NCBI RefSeq assembly: GCF_900496995.4
Contig: NC_044019.1
Location: 1,426,001-1,490,000 of the forward strand
Reading direction: 5' to 3'
From: Aquila chrysaetos chrysaetos
Lineage: Eukaryota; Chordata; Aves; Accipitriformes; Accipitridae
Length of the DNA: 64,000 nt
Position 1 is the stretch's first letter. Every line of letters starts with the position of its first letter. The position numbers and the translations under genes are program-made. The notes beneath the pieces were generated by a model, which had not been told where the DNA came from, searched no databases, and saw only the letters and a program-made list of their open reading frames with translations. This document shows, piece after piece, positions 1 through 64,000 of this stretch.

Positions 1-3000
1 CACTGCTCTGTTCGATGCTCAGCCGCGTCTGGCCGCTGGCTCTGGGCAAGCACTCGCCCAGGAAGGGCCAGCAGCCTCTGGGGCTGCCGTGGGGAGAGGT
101 TTAACCTTCAGCTCCTCTGCGGCTTTCAATTCAACGTGCCATTTCCAAACAGAGGTCTCGGGGCTGCCAGCTCCCACCTGGGCTGGCTCTCTGCAGAAAA
201 GGGAGCCGTGGAAATGTTAGGTGAGTGCAGTTTTTCCATGCATATGTATATAGGAGTGGAGTCAGCTGCCAAAGTAAATACAACCCTTCCCTTTCCAAAA
301 ATGTCCTCCAGGAATTGTAAAGGATCCTGGAGCAAGAATTCTGTCTCAGATCCTTTATGCTTTCTATCGGGGGAAGTGTATAAACCCGCTTCTTTTTAGC
401 TCTAGCAAAGTCAACGTGCTGAGAGTGTTTTTTTTATGACATGTACCAAAGGCGCTGGGAGCCGGAGCCATGGCCATGTGTACCCCGGGCAGGGCTTACG
501 CAGAAAAACAATCCCAGTAAAGAGCTTTATAGCCACTGAGGAATGTGGAACCTCCACCAGCCCGGCCGAAGCTTGCAAAGCTAATTGCTTTGGGATTTAC
601 TCTTTGGGGGGGTCGAGTCTCCATGGTTGCTGCCTCCGAGGGTCCCAGCTGCCCTTGCGGTTCATTAGGATGCTGAACGGGGAACTAGAGATGCTTTTAG
701 GAGGCTGCAGCGGTTGTGGGGTAAGGGAAGGAGTCATGCGGTTCCCAGCTCCAGCCCTGCCTTCTCCCGTTACAGCCGGGGACCCTTCCCGCCCCAGCGG
801 GGTCCGCGCTCGGAGCCGGCGGTGGCAGCGGTGGCCGTGGTGTCCCCATGGCTGCCATGGGTGCAGAGCCAGGCACTGTCCCTGAGCCCGGCGGGACCGT
901 TCCCTACAAGGTGACCCACTGGGACCCATCCCCAGCCCGGGCAGACCTCTGGGGCAGAGATGCAGGGGATGCTTTCGGAGGCCGATGCATCCTTGTGTCT
1001 CCCAGGGCGAAGGCTGTGGTGGCCGATTGCTGCCGCTGCTTGAACCGGCACCTCGCGACGTGCCGGGAGAGCAGCCGCTCCGGGGTGCTGCGCCTGCGGC
1101 TGCCGCAGCCGCTCCCCCCAGGCCCCGGCTGGCCGGCGTGTTTTCTTTACTGATCTTTTCTTGCTCATTTAAGTGACTTTGGAAAATGGGATTTTGGCTC
1201 TTAAATCGTTCAGGGGCTTTTGAAAATTTGACTCTAAATACTTTCCGAAGTGCATTTGTATGAAGTAATTCTCTCCAACCTCCCACAGTGGTAGTCAGAT
1301 TGCATTTAATCCATCACTGAATGTTCCCGAAGGCTGGGATCTGGCACCGCGCTCCACACGGAGCCGCGGCTCGCCCCGCGCTGTGCCGGCACCGGCACTG
1401 TCGCTCGCTGCCCGGCCTCCTCCCGCCCCAGGCACCTCTCACCTGCTTGTCACCGCCTGCAAAGCCGGGGTGATGGACCCCGGCCCCTCGGCTCTGCCCG
1501 TGGCACAGCCCTGCCAGCTATCCAAGCGAGCACAGCAGTGCATCCCGGCACGCGCGGCTGGCAGGGCTCCCCTGCCGTGGGGACACCGCGGCGCACGGCC
1601 ACCGGCACGACGGGGCTCTGCTCAGCAGAAGCACTGCTAACGCCCGGCCGCCAGCCCAGCCCCAGGCCCCTTCCCACCCCCACGGCAGATTTTCCTGCTG
1701 AGCACCAAGGGCTGGTTTTCAGAGAACAATTATCCGTCTTGTGGAAACATGGAAACGATATTCCAATGCACGGGGCTGATTCGATTACGTCCGTGACCCA
1801 CCGAAATTAAGTTAAGGCATTTTTCAGCCCTAGATTGAATTATTTCTCCTCCCTCTCTTTCGTTCCTCCTGTGCAGAGCAGCAGGATGGCTGGGATGGGG
1901 CTTTTGGGGGGCAGCGAACCTGGAAGCCCGCGAGCAGCCCCTGGGTGCAGCAGTGCCCACGCACCCAGGCCTCGGTGCTGCTGAGGTGCCAGGAGCCCTT
2001 GCCGGCTCGCTTACGGCCGCTGGCAAGGCGAGCTCGATGCCGGTCTTCAAGGCAGCGTCTGTCACTCCCCTGGGAGGCCGGGGCCACCGTGGAGCCCTGG
2101 CACGGCAGGCAGGCGCAGAGCTGCCAGAGGTTAGAGGCAGCAGAGCTGCTAAATCCTGCGCTAAGCCCGGCTTCCCTCTCCCGCTGGGAAGGACAGCCTT
2201 CAGCAGCGGCTCGGCACAGTCGGCACCCGGCCCCGCGCTGCTGCGCCTGTGTCCCAGGACGAGCCGTGTCTGGGGACAAGCCATGTCCAGGGCAGCAGTG
2301 CCGCCGGCAGCCGCGGCCACGTGCACCCTCACAGGCACGCTCATCCCTGGTGGCCCACGTGGACCATTCAGGATGGCACCGTGGGGACACCGCCGAGCAC
2401 GAAGCGATTGCCCCTGGTGCTCCGGCACAGCGGGGCAGAGGGAAGGAGCCGGTGGCCCTCTGCAGCGGGGTAGCCAGGGCGGCACGGCCAGGGTGGCACG
2501 GCTGCACCCCAGGCTCCGTCCCGGCAAAGGGGCAGGCGTGGGGGCCGCAGAGGAGCGAGCCGGCGCGGGGGCGATGACAGGTGGGAGAGGCCGGCACAGA
2601 GCGAGGCTGCAGCCGATGGTTCACTCTGTGGGACAGAGGAATGTCTGTGCTGGCTAATGAGTCTGCGTGCGGAGGAAATGCTTTGCCAGTGAGAGCTCCG
2701 GTTAAACAAGGCCGGTCCGTTTCTGCAGGAGCCACCGTGCCGGTGGAGGCCCCTCCATGCTCTGCCTTGCACCTGGGCTCCCTGGCACCAGGGGCTGTAG
2801 GTGGGATTAGGTCTAGGGCAGGAAAGCCAGCGCTGCCAGGGCACGGCAGCCACAGGGCCAAGACGGTGGCAGAGCATTTTCTGCCAGCAGCCGTCCCGCT
2901 GGGGCTGCTGTCCCCGAGCAGCAGGTGACGGTGCACTGCAGTTCAGCGGGGCTCAGCTGTGGCCAGGAGCAGCCTCGGGGCTGCTCTAAGCTGCTCGCCG

Positions 3001-3949
3001 TGGCCTGCGGTAGGGACCAGCTCTGGGTGGACCCCCAGGCCTGCCCGCTCGGGGCACGGAAGGGACCCCTGCCCCTGCCGCAGGCCTATCCGCCTGCACG
3101 GGGCAGAGCACATCAGCATTCCTGGGAGCAGGGTCTGGCCCCGCGGCTGCCGCTCGCCGAGGGAAGGCATTGAGGGGGGATTAGCCGTCTGATGCCCCCC
3201 CCCTTGCTCAGGCGCTTAATACAGAAAACAAACACCCTTGTGCGCCCCGGTGGCCTCGATCCAGACGGGCTTTCTCCATGCCCGTTGCCTGAGCAACCCT
3301 AATCTGCCTCCCGGGGCACACCGGGGCCCTGCACCCCCCCCCGGGCCCGTGCACCCCAGCAGCTGCGGCAGTGCCGGTGGTGTCCCGGCTGTGCCTGGCA
3401 CGCGGCTGCCAGCGGGACGCCATGACTCCTCCGCCTCGGGAACGGGAAGCACACGGTGGCTGGGAAAGGCTGGAGGTGTGGGCTGTGGGCACCCCACTTC
3501 CCCGGGATCGGGGCACCTCCGTCCCAGTGCATGATTTGAAACTGTGCCGAACCAAGAGCCGGCAGGACCTGGCTGTGCCAGCACCACATTTCCCTGCTTT
3601 CCCACTCAGGGCAGGAGGATTTTGGGGGTGATGAAGTCCCCTCTGCCATAGCAAAGGTGGGGAGCAACTCCTGCTCGCACTGGCCCTGTGCCTGCAAAGG
3701 GAACGGGTGGTGGGTTTGGGGGAGCATGGGAGCAAGAAGGGGAAAGAGGGTTGAACCCCAATCTGCCCCGTCTGAGGGCAGCGTTGGAGGCAGGCAGCAC
3801 CCGGTTCTGGGTGCTTTGCAGACGAAGGGAGCTCTTTTCCACCCCCGTGGCTGCTATTGCTGCCATCAGCATCCCCGGGGCACCGGGCATCCCTGCACCA
3901 GGCGAGGGCAGAGCGGGTCCGGGGGTGTGTGCCGTGCCCATGGGCCCCA
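1..3949. other. GC-rich non-coding DNA upstream of COL8A2
   Basis: No exon of a known gene could be recognised on either strand. By conserved gene order the next gene beyond the window start should be TRAPPC3, transcribed towards COL8A2, but none of its peptides is visible here. Several long open frames exist (for example 1830-2936 on the minus strand), but they are rich in Pro, Ala, Arg and Gly as expected of stop-poor GC-rich DNA, and they show no domain. Some AT-rich islands (for example 200-440 and 1150-1330) are embedded in the GC-rich background and could be regulatory. Confidence 0.5.
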
Positions 3950-4128
3950 TGCCCACCCCCTGGGCTGGTGGGGAAGGGGCCGAGTGCCCTCTGCTCCCAC
4001 CCCGCCGGTGTGCCGGGGGCCGGGGCGGGGGGGGTGCCCGCACTTTTACTGATTTATTTTGCGCGCCGTCTCCCTCCTGCGACGGAGAACCGGAGAAGCG
4101 CTGCCGGGCTGCCACCTCCGGGGCGGGT

Positions 4129-4182
4129 GGGAGAAAAAAAAAAAAAGAAAGAAAAAAAAAAAAAAGAGGGAAAAGGAAGAAA
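4129..4182 (+). repeat. 54-nt pure purine tract
   Basis: An uninterrupted purine run made mainly of A with scattered G, read on the plus strand. It sits immediately 5' of the (CAGCC)n repeat inside the CpG island. Homopurine-homopyrimidine tracts near promoters can adopt triplex (H-DNA) structure and often vary in length. Function here is unknown. Confidence 0.9.
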
Positions 4183-4185
4183 TCG

Positions 4186-4230
4186 CAGCCCAGCCCAGCC
4201 CAGCCCAGCCCAGCCCAGCCCGGCCCGGCC
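4186..4230 (+). repeat. (CAGCC)7 pentanucleotide repeat plus two CGGCC units
   Basis: Seven perfect CAGCC units (4186-4220) are followed by two CGGCC units, inside the candidate COL8A2 promoter or first exon. Further degenerate GCTCCGC/GCATCTCCC iterations follow up to about 4320. Such pentamers are prone to length variation. Confidence 0.9.
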
Positions 4231-4467
4231 CCGCGCTGCCCGCTCCGCTCCGCATCTCCCCGCATCTCCCGGCTCGGCTCCGCTCCGCACCGCCCCGCAG
4301 GGCTCCGCTCCGCCCCGCACCGGCCCGGCCCGCCCGCCCGCTCCGCCCCGCGGCGGGGGTGCCCGGCCCGGCCCGTCCTGGCCCGTCGTGTCCCGGTCCG
4401 GCCCGGCCCGTCTCGCCCGCTCCCCGGCGGCGGCAGCCCGCGCCCGCCCGAGCCGCGCTCCGCCCAG
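4231..4467 (+). other. COL8A2: candidate non-coding first exon of COL8A2
   Basis: The 3' boundary is supported by a near-perfect donor (CAG|GTAAGG with the exon ending at 4467). The 5' boundary is not visible and is set arbitrarily after the repeat. The sequence is almost pure GC and has no convincing reading frame. It would join to the acceptor at 28166, whose exon carries only 17 nt of leader before the start codon, so nearly all of the 5' UTR must come from an upstream exon such as this one. 5' RACE or cDNA would decide. Confidence 0.4.
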
Positions 4468-7400
4468 GTAAGGGCTCCGCTCCCCGGGTCCCCGGTCCCC
4501 GGTTCCCCGCGCTCACCTGGGCGTCCCCCGCGGGTCGCGCCGGGCTCGGACGGGAGGAAAAATCTCTTGAATGTCTCGGTCACGAGTCCCTGTAATTCTG
4601 ATTACTTTTCCCCATGCAGAGAGGAATACTGCGAGGACGCTTCCAAACGCCTCTTTCCAGGCGAGGTCCTAGCCTGCGTGCTTTTCTTTATTTCTTTTTC
4701 CCTTTTGTCATCCCTTCTTTTTCCCCTGACCCACTTTAATCGCGTGCCTTTTCCGATGAACCGTACCCAGAGGCTTCGCCGGGTTCGGGAACCAGGCAGA
4801 CGGAGCCGTGCCCTAACGTTCAGACCTTGCTTTCTGCTGTTACAAAATATGTTTGTGGGAACAAAAGTGTTTTGGGGGAAAGTGCCGTGACCTTTGGGAT
4901 CGCCGCTGCTGGCACATCGGCGCGGCTCGGTGCCGTGGCCCCGCCGGGAGGGTGTCCCCTCCCGTGGCTGCAAACATCTGCCCCCGACGGGTCCCGGGTA
5001 GCGGCAGGATCAGGGCAGCTCACCGCGGCTCCATCCACAGACACCTTGGGAAATACAAGGTGCTTATTTTATTTGGTTTTTTTAAGAGCGTTGCTGTTAA
5101 TTGGCTCCTGATCTACCAGGTTCCCCGGCTTTGACCGTTCCCAGTAAGCCAGGAAAGATCCCCCCTGTACGGTCGCCCCAGGCGAGGCAATAACCCACCG
5201 GAGATACTTTCTCATCTGTGGGCAGCTTTGCTATAAGGAACATGTTTAATAAATCATAAGGCCGGTGAATTCCTGGGATTTTTATTGCTTCTGTAAAAAT
5301 GCAGTTTTGATCCGTCTGTGAGGGACACTGGGAAACAAAGCTGCTCCTTTCAGAGCCGGATCCTACGGATTTAGGACACCGAGCTGGCGGCGGGGCCGGC
5401 GGCTGCGAGCCCCCCCGGGCAGGGGCAGCACCGTGGTGGGCGGCGGGAGAGGGGGGCTCCCGGGGCAGGCCCCAGCCGCGCTCGGGTTTTCTGCCTCTGC
5501 TTTTTGAGGGACTGAGCATGAACTGGGTGCCCGGAGCCCCGTCTTGGCTTCCCTCGCGCCGCCGGGGCTGGGGACACGACCGCGTGCGCAAGCTGAGGCA
5601 GCAATGCCAGGGGAAACATCACAGCTGGAAACCCAGTGAGGCTGCGCTGGGCTTCGAATTACATTTTTCCTCCTCGCCCTATTGCCCAAGGGGGAAAAAA
5701 GCAGCAAAAAACAAACTGCTAAAAAAAGGGAGAGATTCTTGTAGGAAGAATAGCCCGGTTTCCATCAGCCAGGCTGACCCGATCTCCCCCGGCAGCGGGG
5801 CCGCGGATTGCCCCGGCGTGTTTGGGCAGAGGAATGGAAATAAAGTGATTTTCTTTATTTGCTTGTTCCAATCTGAAAACTGGGGTTTAGGGGTGGGAGC
5901 TGAGCCGAAACGTGAAAGGCACACGGAGACGTGAACCCAGGAGCTGTCAGGAGGTCATCGGGATTTCAGAAAACATGAGTGCCGTGGCCAGGGGAGTTGG
6001 TTATGGGTTGAAGCGGGCGGTGGAGGGTGCCCGGCTCTGCCCCAGCTGCGCTGGCTCAAACCGACAGCCCGGTCTGCCCTTGGCCGCTGAGCTGTCCTGC
6101 ATAAGCAGCGGTTTGGTGATCGGGATTTGTCCCCATCTCCTGCCATGCCTTTGTTTTAGGCTGCACGGAGCCCGGCCGCAATAGCAGAGGCGGAGAGGGA
6201 GCTTTTCTTTGTACAGGGGAAGCATTTAAATTCTTTACAGTGATTCATATATTCCATTCATATGAAACACAGTCCTGCGGAGTGTGAATGGGGACTGCTG
6301 GGGGATTTTTTTTAAGGCAATAAGCCCTAGAAGTGTCAAAAGTTATTCACACCTTGGTGAAATCAAGGATATTTCTGTCCGTGGCTCTTGGCAGGGGCTC
6401 AGCACTGCTCGCCTTGTGTCGGGTTTTCAGTTTCCCACTTGGATACGGTGCGGGGGGAGTGCGGGGGCAGCCCTCTCGCTCCCACTGCCCGGCTCTGTAA
6501 GCGTTTCTCGGTGCTTTCTCAGCCCCCGGGGGGGGGCCCGGCACAGGCTGTGCCCGGGGGTCGCGGGGCAGCCCCCAGCGCTCGGCCCCACAGGGGTTCG
6601 GACCCCCGTGGGTCACGCGCCCAGAAAGCCCCCGGGGCTGGAAAGCAGCTGTGTCTCGGTGAGCCTGTGGCTGGGTGAGATGCTGCCCCTCGCGTTTCAC
6701 CACTCGTGGGGCGACCACCGAGGCTGTGACCGAAGCTACAGGCAGGCTGTCCCCGTCCCCCCGTCCCCCGTCTGCCCCCCATCACGGGGGACATGAGCTG
6801 GGCCAGCGAAGGGACGGGCCGTGCGAGCATCCCAGCCTCGCAGGACCTGCAGGATGGCTTCACACGTCCGGCACAAGCCGGTGTCCCTCCGGCAACTGCT
6901 CTGCAGCGGCTGTGCCTGCTTCAGCACCGAGAAACCCCTTCCCCTCCTGGGACTTTTGGGGGGTGCTGCCCGGGGCGGCCCGGCTGGGACCTCGACGAGA
7001 GGCTCCAGGGGTCAGGCACGGCCCTGGGGGCACTGACCTGCTCTGGGGCGGCTGCCAAGTCCCCGTTGGGGAGCGTTAGTTTGGGGGGAAATCGAGTGGA
7101 GTGGCTGGGGGCCGAGAGGTGCGGGGGCATCGCCCCGCTGCCAGGATGTGCCCCAGGTGCGGGGCCAGCACCCGCGGGGGGCTCTCGCCTCTGCCAGCCG
7201 CTCCGGGATGCTTTGAGCCACTGTAAATCCTCTCCGAAGGAACTGGGAAGACAGTTTTATGGCTGCTGGGGAGGAAGATTAGCAGGGTGTTGTTTTCAGA
7301 GCTGATCCATCACGGGACGCAGGCGCTGCGTGGTGCATCCGAGCGCTCGGCTGCTGGCGGGCGGCGCAGCCTTTCCTGTGAAGGTTGAGATAAAAACGCC

Positions 7401-10400
7401 TGCTTTTAATGTTCTGTCTGCTCTTGGGATCTGTGATGTGAGTGACAAAACCACCTCTGTGGGCCCCGGGCCCCACGCCCGTGCAGCAGCCGGGCTCCTC
7501 GTGAGCCGGGGGAATGGCAGATCGAGGGGATTTGGGCAACGGCACCTGCAAAAGGCATTAACCCCAGTGGAGAGGGCGTGCGGGGCCGGTCGGTCCCTGC
7601 CCGTCCTCACGCACTCCCTCTGTCATTCTCTCGTATTTCAGCTTGTCTGCAGCCCAGGAAGGAGCAAAGTTTCCATTCCCCTGTGCTAAAGAAAATGTCT
7701 GTGACAATAAAACCTAATAGTTCAGGAGGGGGAGGGATAAAAAGGCACCGAATTGCGTTTGTCTTCCCCCAGTTTCTCCCTCCCAGCCCCTTCCCTGTGG
7801 GAGGGGGTGCAGGCCGTCAGCTCTGTTGGGGATGCGCTGGGCTCCAAGCCTCCCCACTCCCCCATGTGCTCAGTCACTGGCTAATTAGAGAGGCTAATTA
7901 ACTGCCTTAACAAAGGTGGAGGGGGGCATTGACTCTCACCCACTCCCTCCTTTGCACCCAGGGGTTCCCCGTGCTGGACATTTTGGGGAGAGGGACTGGG
8001 TGCTGCTGGAAACCTGGCTGTGTCCTGCAGCAATCCCGTGGGAGCAGAGCCCTCGGGGGTGGCAGGCGAAGCCAGGGGTGATGCCCAACGCCGCTGGCTC
8101 CCCCGGGCTCTCCCCTCCCGGTCAGGGCTCAGCCGCACGTTGCTTCCCCTGCGTGGCGACTTGGACGCCGGCACAGACATAATAAACCGCTTTTCCTTTT
8201 CCCCTTGTCACCGGAGCCGTTCCTGAGTCACATCCCTGGCCGCCTGGCCTCTTCCCCAGAGCTGTCTGCTCTGGCTGCGTAAGCCTGCACATCGGCTGCG
8301 AACTTCAAAGCGATGAGATCCAATCTGGCTGCGAAGGGTCCTGGCTGGATGGCAGCGCACCGGGGAAACATCTGCACGGGGTCCGGGGGGTGCAGGGGCC
8401 AGGGCGGCCGGTGGGATGCTCTGCTCTGCTCTGCAAAGCCTGGCTCCCCACTGGGCATCGCTCAGCCACTCTCAAGGAGCTGCAGGAGCTGGTCCCTTCG
8501 CCAGGGCCACCTTCTGCCCCGTACCCCCGTGTCCTCGCAGGAGCATCCCACCAGGGACCCCACGGCTCCCGCTGGCTGCTGCCTCCCTGCAGAGCTCCCA
8601 GGCTTGGCCAGGGTGCTGCAGGTGGGAGATGGGTGCTATCAAAAATGAGGTGGGAGAAAAAAGGAGCCGAAGGCGGCCATGTGAGGGTTTCTGTTGTACC
8701 CTCACCCTGTTCACTGCAGAGCGCTCCTATGACCCCTGGCCCCGGCGTCAGCTGCACTCACGGAGCAAAGCTGCAGATCGCAGGCAGAAACTGCAGCCAA
8801 AATCTGCAGAGCAGCCGGGTCTCATCTCCACGACCTTCCCTGGGGCCGAGCCCATCCCGCTGGCCCATCTGGAGATGTTTGTCCTCAGAGGCTCTTCCAG
8901 GCGCCTCTGTCTAGGACAGGGCTTGGCAAGAAGCAGCCAGGGAGGAAGACAATGATCTCGATGTCCACCTGCGATGGATGCAGAGACGGAGGCGAGGGCT
9001 TTCCCAGCTTTGGATATTTTTCACCAAAAAACTGAGTCCCTATATCTTGCATTGAAGTGCAGCACTCCCAGCACAAGCTCTGCCTTCCCTGGGCAGGATA
9101 TGTCCCCAGGAACTCCCCCAAACCAGCAGACTTCTGCAAACCTGCTGCAAACCGGAGCGGCCCAGCAGTGCCAGACCCCTGGGATCTCACAGCGCTGCCT
9201 GTGCCTGCCCTGCAGTTCTCTCTGGCCATCGCCGAGAGCCTCTTTATTGTTCTTGCGGAGGGTTTTGTTTCACTGCTGCCTTCCAAGTTCCCAGGGATCT
9301 AAATTCTAAAGCAGGGTCTTGTAAAAAGCCCTGTCCAGATGGATGAGATGATATTGCTGGTATCAGATGAGATCTATCCCCTGTCTTTATCCGCAGACAA
9401 TGCAACAGTGGGAGCAAACAAGGATACGGCCTTTCTTCGGAGGCACATTAGCCAAATAAGAGCCTTCTCTTTGTTTTGTACCGAAACCCAAGACCCAGCG
9501 GCCAGACCACCTCGCGTAGCTGCCCTGATCTCCGCAGCCACAGCCACGCGAGGATTTACCCCTCTTGCTGCAAAATGCCCCGTGCCCAAGTTGCGGGCAG
9601 GGCAGGGCAGACGGGTCCTGCCCGTTGCATTGCGAGGATGTTTCCTTTCCTGCGCCCGCTGCCAGGGGGCCGTGTGTCAGTGCCCCCAGGGCCGGGCAGG
9701 TCTCTGTGCTGCTGCAGGGATGGAGCAGTGCTCGGGGCTCCTCTGCTCTCGGGCAAAGAGACACGAACCCGACACCTGCCAAAGGTGGAAGTTGCTTTGG
9801 TTGTGCCCCATCTTTAAGGGAGAGCTGAGTCCATTCAGCCAAGGATCAGGGCCGTGCGGAGCAGCCGAGTGCGCTCTGTGCACAATGCTTGCAGTGATGC
9901 TTAAAGCCTGCGGCCAATTCACCTGCTTTCAGATTTCATTACAAGTCCTAAAATTCAGCCCAGGTTTGTTTTAAGAAGTTACCAGAGGCTGAGAGAGCCT
10001 GGGGCTGATTTATGGCTTCCCATCAAAATCATGTGGTTTTACCACGAAACTTGGAAGCTCTGGCTGCATTTTTTCTTTGGAGATTTTGGCTTTGCTCCAG
10101 CCTCAGCTCTGAGGGGCGAGAGTGTGAATCCAGGGTGTGCATCAGGGCTGGAGCATTTGGGTGCTGCAAGTGAAATGGAGGAGATACAGATTGCCGCAAA
10201 GAGAATATTTAATGTCAGGACAACACAGCCATCTTTCTCAGGGAACCACCGATAAGGCGACGGGATGCTTGGCACGGAGGGGAGCTGCAACAGTTCCTTT
10301 GCTTTCAATGTGGCTTTAATTTCAACACTTGCCACTTATCGCCCTTGCATCCTGCTCACTGTTCAGCAGCTCGATGTCAGCAACCGAGAGCAACGTCCCC

Positions 10401-12279
10401 CACCGCGCCTGCGTGCGCAGGGAGGTTGTGAAGTCCCGCTGCTCTTCTCAGAGCCCTGCTCCCGGACCCGCGGGGTGAGCTGCTGGTGCCCACCGGGGTT
10501 AAATATGTGGGCTTTTGCCAGAGAAGCATATTTTCAGCCTCAAACATGCATTGTCAATGACTGCAGAAAGGTATTTCTCAGCTGCTCCAGTGTCCTGTAA
10601 GCCAGCCAGCCAGCGGAGAGAAACAAGACTACTTTTATTGCTATTTCTTCATATTTCCTGATATTGCCAGTCTGGCGCTCACAACCCACAGGCAGATCCC
10701 CGAAGGTCCTGGGTTTGGATTACAGCGGCGATACTTTTGTCTTTTCTTTGCCTTTAATTTCAGTTGCTTTGGGCCCCAAAGGGCTCAGGCCGATAAACCC
10801 ACCCACTGCAGCCAGGCGGGCAGAGACAGCAGCCCCCCGGGGTGAGCAGCCCGGGCATCGAGAGCGGACCACAAACCAGGCCAGCGTGGGCGATGCGGGG
10901 CCGTGCCCAGGCACCTCGGGCGCAGCTGGGACTGGGACCAGTGCTGGGGCATCCCCATCGCCACAGCAGCACGAGGGTCCCGGTGCCCAGCGACTGCTGT
11001 GTGCCCACAGACCTCTGAGGGTCACGTTGGGGGAGTCTCGGCTGCCGGCTCGTGGATGATGCGTGAACAGACAAAAATAGTGCTTTGCGTTACGTAAATA
11101 ACAAGGTCAGGGCAGCTGCGAGCTGCTCCGGCCACGAGCGAGTGCCGCGTCCTGCCAAGCAACCCCTGGCGCGGGGGCTGGCGGGACAGCAGAGAGTCGC
11201 TTCGGGGCTTGGGTGGCTTTGTGGTTTTAATTTAGTGGCTTTTTAAAGTAAAGATGAACGGGGGAGCTGGGCAGCGTCGCATCAGTTCCCCTGTCTGCTT
11301 CCAAAGGAAGCTGGTGGGGCCGCACCGAGCGCCAGCGGCTCCATGCCCGCTTCCCGAACCTCGGCTCGCTCCTTCCCACCGCCAGCACAGAAACGTCTGC
11401 GCTGCAAACAGACCTTGTCCTTGCCAAACGCTGCACCGTGCCGCACTGCGCCGGCTAGGAAGCGCCAGCTCACGTGGCACGGACCCGGTGTGAGATGCTT
11501 GGGTGTCCGGCACCGCTCCTCTGGCCGGGGCGCATTTGATGCTGCTCGGCACGTCCGCCAATGCTTTTTTCCATTACGTGTTCTCCCGAAGCTGTTTCTT
11601 AAAGACCACGTGTTATGTTATTGCCGAATATAGACTATGAGCTGGGACAAGACCTCAGAGCTCCTCCGAGCAGTTATAAGCAGAGCTATACAATGAGTTT
11701 GTAATTATTTTATACCAAGCCCTGTATTTTCCTCCCCGCAGGGAAAGGCCAATAGAGCGAACAAGAGCAGGCCCATGCCAAACCATGCCCAGGCAGTGCT
11801 TTTATGAAATCTTGGGTTCGTAAGAATTAATTTCATTTAAAACATTCTTTTCGTTTCTCATAAAGCGCAGCAAATCCGTGGTACTTAGGGCAGGAATGCA
11901 GCGAAAGCGCTGCCGGGCAGGCAGCAAATTACCTGCGGCAGATGAGCCGTGGCGGCGGGGTCGCCCGTGGTCCGGACCTGTGCTGGCCTCGGCTTACTCC
12001 GGGCATCCGGCTGGGAGGAAGAGAGGTGTTGGAATAACTGTCTTGGATGCACTTGGGTATGGGACTCCGGCAGCACCCCCATCCCGTCCCGCGCTCCCAG
12101 GGGATGTGGGAGTTTGGGCATGTTTATCCCCAAAGTTCAGGTGAACGCCAGCGTGGCCGTTTCCCAGCCCAGTGCCTGTGTGCTGCGGGGCTGTGGCATC
12201 CTGCACGGGTGGGACAGGGCGTTACGAATCGTTCGTTTGAGTCCTCTGGCTGGTGGCGGCTGGTCCAGGGATGAAACCT

Positions 12280-12303
12280 GGCCAGAAACCCGGCCAGAAA
12301 CCC
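12280..12303 (+). repeat. perfect tandem duplication of a 12-mer
   Basis: GGCCAGAAACCC occurs twice back to back (12280-12291 and 12292-12303) within the GC-rich intron. It is a short local duplication with no evident function. Confidence 0.85.
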
Positions 12304-15300
12304 AAGCAGACTTGCTCAGGTGACAGGTTGCAAATAATTCAAGTGAGTTTTGGAGTTGGGGGTACCTGACCAGCGGCTGGGGGCCAGGGTGGTGCTCCTG
12401 GATGGGGGCTGGCAGCCGGCGCTCCTGCCCTGCATGTGAAGGTGTGAAGACCAGGGCTGTGGGAGAAGCAAACCTCTGTCCACCTCGTTGCTGGACTGCC
12501 GGAGGCGTGGCAGGGGGCACCTTTCCAATGGCAAGATCCCTGTGGGGCCGGCTGCTGGGGGACCCTCGGCATGGGATGGGCTTTGCTCCCTGGGGTCCAA
12601 TCCCAATTGGAGGAACAGCCCCAAAATCCCATTATTCTGGAGCACAGCCCCACTGAAAAGGGGTTTAACTCTCCTCCTTTCAGCCATTTCCCCCTCTCAC
12701 AGCCTCCCAGGACAGGACCCAGGCAGGCATCTCATGTAACGTGTCCTCTTCGGATGCAAACGGGCGCTCGTGACCTTGGGCGCGCTTCCCCGGTGACCTC
12801 GGGTGTCCAGCTGCGAGCGCAGGCGTGGGACGTGCCCGCGGGAGCTGGAAACCGGAGGCAGCTGATGGGTCCGTCTGGCTGGTGCCGCTGCCGGGCTGGG
12901 ATTGCTCCCCGCCGCGCTCACCGGCACTTCCAGAGAGGCTCGCTTGCTATAAATCTCTGCCTCCCACCTGGCTGGTGGGCTCCAAGCCTGCTGGAGAGCT
13001 GATGAACAAGAGGAGGATTAGAGGGTTTTAGCAGGTGTCAAGCCTCATCTTTCATCCCACTGCGGGGAAGTCCGCGGCTCACTCTTCCCCGCTCCTGCAC
13101 AAGCCCTGCCGGAGCTGGGGCTGCCCTTTCCCTCTGCGTGTTTGCTGCTGACCTGGACGGAGCAGGCGATGGGGCTTCCAAAATGCAGGGTGAGCTGGTG
13201 GCCCACCCTGGGCTGCGGCAGGGGGTCTGCACCGTGCCCAGAGCCCTCCGGGCACCGTCCAGCTTCGGGCAGTACATTTTTGCTGGCTGGATGAAGCTCC
13301 CGAGAAGGAGAGGTCAGCAGCTCTCCGGCACTGCGTGGCACGGCACAGCCGAACAGCCAGGGCCAGCGGGGATGCCCCGGGCGTGCGGTGAGCCGGGAGA
13401 TGGAGTTTGCCAGCTGTGGTATCAGGTTGAGCCGCGTCGCTCCGCGGTTTGCTGGAGAGAGCGTGAGAGCGCAGGGCTGGGCGCGCTGTTTATTTTGGTT
13501 AAATTGAGTTTTCTCCGGGAGATTGGGGGGCGCGGGGGGCCTCCAGACAAGGGGCTTTTGTGAGCCGGGCTGCAAGCCGATCCCCTTTTGTGGTTTTGCT
13601 TTTTTGGATGATACAATTTGTTATTCCAAGAACTACCCAGCAAATGGACCCCATTAGCCGAGTCCCCGAAGTGGCTGGAGCTGGCGCTCGTGGTGCCTTT
13701 GTCTGCGCCCACCTTGGGCCCGATGGGAGCCGCCGAGGCCGCGTTACCGCAGCGCCTTTGCCCCCGGATGGTGCCCGGGGGAGATGTGGGGCCGGGGGGC
13801 CGGGAGCCGCCGTCCCTCCTTGCAGGCTGCGAGGCCACGGCTGTGCTGACGGGGCATCTTACAGGATTAGCCTGGGCTGGGAAAGCCAGTGGGACAGGCG
13901 GAAAGCGCCGGGTTTGTTGAATTCCCCGGCACACTTGTGTCCACGGCGGCACGCTGACAATAACCCAATTGTTGCCGCGCTGCTGGGGGCTGGAACCAGT
14001 GCCAGGGGGGAGGCCATCCATGGGGCAGCCCCTTTGCCCCCTCGGACGGGGCTGGACTCTCACCCTCACCTCTGGCCACCTGAGCTCAGCAGCTGGGTGG
14101 GAGCTGCAGGAGTTTGCATCTCCCTCTGCCCTTGGGCACAAGGGCTCTGGCCCCAGCCCCAGCCGGTATTTTAGGTACTCCTCCCACCCTGCAGCATCCC
14201 TGGGGTCCCCCGGCGGCTGCAGTTCTGCAGTTACCCACAGCAGCTCTGCAGAACCCTGAGCGGGGCACGGGCACTTCTGTGCCACGCACGTGGGTCCCTG
14301 GCACTGAGCAGCAGGATCCGCGCTGGGGGCAGCCCGTGGAACCCGGCCGGCAGCCCCCCACCTGCTCCGCGGCAGTCCCGGCACACGTGGGTGCGCCCAG
14401 GGCGGCCGTGCAGCCTTGTGCTGATGAAGCCCAGCCCCGGGGCTGTGGTGCCAAGGCATGTCCATCCCGCCGGGCAGCCCAGGGCTGGGCGGTTCAGCCG
14501 GAGCATCCTTGGCCCGCTCGGCGTTACGTCCTACCATGCGGGGATGCTGCTGGCTCTGTTTGTCTTGGCTCAGTTGGGCTTTTTCCTGCATGCGAGCTGG
14601 CTGGAGCTGGGCAGAAGCCAGTGGGTTTATAAATAAAAGCATCGGACACCTCTCTGGGTGGTGCTGAAAGCTCCCAAAATAGCCCTGCTGCCCCGCCAAG
14701 GCGCGCGTGGCCAAGATGTTCGTGGCCAGGATGTTCGCAGAGGCAGCTCCGGGGCTGGGTGTGGGAGCAGGGCTCCCCCCGCTCCCTGACTCCCATCCCG
14801 GCCGCCCTTGCAGAACAGCCCCAGTGTCTCCTTGGCCGGCCGGCCAGGACATGTCCCTGCTCCCGCCAGCCTCCCGATGGGACGCGTTCCCCAGAGCTGG
14901 CAGTCCCTTGGCGAGGAGGGATGCTCCAGGAGCAGGCAGTGGGCACCAGCCGTGCCTGGGGATGGGTTTGCCGCAGGGGTTGGGTGCCAGCAGAAACCTC
15001 CCCGGCAGTGCAGGCACGTGGTGTCGCGGAAAAGGGGGGGTCGGAGCTGACAGGGACCCGACGCCGCGCTCCCCCGAGGGGAGCAGAGCGGCCCTGGGGC
15101 ACGGTGGGTGCCAGGCACCGCACGGAGGGGACGTCAGCTGCGGCAAAACGGCCCCTCGGCCAGCTCTGGTTGATGGAGAGCTGGGAGGAGAGTGCCGGCT
15201 GTACGGCTTCACCTCCTGCGCCCGGCGCTGCTTGGCCACGTGCCGTATTTTTGCCGCAGCGCCGGCCCAGCCTGGGCAGGGATGGTCGGAGGCCGTGGGA

Positions 15301-15621
15301 CGCTGGCCTTGCGCGGTGTTTGCTTTCCGCCGGCGGAGGAAGCCCGGCTGGCCGGGGCCGCGGTCCAGCCCTGCCAAATCCCAGCGGGGGCCGTGGGAGG
15401 GGGCAGCCATAACATCCCGACAAAAGGAGCCTGGCAGTGGGCAGGAGACGGCGCCGGGAGCCAAGCGCGGGGGCAGGACCCCGTCCGGGGCTCCTTGTGC
15501 CGGCCGCCTCCGCTCGACGCCGTCTGCCCTGCCTGCAGCGTGCCGGGAGGGATGGAGGCGGTGGTGACCTCGCAGATCCCGGTGCCTCCCTCGGGGGCCG
15601 GCCGCAGCGTGCCAAGGGCTA

Positions 15622-15648
15622 GTGTGTGTGTGTGTGTGGGGGGGGGGG
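15622..15648 (+). repeat. (GT)8 followed by an 11-G run
   Basis: Eight GT units run straight into eleven G residues. This is a typical polymorphic microsatellite in the candidate first intron of COL8A2. Confidence 0.9.
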
Positions 15649-18405
15649 TTCCCGGCACTCAGCTGCAGCCAGAGCCGTCCTCCCACCGGGCCCCCGCCAA
15701 ATTCCACCCAGGGCCTGGCATTTCAATATGCTGTGCTTTTGGAAAACAGCATTTTAATGCTCTTGCTGTAAATGAGGTGGAAAATGTCCGTGGGCTTGTG
15801 CGGGAAGGCTCCCGGGAGCCCGGCCGTGCCGTAGGCGTGCTGGGGTCTGGCTGAGCCCTGGCCAGGCGGCTGGGGACGGGGTGGGATCCTCCGGAGCCTC
15901 ACGTCTCTCCGGGACTTCCCTGCGATTTCAGGCCAGCTCTGCTTATTCCGGTGATTTCTGTTGCAGCAGCGAGGCTGATGCTGCCTGTCCCCGGGGTGGG
16001 TCCCGCCAGCTTCTCGGTGCGAAGATTTGGGGTGCACCCTGACCTTCCCGCAGTGAGCACGGCCGGGGGGCTGTCACCCCTCCCCGGGCAGGGATAGGGG
16101 GGCATTGCCCGCTCCCGTCCCCGCACCACCCCCAGCCCGGCGAGTGCCTCCAAGAGCCTTTCCCTGCTCCGTTCCCACACAATAGCTCCCGGGTTGAAGG
16201 CTGAAGGGTTTCCTGGGTTTCTTTTCTCTTTTTGTTTGGGGTTTTTTTTTGTTGTTTTTTTATAACTGTGCTCTAGAAAAATGGGATGAATAGGTCGATT
16301 TAATTTTTTCCCCATGTTTCACTGCCACATGTGAAGGCTCATAAACGCCAGGCGAGTGCGGCAGCGCGGTGCCCACAGCAGACACCCAGCGCTCGCCCGA
16401 GCCGGGGCTGCCACGTGCCCACCATTTCCTAGAAGGCAGCAACGTGCCAGCACCTGCCCCGCGTCAGGTCTGCTCCCTGGAGCGGGGGGACAATCGGGAT
16501 CGGCGTTGGGATCCCTCGGGTGCGGGAACAGGTGCCAGTCCCCTCCCGAGAACCACGGCAGCCTCCTGGCACCTGTGCCCAAAAAAGGGGGTGCCCCCAT
16601 GCAGAGGCGGAGGGGTCTTTGCCGGGCTCAGCGCCGTGCCGCCGGCGGCCTGCATGGCCTTGGGCAGGATGAGTCCCTCTTTGGGCAGCGGGTCCTGAGC
16701 AGGGAAGGAGGGAGGTTCCCGCATGACACAGCCCAGAGGAAAACTCTGCTTGGAAAAGAGGAGCTGAATGTTTTTCCAGCTTGAAGCCTAAACAAAAGGT
16801 TTTGTAATAAGTGCGTCCCCTGGCCTCGGCTCAGCACCCGGCTCGGCCGGCCGCAGTGGCCAGCACAGCCCTCCCCTTCCCCCCCGGGTCGGTCCCCGGC
16901 TTTGTACCCCGGTGCTCCGGGGATGGGGCATGGCCCTGCATCGCCACCGCTGCAGGCTCCATCCCGTCCTCCAGGAAAACGTGCCCCCGGGAGACTGCAG
17001 GGACACGGGGATGGCCCCGAGTGCTGCCGGCTGTGTGTCTGTCTGAGGGCTGGCGTCTCTAACAGAAATAAATAAGTTCCACTAAGAAAATATTCTGCAT
17101 ATTCTGCACTGATTTCCACTGGTGCTTGAACTCCAGGTCCCCAGTTTTGCTTGGCAAAGGGTCCATGGTAACAGAGACGCCCAAGGCAGATGCTCTGCGC
17201 CCCGCGGGGAAGCAGGGCTGGTCCTGGTGCTCCCGAGCCCTGGAGCCTGTGAAGGTCACCAGCTCCTCGGTGCCTTTCCCAGTCGGCTTGCTCCCAGCGC
17301 TGTCCTGGCTACTCCTATCACTCCCTTTTCCGACTTGCATCTGGAAGCAGTTTTTCCCCTGGGATGGTCTGGGGCACGTGAAATCCATCCCATTTTCCTC
17401 TGGGCTGCCCCGGTGCGGTCCAGGTCTGGCTGCTCCGCAGGGCACCGTCTGCCCCCAGGCAGGGCAGCTCTGCCGGATGGTGCTGAGTCGGGAGAAGCAG
17501 GAGAAAGCAGAAGCTGCAGGAGATGAACATGGTCTGTGGGCGCAGGGGTCCAGCCAGGCGCAGGCGAGGGGGATCTGGAACCCTTTAAAGCAAATTAAAT
17601 GAGATACTCGATTGCACTGGAAATGAGGAGCCTGGTAATAAGATTATGGCTTCGGGTAGCGGCACACTGGTATTACTTGAGGTTGAAAGCTCTTTGTTTA
17701 TGACAAATAGAGATGGTGCACGTGGGAACGGTGAGCGGCTCCCCGTGTCCCCACAGGACACGGCACCCGGCTGGCCGAGACCCGGGAACCCTGGGGGAGG
17801 AGGGGAGCGGAGCTGCCGCATGGGACTCGCTGCTGCCTCTGCCACAGGGCTCGGGGGGAATGGGGGTTTTGGCATAATCCCCAGGAAAGCGGGGCTGCTG
17901 GAATTCCCTGTAAGGCTTTCGGCTCTGAGACAAAGGAAATGTGGAAACTAAAAAAAAAAAATATAAAAATTTCAAATTGAAAAAATCAAAGCAGCTGATT
18001 CAGCGATGTTGAAACATCTTGTGACAGCGTCGGACAAATTTTTTCCAAACAAAATTCTGGGAAAAAATCATCCTGATTTTACACAACCCACGTCCGGCCT
18101 GATGGAAAGGCACGTGCTGGGGGTTGGTGTTGGGGCTGCCCGCAGCCGGAGCGGCACTGGGATCAGTACACGGAGCCCCACGGCACTGCAGAGCCCCGGG
18201 AACGCAGCCTTGCAGAGGCTTTGCACCCACCGCGGCGCTGGCCCCGCCGAAACGGTCATTACAGAGCGCAGAGGAAAATCTGAAATCCAAGCCGGCAGCG
18301 CGGGGCCAGCCCCGGCCGGGCGGCGGGAGCGCGGTTTATGGTAGCGTCTTGTCAGAGTTTCCACTGAACACCTCAGGCTTGCTGGGATCTCGCATCAGCT
18401 CACAT

Positions 18406-18424
18406 AAATTAAATTAAATTAAAT
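18406..18424 (+). repeat. (AAATT)n short repeat
   Basis: Three AAATT units plus a partial one, in an AT-rich island of otherwise GC-rich intronic DNA. Confidence 0.85.
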
Positions 18425-18556
18425 AACATAAACTAAAGTACTGCCTGAAAAGCGTGCGCTCCATCCCCTCGCCGGGGTGTGAATATGTGTAAGCAGCTCC
18501 GCCGCTGCTGCCGTGCCAGAAAAGCTCCTTTATGGTGCGCAGCCCCAGGGGCAGCC

Positions 18557-18620
18557 GGGGATGGGGATGGGGATGGGGACGGGGGTGGGAATGGGGATGG
18601 AGACGGGATGGGGATGGGGT
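18557..18620 (+). repeat. degenerate GGGGAT repeat, G-quadruplex-prone
   Basis: About ten imperfect units of GGGGAT/GGGGAC/GGGGGT, giving many runs of three to five G on the plus strand separated by one to three bases. This meets the usual pattern for G-quadruplex formation. It lies inside the candidate COL8A2 intron 1. Confidence 0.85.
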
Positions 18621-21600
18621 GCTTGGGGCAGCGGGATGGGGAGGGTTCAGGCTGTGGCAGCGGGGGACAAGGGTCCTGCCGGGAGCCCCCGCCGTCCGCA
18701 GAGAAGCCGCCACTCATTTTCTTTACTGGGCTAATTGAGAGCGCAGCGAAGTCACATGCTTTAACCCCGCTGACAGCCCCGAGCCAAGGCTGGGCTTGTC
18801 GGTCACCCTCCCGGGCACGGCGAGGGCAGGGCAGGCGAGGGGCCCCTCCAGCCGCAGGGATGCAGCCCCCACCACTCCTCCTCGCCATGCCACGGCCACC
18901 CCGCAGCTCGCCCGGCTCCGCCGCTGCCCGCCCCAACGCCGCACCCGCATCCGGCAGGTACCGGTCCCCGGCGGGATGCTCTGCCCTGGGCACGGCACCG
19001 GGAGACCCCGGGATGGGACCGGGGCAGGGCTGGGGGACGGCGCGGAGGTTAGCGACCACCCCGGGGGGGATTTGCTGAGCAAACGGGGGGAGGAGGGTCA
19101 CTGCTCCCGCGCTGCCCGGAGAGGTGCCGGTGGGAAGAACCGGGGACCGGGACCCCCGTGCCACCCGGCTGCGCCTGGGGAGCAGCATCTCGCCCCGGCG
19201 AGCCCCCGTGGCACGGGCGGGGATCAGCCGGTGCCAGGCCGTGTGCCGCCGAGGCGAGGGCAGCTTTCGGAGCCCCGGCAGGTAACCCTATCCCCCCGCG
19301 CCGCCCGCCCGCCGGGGAGGGACGCAGCCGAGGCTCCCGCTCCTGAAATTTATTTTAATGTAAACCTAGCTCTAAGGCAGCTTTTTCTCATTTTTAAACT
19401 ATTTCATATCAATCCTTGGCCTGACATTTGTTTTCTTTGAGTGCGGTGGGGAGCGTGGTCGGCATTGCTGAGGATATCTCCTCAGGAATCTTGGCAGAGG
19501 CGGCTCCCTATCTTTGAAGAAACGGCAAATGCAAAACAGAAGGCAGATATTAGAGAAGCATAAACAATATTTTCCCCCTGCTAACCCCAGAAACGGCGCA
19601 GCGGCCGGCTCGGCGACACGGCGGCGGGGGGACCCTGTGCCCGGACCCCACCGGCGGCACAGCACCTGCCCGGGTTGATCCCCAGGGCAGGCGGAGCGTG
19701 GGTCCCCGGCATCGCTCCGGGGCAGGTCCCCATCGTCAGCGGCCACGACGTTGTGCGGAGGCACACGGCCAACCCGGTCCCCGAGGGCTGTGACCGACCC
19801 GCCGGGACGGGGAGTGGTGGCAGCTGAGGAGCGGTCACGCCGGGAGGGTTTCCAGTGGATCGGGGGGGGGGAGGCCGGTGCAGCCGGGGGTGCCCCCACC
19901 GGGGTCTTGCCCTGTTGGGGGCCAGGAGCCAGGCTATGGGGTCACCCCCCAAATGCTGAAACCCCAAGGAAACGCTGCTCCGAGGGTGAAGCTGGTTTCA
20001 CCGGTGTGTTACCGCAGAGGGGTTTTGTGGAGGACGTGCACGGCAAGGATGGGCGGGAGCGCGGGCAGCGGCCGGAGCGTGGGCTGCACACGCAGGTTCA
20101 CCTGGGGGTGCTGCTAAAAAGCTGGAAGAGGAGAGGAAACGGAGATCAAAGGACCCAGCAAAAGCAGGGAGACAGGATTTCAACCCCTGACATTAAAATA
20201 AAATGACTGTTAGGATAAACACTGCAAGGCAGCTTCCCATCCCAGGCAGCCAGGCTCGCTGGCGGGGCGGAGGCCGGCGTTATGTTCTTTGGCATTTCAC
20301 ACTTGAGAAGGAGTTTTCGCAGCAGCTCACAAATTTGCTGTCGTATCTGGGCAGCTGGGAGAGCGGCGGAGGGCGGTGCTGGTGAGGAGCGGCGGTGCTC
20401 AGCCCAGGAAAACAAGGGCACGGGGGATGCCGTGGTGGTAACGCTGTGCCGGGGAACGAGCAGCTCTCCTGGGGGCACCGGGAGCCGGTTCGGGAGCTGC
20501 TGTCCCCATGTGCTCCTTCTGCTCCGGGGCCTGTTTCCACCGTGGTGTGAGGCTGCGATGGACGGAGCAAGTCTGTCTTGTGGGAGGGCACGTGCTGCTG
20601 TTGAGGGTCCTTGTTGCAACTGGAGGTGCCGTGGGGATTCTTGCAGGCGGTGAGAGGAGAGCCGGGTGTCAGGGCTGATGAACGGAGCGGCTGGGACGGC
20701 GGTGTTGGGGTCTGGGGCAGGAGAAGCTCCTGGACACGGTCACAGGGACGGGTCCTGCAGAGCAGCCGCTCGCTGCTTAAAACCTAATCCACTGAGGAAT
20801 GAACGTCCATGGGTTCAGCCCTGGCCTCTCCCCCTGTTTGCTCTCAGCAGCTCAGGCATTTCTGGCCCCCTCCATCCTTGGACCTGAATTTTGCCCCAGT
20901 GATGGATCATGAGGTGCCAAGGAAGTGGCTGAAAATGCTGCTGTGCTTGCTGTGGGGACCTCGGACAGAAGGGAAGAGGTGCCCAGTTTAGGGCAAGGTC
21001 CTCCCCAGTGAGCTCTGAAGCCACCGCAGAGCTCCTGGCCTCGCCAGTGGCTCCCCACGGCAGCGGATCCCTTAGTGCTGTTATGGGTTCCCGCTGCTCC
21101 TCGATCACCCGCATCCCCGTTTACAGGGGTTCCCTTCCCACGGGGTGCGTGGGCAGGGGCTGGAGCAGCCGTAGTGTTGCTGCGTTCACTCGTGTGCAGA
21201 AGCTGCATCCCCCCGCGATGCTCACGCAGGTGCGGTGGGCTCCCGCGGCACCAGGCTGCTCTGTGCCATGCCATCGCCCTGGCTCTCGGCGGGGACAGCG
21301 TGAATGGGGACACGGGAGGTCCCTGGGGCATCCCTTTCCCATACGTCCTGGCCTGCGGTGTGGGTAGCAGCCCCCCGAGCGAGCTGCCCTGGCCACTCTG
21401 AGCACCCCTGCCCCAGAAGGCTCTGGCCCGGACCACAGCTCATTATAATTAAGCCGGTGACCCCAGCACGAGGCTGGAAGTTTAAATGTCTGCGGTTGAT
21501 GGCCACTTGCCCGCAAATTCCCTGAGATGGGAATCGCTCTCTGCGGGTCCCTCCAGGCTTAGCAGATTTCTTTGCAAAATACCCGTTGCATTAGAAAATG

Positions 21601-22109
21601 CTGTTTCTGCACAGGAGCTGCGAGGGCAAAGCAGCATCTGACCCACAGACCCCGGGTAAACACCGTCTGCTTCCCACCAAAGCTTATGAGTCCCTGGAGC
21701 AGGGCTGACGGAGCCGGCACGCGTCCCTCGGGGAGCGATGCCCTGAAGCCCCTGCAGCTCGCTGGGGCTCACAGCCCGTGTCCCGCCCCGGGGTGTCTGG
21801 GCAGATGCTCCACATCCCGCACCTGAATCCGGGCATGAGAGGCTGTGCTTGGGTCGCGGCACGAGCCGGGGCTCGTGTGGCAATGTGGACCCCGCGCAGC
21901 CTGGCCCTCGCCACTGCGCCTGCACAGATCCCGGGAAAGGGGCTCCGGATCCTGCCCAGCGGCTGCCGGGGCGACAGAGGGGACGGGACCCTCCGGCACC
22001 GCCGTCCTCGCTGTACGCCGCAGCTCCGACACTCGGCTCTTGTTCTGCTCCGTCTTTTGGCTATGAGGGACGGTGTTGCTGCTGCCCCCGGGCAGGCCAC
22101 CATCCCACT

Positions 22110-22161
22110 GGGAGGAGGAGGAGGAGGAGGAGGAGAGGGGAAGAAGAAGGGAAGAAAAAAA
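22110..22161 (+). repeat. 52-nt purine tract beginning with (GGA)n
   Basis: About nine GGA/GAG units lead into mixed G/A and then an A run, with no pyrimidine over 52 bases. It directly precedes an AT-rich island. Length polymorphism and triplex potential are expected. Confidence 0.9.
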
Positions 22162-22901
22162 TGAATCCCCACAAAAATGTCTTCATAACAGGAAACGTCT
22201 CATAAAATACCTGTGGTTTGGCATGTGTGATCCGACTGGTCAAACTATGCACCTGGCAGGCAACCCTGCTATTAATGCTGCGCACAGTCTGGTATTTCGG
22301 TGGAGCTGAGGCTGGCGGAGGGGGGAGGATGGGACCGGCGAGCTCGGGGCACAGAAACCCTCTGTCGGGGCCAGGGTGAGGGGGGAACACGTCCCTTGGG
22401 CCTTGCTCGCCTCCATGTGCGCCCCGGGGGGACATCCCAGCTGTGTTTCGGTGAAGGGCCCACGATGCCCGGGGGATGGGGTGAGCCAGGCTGAGCCTCG
22501 CACTCTGGGCAGAAACTCGGCGTTTCTGCAGCTTTGGGCCAGGGTTTTCCACCTGGACCCGAAGTTCTCTGTCCAAGTCCCCAAACGCCGCGGTGCCCGC
22601 CATTCCCCAGGGATGGCTTCACCCCTGCGTGCACCCTCGGCTCCGACCGAGTCGGCAGCGATCAGCCGGGGCTCTCCCACGCTCAGCGGAGGAGTTTTGA
22701 CAGCTGGAGGTGAAGGATTAAGCCCCGAGCTGTGACCTGCGGCAGGCTCATGCCTTGCTGCGCTCCCGGCACACACAGGCGGAGGGTCATTAATCCGCCT
22801 TAGCTGATCCCTGACCCGGCGGCTGCGGGATCAAGCGGCGGCACCAAACCTGTTGTCAGGGCTCCCACCGGACCCGGGCTCCTCGGCTCCGGGCAGCGAG
22901 C

Positions 22902-22947
22902 GCGCACCGCGGGCAGCGTGCACCGCGCACCGCGGGCAGCGTGCACC
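22902..22947 (+). repeat. two perfect tandem copies of a 23-bp GC-rich unit
   Basis: The unit starting GCGCACCGCGGGCAGC is present at 22902-22924 and again at 22925-22947 without mismatch, with partial similarity on both sides. It is a minisatellite-like duplication in the intron. Confidence 0.85.
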
Positions 22948-23548
22948 GCACGGGCCCCCGCCACGGCCCGAGTGCCGGCCTGACGCCGACGCGGGACATC
23001 GCCCGGCCAGCGCGATGGGGCAGGGTGCGGATCCCACACGCTCCCCGCGCTCTCTGCGCACCGCAGATGGCTCAGGCGTGTCGGGAGGCGAGTCAAGACA
23101 GGGAGAAACACCCAGGTCGGTTTTGCGGCACGTTCTTTAGCAGCTGCCTGCAAACCAGCTGTTTTACGACCGGCGGAGCGAGCAGAGCCTGGCGTCCCAC
23201 CGCCTCGTGTTGTACACCCACCCTCAGGCTCCTCCTGCCGCGGCCCCCCCAGTGCCAGCTCCGCTCCTGCGCCCCGGCACGGCCGCCGGTGCCCTGAGCT
23301 TCGCACGTGCCAGCTGGCCCGTGGCTACCAGAGCAGCTCGGCCCGTGGCCTTTCCTTCAGTCCTCCACCCCCGCCTTCCTCCGCAGTAGTTGCTAACGCA
23401 GCAGGAGTTAATTAGCACAGAGCCCCCAGCCTCGGCGTTAATTTGGCTGCAACCCCTGCCTGGACCAGAGCGATACGGATGGACGCCGCAACCACCCTCA
23501 GCGAACCGGGCTGAAGGCACCGTGGGGCTGTGCCGCAGGGCGATGCGC

Positions 23549-23610
23549 CATGCCGTGCCGTGCCGTGCCGTGCCGTGCCGTACCATGCCTTGCCATGCCG
23601 TGCCGTGCCC
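23549..23610 (+). repeat. (TGCCG)n pentanucleotide microsatellite
   Basis: Six perfect TGCCG units (23551-23580) are followed by interrupted TACCA/TGCCT/TGCCA/TGCCG units. It creates spurious repetitive open frames on both strands and should not be read as a protein. Confidence 0.9.
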
Positions 23611-26600
23611 AGCCTGCTCCGTGCGGGCGCGGGCGCTGCAGGGGTGGCAGGAGGCTGTCTGCAGATGGGGTGGGGTGTTTTTCTTTCGTCAAGGAAAATG
23701 TTTTCTTGTTCCCTCGGCTGATGGGCGGGTGAGGCTCCGGGTCCGTGCGGCGCGTACAGCAGCTTTTGGATCGGATCAGGTGTCATGCATTTAAGGACCG
23801 GCTCGTGCCAAGACTCTCCCCGCGCACTCCGGCGCTGCTCAGCCGAGCTGCTGCCTGATGCCTTTGGCTTTCGCAGCCCGGCCTACGGAAACAACGTGCT
23901 CGCTCTCTGTTTCAATAGCTCACTTTTCGTTTTTGACTCGTTTTATTATTATTTTTAAAGCATGTGTAGCGCAAACCAAATCATCTACCTCCTGCTGGAG
24001 GCAGTCCAGCCCCGTGTTGGGCTTGGAAAACCTCCCTGCTTTATTTTTTATTGTAAATGACCGGAGGATGGAGCGGCTGGATGGGACACGGCGGCGTCCA
24101 AGCCTGCGCTGCTCCAGCCCACCCACACGCGCCGGCTGCTTTCTTGGTGCTTTCTCTTTGCAGCGTCCTCCTGAGCCGGGCGAGCGTGCGAGGTGCTCGC
24201 CGCTGCTTTTGCTTCAGCCCAGGGCGAGCTTCTGCCGCAGTTTGCAGGGGTCGTGCCCGTGCCCCGTGCTCCCGGTGCGCGGCATGGGGACGGCGGCAGG
24301 GCCACGCCAGTGAGCCCGGGCGTGCGGTTGAAGTACATCGAAGGTCCCGTCCTGGCTCATCCCCGCACCCCAGCAAACCTCCGTGGGGGCTGGCGTGGCC
24401 CCGGGTTTGATGCAGGGGCAGAGCTGGGGCGAGGGCCAGCACGCCGCGCCCCGCACCGATCGTGCTTTTACGGCCGGGTTTAAACAAGTTCTCCATTTTA
24501 CTGACCTTCAGCCGCAATCACAGATCCCCCGTGGATCACATATATTGACTTAAAAAATAATTAGCCTTGAAGGGAGCAGGCGCGGTGCCTGCCTGGCAGG
24601 CCCATAATTAATATTTAAATAACAGGGGCCATAAATCAGCTGCAGCTCGGCGAACAAGCCCCCGGTTGTGTGCGTGGGGGAAGCGCACAGCTGCGTTGCT
24701 CGCAGGAAAGTCGCCCAGTCTGCGAGCAGGGCCGTGGCCCGGAGCGTTGACGTGGATGCCGTGGGGAGAGGGGAACGGTGCGGGGCGGCAGCCCCCTTCC
24801 ACCGGGAACGGCTGGGAGCTGTGCGCCGGGAGCACGCCGGGAGCTCGCCGGGCCGACCAGCACAAGCCACAGACTGTTTCTGGAGCGATGGGAGCGGCAC
24901 GGGCTCCGGCTGCCCCAGCCCCTGCGCTCCTGCGAGAACAAGGTGACATTTCTTGTCTCCTTTCTCATGCTTCAAGTGTGAGATTTTTTTTCCTTTTCCC
25001 GGAGCTTTCATTGCGTGCCAGGGGTTTTTAACACGTCTGCTCACCGACTGCCAGGGGAGCAGACACTTGCAGAGTTCGCGCGGCGGCGGGGCGTCTGAAG
25101 CCGTGCCAGGGGTCTCCGTGCCGCGCCACCGCACCGGCTGCAGCCGGGTCGGGCCCCCCGCTCCCCCCCCGGAGCCAAGCAGCGCGGTGCTGCCGAGCCC
25201 CGTCCCCGCTCCAGCGCGTCGCCGGACCCCTCCAGCGCTTCCCCTGTACGAACTCTCCCGGCCCGGCTGCTCCGTGCTGGGCTTGGCTTTTCTGCAAGGA
25301 GCGGCTGTGGTCGAACTCCGTACTGTGCCGGGGGGGGGCTGCACTGCACCCAAAGGACGGCAGCCCGACCAGCCGTGGCGTCCAGCCTGGCATTGCACCG
25401 CCGTGCCTGCGAGCCGGCCGCGGTGCCCGGGCAGCAGAGCGGGGTGAGCCCCATCCCGCAGCGCCAGGGCCGGGAGGGGCTGTGCTCGGGAGCATCTCCC
25501 CTGCTCCAGGTGGGAAAAAAGTGACTCCCTGTGGGATGTCTGCTGGCCATACCGGAGCAGCTCCCAGCCCCTGGACCCCCATGAGGATGGGCGGGTGACA
25601 CCCGGCTGTAGCCATCACGGGCGCAGTGGCCCCCACCATACCATGAACCAGCCAACGTTTGCAACCTGCCCTGGGAGATGAGAACGTTGCACGGCTGCTC
25701 GTTGTGATTAATTATCATTTCATAACGCAGGAGATTTCAGGCATGAAAGAGCCTCTTCACAGACACGTTCTGCACACTTTATCCATCATATGAGACTCCA
25801 GATGTTTCCATTTTATTCTTATTAAATCACCGCCTGGAGAGCCCGGGTAACGTGAGGCCTCCTGCCTCAGTGCCGGGCACTGCCGCGGGGGACGGCAAAG
25901 CACCGTAGACCCCTTTTCCTTGAGGGACGGAGACATGTGGCTGGGGGTGTCGGGCCAGACCCCCCCGCATTGTCCCCACAGCCCCGTGGGAGAGCAGGGG
26001 CAGGTGGAGCGACCCGTCCGGACCAAGGGAGGACGTGCAGGAGCTAACCCTGTGTCTGGAGATGCCAGGTTACGGACGGCCACCTCGGCGCGGAGCAGGG
26101 GGACTCCATTTCTCATCTGGCATGCAGCAAAACCGCGGCCGGAGCCAAAGCTGATGGATCACCTTGTCCTCCTTCTCCCTTCCCTCTGGCTCCGGTTTCC
26201 CCCAGTCCCGTGTCTCCAAGGGCTGAGGTCTCACAGAAGGACAGGGGGACATTTGCAAACACTCCGCAGCACCCAGCAGCGAGGGGCTGAGCCACCCCAG
26301 GGTGCTGCTCCTGCGGCATGGGCTTGTTGGAGCAATGAGCAGCATCCCGTGAAAACACCCCCGTCGAGGGGAGGAGCGGGGGAGAATAAAGCCCAGGTGG
26401 GAGAAGAGAGAGCTGGGAAGGGAGGGAGTTAGAAATGGAGGCACAGGGGTCATACCAGGTAAGGAAAACAAATAAATAGCTGATTCAGGGGTTTGTTCTC
26501 CTCTTTTATTTAGCAGAAACTGTATTTTTACAGCTGCAATCCCTTAAAATGGGATTCTTTTTCCCTTAAACAAATCCTTGTAAAATAATGCTTCATAAAA

Positions 26601-28183
26601 ATAAGCGTTCCTCCTCTCGACCCTGAAGACAGAAAAACAATAACACCAGCAAGGCCCTCTCCGTGCCGCCAAGGAGGCTGGTGGTGGCTGTCACGCGTGT
26701 CCCTGGCTGTGCCCACCCGAGGCACAGCACGGCCGGAGCCCAGCCGTGGCGTCCCCTCCGGGTGCCGCGGCAGGTACGGCACAGCACCGGTAACCGCTGG
26801 CTCCGCGGGATGGGTAGAGCAGAGCTCCTCTCCCAGCACCTGCCGTGGCCACCTGCATCCTCACAGGGTCCGGGGTCTGTCGTGCCACCAGCGGCAGAGC
26901 CGTCCCCGTCCCCTCCAGCCCCGAGCACAGCGCAGGGAGCACAGGGGGCCTGGCTCCGTGGGCGTTTACCAGGCAGGAGAGCAGCGGTCAAGGCTGCCTC
27001 GTCACTGGAGACCTCCAAAAACCTGCCAAGCACTTGTAGCATCAGCAACAATCCCACTCCAGGGCTCCCCCTTCCCTTTACTTAGTTTTCTTTAATTTTG
27101 TTTTAATTTGGGGTTTTTTTTCGGGGGGGGGGCGGGGCGCGGTTTTCTCCAGGCTGCAGCTTTTTTTTCACTGCTGCTTCAGCAAAAGCGATTCAGGAAA
27201 TTCCGATCAAATCCCGGCGCGCAGCAGCCCTGCCCCTGCTCCCCGGCGGGAGAGGCAGAGGGCTTAATTCTCATTAATAACCACCATGGGTCAATTATTG
27301 CAAGAAGGAGGAAAACCAGCAAAGCTCTTCGGCATCACATGTTATTTAAGCTTCCGAAAATAAATGTTCTTTGCAAATCATCTGTTTGCAGCTCTGCGCG
27401 TGGAGCTGGCAGAGAAAAAAGTTGCTAGAGAGAAGTTGTATTTATAGAGGTTATTTATTTTAAATAAACAGGCACTTAAGGCAGAGGCTGCTGCTCCCAA
27501 GTGCTGCAGCCCTCCCCTGGGCTTTCCCAGCCAAGGGCTCCCATCCCTCACCCTCCAAGCGAGCTCCCATTGCTGCCCGCGAAGTGCCGCAGTTGAGCCA
27601 GAAACAGCAAGTCTTGGGCTCCAACAGCGTGGTTTTGGTCCAGCACCCACCAAGAAACGCAGCGCCCATTTGGGAGATGCAGCACCCACCCAGCCGCTCC
27701 TGGGGCAGACAGGGCTCGGTGGCAGGAGCCACGGCCAGAGCGCACGCAACTATTGTTAGAGGAGACCCTGCTCACTTGAGAGATGCAAAAGCAACACTCG
27801 GCTCAGCAGGCTGTGGTTTTCATCCTACCTTTTCTCCCCGCTCTTCTTATATATGTTAAAAATATATAAGGGAAGCCTGACGTGGGCATAACCCCAGACA
27901 AACAGGTACTGGGGCAGCCTCTGACAGGCTCTGCTGGGTGCCTGTTGTTAGTTATTGCTCACAAACCATGTATTTATTGTGCATCTCCCAGCCGGTGCAC
28001 ACTGGGAAGCATAATGTGTTCAGGGCACCTGTGGTCCAGAAAAAGACAAATTGGAGGGAGTCCCACTCCCGCCGTGATCTTTCCCGGGTTCCCGGTTGAT
28101 CCTCGCGGGACGGAGGGTGCAGGCAGGGGTCGTGGGTGCCCGCTCTCACTGTCGCTTTGTCCGCAGGAGCAGTGGGGAGCAGG

Positions 28184-28349
28184 ATGGTGCCGGACGCCGT
28201 GGCCCTGCTGGTGGTGGTGGTGATGATGGTCGGCCTTCGCTCGGCGGCGGGAGGAGGTGCGGCAGGCTACGCCCAAGTGAAGTACATGCAGCCCATGGTG
28301 AAGGGACCCCTGGGACCCCCCTTCCGCGAAGGCAAAGGGCAGTACCTGG
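28184..28349 (+). CDS. COL8A2: COL8A2 first coding exon (signal peptide and N-terminal NC2)
   Basis: The exon begins at 28167 after a CCGCAG acceptor, and its coding part begins at 28184. It encodes the start MVPDAVALL, a hydrophobic core, and the conserved [12 protein letters not shown] ... [11 protein letters not shown] segment known from vertebrate COL8A2. It ends at 28349 with the donor G|GTAAGG in phase 1. Any reading beyond this donor is intron. Confidence 0.95.
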
Positions 28350-31300
28350 GTAAGGGATGCGCTCTGCGGGAAGGTGGGATGACACGGGGCCGCGGCTGCC
28401 TGGGACACTTGCTGGCATGGCGGGAAGGGGCCGTAGCATCCCACAGCCATCAGGCACTCGACATCCCCTTACCCTCGGGGTCGCTGCCCCCAGGGAGCAG
28501 CCTGGCACGGCCAAGGGTTCTGCTGTCCAAAGCAACTTTGGCCGAGCACGGAGGGGCCGTTTAGGTCTTCTTAACCCAGTGCAGAAGGACAAGGACGGGC
28601 ACAGAGAGGCTCAGCAGAGAAGTAGAGCCCTTTGTTCGGGCTGGGTGGGCACCCTTGGGTCCCTCAGTCTGGAAGCCGGTGCACAAAGGGGACCCGTGAG
28701 CCCTTTGCTCCCATCCTCCTGCATGTTTGCCGGTAGGTTCGAGGCACAGCCCAAGCGCAGGAGCCCCGGCGCTCGCCATCTCTCCCCCTCACCACTGTTA
28801 AACCTGAGCTGTCCCAGCAAGGCTTTTTCCAGTCCTCCACCTATTCCATTTCCCTGGCTGTTTTGCACCAGCTGGGAAAGGAAAGATGGCCAAGGCCAGA
28901 GCCGAGACCCAGCCTAGCGAGGGGTGAGCAGGAGAGACACATTTCTTCCCTCAGAGAGCAGCAACCAGAAACTCCACACATGTTAGATCACTCCCCACCA
29001 AGTGACATGTGCCGCACGGAGGGGCAGAGGCACTGAGATCATTGCTCCACGCAGCCAGGCCTCCTGCACCGTACCCAGCCTAGCCCCTGCCTTTCGTATC
29101 CACCTGCCCCAAGCTCCCCTGCCCGCACACCATCCCCTGCCTTTGCTATAATCCCCTGTGCCTGCCCAGGGCTCCTTTTATGCCCAGGCCTGCCCACAGG
29201 TGCTGGAGGTTAGAAGGCGCAGGAGGGTCCATCGGTGCCCCACACCAGGGGCTTATTAGTGTGTGTTAATTGCACACACCCTGGGGAACTGCTCAGGAAC
29301 TTGGGGTCTTTGCAAACGGCAAATGTTGAGTGTGACTGAGTTTCCCCGGCACTTCTTGGCTCATCAGGGCATCCCTCTGCCAAGCCAGCCCCCAGCACCT
29401 CCCCAAGGTGCACGCGACCCTCGCTGCACCCAGGGCAGCAGCACGGTATCTTCAGCTCAAGAGGGGGATGGAGGGGAGGGTCTGAGCCCTTTCCTTGATA
29501 CCAAGCACAGCACTCCCCAATGCTCTTCCCAGAGCCAGCCACCGCTGGCAGCACTGCGGGATGGGGCAGTGCTGGGGCTCAGGTGCCCAGACCCACCGGG
29601 TCGGTGCCTGGCCCTCGGGAAGAGCCGCCGGAGCCCTCCCCGTGGGTTCACGCAGACCTGGACCCTCCAGGGAGCTGAAGTCTTGGCTCTGGGAGGAGAA
29701 ACTGGAGAAGGCTCGGCTGCTGGTGGCTGATTTACTGCTGGGCTGAATGGCTTATCAGGAGTTCAGCTCAGCACATATGTCAGAAAACACACAGCAAAAC
29801 CTGGAGCCGAAGCATGCTACGAGCCCCCCCCACCTCCCTGCCCCCTTCCCAGCTGTTGTAAAGCTGCTCCCTGAATCCCAGCCAGAGACAAAACCTTCCA
29901 GCGTAGTGCAGGAACGTTTCAGCTGCTGGTGGGACTGGATTCAAATATCTCCCTGCTGGTTTTCCTTCTTTTTTTCCCTTCTTCCTATGCGTCGGAGCGG
30001 CTTGCGCTGCCTCTGAGCAGCGCCGCCTGCTAACCGTGGCAGAGAGAGGAGTGAGCGTGCTGGGCTGTTTGCAAGGTGCAGTGTGGGTGCAAGCTTTGCC
30101 AGGTTAGACCAGGCACGGGTTAGAGGAGATGCTGAGGCAGGGCACGGGAGTCCCCTGGACGTTACTCTCCTAAAACCCCTGGGAAAGAGAGGGCGGACAG
30201 GGGGATGCGGGCAGGGGGGCAGCTGCAGCCTGAGCCACCAGCTGCGGGGCCACACGGAGGCAGCTAGGGAAGCCTGTGCCTCCTGGATCCCACCGAGCTC
30301 CCATCTCTGCTTAACCTCTAATTTGGCAAGGAAAATCCCTGCTGGCCTTCTGCCCTGCTCGGGGAGCTCAGCTGACTCGCCGCGACGGCGCAGGGCCGTG
30401 CCGGGCCCCTGCGGGTTACCCCCTGAGCCAGCTGGGACCTGTGCGGAACACGCCCCCCCCCCCAAGCCGGGCTGCCCCAGCCTGGCCCTGGGGCTGGGAC
30501 CCCCGCCTGGGGGGCCAGGCCAAGCCCCGGGGCTGCGGGGGGCTCCCACCGGTCTGCGGGTGCCATCTAGTGAGAGACAGGGCTGGTTTCCTCAGGGTGC
30601 CAGACACCTTTTCTGACCCAAAAATAGACTCCCCAGGAGCACGGAGGCAGCTCCGGGCAGGAGATGCCGCTAAATGCTAAAATGCTAAAAGCATTTAAGC
30701 AGATATTTGCACAGTTGGGTTTTATTTTGGTTTGGTTGAAACCACGTCTGTGCAGCTTGCAGCCAGGTAAAACCGCTGCTGGGTGCTGGCCGGGGCTCAG
30801 GGCTCGGGGAGCCAAGGCGGCGGCACCCTAGCTCGGGGCAGCGATAAGGCACAGGCGATGCCCGAGACAGGGAATTGTGGCAGGCGAGTGGTGGAGTTCC
30901 CCTCCAGCGACAGTACAGAGGGTTCACCCCGGGGCAGCAGCCTCAGCTGCAGAGGTAAAGGAGCACTTTTCACCTCCCCAGGCTTGGGGAAGCTCAGTGC
31001 AGAGCCAAGGTTTGTCCTCTGCCTTCAGGGCTGCGCTGCCCAGGAGGTGGGAGCAGGCGGGTGCCGGGCAGCGCCTGGGTTGCTGCTGCCCAGTGTCCCC
31101 AGAGCAGATGGCCCACAAGTCCTGCTGCTTTTAAAAGAGACTCAGTCCTGGGATCCCTGTGGGGTTGCTGCTTGCTGCATGTGGCCAAGAGGCCTCCAGG
31201 TCCCGTAGCTCCTGCTATCGGAGAAACTTTGCTTGCTACCTCCATGCTTCTTTCTGCAGTCTGCTCCCATCTCACTGCCGTCCCCTTGAACGGCAGCTCT

Positions 31301-34300
31301 ATCTGTCAGGGCTGGGTCCTGCGCTGAGCCTCCCCGCAGGGCTCAGGGCAGCCGCTGCCGTGGAAGACGGGATGAGAGATGCAATAACACTGGTCCCATG
31401 CATTGTCCCTGTGAGCCTGTGAAACTCGCTCTCACGAGACAGGGCTTGGCAGCAGCCCTGGAACGAGCTCAGCCAGGCTCTGCCATGGAGCAGCCAACCT
31501 CTCCTTCCTGCAGTGTCATCCGGCTGCGCTGGCCAGACCTGCTACTGACTGCTCGTGGCTGGGAACCACTTCCCATCTTGCCGGATCATTCCTCTGCCGG
31601 CCATTCCGCGCTGCCGGGTCCCTCCTCCAGGCATGCGGGGGTCCTTACCAGGGATGGACGCAGCTCCAGAGGGGCTGCAGGATCCGCCTGGACGTGTCCA
31701 TGCTCCTCAGGAGGTGAAAAGCTCTGTAGTGCCCAGGCAAGAGCTTGCAGGAGGCCATGCCTGCTCCTTCCCCTTCCCGCTGCCCCAGCTGGCTCTTTGC
31801 ATTAGCATTCATGGCAGCTTTGTTCATGCTTCGAGGGGAACACATAACCCCATGCTGCTGCTGTGAAATGCAGAGCTCTGAGACATGCGTCTGTGGTAAG
31901 ACATGGTCTTTTGAAATTGGATACCACTGGGGCTGCAATGTCCCAGTTTCTCTCCGCTAACGTCCCCGGTTTGGTTTTCCCGTCTGCTTTTTTGGCTGCC
32001 TGCAAGTTGGCAGCTCTCGCCTGGCGTTTCTCTTCGCTGCCTTGTGTGAGAGTGTGTGTGCTTTTTCCTTCCTTCGTGGGCTCAGCTGTAGATCCTTGTT
32101 CTGATTCCATGCAAAATGACCTAGAAAACTAATTCTTTTCAAACCATTGCAAGAAGACAAAAAAAAGGGAAAACACATTGAAATAATTTTCTGGAGAAAA
32201 ATTTTTCCAGAATTCAAACCCCAGAAATCTGCTTTAGTGCAACACTTCACATCTCCCTTGCCTTCTTTCCCACACCATTTTCTGGGGTGAGGAGCAGGAG
32301 GTTTGCAGAAATCCAGTGGCAATGTCATGACAGACAAGTATTTCCTTAATCATGACAGACAAGTATTTCCTTAATCAAGACAGCCAAGTGACCTCTATTA
32401 CAGCCTAGGATGTGGGTCAGGCTTTGATATGTAGATAAGCTCTGAAAATGTTTCCATTACCAAAAGAAAAACAAGCAGGCACCAGGCTTGGAAACGGCCA
32501 GAGCTAATTGCTGTGCTTAGGAAAGGTAAAGCCACCTCTGATGCACCGGGAACAGTGCCTGCTGCCGCCACAGTTATTCTTTTCACATGTCTCAAATCTC
32601 CCCTAATCTTTTCCCGTTGACTGAGACAATCTCTGTGTTGGCAGATCCTGGCGCTACCGGTGTCCGTGCTCCCGAGGCCCGGCTCAGCTCGCTGAATGCC
32701 CAGGCTGGGGGCCGGGCCGGCAGACCTCGGGGAACCCCCTGCCTCCTCCTCGGTGCCATGCTGGGACACGCAGCCTCGTGTTCTGCTCCCATCCCAGATG
32801 GGATCCATTCCCATCCTGGGAACTTGCCCATACAGATCTGTTCCCAACTGGAATGATCTACCTTGGGCCGATTTGGTTAAAATTTGCCTCAGATGTCAAG
32901 GTCCTTTCCTCTGCCCTTCGCATTTCTCATCATAGGCCCACATACATGCAACTGCCAAGTATTTCCTTCATTTCAAGCTTCCCAAAAAAGTTTGACAGAT
33001 TTATTCTTTCTCACCCATTCCCGATGTCGCATGGGAAGCGACACCCTGCCTGGGCCAGCCTCAAGGAGTTATTTATGCTCACGTCTGTGCTTTAAGTACT
33101 GAGCTGCGGTGGGCATGTAATCTGGCTCTCCTCGGCTTTGTAGTCTCTCAGCCCATTAGTTTCTTTCTTATATCCGTTTGCAAAAGAGCTCTATAAATTC
33201 TTTAAATGTCAAGTGGTTACGGCCTATTCCCAGCTGGGCTGACTCATTTGGACGTAACCGAGGTTGCGTTTCCCTTGCAGCTATTGGCTTTTCCTCCATC
33301 CTCAGCGCTTTTTTTCTTTTTGGTGAGTTTTTCTCTGCCTTGCTGGACACGGGAGCTGAGCCAGCGAGCACCGCAGGCATATCTTAACCCATACACGAAT
33401 CAACTCTTCGGTCTCTCAAGTACATGTCCAAGAGTTTTCTTTTTAATCCAAAAGGATTAAAGGTCTCCCGAGGCCCTGGACTCGAGGGATGGGGTGGAGG
33501 GATTATCCCCAGTCTTGGCTCGCTCTGTCGCCATCCTCTCGGCTGAGCCCAGGCAGGAGCGACTGAATCCCACGGTGCTTTCGAGGCCGCTGGGAAGCGA
33601 GGCAGCAGGAGGTTTGAATCCAGCTCCTAAAAAAACCCCACAGTAGGTCATCACAAAACAACGCTGCCAGAGCCGACGGCAATTGCTGGTCTTGTTGACA
33701 CCCTCCGCGGAGGGATGGATGGAGTAAGGCTTGGATTAATACCCTGGGCTCTGGCCAAGGTCTTGCCTCACGACAGTCCTCCTGATGTGGTGGCCCAGGA
33801 AGCCACTGTGGCCATGTTTAAATAAATCCATTCCTAGAGAAGGGCATTCGTTAAAGCCCCTGGCTTTAACGCCCTGAGGGCATCAGGCACCAGGCACGCT
33901 CCTCCCCAGTAAAGCTCCGTGTCTCCTCTATCCACAGACATGCCGCCGCTGCTGCCGATGGACCTCAAAGGGGAGCCAGGACCGCCAGGGAAGCCCGGCC
34001 CGCGCGGACCCCCCGGACCCCCCGGCTACCCAGGAAAGCCGGGCACGGGGAAGCCGGGAATGCACGGCCAGCCTGGGCCCGCTGGGCCCCCCGGCTTCTC
34101 GGGCATTGGGAAACCCGGCATCCCAGGACTCCCCGGAAAGGCGGGTATGAAAGGGATGCCCGGAGCCAAGGGCGAGCCCGGCATGCGAGGGGAGCAAGGG
34201 CCGAGAGGACTGCCCGGCCCCCCAGGGCTGCCGGGGCCAGCTGGCATCTCGGTCAACGGGAAGCCGGGCCCCCAGGGCGGCCCCGGCTTGCCCGGTTTTC

Positions 34301-35859
34301 GGGGCGAGCCTGGCCCAAAAGGAGAGCCGGGTCCCCGCGGAGAGCGAGGGATGAAGGGTGAAAACGGCGTGGGGAAGCCAGGGTTACCGGGGCCCCGGGG
34401 GAACGGGGGTCCTCCCGGCCCCGCGGGGCCCCCAGGGCCCGTCGGCGTTGGAAAACCCGGCCTCGACGGCCTGCCGGGTGCGCCGGGGGAGAAGGGCGAC
34501 ATGGGCCCTCCTGGCGGGCCTGGCGTCAACGGGGAGCCCGGCCCCGTGGGGCCCCGGGGCCCCCCCGGCATCGACGGGATCGGTGTCCCAGGCGCCGCGG
34601 GGGTCCCGGGGATACAGGGCCCCATGGGACCGAAGGGGGAACCCGGGATCCGCGGCCTCCCCGGTTTGCCGGGCCCGACGGGCTACGGGAAGCCGGGCTT
34701 GCCCGGCCTAAAAGGAGACCGCGGGCAGCCCGGGGTGCCGGGAGCCATCGGCGATAAGGGGGAACCCGGCGTTGACGGGGAGCCGGGGGAGCCGGGCCCT
34801 GCCGGCATCATCGGGCCGCCGGGCCCGCCGGGGTCCATGGGGCTGCCGGGCAAGCACGGGCTGCCCGGCTCCAAAGGGGACGTGGGGCCAAGCGGGCCCC
34901 CGGGAATGCCGGGGATGCGTGGCGACCAGGGACCGAACGGCTTCGCAGGGAAGCCCGGGGTGCCGGGAGAAAGGGGCCTGCCCGGGTCACTGGGACCCCC
35001 CGGCCCAACGGGCCCCAAAGGAGAACCAGGGTTCATCGGCCTCCCGGGGGTGCCAGGATTAACGGGCGGCCCCGGCCCGAAAGGCGACGGCGGGATCCCG
35101 GGGCAGCCGGGGCTGAGGGGCCCCTCCGGCATCCCGGGCTTGCAAGGACCCGCGGGTCCCATGGGGCCGCAGGGGTTACCGGGGCTGAAAGGGGAGCCCG
35201 GGCTCCCCGGGGTTCCCGGTGAGGGGAAGACCGGCGAGCCCGGCATGGCCGGACCCATCGGCCCCCCGGGAATGCCGGGAACGCCAGGGCTGAACGGGCC
35301 GCCCGGCCCGCCGGGGCCGCCGGGGCCGCCGGGAGCGCCTGGGGTGTTCGACGAGACGGGCATCGCGGGGCTGCACCTGCCGGACGGAGGCGTGGAGGGG
35401 GCCGTGCTGGGGAACGGCAAGCCGGGGAAGCCGCAGTACGGCCGAGGAGAGCTCTCCGCCCGGATCGCACCAGCCTTCACCGCCATCCTCACCTCCCCTT
35501 TCCCGGCATCGGGCATGCCGGTCAAGTTTGACAGGACTTTGTATAACGGGCACAATGGCTACAACCCGGTCACCGGGATATTCACCTGCCCCGTATCCGG
35601 CATTTACTACTTTGCCTACCACGTGCATGTCAAAGGGACTAACGTTTGGGTGGCACTTTATAAGAACAACGTGCCCGCCACCTACACCTACGACGAGTAC
35701 AAAAAGGGCTACCTGGACCAGGCCTCAGGCAGCGCCGTGCTTGAACTCAAGGAGAACGACCAAGTCTGGGTACAAATGCCCTCGGACCAGGCCAACGGGT
35801 TGTACTCCACGGAATACATCCACTCCTCCTTCTCCGGGTTCTTGCTTTGCCCCACATAA
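28184..35859 (+). CDS. COL8A2: collagen type VIII alpha-2 chain
   Basis: This is a secreted, short-chain network collagen of basement membranes, best known from Descemet's membrane of the cornea. Two coding exons join as 28184-28349 and 33938-35859 (166 + 1922 nt, stop TAA), giving 695 residues against 703 in human. Visible in order: a hydrophobic signal peptide (about residues 1-21), a short NC2 region ending near residue 66, about 457 residues of Gly-X-Y (67-523) with eight interruptions such as GTGKPG, GISVNG and GVPGEGKTG, a linker containing [10 protein letters not shown], and a C-terminal C1q-like NC1 domain (about 561-695) ending FLLCPT. The exon junction splits a codon (G|AC, Asp56 where human has Glu). 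The ATG was chosen because it opens the signal peptide 17 nt after the acceptor. Eight helix imperfections are the known hallmark of type VIII chains, and overall similarity favours COL8A2 over COL8A1. Confidence 0.97.
28350..33937 (+). other. COL8A2: COL8A2 intron between the two coding exons
   Basis: A 5.6-kb intron with GT at 28350 and AG at 33936-33937. No gene is recognised inside it on either strand. GC content declines towards the 3' part (after about 31.8 kb), and a small tandem duplication lies at 32325-32374. Confidence 0.9.
32325..32374 (+). repeat. perfect 2 x 25-bp tandem duplication (plus partial third copy)
   Basis: The unit beginning TCATGACAGACAAG is present at 32325-32349 and 32350-32374 without mismatch. 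A diverged partial third copy starts at 32375 (TCAAGACAGCCAAG). It is intronic in COL8A2. Confidence 0.9.
33938..35859 (+). CDS. COL8A2: COL8A2 large exon (triple helix and C1q domain)
   Basis: The acceptor TCCACAG ends at 33937. The exon encodes [10 protein letters not shown], then the uninterrupted-exon collagen helix and the C1q-like NC1 domain, as in mammals where one exon carries almost the whole protein. From an alignment made by memory, the human corneal-dystrophy position Gln455 corresponds to Gln445 here (conserved in GQPG). Human Leu450 appears to correspond to a Gly (residue 440). GC content is extreme because of Gly/Pro codons, so the opposite strand shows long Pro/Gly-rich shadow frames. 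Confidence 0.97.
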
Positions 35860-37125
35860 CGGCTGTTGGGCACGTTTCCTTTTCACCCACTTTAGCCATA
35901 AACTGTCTTTTTTTTTTGATAAAAAAGTTTTTTAAAATTAATACAAAAAAGAAAAATCACTGGGAAGAACGCGCAAGCCATTGTCGCGGGACCTTGCTTC
36001 ACGCTGTTTGATCCATGAGTCAAGAGGGTAATCGGAAAGGAGACACCTATCTTTCTTTCTTTCTTTTTTGGGGAGGGAGAATGGAGGGAGGGGAGTGACT
36101 TCCTCAGCAAAGCATATTTGGAATAAATTTTACCCTAGTGACTGTACATCAAACACAGGAACACGCTTGGGATGGCAAGGATCTGGCTCTGCAGTAAACT
36201 GCTCTGTGATCCAGAGAGGGTCTTCTGGAAGACCAGACCCTTCTGGTCTGTAATCAAGTGCCCTTGTTTCCCATTTTGAGTACTAGTTAAATAAATACAG
36301 CTGTTGTAATGGATGGTGTATTTGCTAACCAGCACAGGGGTCCTAGGCACTTAACGCAAACCCATACAGCAGCAGAGATCCATGATGGATTGAGAAATTT
36401 CCTTCCCAAACCATCAGACGCCCAAGTTCCAGTCTCACTGATGCCTATTTTTTCAGGCTGTGCTTTGAGGCAGTCTCTCTGATTCGCTCCGAATTCAGTG
36501 TGGTTGGATTTATAATCATAAAAAGTGGAACACTTTGCATAAGCACCTTCTTATATGAAGTAAATATTATTTTTAACCCTCCTTGCCCAGCACCATTAGG
36601 AATAAAAACATCCAAGCATTGGTATCTGGGAGGATGACAGATGACCTATTCCAAAGCCGCTGAGGGAAGCTGGGACCCCTGTGATGAACAACGATCCTCT
36701 CTTGTGGGCTAATTCATCTACTGGCAAGTCCAAGGGCTAGTTCTGTCCTGTCTGTTTCTTTGCAGCCCAAAGACTTGCTTGGCCTCATGAGCATCTTGTT
36801 CCTTGACAACACAAGGATGGCACTGCAAGCCCGGCTTACGGTGCTTCTAGCCTGGTTTGATAGAAGGTTTAGTTATGCTTTCTTGAAAGTGCCACTTATG
36901 GACAACTTGCTTTTACTGCCTCACTATTTTGGGATGTGTAAACTTTTGCATTGGTATCCCCCCTTTCCCTGGGGACCTTTTAATTAAGAAAAAATAGTGT
37001 TCGTTCTAACCTTCCATTCAGTCATTTTACAACGGTGCTATTATCTACTTAACAATGTTATGACAAGTCTAGTGCAATATATACCTGTAAAAGTGCACCA
37101 TTTCAGGTGCCAATCTGTGACTTAG

Positions 37126-37129
<4 letters not shown>

Positions 37130-37156
<27 letters not shown>
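37130..37156 (+). repeat. 27-nt poly(A) run within the COL8A2 3' UTR
   Basis: A single uninterrupted A tract. No AATAAA lies in the 10-30 nt before it, so it is more likely a genomic homopolymer than a true tail. It could cause internal priming in oligo-dT cDNA libraries. Confidence 0.9.
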
Positions 37157-37158
<2 letters not shown>

Positions 37159-38971
37159 ACATTTGTCTGTTGTTACCACTTTGTCTCACTAATGCTTGAA
37201 ATGTTACCGACCTGAATATGAGCTACAAGGTTCTGGGAAAGGTATGCGCGGATACTGACCACTTGGCTGCTCTGTCCTTTGCTAAAGGGAGCGACTGAAC
37301 CCTGTTGCTTTGCAGATTTTCTCATGGTAGAATAGTCATTGCCACTTGCACTTACAGTAAAGCGATTCTTCTCATCCCAGGCAAGTAGCACGCTGCTGAA
37401 GTTAATCCAGATGCGGTTACACTGCATGTCCCTCCGCAAAGGCACATCCCTGAGAAAACAGCAACAATTTGGTTACCAGCTGAGCAACTATTACCCTTAA
37501 ATTTTCCTAAAGCCTGTTCTGTGGCCAAAGAAAAGAAATGTAGCAAGAATGGGACTTGGGATTGTTCTCCAGGTGGACTGTTCAAGATATTTAAACAAAT
37601 TTTCTGTTTTGTTTGTTTGTTTGTATTTCTCCTTAAGCCTGTCCCATGTTTCCGCCTCTTGCCATCCAAGGGCTTCCTTTTAAGAGCACACCTATCCCTG
37701 AAATTAAGAAACACAAAAAGAAAACTTACAGTCAGAAGGCCAGTGCTTCAGCTACTGCCCTGCTGGGGCTGGCGCTGGCCTGTCGCCCTCCCCAGGATTT
37801 TATTCCACATAAAGCTGCAAGTTTCATGTAAAGATGAAACCTTCTCAAGCTGAAAGGCTGTCCCAGCGTCCGATCCCACTGGAGGTTTTTAACTCCTGAA
37901 GGCAGGGGGGTGCCCGGACCATTCGGGTTTTGATCGTAACAGGTTACTTCCCAGCAGGAACAGGAGCCATACAAAAAAGAGTCCCTAAAATTAAAAGTGG
38001 AAGCTCAGATGCTTGCTTTAAGCCCAGGCCTGGTAGGGGAGGGTGCTAGGATGGGGCCTGTGTCTCCTTTATTGAAGCGTCTTTCCTGTGGAGAACAGCA
38101 AGGAACTCGAGCTGGTGCCAGCAGCGGGGTCTGGCTCCCACCGCGCGGCACTGCCGGCGGCGCGTGCACACTACCTGCAGCAGGGCCCGGAGCTTCTCGC
38201 GCCCCAGCCACGCGCTGGGTTGGAAGCTCCATCCTGTTACTCAGCAAAGTGACTTATTTATACTGTGTCCTAACCTACATTCCATCTCTTTTTGTTCTGT
38301 TTTGTTTTATTCAAAACTTCTTGTTCTAGCTGGCAAAAAGCAATGACAAAAATACTCACTATAACCACACCGAGATAGTAACTCGTTCAGTGCTGTAGAT
38401 ATTGTTTTGCAATTTCACTTTCCCTTCATGTGCAGAGCATAAACCATAATCAACCTTCCGCAGCTATATAACCTGTTACACTTACACAGTAATTGCAAGG
38501 CAAAGATATTACACGCACATAGAGTTAGGCTAGAAAAAACGATGCACAGGATGAGGGAGGCTGTTCACTAAACCGGACACTGTCAGGAAGAATTTTTTTT
38601 CTGGAGTACTGAGTACGTGATATTCGCCAGCAGAAAGGATTATTTTCTGTCGTGTGTGTGAGCGCATGGGATTTTGGTTTCAATCACAATAATAAAAAAG
38701 GTTGGGTTGGATGAAGTATGTCTATTTTTAATTATGAAAACTGCATTACGATGTGCATTTTTATATACAAATTCTTACTATTTTTTTTAAATTTGCCTCT
38801 AGTATCTTCATTTCTAACCTAGTATATAGAGGTTTTTAGTTTTGTAAATACTTATTACATGCACTGTCTGTCATAGTAAAAGTTGGTTTAAAATGCACTC
38901 TTCTTGTGATCAGAAACTGGCCTTCTCTTCAGAACTAAAACTACAGTACTTGATTGTATTGACAAAACATC

Positions 38972-38977
38972 AATAAA
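38972..38977 (+). terminator. COL8A2: poly(A) signal AATAAA, likely distal end of COL8A2
   Basis: A canonical hexamer followed by CTTATTGTATAAAAGG and a GTGG/TGTGCC/TTTGTCC-rich stretch typical of downstream elements. The upstream 600 nt are AU-rich and UTR-like. Confidence 0.65.
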
Positions 38978-38990
38978 ACTTATTGTATAA

Positions 38991-40940
38991 AAGGTGGGCT
39001 CAGCTGTGCCTTTGTCCTGTTATTAATGGGCTTGCTCGGCCTTGCCTGTAAGACCATTCATACAGACCTCTTGCACTGTGTTTCCTTCTCAAATCCAGCT
39101 CACTTGTTCCCAGCAGATTTGCTTGCTAATTAATATTCTTATGTAAGAAGGTATTGCATGTTTCTTGTGATTAAGGAAAAGATTCCTGTCTCCGGAAGTT
39201 CATTTTTAAAAAAGGATGAAATCCAGACCTTTCCTGACTGGCTATTACTAATTTGAGGAATTTAAGTCAGAGTGTTGAGGATTCCCTTTCCCTTCTGTGT
39301 TTTTTCCTTGATACTTTTTTTTTTTTGCTACGTTACACAACCTTGTCTACTGCCAACCTCCACATCCTGAGCCACAAAAGCAGTCAGTGCAGCAGCCCAT
39401 AGAAGAAATGGTGAATCACCTGTAAGCAAATCACTTTCAGAGGCTAAAAGTACAAAGAATAAAGAGAAGAAGGTATGTTTTCCCATCTCATCTCTTACCT
39501 GGAAGAGGAGATGTTACTTGTTACAGGTGAAATGCTTCCAGAGAAGCCTGGTTGCCATGTGGGCAGACTCCTTCAAAAGCTGACGATGAAGAACAAGCGA
39601 TTCTCCTGCTGCAAGTCACAGGGGCACCCAGCACGCTCCCTGGTCTCTGCATGATCACTGCACGCTGGACTCCAGCAGCTGAACTCCTTCCACGCACTGC
39701 TCCTCACTGCAAACACAGCCTGCAAAGGAGAAGGGCCTCTCCAGTGAACCTCATGTGCGTGACCGACGCTTCTGACTCGCCCTGCTGTTAACAAGAACCA
39801 CTACTCCTGGGCTCTTAGAAACTTCAGCTGCCCCTTACTGCTCACCGGCAAGAGCAGCCACCTGAAAGTAGTTTTCACAGCAGATTTCCAGTGCTAAAAA
39901 CTCACCCCAAATGAAGCACAAGTCTTGGCTACACCAAAGATGTCCTAACCAGTGCCAAACAACTTCAATTCTGCTTTCTACAGAAAGATTTCAAGAACCC
40001 ATGATAAAGTAGTTTCAGGTTGAGTCTTAAAGTGAAGTATGGGGTAGGGAAAAATAGCCCAGAGGTTTTCATACGACTCCTCTTGTCATTTAGTATGGAA
40101 GCACAACTTCATGACTTGAATGAAAAGACAGGAGCAGTGGCTAATTAACAAAGATAGCTAAGTGGTTTTATTTCTTTCTGAGGAAGTCAGAGCAAAAGGC
40201 TTTAGTACACATTTAAATTCTGGCCTAAAATGAGCTATATTTTTTAAACAGGAGCTCTTCTGCTCTTCGTGAGTTCCGAACATTTAAAATTATAAAGCTG
40301 CTTTAAAAGGAAAATATCTTCTTTTAAATAATTCTGTGAATATGTTCACACCTCTGGCAGAATAATGTGAAAAACCTGACATTTTACATCTGCAGCATAA
40401 TACATAAATATACAATAGACCAAAATTCCACATATTCTCAGGACAAAAATTCATTTATACAAGGAAAACCCATTAAAGCATCACACAGAAGACTGGCACT
40501 TGAAGGAAGCAGACTACAGGAAAAACTGGAAGGACCCATCGCAGCCAGATTTTCCACATGTGCATGCAGCCTGACACACAAAACAACCATGTGCTGATAC
40601 TAACAGGGAGTGAGCTCTGTTTGAGCAGAATGGTCACTTCCCGGTGTCACAAGAAATACTAGAGAAATAATACAGAATTACATTGTCACATTCAAATTTA
40701 TAAACATTTCCATACGATGACTGCTCGCCTCTTTCTTTTTGTTTCCAAAATTAAACAGCTTTCAACCCTTTTTAGACATGCCATACCCAAGCTGTTACTC
40801 CCTCTTTGACCAGCTCCACTGGGCAAAAGTTTTAAAGGTGAAACTTTGGAACAACACAGCTTTGCTAGAATATTCTTGGCCACCAGTACCAGCTTCAAAT
40901 GCACAAATTCTTTTAAACTCTGATAAACTGTCCCCCAATT
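38991..40940. other. space between the convergent COL8A2 and ADPRS 3' ends
   Basis: AT-rich sequence without a recognised gene. A further minus-strand AATAAA (TTTATT on the plus strand near 40167) could extend the ADPRS 3' UTR into this interval, so the two genes may lie as close as about 1 kb. Confidence 0.5.
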
Positions 40941-40954
40941 AACCTACCTTTCCC

Positions 40955-40960
40955 TTTATT
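40955..40960 (-). terminator. ADPRS: candidate poly(A) signal of ADPRS
   Basis: Read on the minus strand this is AATAAA, about 1.1 kb downstream of the ADPRS stop, with T/G-containing sequence further downstream (towards lower coordinates). An alternative AATAAA lies near 40172-40167. The choice between them cannot be made from sequence alone. Confidence 0.4.
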
Positions 40961-42050
40961 TTCAGATCATTCTTACTGAGTACAGAGTTTTAAGGCTGTG
41001 AGAAGTTAACTCCTGCTTCCTACTGAAGTAATTTTTGTCACTGACTGCAGCAGAACCAGGAATTCAATCCTTGTGTAACACTAGGTTTCACAACTATCTC
41101 CACCCACAGATGTAAACAGCAACCTCACTTGGACTTCTGGACATAAACAGGACAGCATTATAAATGCAGGATGCACGGATTAGGAACAAAGGAGTAGCTA
41201 TGCAGCAACGTGAAAGCCAGCTACGCAAGGGAACACAAAATGCAATAGATCAGGACAGTGCCAGGCGGATTGCAGAGCAAAGGACACCAAAGGAGCAGTA
41301 ATTAGTTACACCCTCTTCCAGCAGTAACAATGAGCCAACTGGGATTCTGTCCGCATGCACCAAAGGCATTTCTCACAATGCCACTAGCAATGCAAAGAAA
41401 TCCCTTCTCCAATCTCTGGCACTTTTCATTCTGCTTTTAAGGAAGCAAACCTCCCTGGGAGGTCTACCCTTCAGCATCCTCACTCCACAACACAGGTGGT
41501 AACCTGTGCCACCACGCAGGACATCCTCCAGGCTCTCCAGGGATGTGCCTCTCTGATGACTCCCATCTACATCCCTTAGCTGGTCAGCTGAGTGTGAGCT
41601 GGTGTTTTAAGAGGGGTGTGGAGCCTATCAAAGCCACCATGGGACAGACCACTAACAACTGAAACAAACGAGTAGAGGAAAACAGCAAGAAGGTTAGTGG
41701 ATTCAGACACCCATCTAGTAATTGTAATGACAAAATGGCATAATGGTGGACAAAGCAAGAAGCAGAAATCTTATGAAAAACTAGACACTCCTGTACACTT
41801 CAGAGGAGATGCACCCACTGTCCAAGGCGCCACATGCAGCCACTTCCCAGCTGAAGCACAACCGAAGGGTATGTCCCCTCTCTTCCAAACCAGCTCGTGC
41901 TTCCAACTCTCAACTCACAGCAGCAGGCGACTTTCTCAGGTGGAGGCTCACTGGCATCTGCAGATGGCGTGGATCCACCACCAGATTTCTGACCAGAAAA
42001 GCAGAGGTGACCACCCGCTTCACCTTCTGAAAACAGGCTCCCCTTGGAGC

Positions 42051-45000
42051 TCAGAGCCGCTGGCAGTACAGTTCATACAAGCTATTTGCCAGCTTCTGTG
42101 TCTCTTGAAAAGCTTCACAGCTCTGCTCCCAACTTGGGGGTATCTGTTCCTCCCCATAATAAGCCCCTGCAATGGCTCCTGCCATGGTAGCAATGGTGTC
42201 TGTGTCTCCACCCAGAGAGATACAGTAGATGATGGTCCTCTGCAGGTTGCTGTAGTGATCAGGAATATCTGGGTCAGCTTCCATACAGCGCAAGAAGGAG
42301 TAAATTGCAGTAGGGACAGACCGCAAAGCAGCAATGCCATTGCCTGTTAACAAAACCAATCATCTTCAGTGCTGCAGAACACTTCTGTCTTCCCACAGAA
42401 GTACCTTTTCCCTTCTAACTGCAACTTCCTATTGCCAGTTACCTTCAATACCAGTGTCATTGATTTTATCATGACAAGGTGCAAAAGTCTGCACCTCAGA
42501 AATCTCCCTGCAGTTCCCTGGTACTACTCACATCCTGGAGACCAACTCCCAGCTACACCAGTACAGTTTGGTGATACACATTTACCCGTTCCCATCCAAC
42601 ATGAAGATCTGATAGCCATTAAGACAAGAGATTTTAGAATATTAAGAAATGTTATTCATGATAAGTTTTTCTTAGCAAAACATTTTTTTCCCCACCAATA
42701 CAGAGATGGAATCACTGGGTCAAGACTTGGAGAATTACTGACTGGTGAGCACAGGCAGCCTTTCCAGCACATTCTGTGCCTGACAGGCAGCAGAGGCCAA
42801 AGTGGCAATCGAGGGGAGGACACATCAAGCAGGCTTGCTGAGTTAGTGCTGCTTCCAGCTCTTTCTTAATACTTGTAGTAAGAAAGGTACTTACCTAATT
42901 CAAACAATACATCTGCTTTGGGAACACTGCTGAGCTCCAAAAATTCCTTTATTTTCTTTAGACGCCTTGAAAATGGTAAATCCTCAAATCCCAGTCTGGA
43001 AACAAAGAGTACAATGAAGAAGACAGAATGCAAAGAACCAGAATAAACTGTACACAGCAGAGTTAGTGCTCCTCACAGCCACTTACGCTCGGGCGTCAGT
43101 AAGAGACTTATCGTCTGCCTCTACATCTTCCATGTGGCTAATGAGCTGCTCCAGGAAGGTCTCCTTGCTGAGCTCTCCCTGCAGGGCGAGATGCACGGCC
43201 AGGGCCTGCAGGATGGCCCCGTTGTAGCCCAGGGAGTTGGCATGGGTTAACTCAGCACTCAGCTTCGCAAACTGCGAATGAAAACACATTTTGTGAGCAA
43301 ACCTACGTGAGAGATCACGGTGGGAGCCGCCTGACAGCAGGGGTTCCCAGAGCCGAGGCGCCCAAAGGAGCCAGGAATGGTACCTTCTTAACATCCTGGA
43401 CATCAGAATACACGAGTGAGATGCCTGCCACCCTCATGGCACCGCCATTGCCATAGGAGCCTTTCCCGTTAAACTGGGCTCTTGCTGGTTCAAACACATC
43501 ATTGCACTTGGGGCTCAGGAGCTTCTTGAAGACATTGACAACAGCCATCCCATAGCCCCTGTTGGGTTCCTTCTTGTACTCCTCAGCAAACCTGGCGTGG
43601 GCAAGAGAGCAGCAGTTATGCAGGTGAGAAAAAATACATGGGGTATTTGGTCTGTTACTGAAGTTTGTAAAGAGGTTGTATAAAGCCACCTGATAAAGTG
43701 AATTAATAACACATGGGTAATTCAGTGACAGTCAGGGTTCAAATGAGTCAGTTCTATAGGGAAAGAATCAGATTCCCAAAAATTGGTGTGAAAGGAGGAA
43801 AGGGTGTATAAACATCACCTTTCACAACCCACTTGTTTCCCTCTCAACTTTGCCTTGAAATAGGAGCAAACTGGAAACATTTCCGTGGGTCATAACCACA
43901 AAGAAAGTCTTTTGTTCAAGTTCAATGGAAGAGTTTTCTAAACAAATAAATGCTCTCCCTTAAGTGGAACCAAATGCTACCACGGCTGTGGATTCAAAAG
44001 GGAAATAGATCATAAACAAACTGAAGCTGACCTCGCTAATATTCACTAACTAAATTAAGGGAAGTACCAACATAAATAGCAACAAATAAACATGAAAGGA
44101 AATGCTTCTGAAATGTCTAAGCATTATCTTCCACAAAGGTGCATATACACACACTCGGCTGCAGTACAGCATGTCCCATCCTGCTTCATTTTAAAGCAGG
44201 CTCTGAACCCACGCTAAAGCTAACAGTACTGCACGTTCCAGGACAGTGCAAAACACACAATAAATTACATGATTAGCCATTGCTTTTCTGATTTTTTTTC
44301 CCCCACAAATTAACGACGACTTTGCCATAGCCCCTGTCCCCTTTCACAGAAAATTACAGTGACTGCTTAACGTTAAGAAGTTTTGCCTTCACTAGTAAAT
44401 GCCAACACCCTAGCCTCCAAAGCTGGCTGCAGTCCTTACCTCTTGGCCATATCCACTTCATCAAACTCTCGCTTGGCTAGCAGGGACTGCACCACCGACC
44501 TGCTCATGGCCGTGTCGTCAGTGTACGAAAGCGTTTCTAAAACAGAAGGCCAAAACATAATGTGACCGTCCAGGGACAAACTCTCCTCCTGTCCTGCTCC
44601 ACTGTCACCACTTCCCTACTCTCCAAGGCCTAATTATCTGTATGCATTACCAGAAGTTCCCCAGCACTGTGAGCTTGTCACTAGCCACAGTCATCAGAGT
44701 AAGACACAGAGCAAGAGAGATGCATCCACAGCAAGAATGAGACAGAATGCATTTCAAGATTAATAAGAGCCAAGAGGAAGTGTTTGATATCCAGAGGTGC
44801 ACACAGACAAGTAAGACAAGTCTCTTTCTCAAAGAGTCTACAGTGTACGCTGACAAGCAGAGAAGAGAAAGCGCAGTTTCGTTTCTGGACAAGGCTGCAA
44901 CAGAATCAAGTGCCTTTAAGATCCTGCTGGAAGGGTTTACAGGGCTTGCTGCACAGCTCAGAACCCCAACACAAATCCATCACCGTTTGCTAAGAGTTAA

Positions 45001-45766
45001 ATAACTCTTCTTGTGCTTGTCTTACGCTACTCCTTCTCTGTTTTTGGTACACCTGTCCCTTGCTGACACTCCCGCACTGCGATACCCCGGTTCCCAGCAC
45101 GCACCACACCCCCGGCTTCACTCGAACACAGCAAACCACAGGTTCCTCCACACCAGCCATGTGCACAAGGAACCAGGAACTGCCCTGGGGGGGGCCAGAA
45201 CCTGAGCACTGCTTCATCAAAGTCATCCTCGCCCCGCGGGGGGGGGGGGGGTGCGGGGGAAGCCAAACCCCACAGCACAGGGGCACACGCCACAGCGGGG
45301 GGCAGCCGTGGGTGTCCCAGGGGAGGTGTCCGTCGCTGAGGTGAGGGGCAGGACTGGGGGCACCCACGTTTCGGAGGGGCGGTGGGCCTGGGGGTGCGGT
45401 AGAGGCGAAGACAGGCACCCCAAAGCCCGATCCCGGGGGTGTTGGGGGCCGGGCCCGATTCTGTGGGTCCGGGGAAGGGGATGTGCTCCGGGGCCGACCC
45501 CCATCCCTCTCCCGGTGTTTCCGCCCACCTCTGCGGGCGCTGCCGGCCTGCTCCCCCTCCTCGGGCGGCCCGGACGTCGGTTCCAGGCCTCGGAGGAAAC
45601 GTAGTAAGTCGGAGAGCTTCACGACGCTCCTGCCTTCGAAAACGGCGCCCAAACAATCACCCAACAACGCCCCGGCCAAACAGCCCCGGAACCGGGCGGG
45701 TCCCGGCCGAGGCCGCGCAGCCGCCGCCCGCCCCGTCCCTGAACCCGAACCCGCCGCCGCCGCCAT
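42051..45766 (-). CDS. ADPRS: ADP-ribosylserine hydrolase (ARH3)
   Basis: This enzyme hydrolyses O-linked serine ADP-ribose and poly(ADP-ribose) in nucleus, cytosol and mitochondria, reversing PARP1/HPF1 marks after DNA damage. Six coding exons (minus strand) are 45766-45529, 44536-44440, 43591-43384, 43271-43087, 42995-42895 and 42343-42051. They total 1122 nt with consistent phases, giving 373 residues against 363 in human. The ADP-ribosylglycohydrolase fold is intact: Glu44 (human Glu41), Thr85-Asp86-Asp87 in YTDDTAM, and Asp323-Thr-Asp325-Thr326 in GGDTDTIA supply the two Mg2+-binding sites, and FNGKGSYGNGGAMR forms the substrate loop. The extra residues lie in the N-terminus and in the Gly/Pro/Glu-rich stretch around 63-79. 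The first donor is weak (G|GTGGGC). The start is the first ATG, in an Ala/Gly-rich leader as in mammals. Confidence 0.97.
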
Positions 45767-46130
45767 TTTCGCCGCCGCCGCCGCCGCTCTCCTCCGGGCC
45801 GCCAGGGGGCGGTGTCCGCGGCAAAGCCGCGGACACCGCCCCCTGGCGGCCCGGAGGAGAGCGGCGGCGGCGCAGGGCGGGAAAAAGGTGCTGGGAGGCC
45901 GCTGCCTTATTTCCCTACTTCCCGGAAGGGAAACTGTCGATTTTTTCCCCTCAATTTCTTATTTAATCCGAGAGCCAGGAGCCGGGGCGGTTACCGAACA
46001 TCATCCCCCAACCTCAGGGAAGAAGAGCAGGCCAAGTTCTGGTCTCGTCGTACGAGCAACAATCCGGCTTGTGAGGAGATCTCCCCCCCCCCCGGGGAGA
46101 ACGTGCAGTACTGGGAGCGTGCCCGGAATA
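45200..46130 (-). promoter_or_regulatory. ADPRS: CpG island spanning ADPRS exon 1 and promoter
   Basis: High CpG density covers exon 1 and several hundred bases upstream (higher coordinates), with GGGCGG/CCGCCC boxes and the large palindrome. No TATA box is evident. This is the usual architecture of a housekeeping promoter. The transcription start is not visible from sequence. Confidence 0.7.
45776..45872. repeat. perfect 47-bp inverted repeat with AAA loop at the ADPRS 5' end
   Basis: The left arm 45776-45822 and right arm 45826-45872 pair without a mismatch and are separated by three A (45823-45825). Each arm contains GCCGCCAGGGGGCGGTG, close to the CTCF core consensus, so the two motifs face each other. 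The proximal arm begins nine bases upstream of the ADPRS start codon. Such a long perfect GC palindrome is rare and unstable. It may be genuine or a fold-back sequencing or assembly artefact. Confidence 0.95.
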
Positions 46131-46488
46131 AAAACAATAACCTGACGGCAGAATGCAAGCGCTGCAATTTAATATTAACAAGTCCCGTCGCCACAAAGAG
46201 CCAGAAGGGACTCCAGCTCTCGCTTTTGTAGCTGCCTTAGCTCTGTGCCGCCAGCAGGCAAGGGGAAATCCCAACCCAAACTTTACTTTAATCATTAAAG
46301 CGAGCAGATTTGAGTATTACCCCCCCCCCCCCGAGCAGATCTGGCCTGCAGCCACCATTACACAGTTCCTTTTCAGAGCGCTGCCTTGCACTTTAAAGGA
46401 CTTAAAACACCAAAGAGCCCAGACGGATTCAATCACCACGAAACGCTTCCAACTCTGTCGGATGACAACTGCTCTTGGGGACAGACTC

Positions 46489-46494
46489 TTTATT
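46489..46494 (-). terminator. TEKT2: candidate poly(A) signal of TEKT2
   Basis: AATAAA on the minus strand about 200 nt after the TEKT2 stop codon, giving a short 3' UTR. Only about 360 bp separate it from the upper end of the ADPRS CpG island. Confidence 0.6.
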
Positions 46495-46690
46495 GTTCAT
46501 AATGCTCCTTGGAGTGCAAGAGGCTATAAACATCATAGAAGGGGGACAGACAGTTATATAACAGACAAGGAGGAGGGAGGAGAATTCCATTATCCTAACT
46601 CAACACAGATGTCCGCTTTCCTTGCTAAGGAACTGAGTCACTAGTAGCTTTCTCCTCAGCGCGGTTTGTTGCACAACACTCCCCGGCGCA

Positions 46691-49600
46691 CTAAGCCAAC
46701 TCCAGCTGCCCATTCTTCAGAGCGCGGTTCGTGGTCCTGTTGAAAGTGTCAACCTCTGGCACAAATTTCTCGGCAGGGACCACGAGCTTTCTCCGGCTGT
46801 CCATGCACTTGTTGTCCAGCACCAGGGAACTGGCTTTGTAGCCAGTGTCTGTCTGAATGCGGTGAAGTTGTCTGTAAAGAGCATCCAAGGCATCCCTGGG
46901 AACAAGCAGAAGTGAGAGGAGTTGGGTTCAAGCACTGCATTCACTTCCCAAGCTGGACAGGAAACAGCCCGCTTTCCACTTTCTGGCAGCAGAAATATCT
47001 GTGCAGCATTCTCCTTTGTACAAGGAACGAATGCATCAGGTATCTCTCAGTGCACAGCAGCAGCAGCGTCATTTGGGTCTGTGAACAGCAAGCCCTCGTG
47101 CTGCTCCTGGCGTGCAGCGCAAAGGTGTGCACCCTGGCAACCCACGCCAGCCCAGAGCAGCACTTCTATTTCTTCCTTTTCTTTTCACCCATTTTCTTTT
47201 TTCTCTTTTAGAACTGTCTGTGCCCGGTTGAAGTCACAGTCAAGCAAGGACCATGGTAACCTCATTCACCCTCCCACCACGCAGACCTCTGGTGCCTTGC
47301 CTGCACCCTGCTGCCCACCTGTCCAGCTCCCCACCAAGCCCCAAAACTATTTCCACTCCTGAACAGACACGAGCTCCAAAATGCAGCTTCTGGAAGTGTG
47401 CCAGGTCCAGGGCTGTACAGAGCCATGTCCCTCACATGGGCAATGCTGAGCCACTGCTCTGCACCAGAGAGCAGGAGACTTACTGTGACTCTGCTAGCTT
47501 CTGTTTGAGCGCACGGATCGTTCCCTCCAGCTGGTGAACCTCATCTGTTAGCCCGTATTGGACCTGCGAGGCAGGCAGGGAGAAGGTGACAGCAGTTAAC
47601 AGGGCTGAAGCGTTCTATAAAGGCTGCGGTTCTCTCATTCCCCTTCTAGCCCAACTATGACATTTATTTCCTTGCTTTGCTAGGTGACTGCAGGATCCAC
47701 TGCTCAGCCCCTCTGTAGTTTTCTCCAAAATGCATCCACGTTTTCCAGACCCACAGCAGCCCCCATACCAGACAGTTCCCCCCAGTCCCTCCTGGCAGGG
47801 AGCGTGCCGGGCAAGGCTGGTACCTGATCCCTACAGAGCTCCATATTGGGCCGATACGTGCGGGTCTCCAGGCGGGTGTGTGCCACTTTCAGATCTTGCG
47901 TTTTCCTCCGAAGATCTTCCTCCAAGCGTCGGATGTCCTCCTCCATCTCAGCAATTTCCTCCAAGGACTAAGGATAAAGAGATGTATCATGAGGGACAGG
48001 CAGGGATACAGACCAGAAAACAGCCCCCATGCATCCTCAGCTTTTACTGCGCTGGGAATGGATTTTAAACAAGGGCTGGTGGGCTTCTGAGTACTGAACC
48101 CCTCTGCCATAGATCGGGCTTTTCACACGGTCCAGGCATGGTGCTGCTGGTGTTTTATGGCCACAGCAGCTGAGACCAGGGGTGAAATGAAAAGGCCAAA
48201 ACCCGGCACTGCTGCTGAGAAATGGCAGAGCAGCAGCTGTGCTAGCAGAAAGAGATAGGATGTTGCAGGGATCATACATGTGCCACTTAACAGCTCTCAT
48301 GTGGTAACCATGCTCAGGCCAAGTAGCCTTCCACATAACAAAGAGCCTTTTGGATTCAATTCCCACCCAAGGTTGTGGTCAATAACCAAAGAAGCAACAT
48401 TTACATTCTGCTCCTGCCATTTCAGTTCGTCATAGGCTCTTTCCAGGTCTCTAATCCTCTTGCGCAAGGCAAACTCTGTAGCTACACGCTGAGCCTCCAG
48501 CTCGTTGTTTGTCTGAAGAGAGAACAGGCTCCAGTCACACACTTCTGGAAGGTGTCTCCCTCCCAGCTGCTGCCTGTGAGGTTGGGACAAGCCTATGAGC
48601 AAAACCAGCTGGATTCTGGCAGCTGTGATGGACAGGTATGTGTCTTCCAGGTTGCTGAGACTGCTGCAAGCTCTGCAGCATAATCCAGCTCCTCCTTTAA
48701 ACCAGGAGGGCAGCTGCTCTCAGAGAGGCCTGTGGGCCAATGCCATCTTTTCAAAGACTCCCTTCCCCTGGCTGCAGCACGTGCCAGCCCATGCTCCCAC
48801 ACTGAATCCAGAACTTCTGCACGACCGATTCAGAGCCAAGGGACTAATTTACCTGTGCGATGGCAAGCACTGTTGCTTCTCGGAGCTCAGTTGAAGCTTT
48901 CATTTCTGCCTCAGCACGCTCCTTGTTGCATTGGCTATTCTGTTCCCACTCATCAAGTGCAGTTGATCTGCAAACAAATCAGCAGTTATGAAAATAAGTT
49001 GAATGTTTGCAAGACAGTTCAAAAGGAACCACCTGCTGCAGGCCAAGAAGGCTTTGTGGAGTACAAAATGATTCAGGATTTCTGGAGGTCACATCCTGTC
49101 TGATCTCCTCACTGCACCAGCTGGAGATTGCTACCCCATGGCTCCTGCACTGAGCCCAACATCTGCTCAAACTGGGGACACAGCCAAACCATGCTATGAA
49201 ATGCCAAGCAAGTGAAAATGTGCAGCAGCTCCCCCATAAGCTGTGCCAAAGGCCGATACCACGCTGCTTACTGTCACCTTTAGCCAAGCACAAGGGAGGC
49301 TAGCTTCTCTGTTTTTGTGGTGACAATTCAGATAACTCCCAAAAGCCTGTGGCTTCACAACTCAAGAGCCACGATAAATCCCAGAAGCCAACTTCTGTTC
49401 TGAGCTCTCTCCAAAACTGCACCCATCGAGCCAGGGTATAGCATGGAAGGAAAAAGCATCCCAGGGCTCTTTCAAGCACCAGCACAGATTTGGCCACACA
49501 AGGGCAGGCTTTTTCCTTACCCATCTGGGACTCGTGTTGGGTTGACCTTGAAGGAGATGTTGGGAGAGTTTACATTGAGGGATAAGCACACGCGATCTAT

Positions 49601-51665
49601 TTCCAATGCTTCCATCTTGCACCGGTGGTCACAGCTCAGCTGCTGGTGAGCTTCCTGTAAGAGGCTGCAGAAAGCAGGGTTGGAGTCAGTGGCAAGCACG
49701 CAGAGGGGAGAGGCAGCTCACCACTTCCAAAGCTTTCATCACCACCTCAGTCATCTTTTTAAAATGAGTGATGAGCTCCTGCCCTCCCAGTGAACTGGGC
49801 CCAAGTTGATAAAGCAGCACACCTGCTTTACTGCCTGCCTGGCTCCCCCGTGCCCTGCTCTGGCATCACACCGGTGAACTGAGCTGCCTGCCCTCCTGCA
49901 GCGGGGTAGTGATCCACAAGGGATTAGGGCCTGGGAGCTTTAACCACTCCCGGTCACTCATTCATGAACCAAGGCAGGTGGCACAAGGTATCTGCCCAGG
50001 CCAAAATTTTCCACGGATGCTTATGAAGTCTCCCTTGACATGCTCTCCCCTACAAACCCCCAAGCCCATAGACCTTGACAACAATCATCAGCGTGGCATT
50101 AGAAGCACATTAAACTGCTGGGGCCAAGCAAGGAGGGCACAGTCCAGTCAAAAGCTGTGTCATTCGCCTCACCAGAGCTGTTCGAAGGCTTCGTTCACTC
50201 TCTGCTGCAGCTGTCTCTTGGCTTTGTCTATCACCTTCACCTCCTTGTGCAGCTCCTCCTCCACAGGGTCCCTCACCACATCAATGGCGCGGCGGCTCTC
50301 ACGGAGCGTCAGGCACTCGATGGACACATCCAAGGGCAAGTTCTTTGCCTGGAGGGCACGTTCTGCTGCTTCCTTCACCTGGAAGAAGCAGGCAGCTGAG
50401 TGTGTGTGGGGTCTCCTTCAGGGATGGGAGGAAGAAAGGAAGGGGAAACCACGGATACCCTTCTCAAGAGGGCCTCACACTGCCTGTCTTTGCAGTTCTG
50501 AAACCTTTTAGCAAGTCTGGAATGAAAATTGCGAGAGCCAAACGCATTAGTCCTCTACATCTGCTATTTGCATTGGGAATCACACCTTGTTGGGGGCTAA
50601 CGACTCCAGGAGCAGCAGCCTCTGGGTTTAGAACTAAAAGAATCAGAGAGATGTCCCACTGCTATTCTCTATTTAAAATCAAACATTTTTGATGGTGTTA
50701 ACATATTTCTCGTTATCCTTCAGAGCTTTAAAAAACCAACCAACCAAAACAAAACAAAACGTACCCAAACACGAGCGTGCAACACACAGCTCCATAAAAT
50801 GGCTTGGCTCAGCCAAGAACACAGTGGTTTGCTTTCCAGGAAGTCATTTCATCAGGTATGATCTCAGTGTACCTGTGATAAGCCCCCCTTGAACTCCATA
50901 TGGGCTCGCCCATTTCAGAAGACAAGCCTCAATTATTTAACATCCCATGTTGAGAGCGTAAGTTGATTTCCAGCCATCTGTCTTCCCAACATACTTTGGC
51001 TAAGGCATCGATTTCCGCATCTATGTCTGCAAGGCATTTGTCCAGGGTCTCTTTCCATCTGTTCACGCTGCTGATACGTTCAGCCAGGCGGGTTTGGTTG
51101 TCGTGCTCATCCCATTTCGTCTGGAATTAGAGGAGAAACGCCATTACTTTTTTTTAAATTGCAATTGTGAATCTTGCTGAAGCCTTTCCCTGTTTTCAGG
51201 ATTGACTGACCCCTCAGAGGAGTACATCACGTTGCCATTTCGTCTAATAGTCACCTACACAAATGGAGAGCACAGAAAACAATTCAGGTTGCAACAGACA
51301 CAAGAATCACACCCAGGGATTTCATGACAGTACGCATGCATCATCGCACATGGGTTTAGAGGAAGTAAATGTACATACTTAGCAGGTTCTGTAGAGGTAA
51401 AGCCTTTTCCTATTCCCTTGTGCGTGCAGCCAGATCTAGACACTCTCCCATACTCCTCAGCCCGCTATTCTGACAAACCCAGGAGCAGCCAAGCTGCCAG
51501 AAGGCCCACCTGGTTGTTGGTTTCGTTGCGGAGAGCTCGGGCTTCCTGCCGGACTTGGTGGGAAGCAGAACGCTGGCGTTCAGCGTCAGCTGAGATGAGA
51601 TGGGAGTTGGTGTGCCAGTCCGGCAAGGTGAACCGCTGTCCTGGCTTTACACTCAGTGCAGTCAT
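46691..51665 (-). CDS. TEKT2: tektin-2
   Basis: A coiled-coil filament protein inside the A-tubule of ciliary and sperm-flagellar doublet microtubules, needed for inner dynein arm function and motility. Nine coding exons (minus strand) are 51665-51510, 51120-50995, 50378-50173, 49664-49521, 48967-48853, 48512-48405, 47967-47824, 47563-47484 and 46895-46691. The total is 1284 nt with all phases matching, giving 427 residues against 430 in human. Seen: N-terminal VKPGQRFTLPDWHTNS, long heptad-like helical segments throughout, the loop QAKNLPLDVSIECLTLRESR, and the tektin nonapeptide as RPNMELCRD (residues 324-332). The C-terminus ends QLELA. The ATG 16 nt after an acceptor (exon starting at 51681) matches the mammalian start. 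An in-frame ATG upstream of it would read through intron sequence. At least one non-coding 5' exon lies further upstream. Confidence 0.97.
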
Positions 51666-51681
51666 CTCGCTAAACAGGTGA
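51666..51681 (-). other. TEKT2: TEKT2 5' UTR part of the first coding exon
   Basis: The minus-strand acceptor CCTTTTAG ends at 51682, leaving 16 nt of leader before the start codon. A non-coding first exon must therefore exist upstream, presumably in the CpG island at 52.2-52.9 kb. Its donor cannot be chosen with confidence: GTGAGC near 52467 and GTGAGT near 52452 are both possible. Confidence 0.6.
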
Positions 51682-52149
51682 CTAAAAGGGAGCGGAAGAT
51701 TTTTGTGTTTATTCATGGAAATACACTAGAAACGGAGATGCATCCACAAACCGGAAAGCTCTTCGAGACAAAAGCAGCAGCAAGCTCTAGCCTGGCATCT
51801 CACCTAACGCAAGCACACGTGTTGGCGCAGCCAGGGAAGGGCAGGCGATCACAGCCCCCCTCTGCCCCTGGGCCAGGAGGAAAACCCTGCCCGCCTGTCT
51901 CTCCCCGGAGAACGGTGCTGTTTGCAGAGAGACAAGGAGCCGCTCACAGCACCGTCTCCCACGTGGTATTTATTGAGCTTGGACAAAACAGCTGATTACA
52001 TTACTGATTCTGCTTTTGTTACAGCTGCACAGGCTCAGCCCAGGGCTGCCGTCCCAGGGGACTTGAAGGCTTTGCTGGAACAGTATAGTTTGCAGCCATC
52101 TTCCTTGCTACCCAGGCACATCCCCGCAAAACCGTCAGGAATCGCCGAG

Positions 52150-52880
52150 ACGGCTCAACAGGACCAGAGCAGCTCCTGAGCAGACCGCGGCTCCCCAAAA
52201 CCCCCCAGTCAGGCGGAGTTCTGGGGCAGACAGACCAGGTACCCCCCACGCCAGCCCCCCAGTCCTCTCGGGCGCAGGCAGTCGGGGACCGAGCTCCTTG
52301 AGCGCGGCCGCCTGCGCCAAAGGCCGCTGGGGAAGAGAAGCCAGGGAACTCCTCGAGGGAAGGCAGGCCCGCAGGCCGGACTTGGGGCTGCAGAGCCACG
52401 GAGAACGCCCGACCCCCCGGTGGAAAGGGAACGGGGGACACGCTCGCACTCACAGGGAAAGGGGCTCACCCCCCCGGCTCGGAGGGGCCCTCACCCCTGG
52501 CCGGGCGCAGGCAGCCCCGAGCGGGGTGTCCCAGCTCCTCCGGGCCGGGGCCCTGCTGCTCCCTCGGGGCACAGACCCTCCCCGACCGGGTCCCGGTCCC
52601 GGTCCCCGTCCCGGTCCCGTTCCCCTCACCGCCTCGGGGCCGTTCCCACCGCCGGGCCGGTTGCCAGGCACGCGCGGGCCCGTTGCGAGGCGGCGGGGGG
52701 GGGGGGGGGGGGCCCCCCCCCCCCCCCCCCCCCCCCCCGGACACCCCCACGGGTGGGTGACCGAGCCGGCGGGGCCGCAGCGGGGCGGCTTGTCTCCTTA
52801 TCGCAGTTCGGAGGGGAGGGGAGAGCGCAGGCTGGCGCAGAGCGACAGCAAAGGCGGTTGGTGTTGGTGGCATTACTAAA
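52150..52880 (-). promoter_or_regulatory. TEKT2: CpG island, likely TEKT2 promoter
   Basis: CpG- and GC-box-rich DNA sits about 0.5-1.2 kb upstream of the TEKT2 start codon, between TEKT2 and the putative AGO3 3' end. It contains CCCGGTCCCGGTCC iterations (about 52585-52620) and a G18-C26 homopolymer pair. No coding exon is recognised, and long open frames here are GC artefacts. Confidence 0.6.
52695..52738. repeat. G18 run directly followed by C26 run
   Basis: Eighteen G (52695-52712) are followed immediately by twenty-six C (52713-52738). The junction is self-complementary and would form an 18-bp G:C stem with no loop. Such a structure is very hard to sequence, so length and even existence are uncertain. 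Confidence 0.9.
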
Positions 52881-53128
52881 AATCTAAAAAAAAAAAAAAA
52901 AAAAAGGAATAAAGCCAAGCGGGCAGAGCGAAGGGAAAAGGCCAAAAGTGAAATTGTTCCCTAGCAAAGGCACGGGAGCCCTCCCTGACTGGTACCTCCC
53001 TCCCCAGGTGCCACCACGGCTCAGATCAATGCCTCTGTCTCCATCCACTCCTGCAGACGTGGCTTTGTGACTAAGTTAAAATAATGCAAGCATTAAAAAA
53101 AAAAGTATCACATATGCATTTCAAAAAA

Positions 53129-53134
53129 ATTTAT
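53129..53134 (-). terminator. AGO3: candidate distal poly(A) signal of AGO3
   Basis: AATAAA on the minus strand at the lower edge of the long AT-rich block, followed (towards lower coordinates) by a TGTGATAC/T-rich stretch and then the CpG-rich TEKT2 promoter. This is the last good signal before the neighbouring gene. Confidence 0.45.
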
Positions 53135-56100
53135 TTTTCAAATGAATACGGTTCGTTTACAATACATCCAGCTTGATGGTATCTAAAGCCAGTAGAGATC
53201 TGATGACTGTTGTGTGTACTATACACAGTCGTACAGAGGTTACAGATGCCTACGAGAGGGAAGGAACAGTGAAAGAAGTTGACATTTTACTGTGCTGGAA
53301 AGAAAGCAACTCTTGCAACAGGTAGAAAATTTTGGCAAGAACAATTTGTCTGGAAAGGGAGAACGGGCAGAGACACCGCTTCTGCTTAGCAAGTACATCT
53401 CAAAACACACCGACACATGGTTTCCCTCCCACCCCACATGGTTGCAGCCCACATCCGCAATACAAATAGGCACACATGGTCAAGATGGTTAAGTAAAAAT
53501 AAAGGCTTTTACCAGTTTGTTTGCCATCCATCTACAATCTATTTGTGCAACGTCTCAAGTCACAGCTCTACTTTATTCTTGAAACAATTCCCTTTTGCTT
53601 TGAAAACCCCCAGTACCTTCACGGTGGGAACACATTCAAGTTCCTGCTCAAGCAATGGTAACACCAAAATGAGAGGGGAGCAGTTACCAGCATAAGAGAA
53701 AGAGCAAGACATACACATGGAAGGGAATCTCAATCCACCGGACTGGTTTATTAGAATTTTATTCTGAAAAGAAATCCCAAACAGCACAATTTTTTTTTTT
53801 TTAAATTTAAACATACGGTATTAAATACGCAAAATTTATATGCACGACATTGCTTCCAGCGGTCTCCTAAACAAATACAGCTCGGATCACTAGCAATGTT
53901 TATGGCACATGCTATGCCACCTGAGCCACCTTCTCCTGAAGATACTTTAATATCCATATTGGCTCATAACCAAATGCTACCAATTACCGTAAAAGCTTTA
54001 AAGTAATAACCGGCTGATAGACAATGTTCTTATCTATGATCAGACACCTCCAGGCCACGTAAACAGCCTAGTTTTTCCCCACGACAAGCAACAACACTAT
54101 TTATCCACCAATAGGTGACCTGGGGAAGCTTAACTGCTTAGACCAAGGGAAGAAACAAGAACATAACAGACAGGAGGATCTGTACCCTGTGAGCCCAAAG
54201 TGCGTCACCTAACCTGTGAAACGCAGGATCTGTACACCAGTGTCGCTGGTCATGGCAGTAGGGGCTGGGCAACGAGCCTGTAAAAATCAACATTTGAGAT
54301 CAAAACCTCGTTCTGCCAACTCTATTGCTGTGCTGAGGTTAGCTTTTCAAAACTGCCTGCAAAACAGACACAAAATGCAACGTTCTAGAAGCAGGTTTTT
54401 CCTACAGGAAAATAACATTAAGTTGTCTCAAGGCTAGATTCAACACTGAAAAATGCAGAAATGAGAACATTTTGCTGAAGAACGGAAATCCAAGTCCAAA
54501 GAAAACTAAAAACTATAGCCACAGGAGGAAAGTGATGTACAAAACCGAGTACCCAAAAGAAGCCATTCTTCACTGCAAAGTTGCCAGAAGTCAGAAGACA
54601 AACTTCATCTCTAGCAGTCTTCCTCTCACTGAGTTTTTTTGGCATTCAATTTTCCTCACCAGTTAAAGAGCACTACTCAAGTTTCCACTTTGCTGGCACA
54701 CCATCAGGTTCAAAAACTTCAAAAGGTCCTTTAAATCTAGCATTGCTCCAGCGGGTATTACTTTGCTATTATGTCTGAGTGAATACTAACCGGCAAGACA
54801 TGGATTTTCTATCAAAGAAACTGGTTTTGAATATATTCAAGAGATTTGCAAGTGTAAGCATAATGAAAGTTTATTAGTAACTATTTTAATAGCTAATTTT
54901 TGCACACCTGTACTTGAGTGGGTTGTGGACCTGTGATTTATGGGCTAGCATAGCCCTAAACTCAACATATAGTCATATTTTTCTGTGTTGCTAGATACAG
55001 TAGGTATTAATTTTCCAACTGCCAATTGTGTTTGAAAGACCTATATAATTCTCTGCAATGAAAAAAACCCCTTTCATTTAAATAAACTTGCCCTCTGACA
55101 GTCTGTTTTACAACAAATGGATTACCTTAAAAGAAAGCAACAGGTAAACATCATGGGACTAATCCCAATGGCCTTCCTCGGGCAGAGCTGCGATGAGAAG
55201 TAAAGAGCACAGGCTCACGTCCGAGACGGACTCCAAACAGAACCGTATGAATTGCAGATGCAAACTTGCAAGAAGGTGCACAGGTTTGTATCAAGAAGTT
55301 AGCACTTCCACAACATGGTTCATCCTCAGAACAGCTAATAGCTAGCTCTTGTAAGGCGATGTGAATCATTATGAACATTTTCTAGATAGGGTGAAAAATG
55401 AGGCAGAATCGTTTACCCGAGGTCAGAGAGGGAACCCATTTCAGAGCCAGCGTTGATACCAGAGTTCCTGGCTGGATAACTCATCAATATCTCAAAACTG
55501 CATAAAATATAACCTATTTGAAAAGCTCTTCCATTTTGGTCTGAAAATCCGCCTTTTTAGCAGCTTTAAGCCCAAAGTAGCATCTAAGGACACAGGTGCC
55601 TACTTCTGCACAGCACACAGTCTACAACAGCCTTCCCTCTACTAGTACCTCGATACCAGAGGATGGGGGATCTTTTCTCCCCTCGTACCACTTTGCTAAC
55701 TCTTTCCATACCCAAGAGACCGTACGATTTTCTACGCAGACATCACTACCCTCAGCTGCTGGCAAACTGGTTCTTTAAGAATTATCTGTGATGTTTAATC
55801 CTCACCTCCACGTTCCCACTTAATCAGACCTCTGCACTGCTCCCTGACATTCACTGGACAACATTCTTCATGTCCTTACAGCCACCAAACGGGGGTGGGG
55901 GGAAGAAGCAGTGGAGTGTATGGAAAGCTGTAGGAGCACAGTAAAGAGTGAAGATATTACTGGACAGGCAACATTCAAATAAAGGCAGAATTAATGATTC
56001 TCATTAGATAGAGAAACATATCAAGGTTAAATTTTATTTTAAAAATTGCAAGTCTACCAGGAATTATGTTTATTTGATGACATTACTTTCCAGAAACCAC

Positions 56101-57342
56101 TTATTTTAAAAGCTTCTCCTCTCTGGGTAGTTCTAATTCACAAATAATTCAGGGCTCACTTCGATTAAGTAATTCAACGCAAAACCAACTCCATTCTGAC
56201 CAAGGACTTCAAGCTTTAAAAACAATTCAAGAAAAATACTAACCATCCTACCAATGCAAACGCAAGTTTTTCCACCTCTGTTCTTGATCAGAAAAAGGCA
56301 CATGCTTGCTCTCAGCGAGTTCAAGTCTGACACAAACCGTTCAGGACACCTAAGCCAATGTTTGACGTTCCCATCAATCTCCCTGAAGGGCTTGAGCTGA
56401 CCACAGCTTACCTGACATCCACCCAACTCCTACCCAGTCCTTTATTTCTACAGGCAGTTGCTTTCATCACCATCGCACTACCACCGCCCCCCACATCCAC
56501 AGCTGATTCACCTTCCACACGGCTACAGCATCCTCAACACGGCTAACTCTATATAGGCAGCGGAGGGAGAGTGATCCTGCGTAAGGGAACAGGGAGGTAG
56601 GTAAGAGCTGAGAAAGAGCAGAGCAACTGTAGTGCTACAGCAAAATAAACTCTACAACTGCCTGCTGCTGTTTTTCTTGGTAGCCAGGCACACTTCAGTG
56701 TGAACTGCGTGAAAACTGCAACCAGAAATCTATCAGAGCATCTATGTTTTATGGAGGGGTCAGATATTGCTCACAAAACCCCTTGGCTCCGTTGTTTCTA
56801 ATAGCACCGATCTACTGGAACTTTTATCTGTTTCGACCAAGTAAGGTAGCTTCAACGTTTAGATACAAAACACAGTTTGATTTAACTATACAGCTGTTAC
56901 AGGCACTGCCACCCACCTGCTTCTCAGCACAGTCCTTTTAGGAGGTGAACAGGCACTCTTAAAAAATACGGGAAAAAGCTTTTCCCCTCACGTGTTAGTT
57001 TTTGAAGTAGTCATGTGGGGTCTTTTTGGGTAAACTGTGGATGCAAATATACAGGTTCACAAGGCTCTAGCAGCATGAGTTTTTTTCAGTATATTCAGTT
57101 TTTTTCAATATGAAGACAAGTTTCCTCCTTGCATTTTTTAGAGCTTTCTGTTGGCTTAATAGCACAGTCACCACTACCACTTCTCCTCTTCATAAAACAT
57201 ATAGCTGAGTCAGTTCAGTTTTAGGATTAATCCCAGCACGATTTACTATGAGTAGCATGAATTACAGCAAATCCTCAGTCTCAAACTTTGCCAGGAAGGA
57301 GGATGAATTAAAACTATCCATGTGCACTAGGTTGTTGTTTTT

Positions 57343-57396
57343 TTTGGTATTGTTTGTTGTTTGGTTTTTTGTTTGTTTGTTTGTTTTGTTTTTTTA
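57343..57396 (+). repeat. T-rich (TTTG)n low-complexity tract
   Basis: Irregular TTTG/TTTTG units, including three perfect TTTG in series, end in a T run. On the sense strand of the putative AGO3 transcript this is a CAAA-rich tract. Confidence 0.85.
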
Positions 57397-59186
57397 ATTT
57401 GAAGTATTTTAATAGTGTCTACATCTTCAGCGGTTTGTTAGCTTGTATTTAAATTGGATACTTTAAAACATCATGCACCCTCCAATGAATGCAACAGAAA
57501 CATACAGAACATTTCTACTGTAATTAAACCCATGTGTGCTACAGTTCATCATCACCAAGGCAAGACTTCTAGGAAGAGATCTGTGCCCAACAGAAACCTG
57601 CATCGTCAGATGCAAGTCCATTTCATTTCTTTTGATAGAAAGAAGAGGCAGCAACTTCCTTCTAAATCTCAATTAGCTAAATGTAGATAGAAAATAAACT
57701 GGTTGATAGGCAAGGGAAGAGGTGGAGAGTATTGCTGCAAACAAGCTGATGGTGCAAGATTTTTGGCCCATTTTAGTCTAAAAGATAAAAACGCCTACTA
57801 CTAAAAGGGATAGAAGACACAGTTTTGGCTCAGAATTTAGACTGAAAAAATGCTTTCTAAATCCTAGCCTAACAACATTAAGAAATTTGGAATATAAAAT
57901 AATTTATCATCATTGCAAGCTTAAATACCAACAAAGTGGCATTGGGTGCTGTAATAAGACAAGAAAGTTGGTAACAAACTACAAGAAACATCAGTTCATT
58001 TCTCTAAGTTGAATCAGAAGAAATCTACACAGCAAAAAGGTACTTGATTCATAGTCTCTGTGGGTAGCATAAGCGGGAGTGCTATATTGCGCATTCATCT
58101 GACAGCATCCCTTTCAACAAAGAGGTGTGGGCAACTCCAAACAAGGGTCACTGCCCCACGCTGGGACTGTGTACCCTAAATATTTCGTTGATCGTGTCCA
58201 AATTAATAGATGTCAAAAAGCTCTGCTTATTCCTAGAAAAAGTCCGGACACGAACATATTACTGCAAAGATACCACTTGCAATTAAAGTGGGAGTTTTGC
58301 GCTTAAGCTCCTGATACTCAAAAATATCCTGACTGACATCAAGTTATTCTACATCTTAAATGCCCAATACAGTATGAACAGTAATAAAACGAACACAAAG
58401 TAATTTTATTTTTAAAGAAATAAGGTACCAATTAAAGTAGTCTGTCTATCAAGCTGTTTCATTCAGTCTCCTCTCAAACATGACTAGTTAAGCTGACTTT
58501 GGAGAAGAAAAACAGAACATTCAGAAACTTCTCCCACCTAAAAATAAGCGTCAAAAGCAACATACGGACCAGACACACAGACCTATGAGCTGCACACAGA
58601 TTACCAATAAATATATGGAAACACCACAATAAAGGACAAGGTTCGTCATAAAAGAAAAAAGTCTGATAACTGCTATTAAGACCATTACAAAAATGAAAGT
58701 TAAGTGTATTTTTTGCAGGCATGTGCAAGCACATTACAGTGTAATCAAAGCAGAACTTTGCTATTATTATTACTTTATGCAGCATTACAAGGTTACTGAG
58801 GTGCAGTGTTTAATAGTCTAGTCTACAGCTTTTCCTGACCGGAGGAATGCTCACCAAACTCACTATGGACCCACACCCTCTTCAACCATCTGAGTGGGGC
58901 AGCATCCCCCACCCCACCAAGCTGCTCTCCATCCAGAGTATCAAAACTCCCAGCTAGGAATTACAAGTCCCACTGATACATGCACATCACTCCTTTAAAC
59001 ACATAAGCCACGTGAGGTCTGCTCACAGCAGGACTGACCATCTCGTAAGTCTTCAGACAGCTTTCAGTTTGTCTACTTCATCTTTGGGAGCCTGCTACAT
59101 CTAAGAGACAACATCCTTCAATAGCTATGGATTCCCTTTCAGCACTAACTACATCGCCCCAAGAGTCCCATGCTGTCGCTTCTACA

Positions 59187-59215
59187 CCCCCCACCCCCCC
59201 CCCCCCCCCACCCCC
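59187..59215 (+). repeat. C-rich homopolymer tract
   Basis: Runs of C broken only by two single A bases, giving a G-rich tract on the minus strand (putative AGO3 UTR sense). It could form a G-quadruplex in RNA, and its length is probably unreliable in the assembly. Confidence 0.85.
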
Positions 59216-62200
59216 TCAATGTGAAGAGGTAAATTGCATTGACTAAATCAAAACCGATTCTAGCCTGCCAGCTGAATTTGGTGATCGCTCCTCAATGCCT
59301 CTCCCTCCGAATGAAAACACCTTCCTGGTTATTCTTGGTCCTGACTCAGAGAAGCTGATGCTTGAAAGTACCTGAAAGATACCATCAAACACTTGGCATT
59401 TTCAATAATTTATCTTAAATTTTCAGCCATGTACAACTGGAAAATAAAAATCTACAGCACCATCTTCTAAAAAGGCACTTTCTGAGGACTGTCTTGCTTA
59501 AAAAAAATAAAATCACTCCAAGTTTTAAACAGTGGAACTGATTTGTTTTAAAAGGACCCTATGTTAACTACCCGTGTTAGGTGAGGGGGTACCTCAGACA
59601 AGATTTGAAAAGGCCAGGGCACGTGGGATGGAAAGTGGATGGAGTCTCTCCATCAACACCCTTGTTTCTGTAAAACTGACGCTTCGGTATTTTCCTTCGC
59701 AAGCCTCTCCCTTGCAATTTCTTCCCCTCCATATGCACCTTTGCCTACTCAGGGACAACAATTTGGTTTTGTTTTAGTGTTATAGGGATCGGGATTCTTG
59801 AGACTCTGCTAGGGAGGTAAAATGTAGCATCCTGTACCCATCTCATTCATACCTCAACTACAGAAAGTACAAAATCTTCTACTAGCAGAAAGCATCAATT
59901 AGCTCAAGCTCTAACCATTATCTTTTCAGGTTTACAAAAAAACGATGAGTGAACTGGCTAAAGTGAGGTTTTATTTAAACATGTGCCGAAACAAAAATGA
60001 TATCCTAACACCCAGTATCAATCTAAAGTACCATCTTTGGGTAGAAAAGACAGACAGCAATCTTTCCCTTTGACATCCCTACGGATTTTTTCACTAGATG
60101 CAATCAACCTGCCAGTAGCAGCCACAAAACTCCACAGCACTGAAAGGGACAGAGTATCTGCCTGGCGTGACCAGAGACTAAGATGGCCATTTAGAAATAA
60201 CGATCTCCAAAAACTGAATTTAGTTTCAATGTCCATAATCTGAGCTTTTGATTCCTTGGTTATAAAAGTGCTTCGAGTAAGGTTCTAAACCCTCAGTTCA
60301 CAAAACGGGGAAAATACCAAAAGAGGACAAGATATGAAGAAAGTATTAAAAAAAGGCCTCAAGCATTTTTAAGTATAGGCTGAGCTTGGAATTTCACCAG
60401 AGCGGACTTCAAGACTAGTAGAAAACTAGTATTCGTAGCTGGAATTTGTACAGAAGATGACTATCTGGTATCTTATGTTGAGCATTTTATAGGACAAAAA
60501 TCTGTACATGAAGAAGTGAAAATAGTTTAGGACCAATAGCATCTTGAAATAATTTGACTGACAACTTCCAGAAACCCATTTTACTCCTGAAGACCATTTC
60601 TGTGGCCAAACAAACTTCCAAAAGGATGCCAGAATGAACCCTATAAAAATAACTTTTGGATGCGTTTAACCAGATTACACACTGAACAGTAACACAGCGA
60701 TCCTGAGTAAAATGGCCACAGCTGAAGTGCCCTACAACGGAAAAAAGCTACTTACAGTGGAGTCAGTCATTCTGTTAGCAGATGTTGCGAGAGTTGAACG
60801 CCTCAACTACAAAACGCTCTACTTCTCTCCAAATCTGGATCTACTAGTCACCAGATCGCAGGTTTCGGCAAGGCTTTCTGCTAGAAAAAAGTTACGAGAA
60901 GCACTGCCGCCAGCCCCGGGGAGCGGTTCCCGCTGTTGGCACAGCACCAGTGCTGCAGCTGCAGGTCTGTATGGCCGATACCCTAAGGCTGCTCCTTCCC
61001 CAGTCCAGCCCGGGGGCCCTTGTGCGTGCTCCCACCACGGAAGCAATTAGTGGCACTTGTTAAGTACAAGTGAGGTCTCGGTGCAGTCAAACTGGTACAG
61101 TGTCTTAGGAGGCGGGAACCGTTTTTCTAGATAGGCATAAAAACGAGGCCAGTATGTCTGCAAAGTAGAACTGTCAGCCTTTGCCCATGTCCTTCTTTGG
61201 ACTATATACAGACAGCTCCCAGCAAGAGAGGGGGATCTGGTATGCCACTCAAGATTTCCCCAAACAGCACATAAAATTTGAGATTTTTTTTTCTTTTTAA
61301 AGGAGAGCAGGTACAAAAATAAAAGAAATCCATATACTCTGAAAATATACTGGAAACTGCCACCACAGATGAGGTACCATTTATCCCGACCCCCCACCCC
61401 CAAACTGCAAACATCAAAATATATATGTTTTTAAACAAAGGAGGAATATCTGGCTATTTAATCTCAGTTAAAATGACAGCACCCTTTGTTACACTTGATA
61501 TTTCACACCATTAATTCTCTTTTGAAAAAAACAAGATATCTAACTAACCTTGATTCCTTGCTTATCTCCTCATTCCTTAGTGCAGTAATTGTCCATCTCC
61601 ATTTAAATAAATATAGCAGCTACAGCATCATAAATGTGTGGCCCTCACAACGCCAGTAACTTGATATCGTAATACAAGTAAGTATCGGCACTTTACGTAG
61701 ATATTTGCAAAACCAAGAATAGAGATTAAAACGTCCAAATACTCTTCACATGAAAACCAGGTAAAATGCTAGCTCGACAAGTAATTTAAGTCACTTTCCC
61801 AATGAAGTTTCTTTTAATTTTTTTTTTTTTGTGAAAGTAGCAAGCAAAAAAGCTTCTCAAATCATAGTCACTGAGCGCAGGCAGGATGAGAAGCATACAG
61901 TGTCTTTGAAAGGAACATTAAAAGACTTTTTAAAAAGGAATTTTCATCGAAATGCCAGAAATCCACAAGTCTTTGTAAAATAGTTTTTTTAAAAAAAATT
62001 CTCTGTTTTAAAACAATTTTCCGTAAAAAGCCTAACCTGAACCTTTTATAAACAGAACTGCTAGCTAGAACGCTTCTCAGAGAAAACTGTCAGGTCACAG
62101 ACGAAGAAAAACGTTTGAGACTTATTCGGAAACCATCTTGCTCAAATTATTTTGTTACACCGACCTCCCTGCAGCAGGTTTATCTGAAGGCGCTGAAAGG

Positions 62201-64000
62201 TAAGTGCATTAAGAAGTCAAAGAGCGTGGCTGGGCCAGTCCCGGCTCTGCGGGTGCAGCTGGCGAAGGCGTGCGGCTCCCAGGACCCCAGAGACTCTCAG
62301 ACACGTCAGGGTCTGCCGAGTCTCCCTCGATCACCCTCCCACCTCCTCTCCGGGGACCCCCAAGCCACTAGCCAACTGCCCACCGTCACGACTATTTCCA
62401 GTGCAATTTTAGCTTTGCAAAGTTAGTCTTTTTACATTATCTTCCTTGATATTGGGAGATAAAATATGTATATACACTAACGGTTTAGTAAAGCTCTTTG
62501 AGACAGTGTTGTGAACAGCACTACATACATTTCAATACAATATACAAATGCACAAAATACAGTACTTTGTTTTCTGGCAGAAAAAATGGGGGAGATTCAC
62601 GTCTGTTGAAGCAAAACGGGCTCAGATTTTAGGCTCAAAATACAGTATATTGGCAAACAGCGGATTTCATGAGAATGACAGGAGATAAGCTACTTGTATC
62701 AACCCACTGGTTTTCATGTGGAGAGCAGGTGGAGTTCAGAAGGGCTGGGATAACAGCAATGCCCATACAAACGATCTGCAGTATATATACTATGAACCAG
62801 TGCAAATAAAAACAGTCAAAAATGCAGTTCACGAGTTTACAAAGTGCAAAACTCCCCAGTCCCCTCATTGAATAAATGCTCGTCTCTGACATCTTAAATA
62901 TTGTCTTACCTTTAAAGTGGAATGAAAGAGTCCCATTAATTTGTTTCACATTTCAGTGATTTAACATGTTAGAACTATCCCAGCCCTCTTTATTTGCAAA
63001 GTGAAATGAAGTTACCAATAACTTAATTTTAAAAGGAAAGTCATTATCAAAGAGGAAAAAAGCCTAAAAACTTTTAATTCCAGACATTTTACTGATGTCA
63101 AATAGATTTAACTAAGCATGTAAAAACTTAGATCTTAATAAAAAACCCCTTCCATTTAATTCAAATATCCTCCACATTTCAAAGCCAAAAATATGGCCAA
63201 TTCCTTTGTTAAATCAAAACACTGCAGTGACAAGTAAAGCTTGCAGAATTCTAGAAGCATTTTTGCTATTTTTGATTTAAAAAAGGAAAATTCAAGATTC
63301 CTTCTGACTATAAAACTTTCCTTTCAAAATTAAGGCTTTTACTTTGTCCTTTTAAAATCATGGAGGTGTCCATTCTTCCACAGTTAGTGGTACAAACACT
63401 GCTTTAGTACAGCTCAATGGACACAGTTTTTCTTTAGAACGCTTATTGCACTAAAAGATAGCAAAACAAGTTGTCAGTTTTTAAAAAATAAACATGGTTA
63501 CATTTCTAAAAAATAAAAGTTGATGTTGACCATATGTTCTGTAATAATTAAATTAAAGCATTATTATTACTCTAATAAATATAAAAGAAACAAAAGGAAG
63601 CTAAACTTCAAAAAACACATACATATGAAATCACATTAAGGTGTGAGAGGCAGCAAGTAAACTAGCATTTTTCTTTTTTCCAAAAAGACCTTAGCTCTAA
63701 AGTTTCAGTTCTGGTGTTTACTATATGTAGTCCCATAAAACTTGGGACATCTGATCTCCTGTGAAGCTTCAACATATTTGACTTGCCAGATAGAAAACAA
63801 TTGAAACTTTTGGACTAGGTAAAACAGCAGCTTTAGTAAATTCACCAGGGAGCAAGAAGAGTTTGGATCACTACTGCCTGCACGTAATACCACTAGCTTC
63901 TTTGCTTTTAAAAAGGGAACTATTGGAGCTGAGAACTCCAAAGCTGTGAAGAAAGACACAAAGGCAGCAGTTGGCTAAATTATGTTCAAATTATTGGATT

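What the first reader, a model, noticed from the sequence alone, without database searches (positions are those of the whole stretch)
45776..45872. Perfect 47-bp palindrome with 3-nt loop abutting the ADPRS start codon, with facing CTCF-like motifs
Base-by-base pairing shows 47 of 47 matches between 45776-45822 and 45826-45872, with an AAA loop. Perfect GC-rich hairpins of this size are rarely tolerated in genomes. If transcribed in the 5' UTR it would block ribosome scanning, so the transcription start would have to lie inside or below it. Each arm holds GCCGCCAGGGGGCGGTG, resembling the CTCF core, in convergent orientation between ADPRS and TEKT2. That could be a boundary element or a recent inverted duplication. 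A fold-back library artefact is a serious alternative.
Basis: partly seen in the sequence, partly recalled or inferred. Interest (0 to 1): 0.75.

Follow-up and report, generated by a model that had tools for sequence, protein, structure and literature searches.

The report
Perfect palindrome of paired CTCF-like sites
Just in front of a bird's ADPRS gene lies a perfect 47-base DNA hairpin with a strong CTCF-like site in each arm; other birds carry the same facing pair of sites, so it looks like an old promoter element whose two arms were later copied into exact mirror images rather than a simple sequencing error.

Summary
In detail: 47 of 47 paired bases, AAA loop, arms 87% GC, base 9 nt above the ADPRS ATG. 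The window lies in a 1.23 Gb bird-like assembly. Each arm holds a CTCF-type site of 18.7 bits (matrix recalled); the next best in 64 kb is 13.3. New evidence: ORFs of other birds run through the same place. In three of four informative ones a forward site at -91/-92 and a reverse site at -46/-47 nt from the ATG reappear (window -86/-48; 0 of 1000 shuffles each; fourth 6 of 1000). In one (P0005) the inverted repeat extends beyond the sites (33 of 34 compatible, spacer 24 nt, 0 of 1000); in the other three it does not. So a simple fold-back artefact is unlikely: the pair is old, the perfection probably later, by template-switch copying between arms. The ATG has a YY1/TISU-like context, so transcription probably starts at or below the hairpin. 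A second perfect promoter palindrome (46-bp arms, two 18.8-bit sites, 13 nt from an ATG) lies on another contig. CTCF binding, start site and read support are untested.

The parts
45776..45822 (+). ADPRS-proximal arm of the palindrome (47 bp)
   Evidence: 47/47 complementary to the other arm; compatible with the proximal arm of P0005 at 40 of 41 positions
45823..45825 (.). loop AAA
45826..45872 (-). distal arm of the palindrome (47 bp)
   Evidence: the same sequence is compatible with P0005's distal arm at 37 of 41 positions
45796..45814 (+). CTCF-type site GGGCCGCCAGGGGGCGGTG in the proximal arm
   Evidence: 18.74 bits, matrix recalled; the 19-mer occurs exactly only twice in the genome, both here; reverse-oriented site at -46/-47 nt in P0005, P0014, P0011
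45834..45852 (-). CTCF-type site in the distal arm, facing the first
   Evidence: 18.74 bits; forward-oriented site at -91/-92 nt in P0005, P0014, P0011
45767..45775 (-). nine bases between hairpin base and ATG
   Evidence: sequence
45759..45769 (-). YY1/TISU-like AAAATGGCGGC over the start codon (ATG 45766-45764)
   Evidence: pattern match; AAR before the ATG in 5 of 5 bird ORFs that reach above it
45877..45884 (-). E2F-like TTTCCCGC just above the hairpin (consensus recalled)
   Evidence: pattern match
45922..45928 (+). ETS-like CCGGAAG (consensus recalled)
   Evidence: pattern match
42054..45766 (-). ADPRS (ARH3) gene from ATG to last exon seen
   Evidence: Pfam PF03747 in three ORF pieces, one of them 0.1 bit below the cut-off; PDB ARH3 matches for exon 1 and an inner exon
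46489..50417 (-). TEKT2-like gene: Tektin exons 46694-50417 and AATAAA at 46489-46494
   Evidence: Pfam PF03148 in three ORF pieces, one above the cut-off and two below it

Best explanation
It is a real promoter element: a facing pair of CTCF-type sites that belongs to the bird ADPRS promoter and, in this species, has become a perfect palindrome. (1) Shown at motif level: in other birds too a facing pair lies about 30-90 nt above the ATG, and in one of them the arms match well beyond the sites. (2) Inferred: during replication the nascent strand folded back on this imperfect repeat, copied the ADPRS-proximal arm over the distal one and altered the spacer, leaving 47 identical bp around 3 nt (quasipalindrome-to-palindrome template switching). 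(3) Inferred: CTCF occupies the pair as a clustered two-site promoter element (2xCTS type), keeps the short gap between TEKT2 and ADPRS open and separates the two genes. (4) Inferred: transcription starts at or below the hairpin and the TISU/YY1-like start codon initiates from a very short leader, so the hairpin is promoter DNA and does not block ribosomes.
For: Facing pair at -91/-46 (P0005), -91/-47 (P0014), -92/-47 (P0011) against -86/-48 here; 0 of 1000 shuffles each. P0005: inverted repeat 33 of 34 compatible, 0 of 1000 shuffles. Proximal arm the better match to P0005, 40 against 37 of 41. Unique sequence on both flanks and one copy in the genome, as a two-switch event would leave. Facing 10-mer cores 10-40 bp apart occur only here in the genome. 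Template switching is reported to homogenise arms and make perfect hairpins (PMC8604942; PMC8794818; PMC7954356). 2xCTS elements sit at active promoters, with an opposed pair in the TP53 promoter (PMC4562119). AAR-ATG in 5 of 5 upstream-reaching bird ORFs; TISU leaders have a median of 12 nt (PMC2518114).
Against: No reads, CTCF occupancy or start-site data. The comparison rests on translated ORFs with codon ambiguity and a matrix from memory. The repeat beyond the sites is not detectable in P0014, P0011 or P0008 (243, 395 and 854 of 1000 shuffles). The pair in P0008 is weaker (6 of 1000) and lies at other distances. P0005, P0011 and P0008 are unnamed, and P0011 and P0014 are both passerine-like. 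The donor/recipient difference is three positions. The nearest hit P0001 has identical exon 1 but different codons just above the ATG (MEK-M), and whether it has the palindrome cannot be seen. Up to two mismatches the 19-mer is little above its reversed control (92 against 76), and short facing or opposed cores are not enriched (14 against 17 and 16 against 13).
Confidence: 0.6

Rival explanations
1. Assembly or library artefact: the exact identity of the arms (or one whole arm) was made by fold-back synthesis or consensus errors in an extremely GC-rich stretch.
For: The arms are 87% GC and perfect; a second perfect palindrome of nearly the same arm length exists in the same assembly, which could reflect a shared technical cause; no reads could be seen.
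Against: The facing pair recurs at nearly the same distances in three other ORFs and the repeat in one. Both flanks are unique and in gene order, which one fold-back does not give. 264 kb around it and 20 one-kb GC-rich stretches show no other such hairpin.
Confidence: 0.17
2. Neutral fold-back scar: a template switch made the palindrome, and the CTCF-like motif is only GC-rich promoter sequence that happened to lie in it, without binding or function.
For: Short CTCF-like core pairs are not enriched in the genome, and the 19-mer is only slightly above its control up to two mismatches.
Against: In passerine-like ORFs the repeat beyond the sites is gone while both sites remain, as expected if the sites and not the symmetry are kept.
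Confidence: 0.17
3. Functional RNA hairpin in the ADPRS 5' leader (translation block, Dicer substrate or the like).
For: The hairpin is next to the ATG; the RNA stem alone would fold at -126.2 kcal/mol.
Against: No Rfam match in the window at gathering thresholds. The stem beyond the sites is not kept in three of four ORFs. The start-codon context fits a very short leader.
Confidence: 0.05

Closest known systems
Clustered CTCF target sites at promoters (2xCTS), such as the opposed pair in the TP53 promoter (PMC4562119, PMC5973138; passages)
   Same: Two strong CTCF-type motifs 38 bp apart, in opposite orientation, at a CpG-island promoter
   Different: Here both sites lie in a perfect 47-bp palindrome; no occupancy data; BORIS/CTCFL not examined
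Template-switch (quasipalindrome-to-palindrome) mutations (PMC8604942, PMC8794818, PMC7954356)
   Same: Perfect inverted repeat with short loop, unique flanks, an imperfect version in another lineage
   Different: 47-bp arms are longer than the 16-bp example seen in yeast and the great-ape median of 12 nt, though below the great-ape maximum of 128; it carries a pair of regulatory sites; no ancestral reconstruction was possible
TISU / YY1 start-codon element (PMC2518114; passages)
   Same: AARATGGCGGC over the start codon, AAR kept in the bird ORFs that show it
   Different: Base -1 is A here, where the passages show AAGAUGG; leader length not measured

Membership tests
2xCTS (clustered CTCF sites) | two CTCF motifs less than 100 bp apart | tested here: met
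   two 18.74-bit sites 38 bp apart (matrix recalled); spacing rule from PMC5973138
2xCTS (clustered CTCF sites) | occupied by CTCF and/or BORIS at an active promoter | not testable with these tools
   no ChIP or expression data at hand
Template-switch palindrome | perfect inverted repeat between unique flanks | tested here: met
   47/47; single place in the genome
Template-switch palindrome | imperfect ancestral form overwritten by one arm | tested here: inconclusive
   imperfect repeat in P0005; arm match 40 against 37 of 41; no tree, no DNA of relatives
TISU | AAGATGGCGGC-type sequence over the start codon | tested here: inconclusive
   AAAATGGCGGC at 45759-45769; base -1 differs from the AAGAUGG shown in the paper
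TISU | very short 5' leader (median 12 nt) | not testable with these tools
   no CAGE or RACE

The most novel reading that the evidence does not exclude
Opposed CTCF sites in bird promoters act as seeds for fold-back copying: template switching between the two sites repeatedly rebuilds long perfect palindromes right at start codons, so the two sites evolve in concert. ADPRS (47-bp arms, 9 nt from the ATG) and a second gene on another contig (46-bp arms, 13 nt from an ATG, two 18.8-bit sites) would be two instances of one process that makes and maintains paired CTCF elements.
Probability: 0.22. Interest if true: 0.72.

Novelty: new variant of a known kind. Interest (0 to 1): 0.52.

Why it matters
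If real, it shows a way in which a paired CTCF promoter element can be kept as two matching sites by a mutation process, not only by selection on each site. It also puts a very strong DNA hairpin at the start codon of a broadly used gene, where one would expect trouble for polymerases, and so makes testable where transcription starts relative to it and whether CTCF occupancy protects it.

Tried and rejected
Rfam at gathering thresholds: no match in the window. Pfam on the exon-1 piece: no family; exon 1 was tied to ARH3 through the PDB. A protein search with the upstream part of P0005 returned P0005 and P0003 only, one with P0014 returned itself only, so no further upstream sequences were gained. 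The mammal-like ORF P0031 shows no comparable pair (best forward 13.0, best reverse 14.6). Enrichment of short facing or opposed cores genome-wide was tested and not found (14 places against 17 in the control; 16 against 13). Of these 30 pairs two are perfect palindromes, one being the ADPRS element itself. Tandem 10-mer cores: 18 rows against 3 in the control, in 5 clusters, most of the rows in tandem repeats. Divergent 10-mer cores: 0, control 1 in each direction. An inverted GCC pattern: 644 places against 539 in the control; only the first places are printed (about 30 distinct loci by my count by eye), and in none of those do the two strands read alike, so this samples a small part of the 644. 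No paper on this promoter was seen in searches (listings only); that covers the held library alone.

Not obtained: orthologous bird DNA (the genome 'has no relatives here', and the other collections hold no animals), reads, CAGE, ChIP, and a whole-genome scan for inverted repeats.

Full report
WHAT IS THERE. The palindrome is as described: 45776-45822 and 45826-45872 are reverse complements at 47 of 47 positions around AAA, with arms of 87% GC. Thirty Markov simulations of the local 1.5 kb gave no arm above 9 bp. In 264 kb (window plus 200 kb of flank) every other perfect hairpin with an arm above 15 bp and a loop up to 100 nt is a pair of G/C or GCC runs. Folded as DNA, 161 nt around it reach -94.1 kcal/mol against a shuffle mean of -50.4. 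Perfect arms of this length are known elsewhere: PMC13155455 gives 140 bp as the longest in human (passages).

WHERE. The window is C16:1426001-1490000 of a 1.23 Gb assembly in 144 contigs with no relatives held. The hits to bird proteins make it a bird; the contig lengths remind me of an eagle-type assembly, which is recall and not a result. ADPRS runs on the minus strand from its ATG at 45766-45764. A TEKT2-like gene on the same strand ends upstream, with Tektin matches from 46694 on (one of three above the Pfam cut-off) and an AATAAA at 46489-46494. The hairpin base is 9 nt above the ATG in CpG-rich sequence (45700-45900: GC 0.81, CpG observed/expected 1.03).

THE MOTIFS. One simulated Mb gave 2 sites of 18 bits or more at window composition and 8 at local composition. 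The 19-mer occurs exactly in the genome only in these two arms, and two facing CCAGGGGGCG cores 10-40 bp apart occur only here. Against a simple CTCF story: up to two mismatches the 19-mer has 92 places against 76 for the reversed control, and shorter facing or opposed cores are not enriched (14 against 17; 16 against 13).

OTHER BIRDS. The decisive comparison came from a protein search with the open frame that runs through the hairpin into exon 1 (31 hits). Five bird-like hits extend above the conserved start: P0001, P0005, P0008, P0011, P0014. P0001 extends by three residues only, so four are informative. For each I scored the best CTCF site that its codons allow. P0005 has a forward site at -91 and a reverse one at -46, P0014 at -91 and -47, P0011 at -92 and -47; the window has -86 and -48. 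In 1000 shuffles of the 50 upstream residues none gave as good a facing pair for these three; for P0008 (-113, -62) 6 did. A mammal-like ORF, P0031, shows none. P0014 is named (Passeriformes); P0005, P0008 and P0011 are unnamed, and P0011 looks passerine, so it and P0014 are not independent lineages.

THE REPEAT ITSELF. In P0005 the two arms are compatible at 33 of 34 positions around a 24-nt spacer, well beyond the motif; its score of 33.0 exceeds all 1000 shuffles (maximum 25.2). In P0014, P0011 and P0008 the repeat is not distinguishable from shuffles (243, 395 and 854 of 1000). P0005's exon 1 is 86% identical to the window's, against 90% for hamerkop (partial), 89% for spotted owl and 88% for hoatzin, so it is hardly a close relative. 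The window arm is compatible with P0005's proximal arm at 40 of 41 positions and with its distal arm at 37 of 41: a weak sign that the proximal arm was copied over the distal one. P0001, with identical exon 1 (79 of 79), starts MEKM, so the six bases above its AAR-ATG differ from the window's; whether it carries the palindrome cannot be seen.

HOW IT PROBABLY AROSE. Template switching between imperfect inverted repeats is reported to homogenise arms and to make perfect hairpins: PMC8604942 (passages), PMC8794818 (abstract and one section), PMC7954356 (passages; copied length median 12, maximum 128 nt in great apes). It needs two switches and leaves unique flanks, as here; a single fold-back does not.

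HOW IT PROBABLY WORKS. Clustered CTCF sites less than 100 bp apart mark active promoters, and the TP53 promoter carries an opposed pair (PMC4562119 and PMC5973138, passages). The ADPRS pair has that layout. As RNA the stem alone would fold at -126.2 kcal/mol; a transcript running 90 nt into the coding region folds at -180.0 from 45872 and at -84.8 from 45822. The ATG lies in AAAATGGCGGC, and AAR precedes the ATG in 5 of 5 bird ORFs that reach above it, but not in the two mammal-like ones. TISU start codons serve leaders of median 12 nt (PMC2518114, passages). So I place the start site at or below the hairpin; this is inference.

A SECOND CASE. Of 16 opposed and 14 facing CAGGGGGC pairs, two are perfect palindromes: ADPRS, and C12:23104519-23104610, with 46-bp arms, no loop, two 18.8-bit sites, and an ATG 13 nt on that opens MLELALEELSALAAIYCEP (RWDD-like by recall). 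It was found through a CTCF-like pair pattern, so it does not show that palindromes prefer CTCF sites. Twenty 1-kb stretches (18 around CTCF-like places, one each) have no perfect arm above 13 bp with loops up to 60.

VERDICT. Most likely a real, conserved, paired CTCF-type promoter element whose perfect symmetry came later. It is interesting as a link between fold-back mutation and paired CTCF sites; occupancy, start site and read support are missing.

Noticed in passing
L031 (G000:C12:23104519-23104610): A second perfect palindrome, 92 bp without loop, with two 18.8-bit CTCF-like sites pointing away from each other, 13 nt above an ATG of an RWDD-like gene.
   Followed up: partly
L004 1453-1516 (G000:C10 near 39107800): Three strong CTCF-like sites within 64 bp (16.3 and 17.5 forward, 19.0 reverse), with an 11-bp perfect hairpin between the last two.
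   Followed up: partly
window 52694-52739: A run of 18 G followed directly by 26 C, an unusual homopolymer inverted pair.
   Followed up: no
G000:C16:1387225-1387358 (about 39 kb left of the window): 25-bp perfect inverted repeat built on a G run and a C run of equal length, 84 nt apart.
   Followed up: no
window 45764-45958, minus strand: The frame above the ADPRS ATG stays open through the whole hairpin up to 45958 without another ATG.
   Followed up: yes
P0001 (protein from an unnamed contig of 1054 bp): Exon 1 identical to the window (79 of 79) but the codons above the ATG differ (MEK-M); the sequence above could not be seen.
   Followed up: partly
G000:C13:40370996-40371152 and G000:C90:775247-775557: Tandem repeats with periods of 21 and 43 bp whose units carry CCAGGGGGCGGGG.
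   Followed up: no
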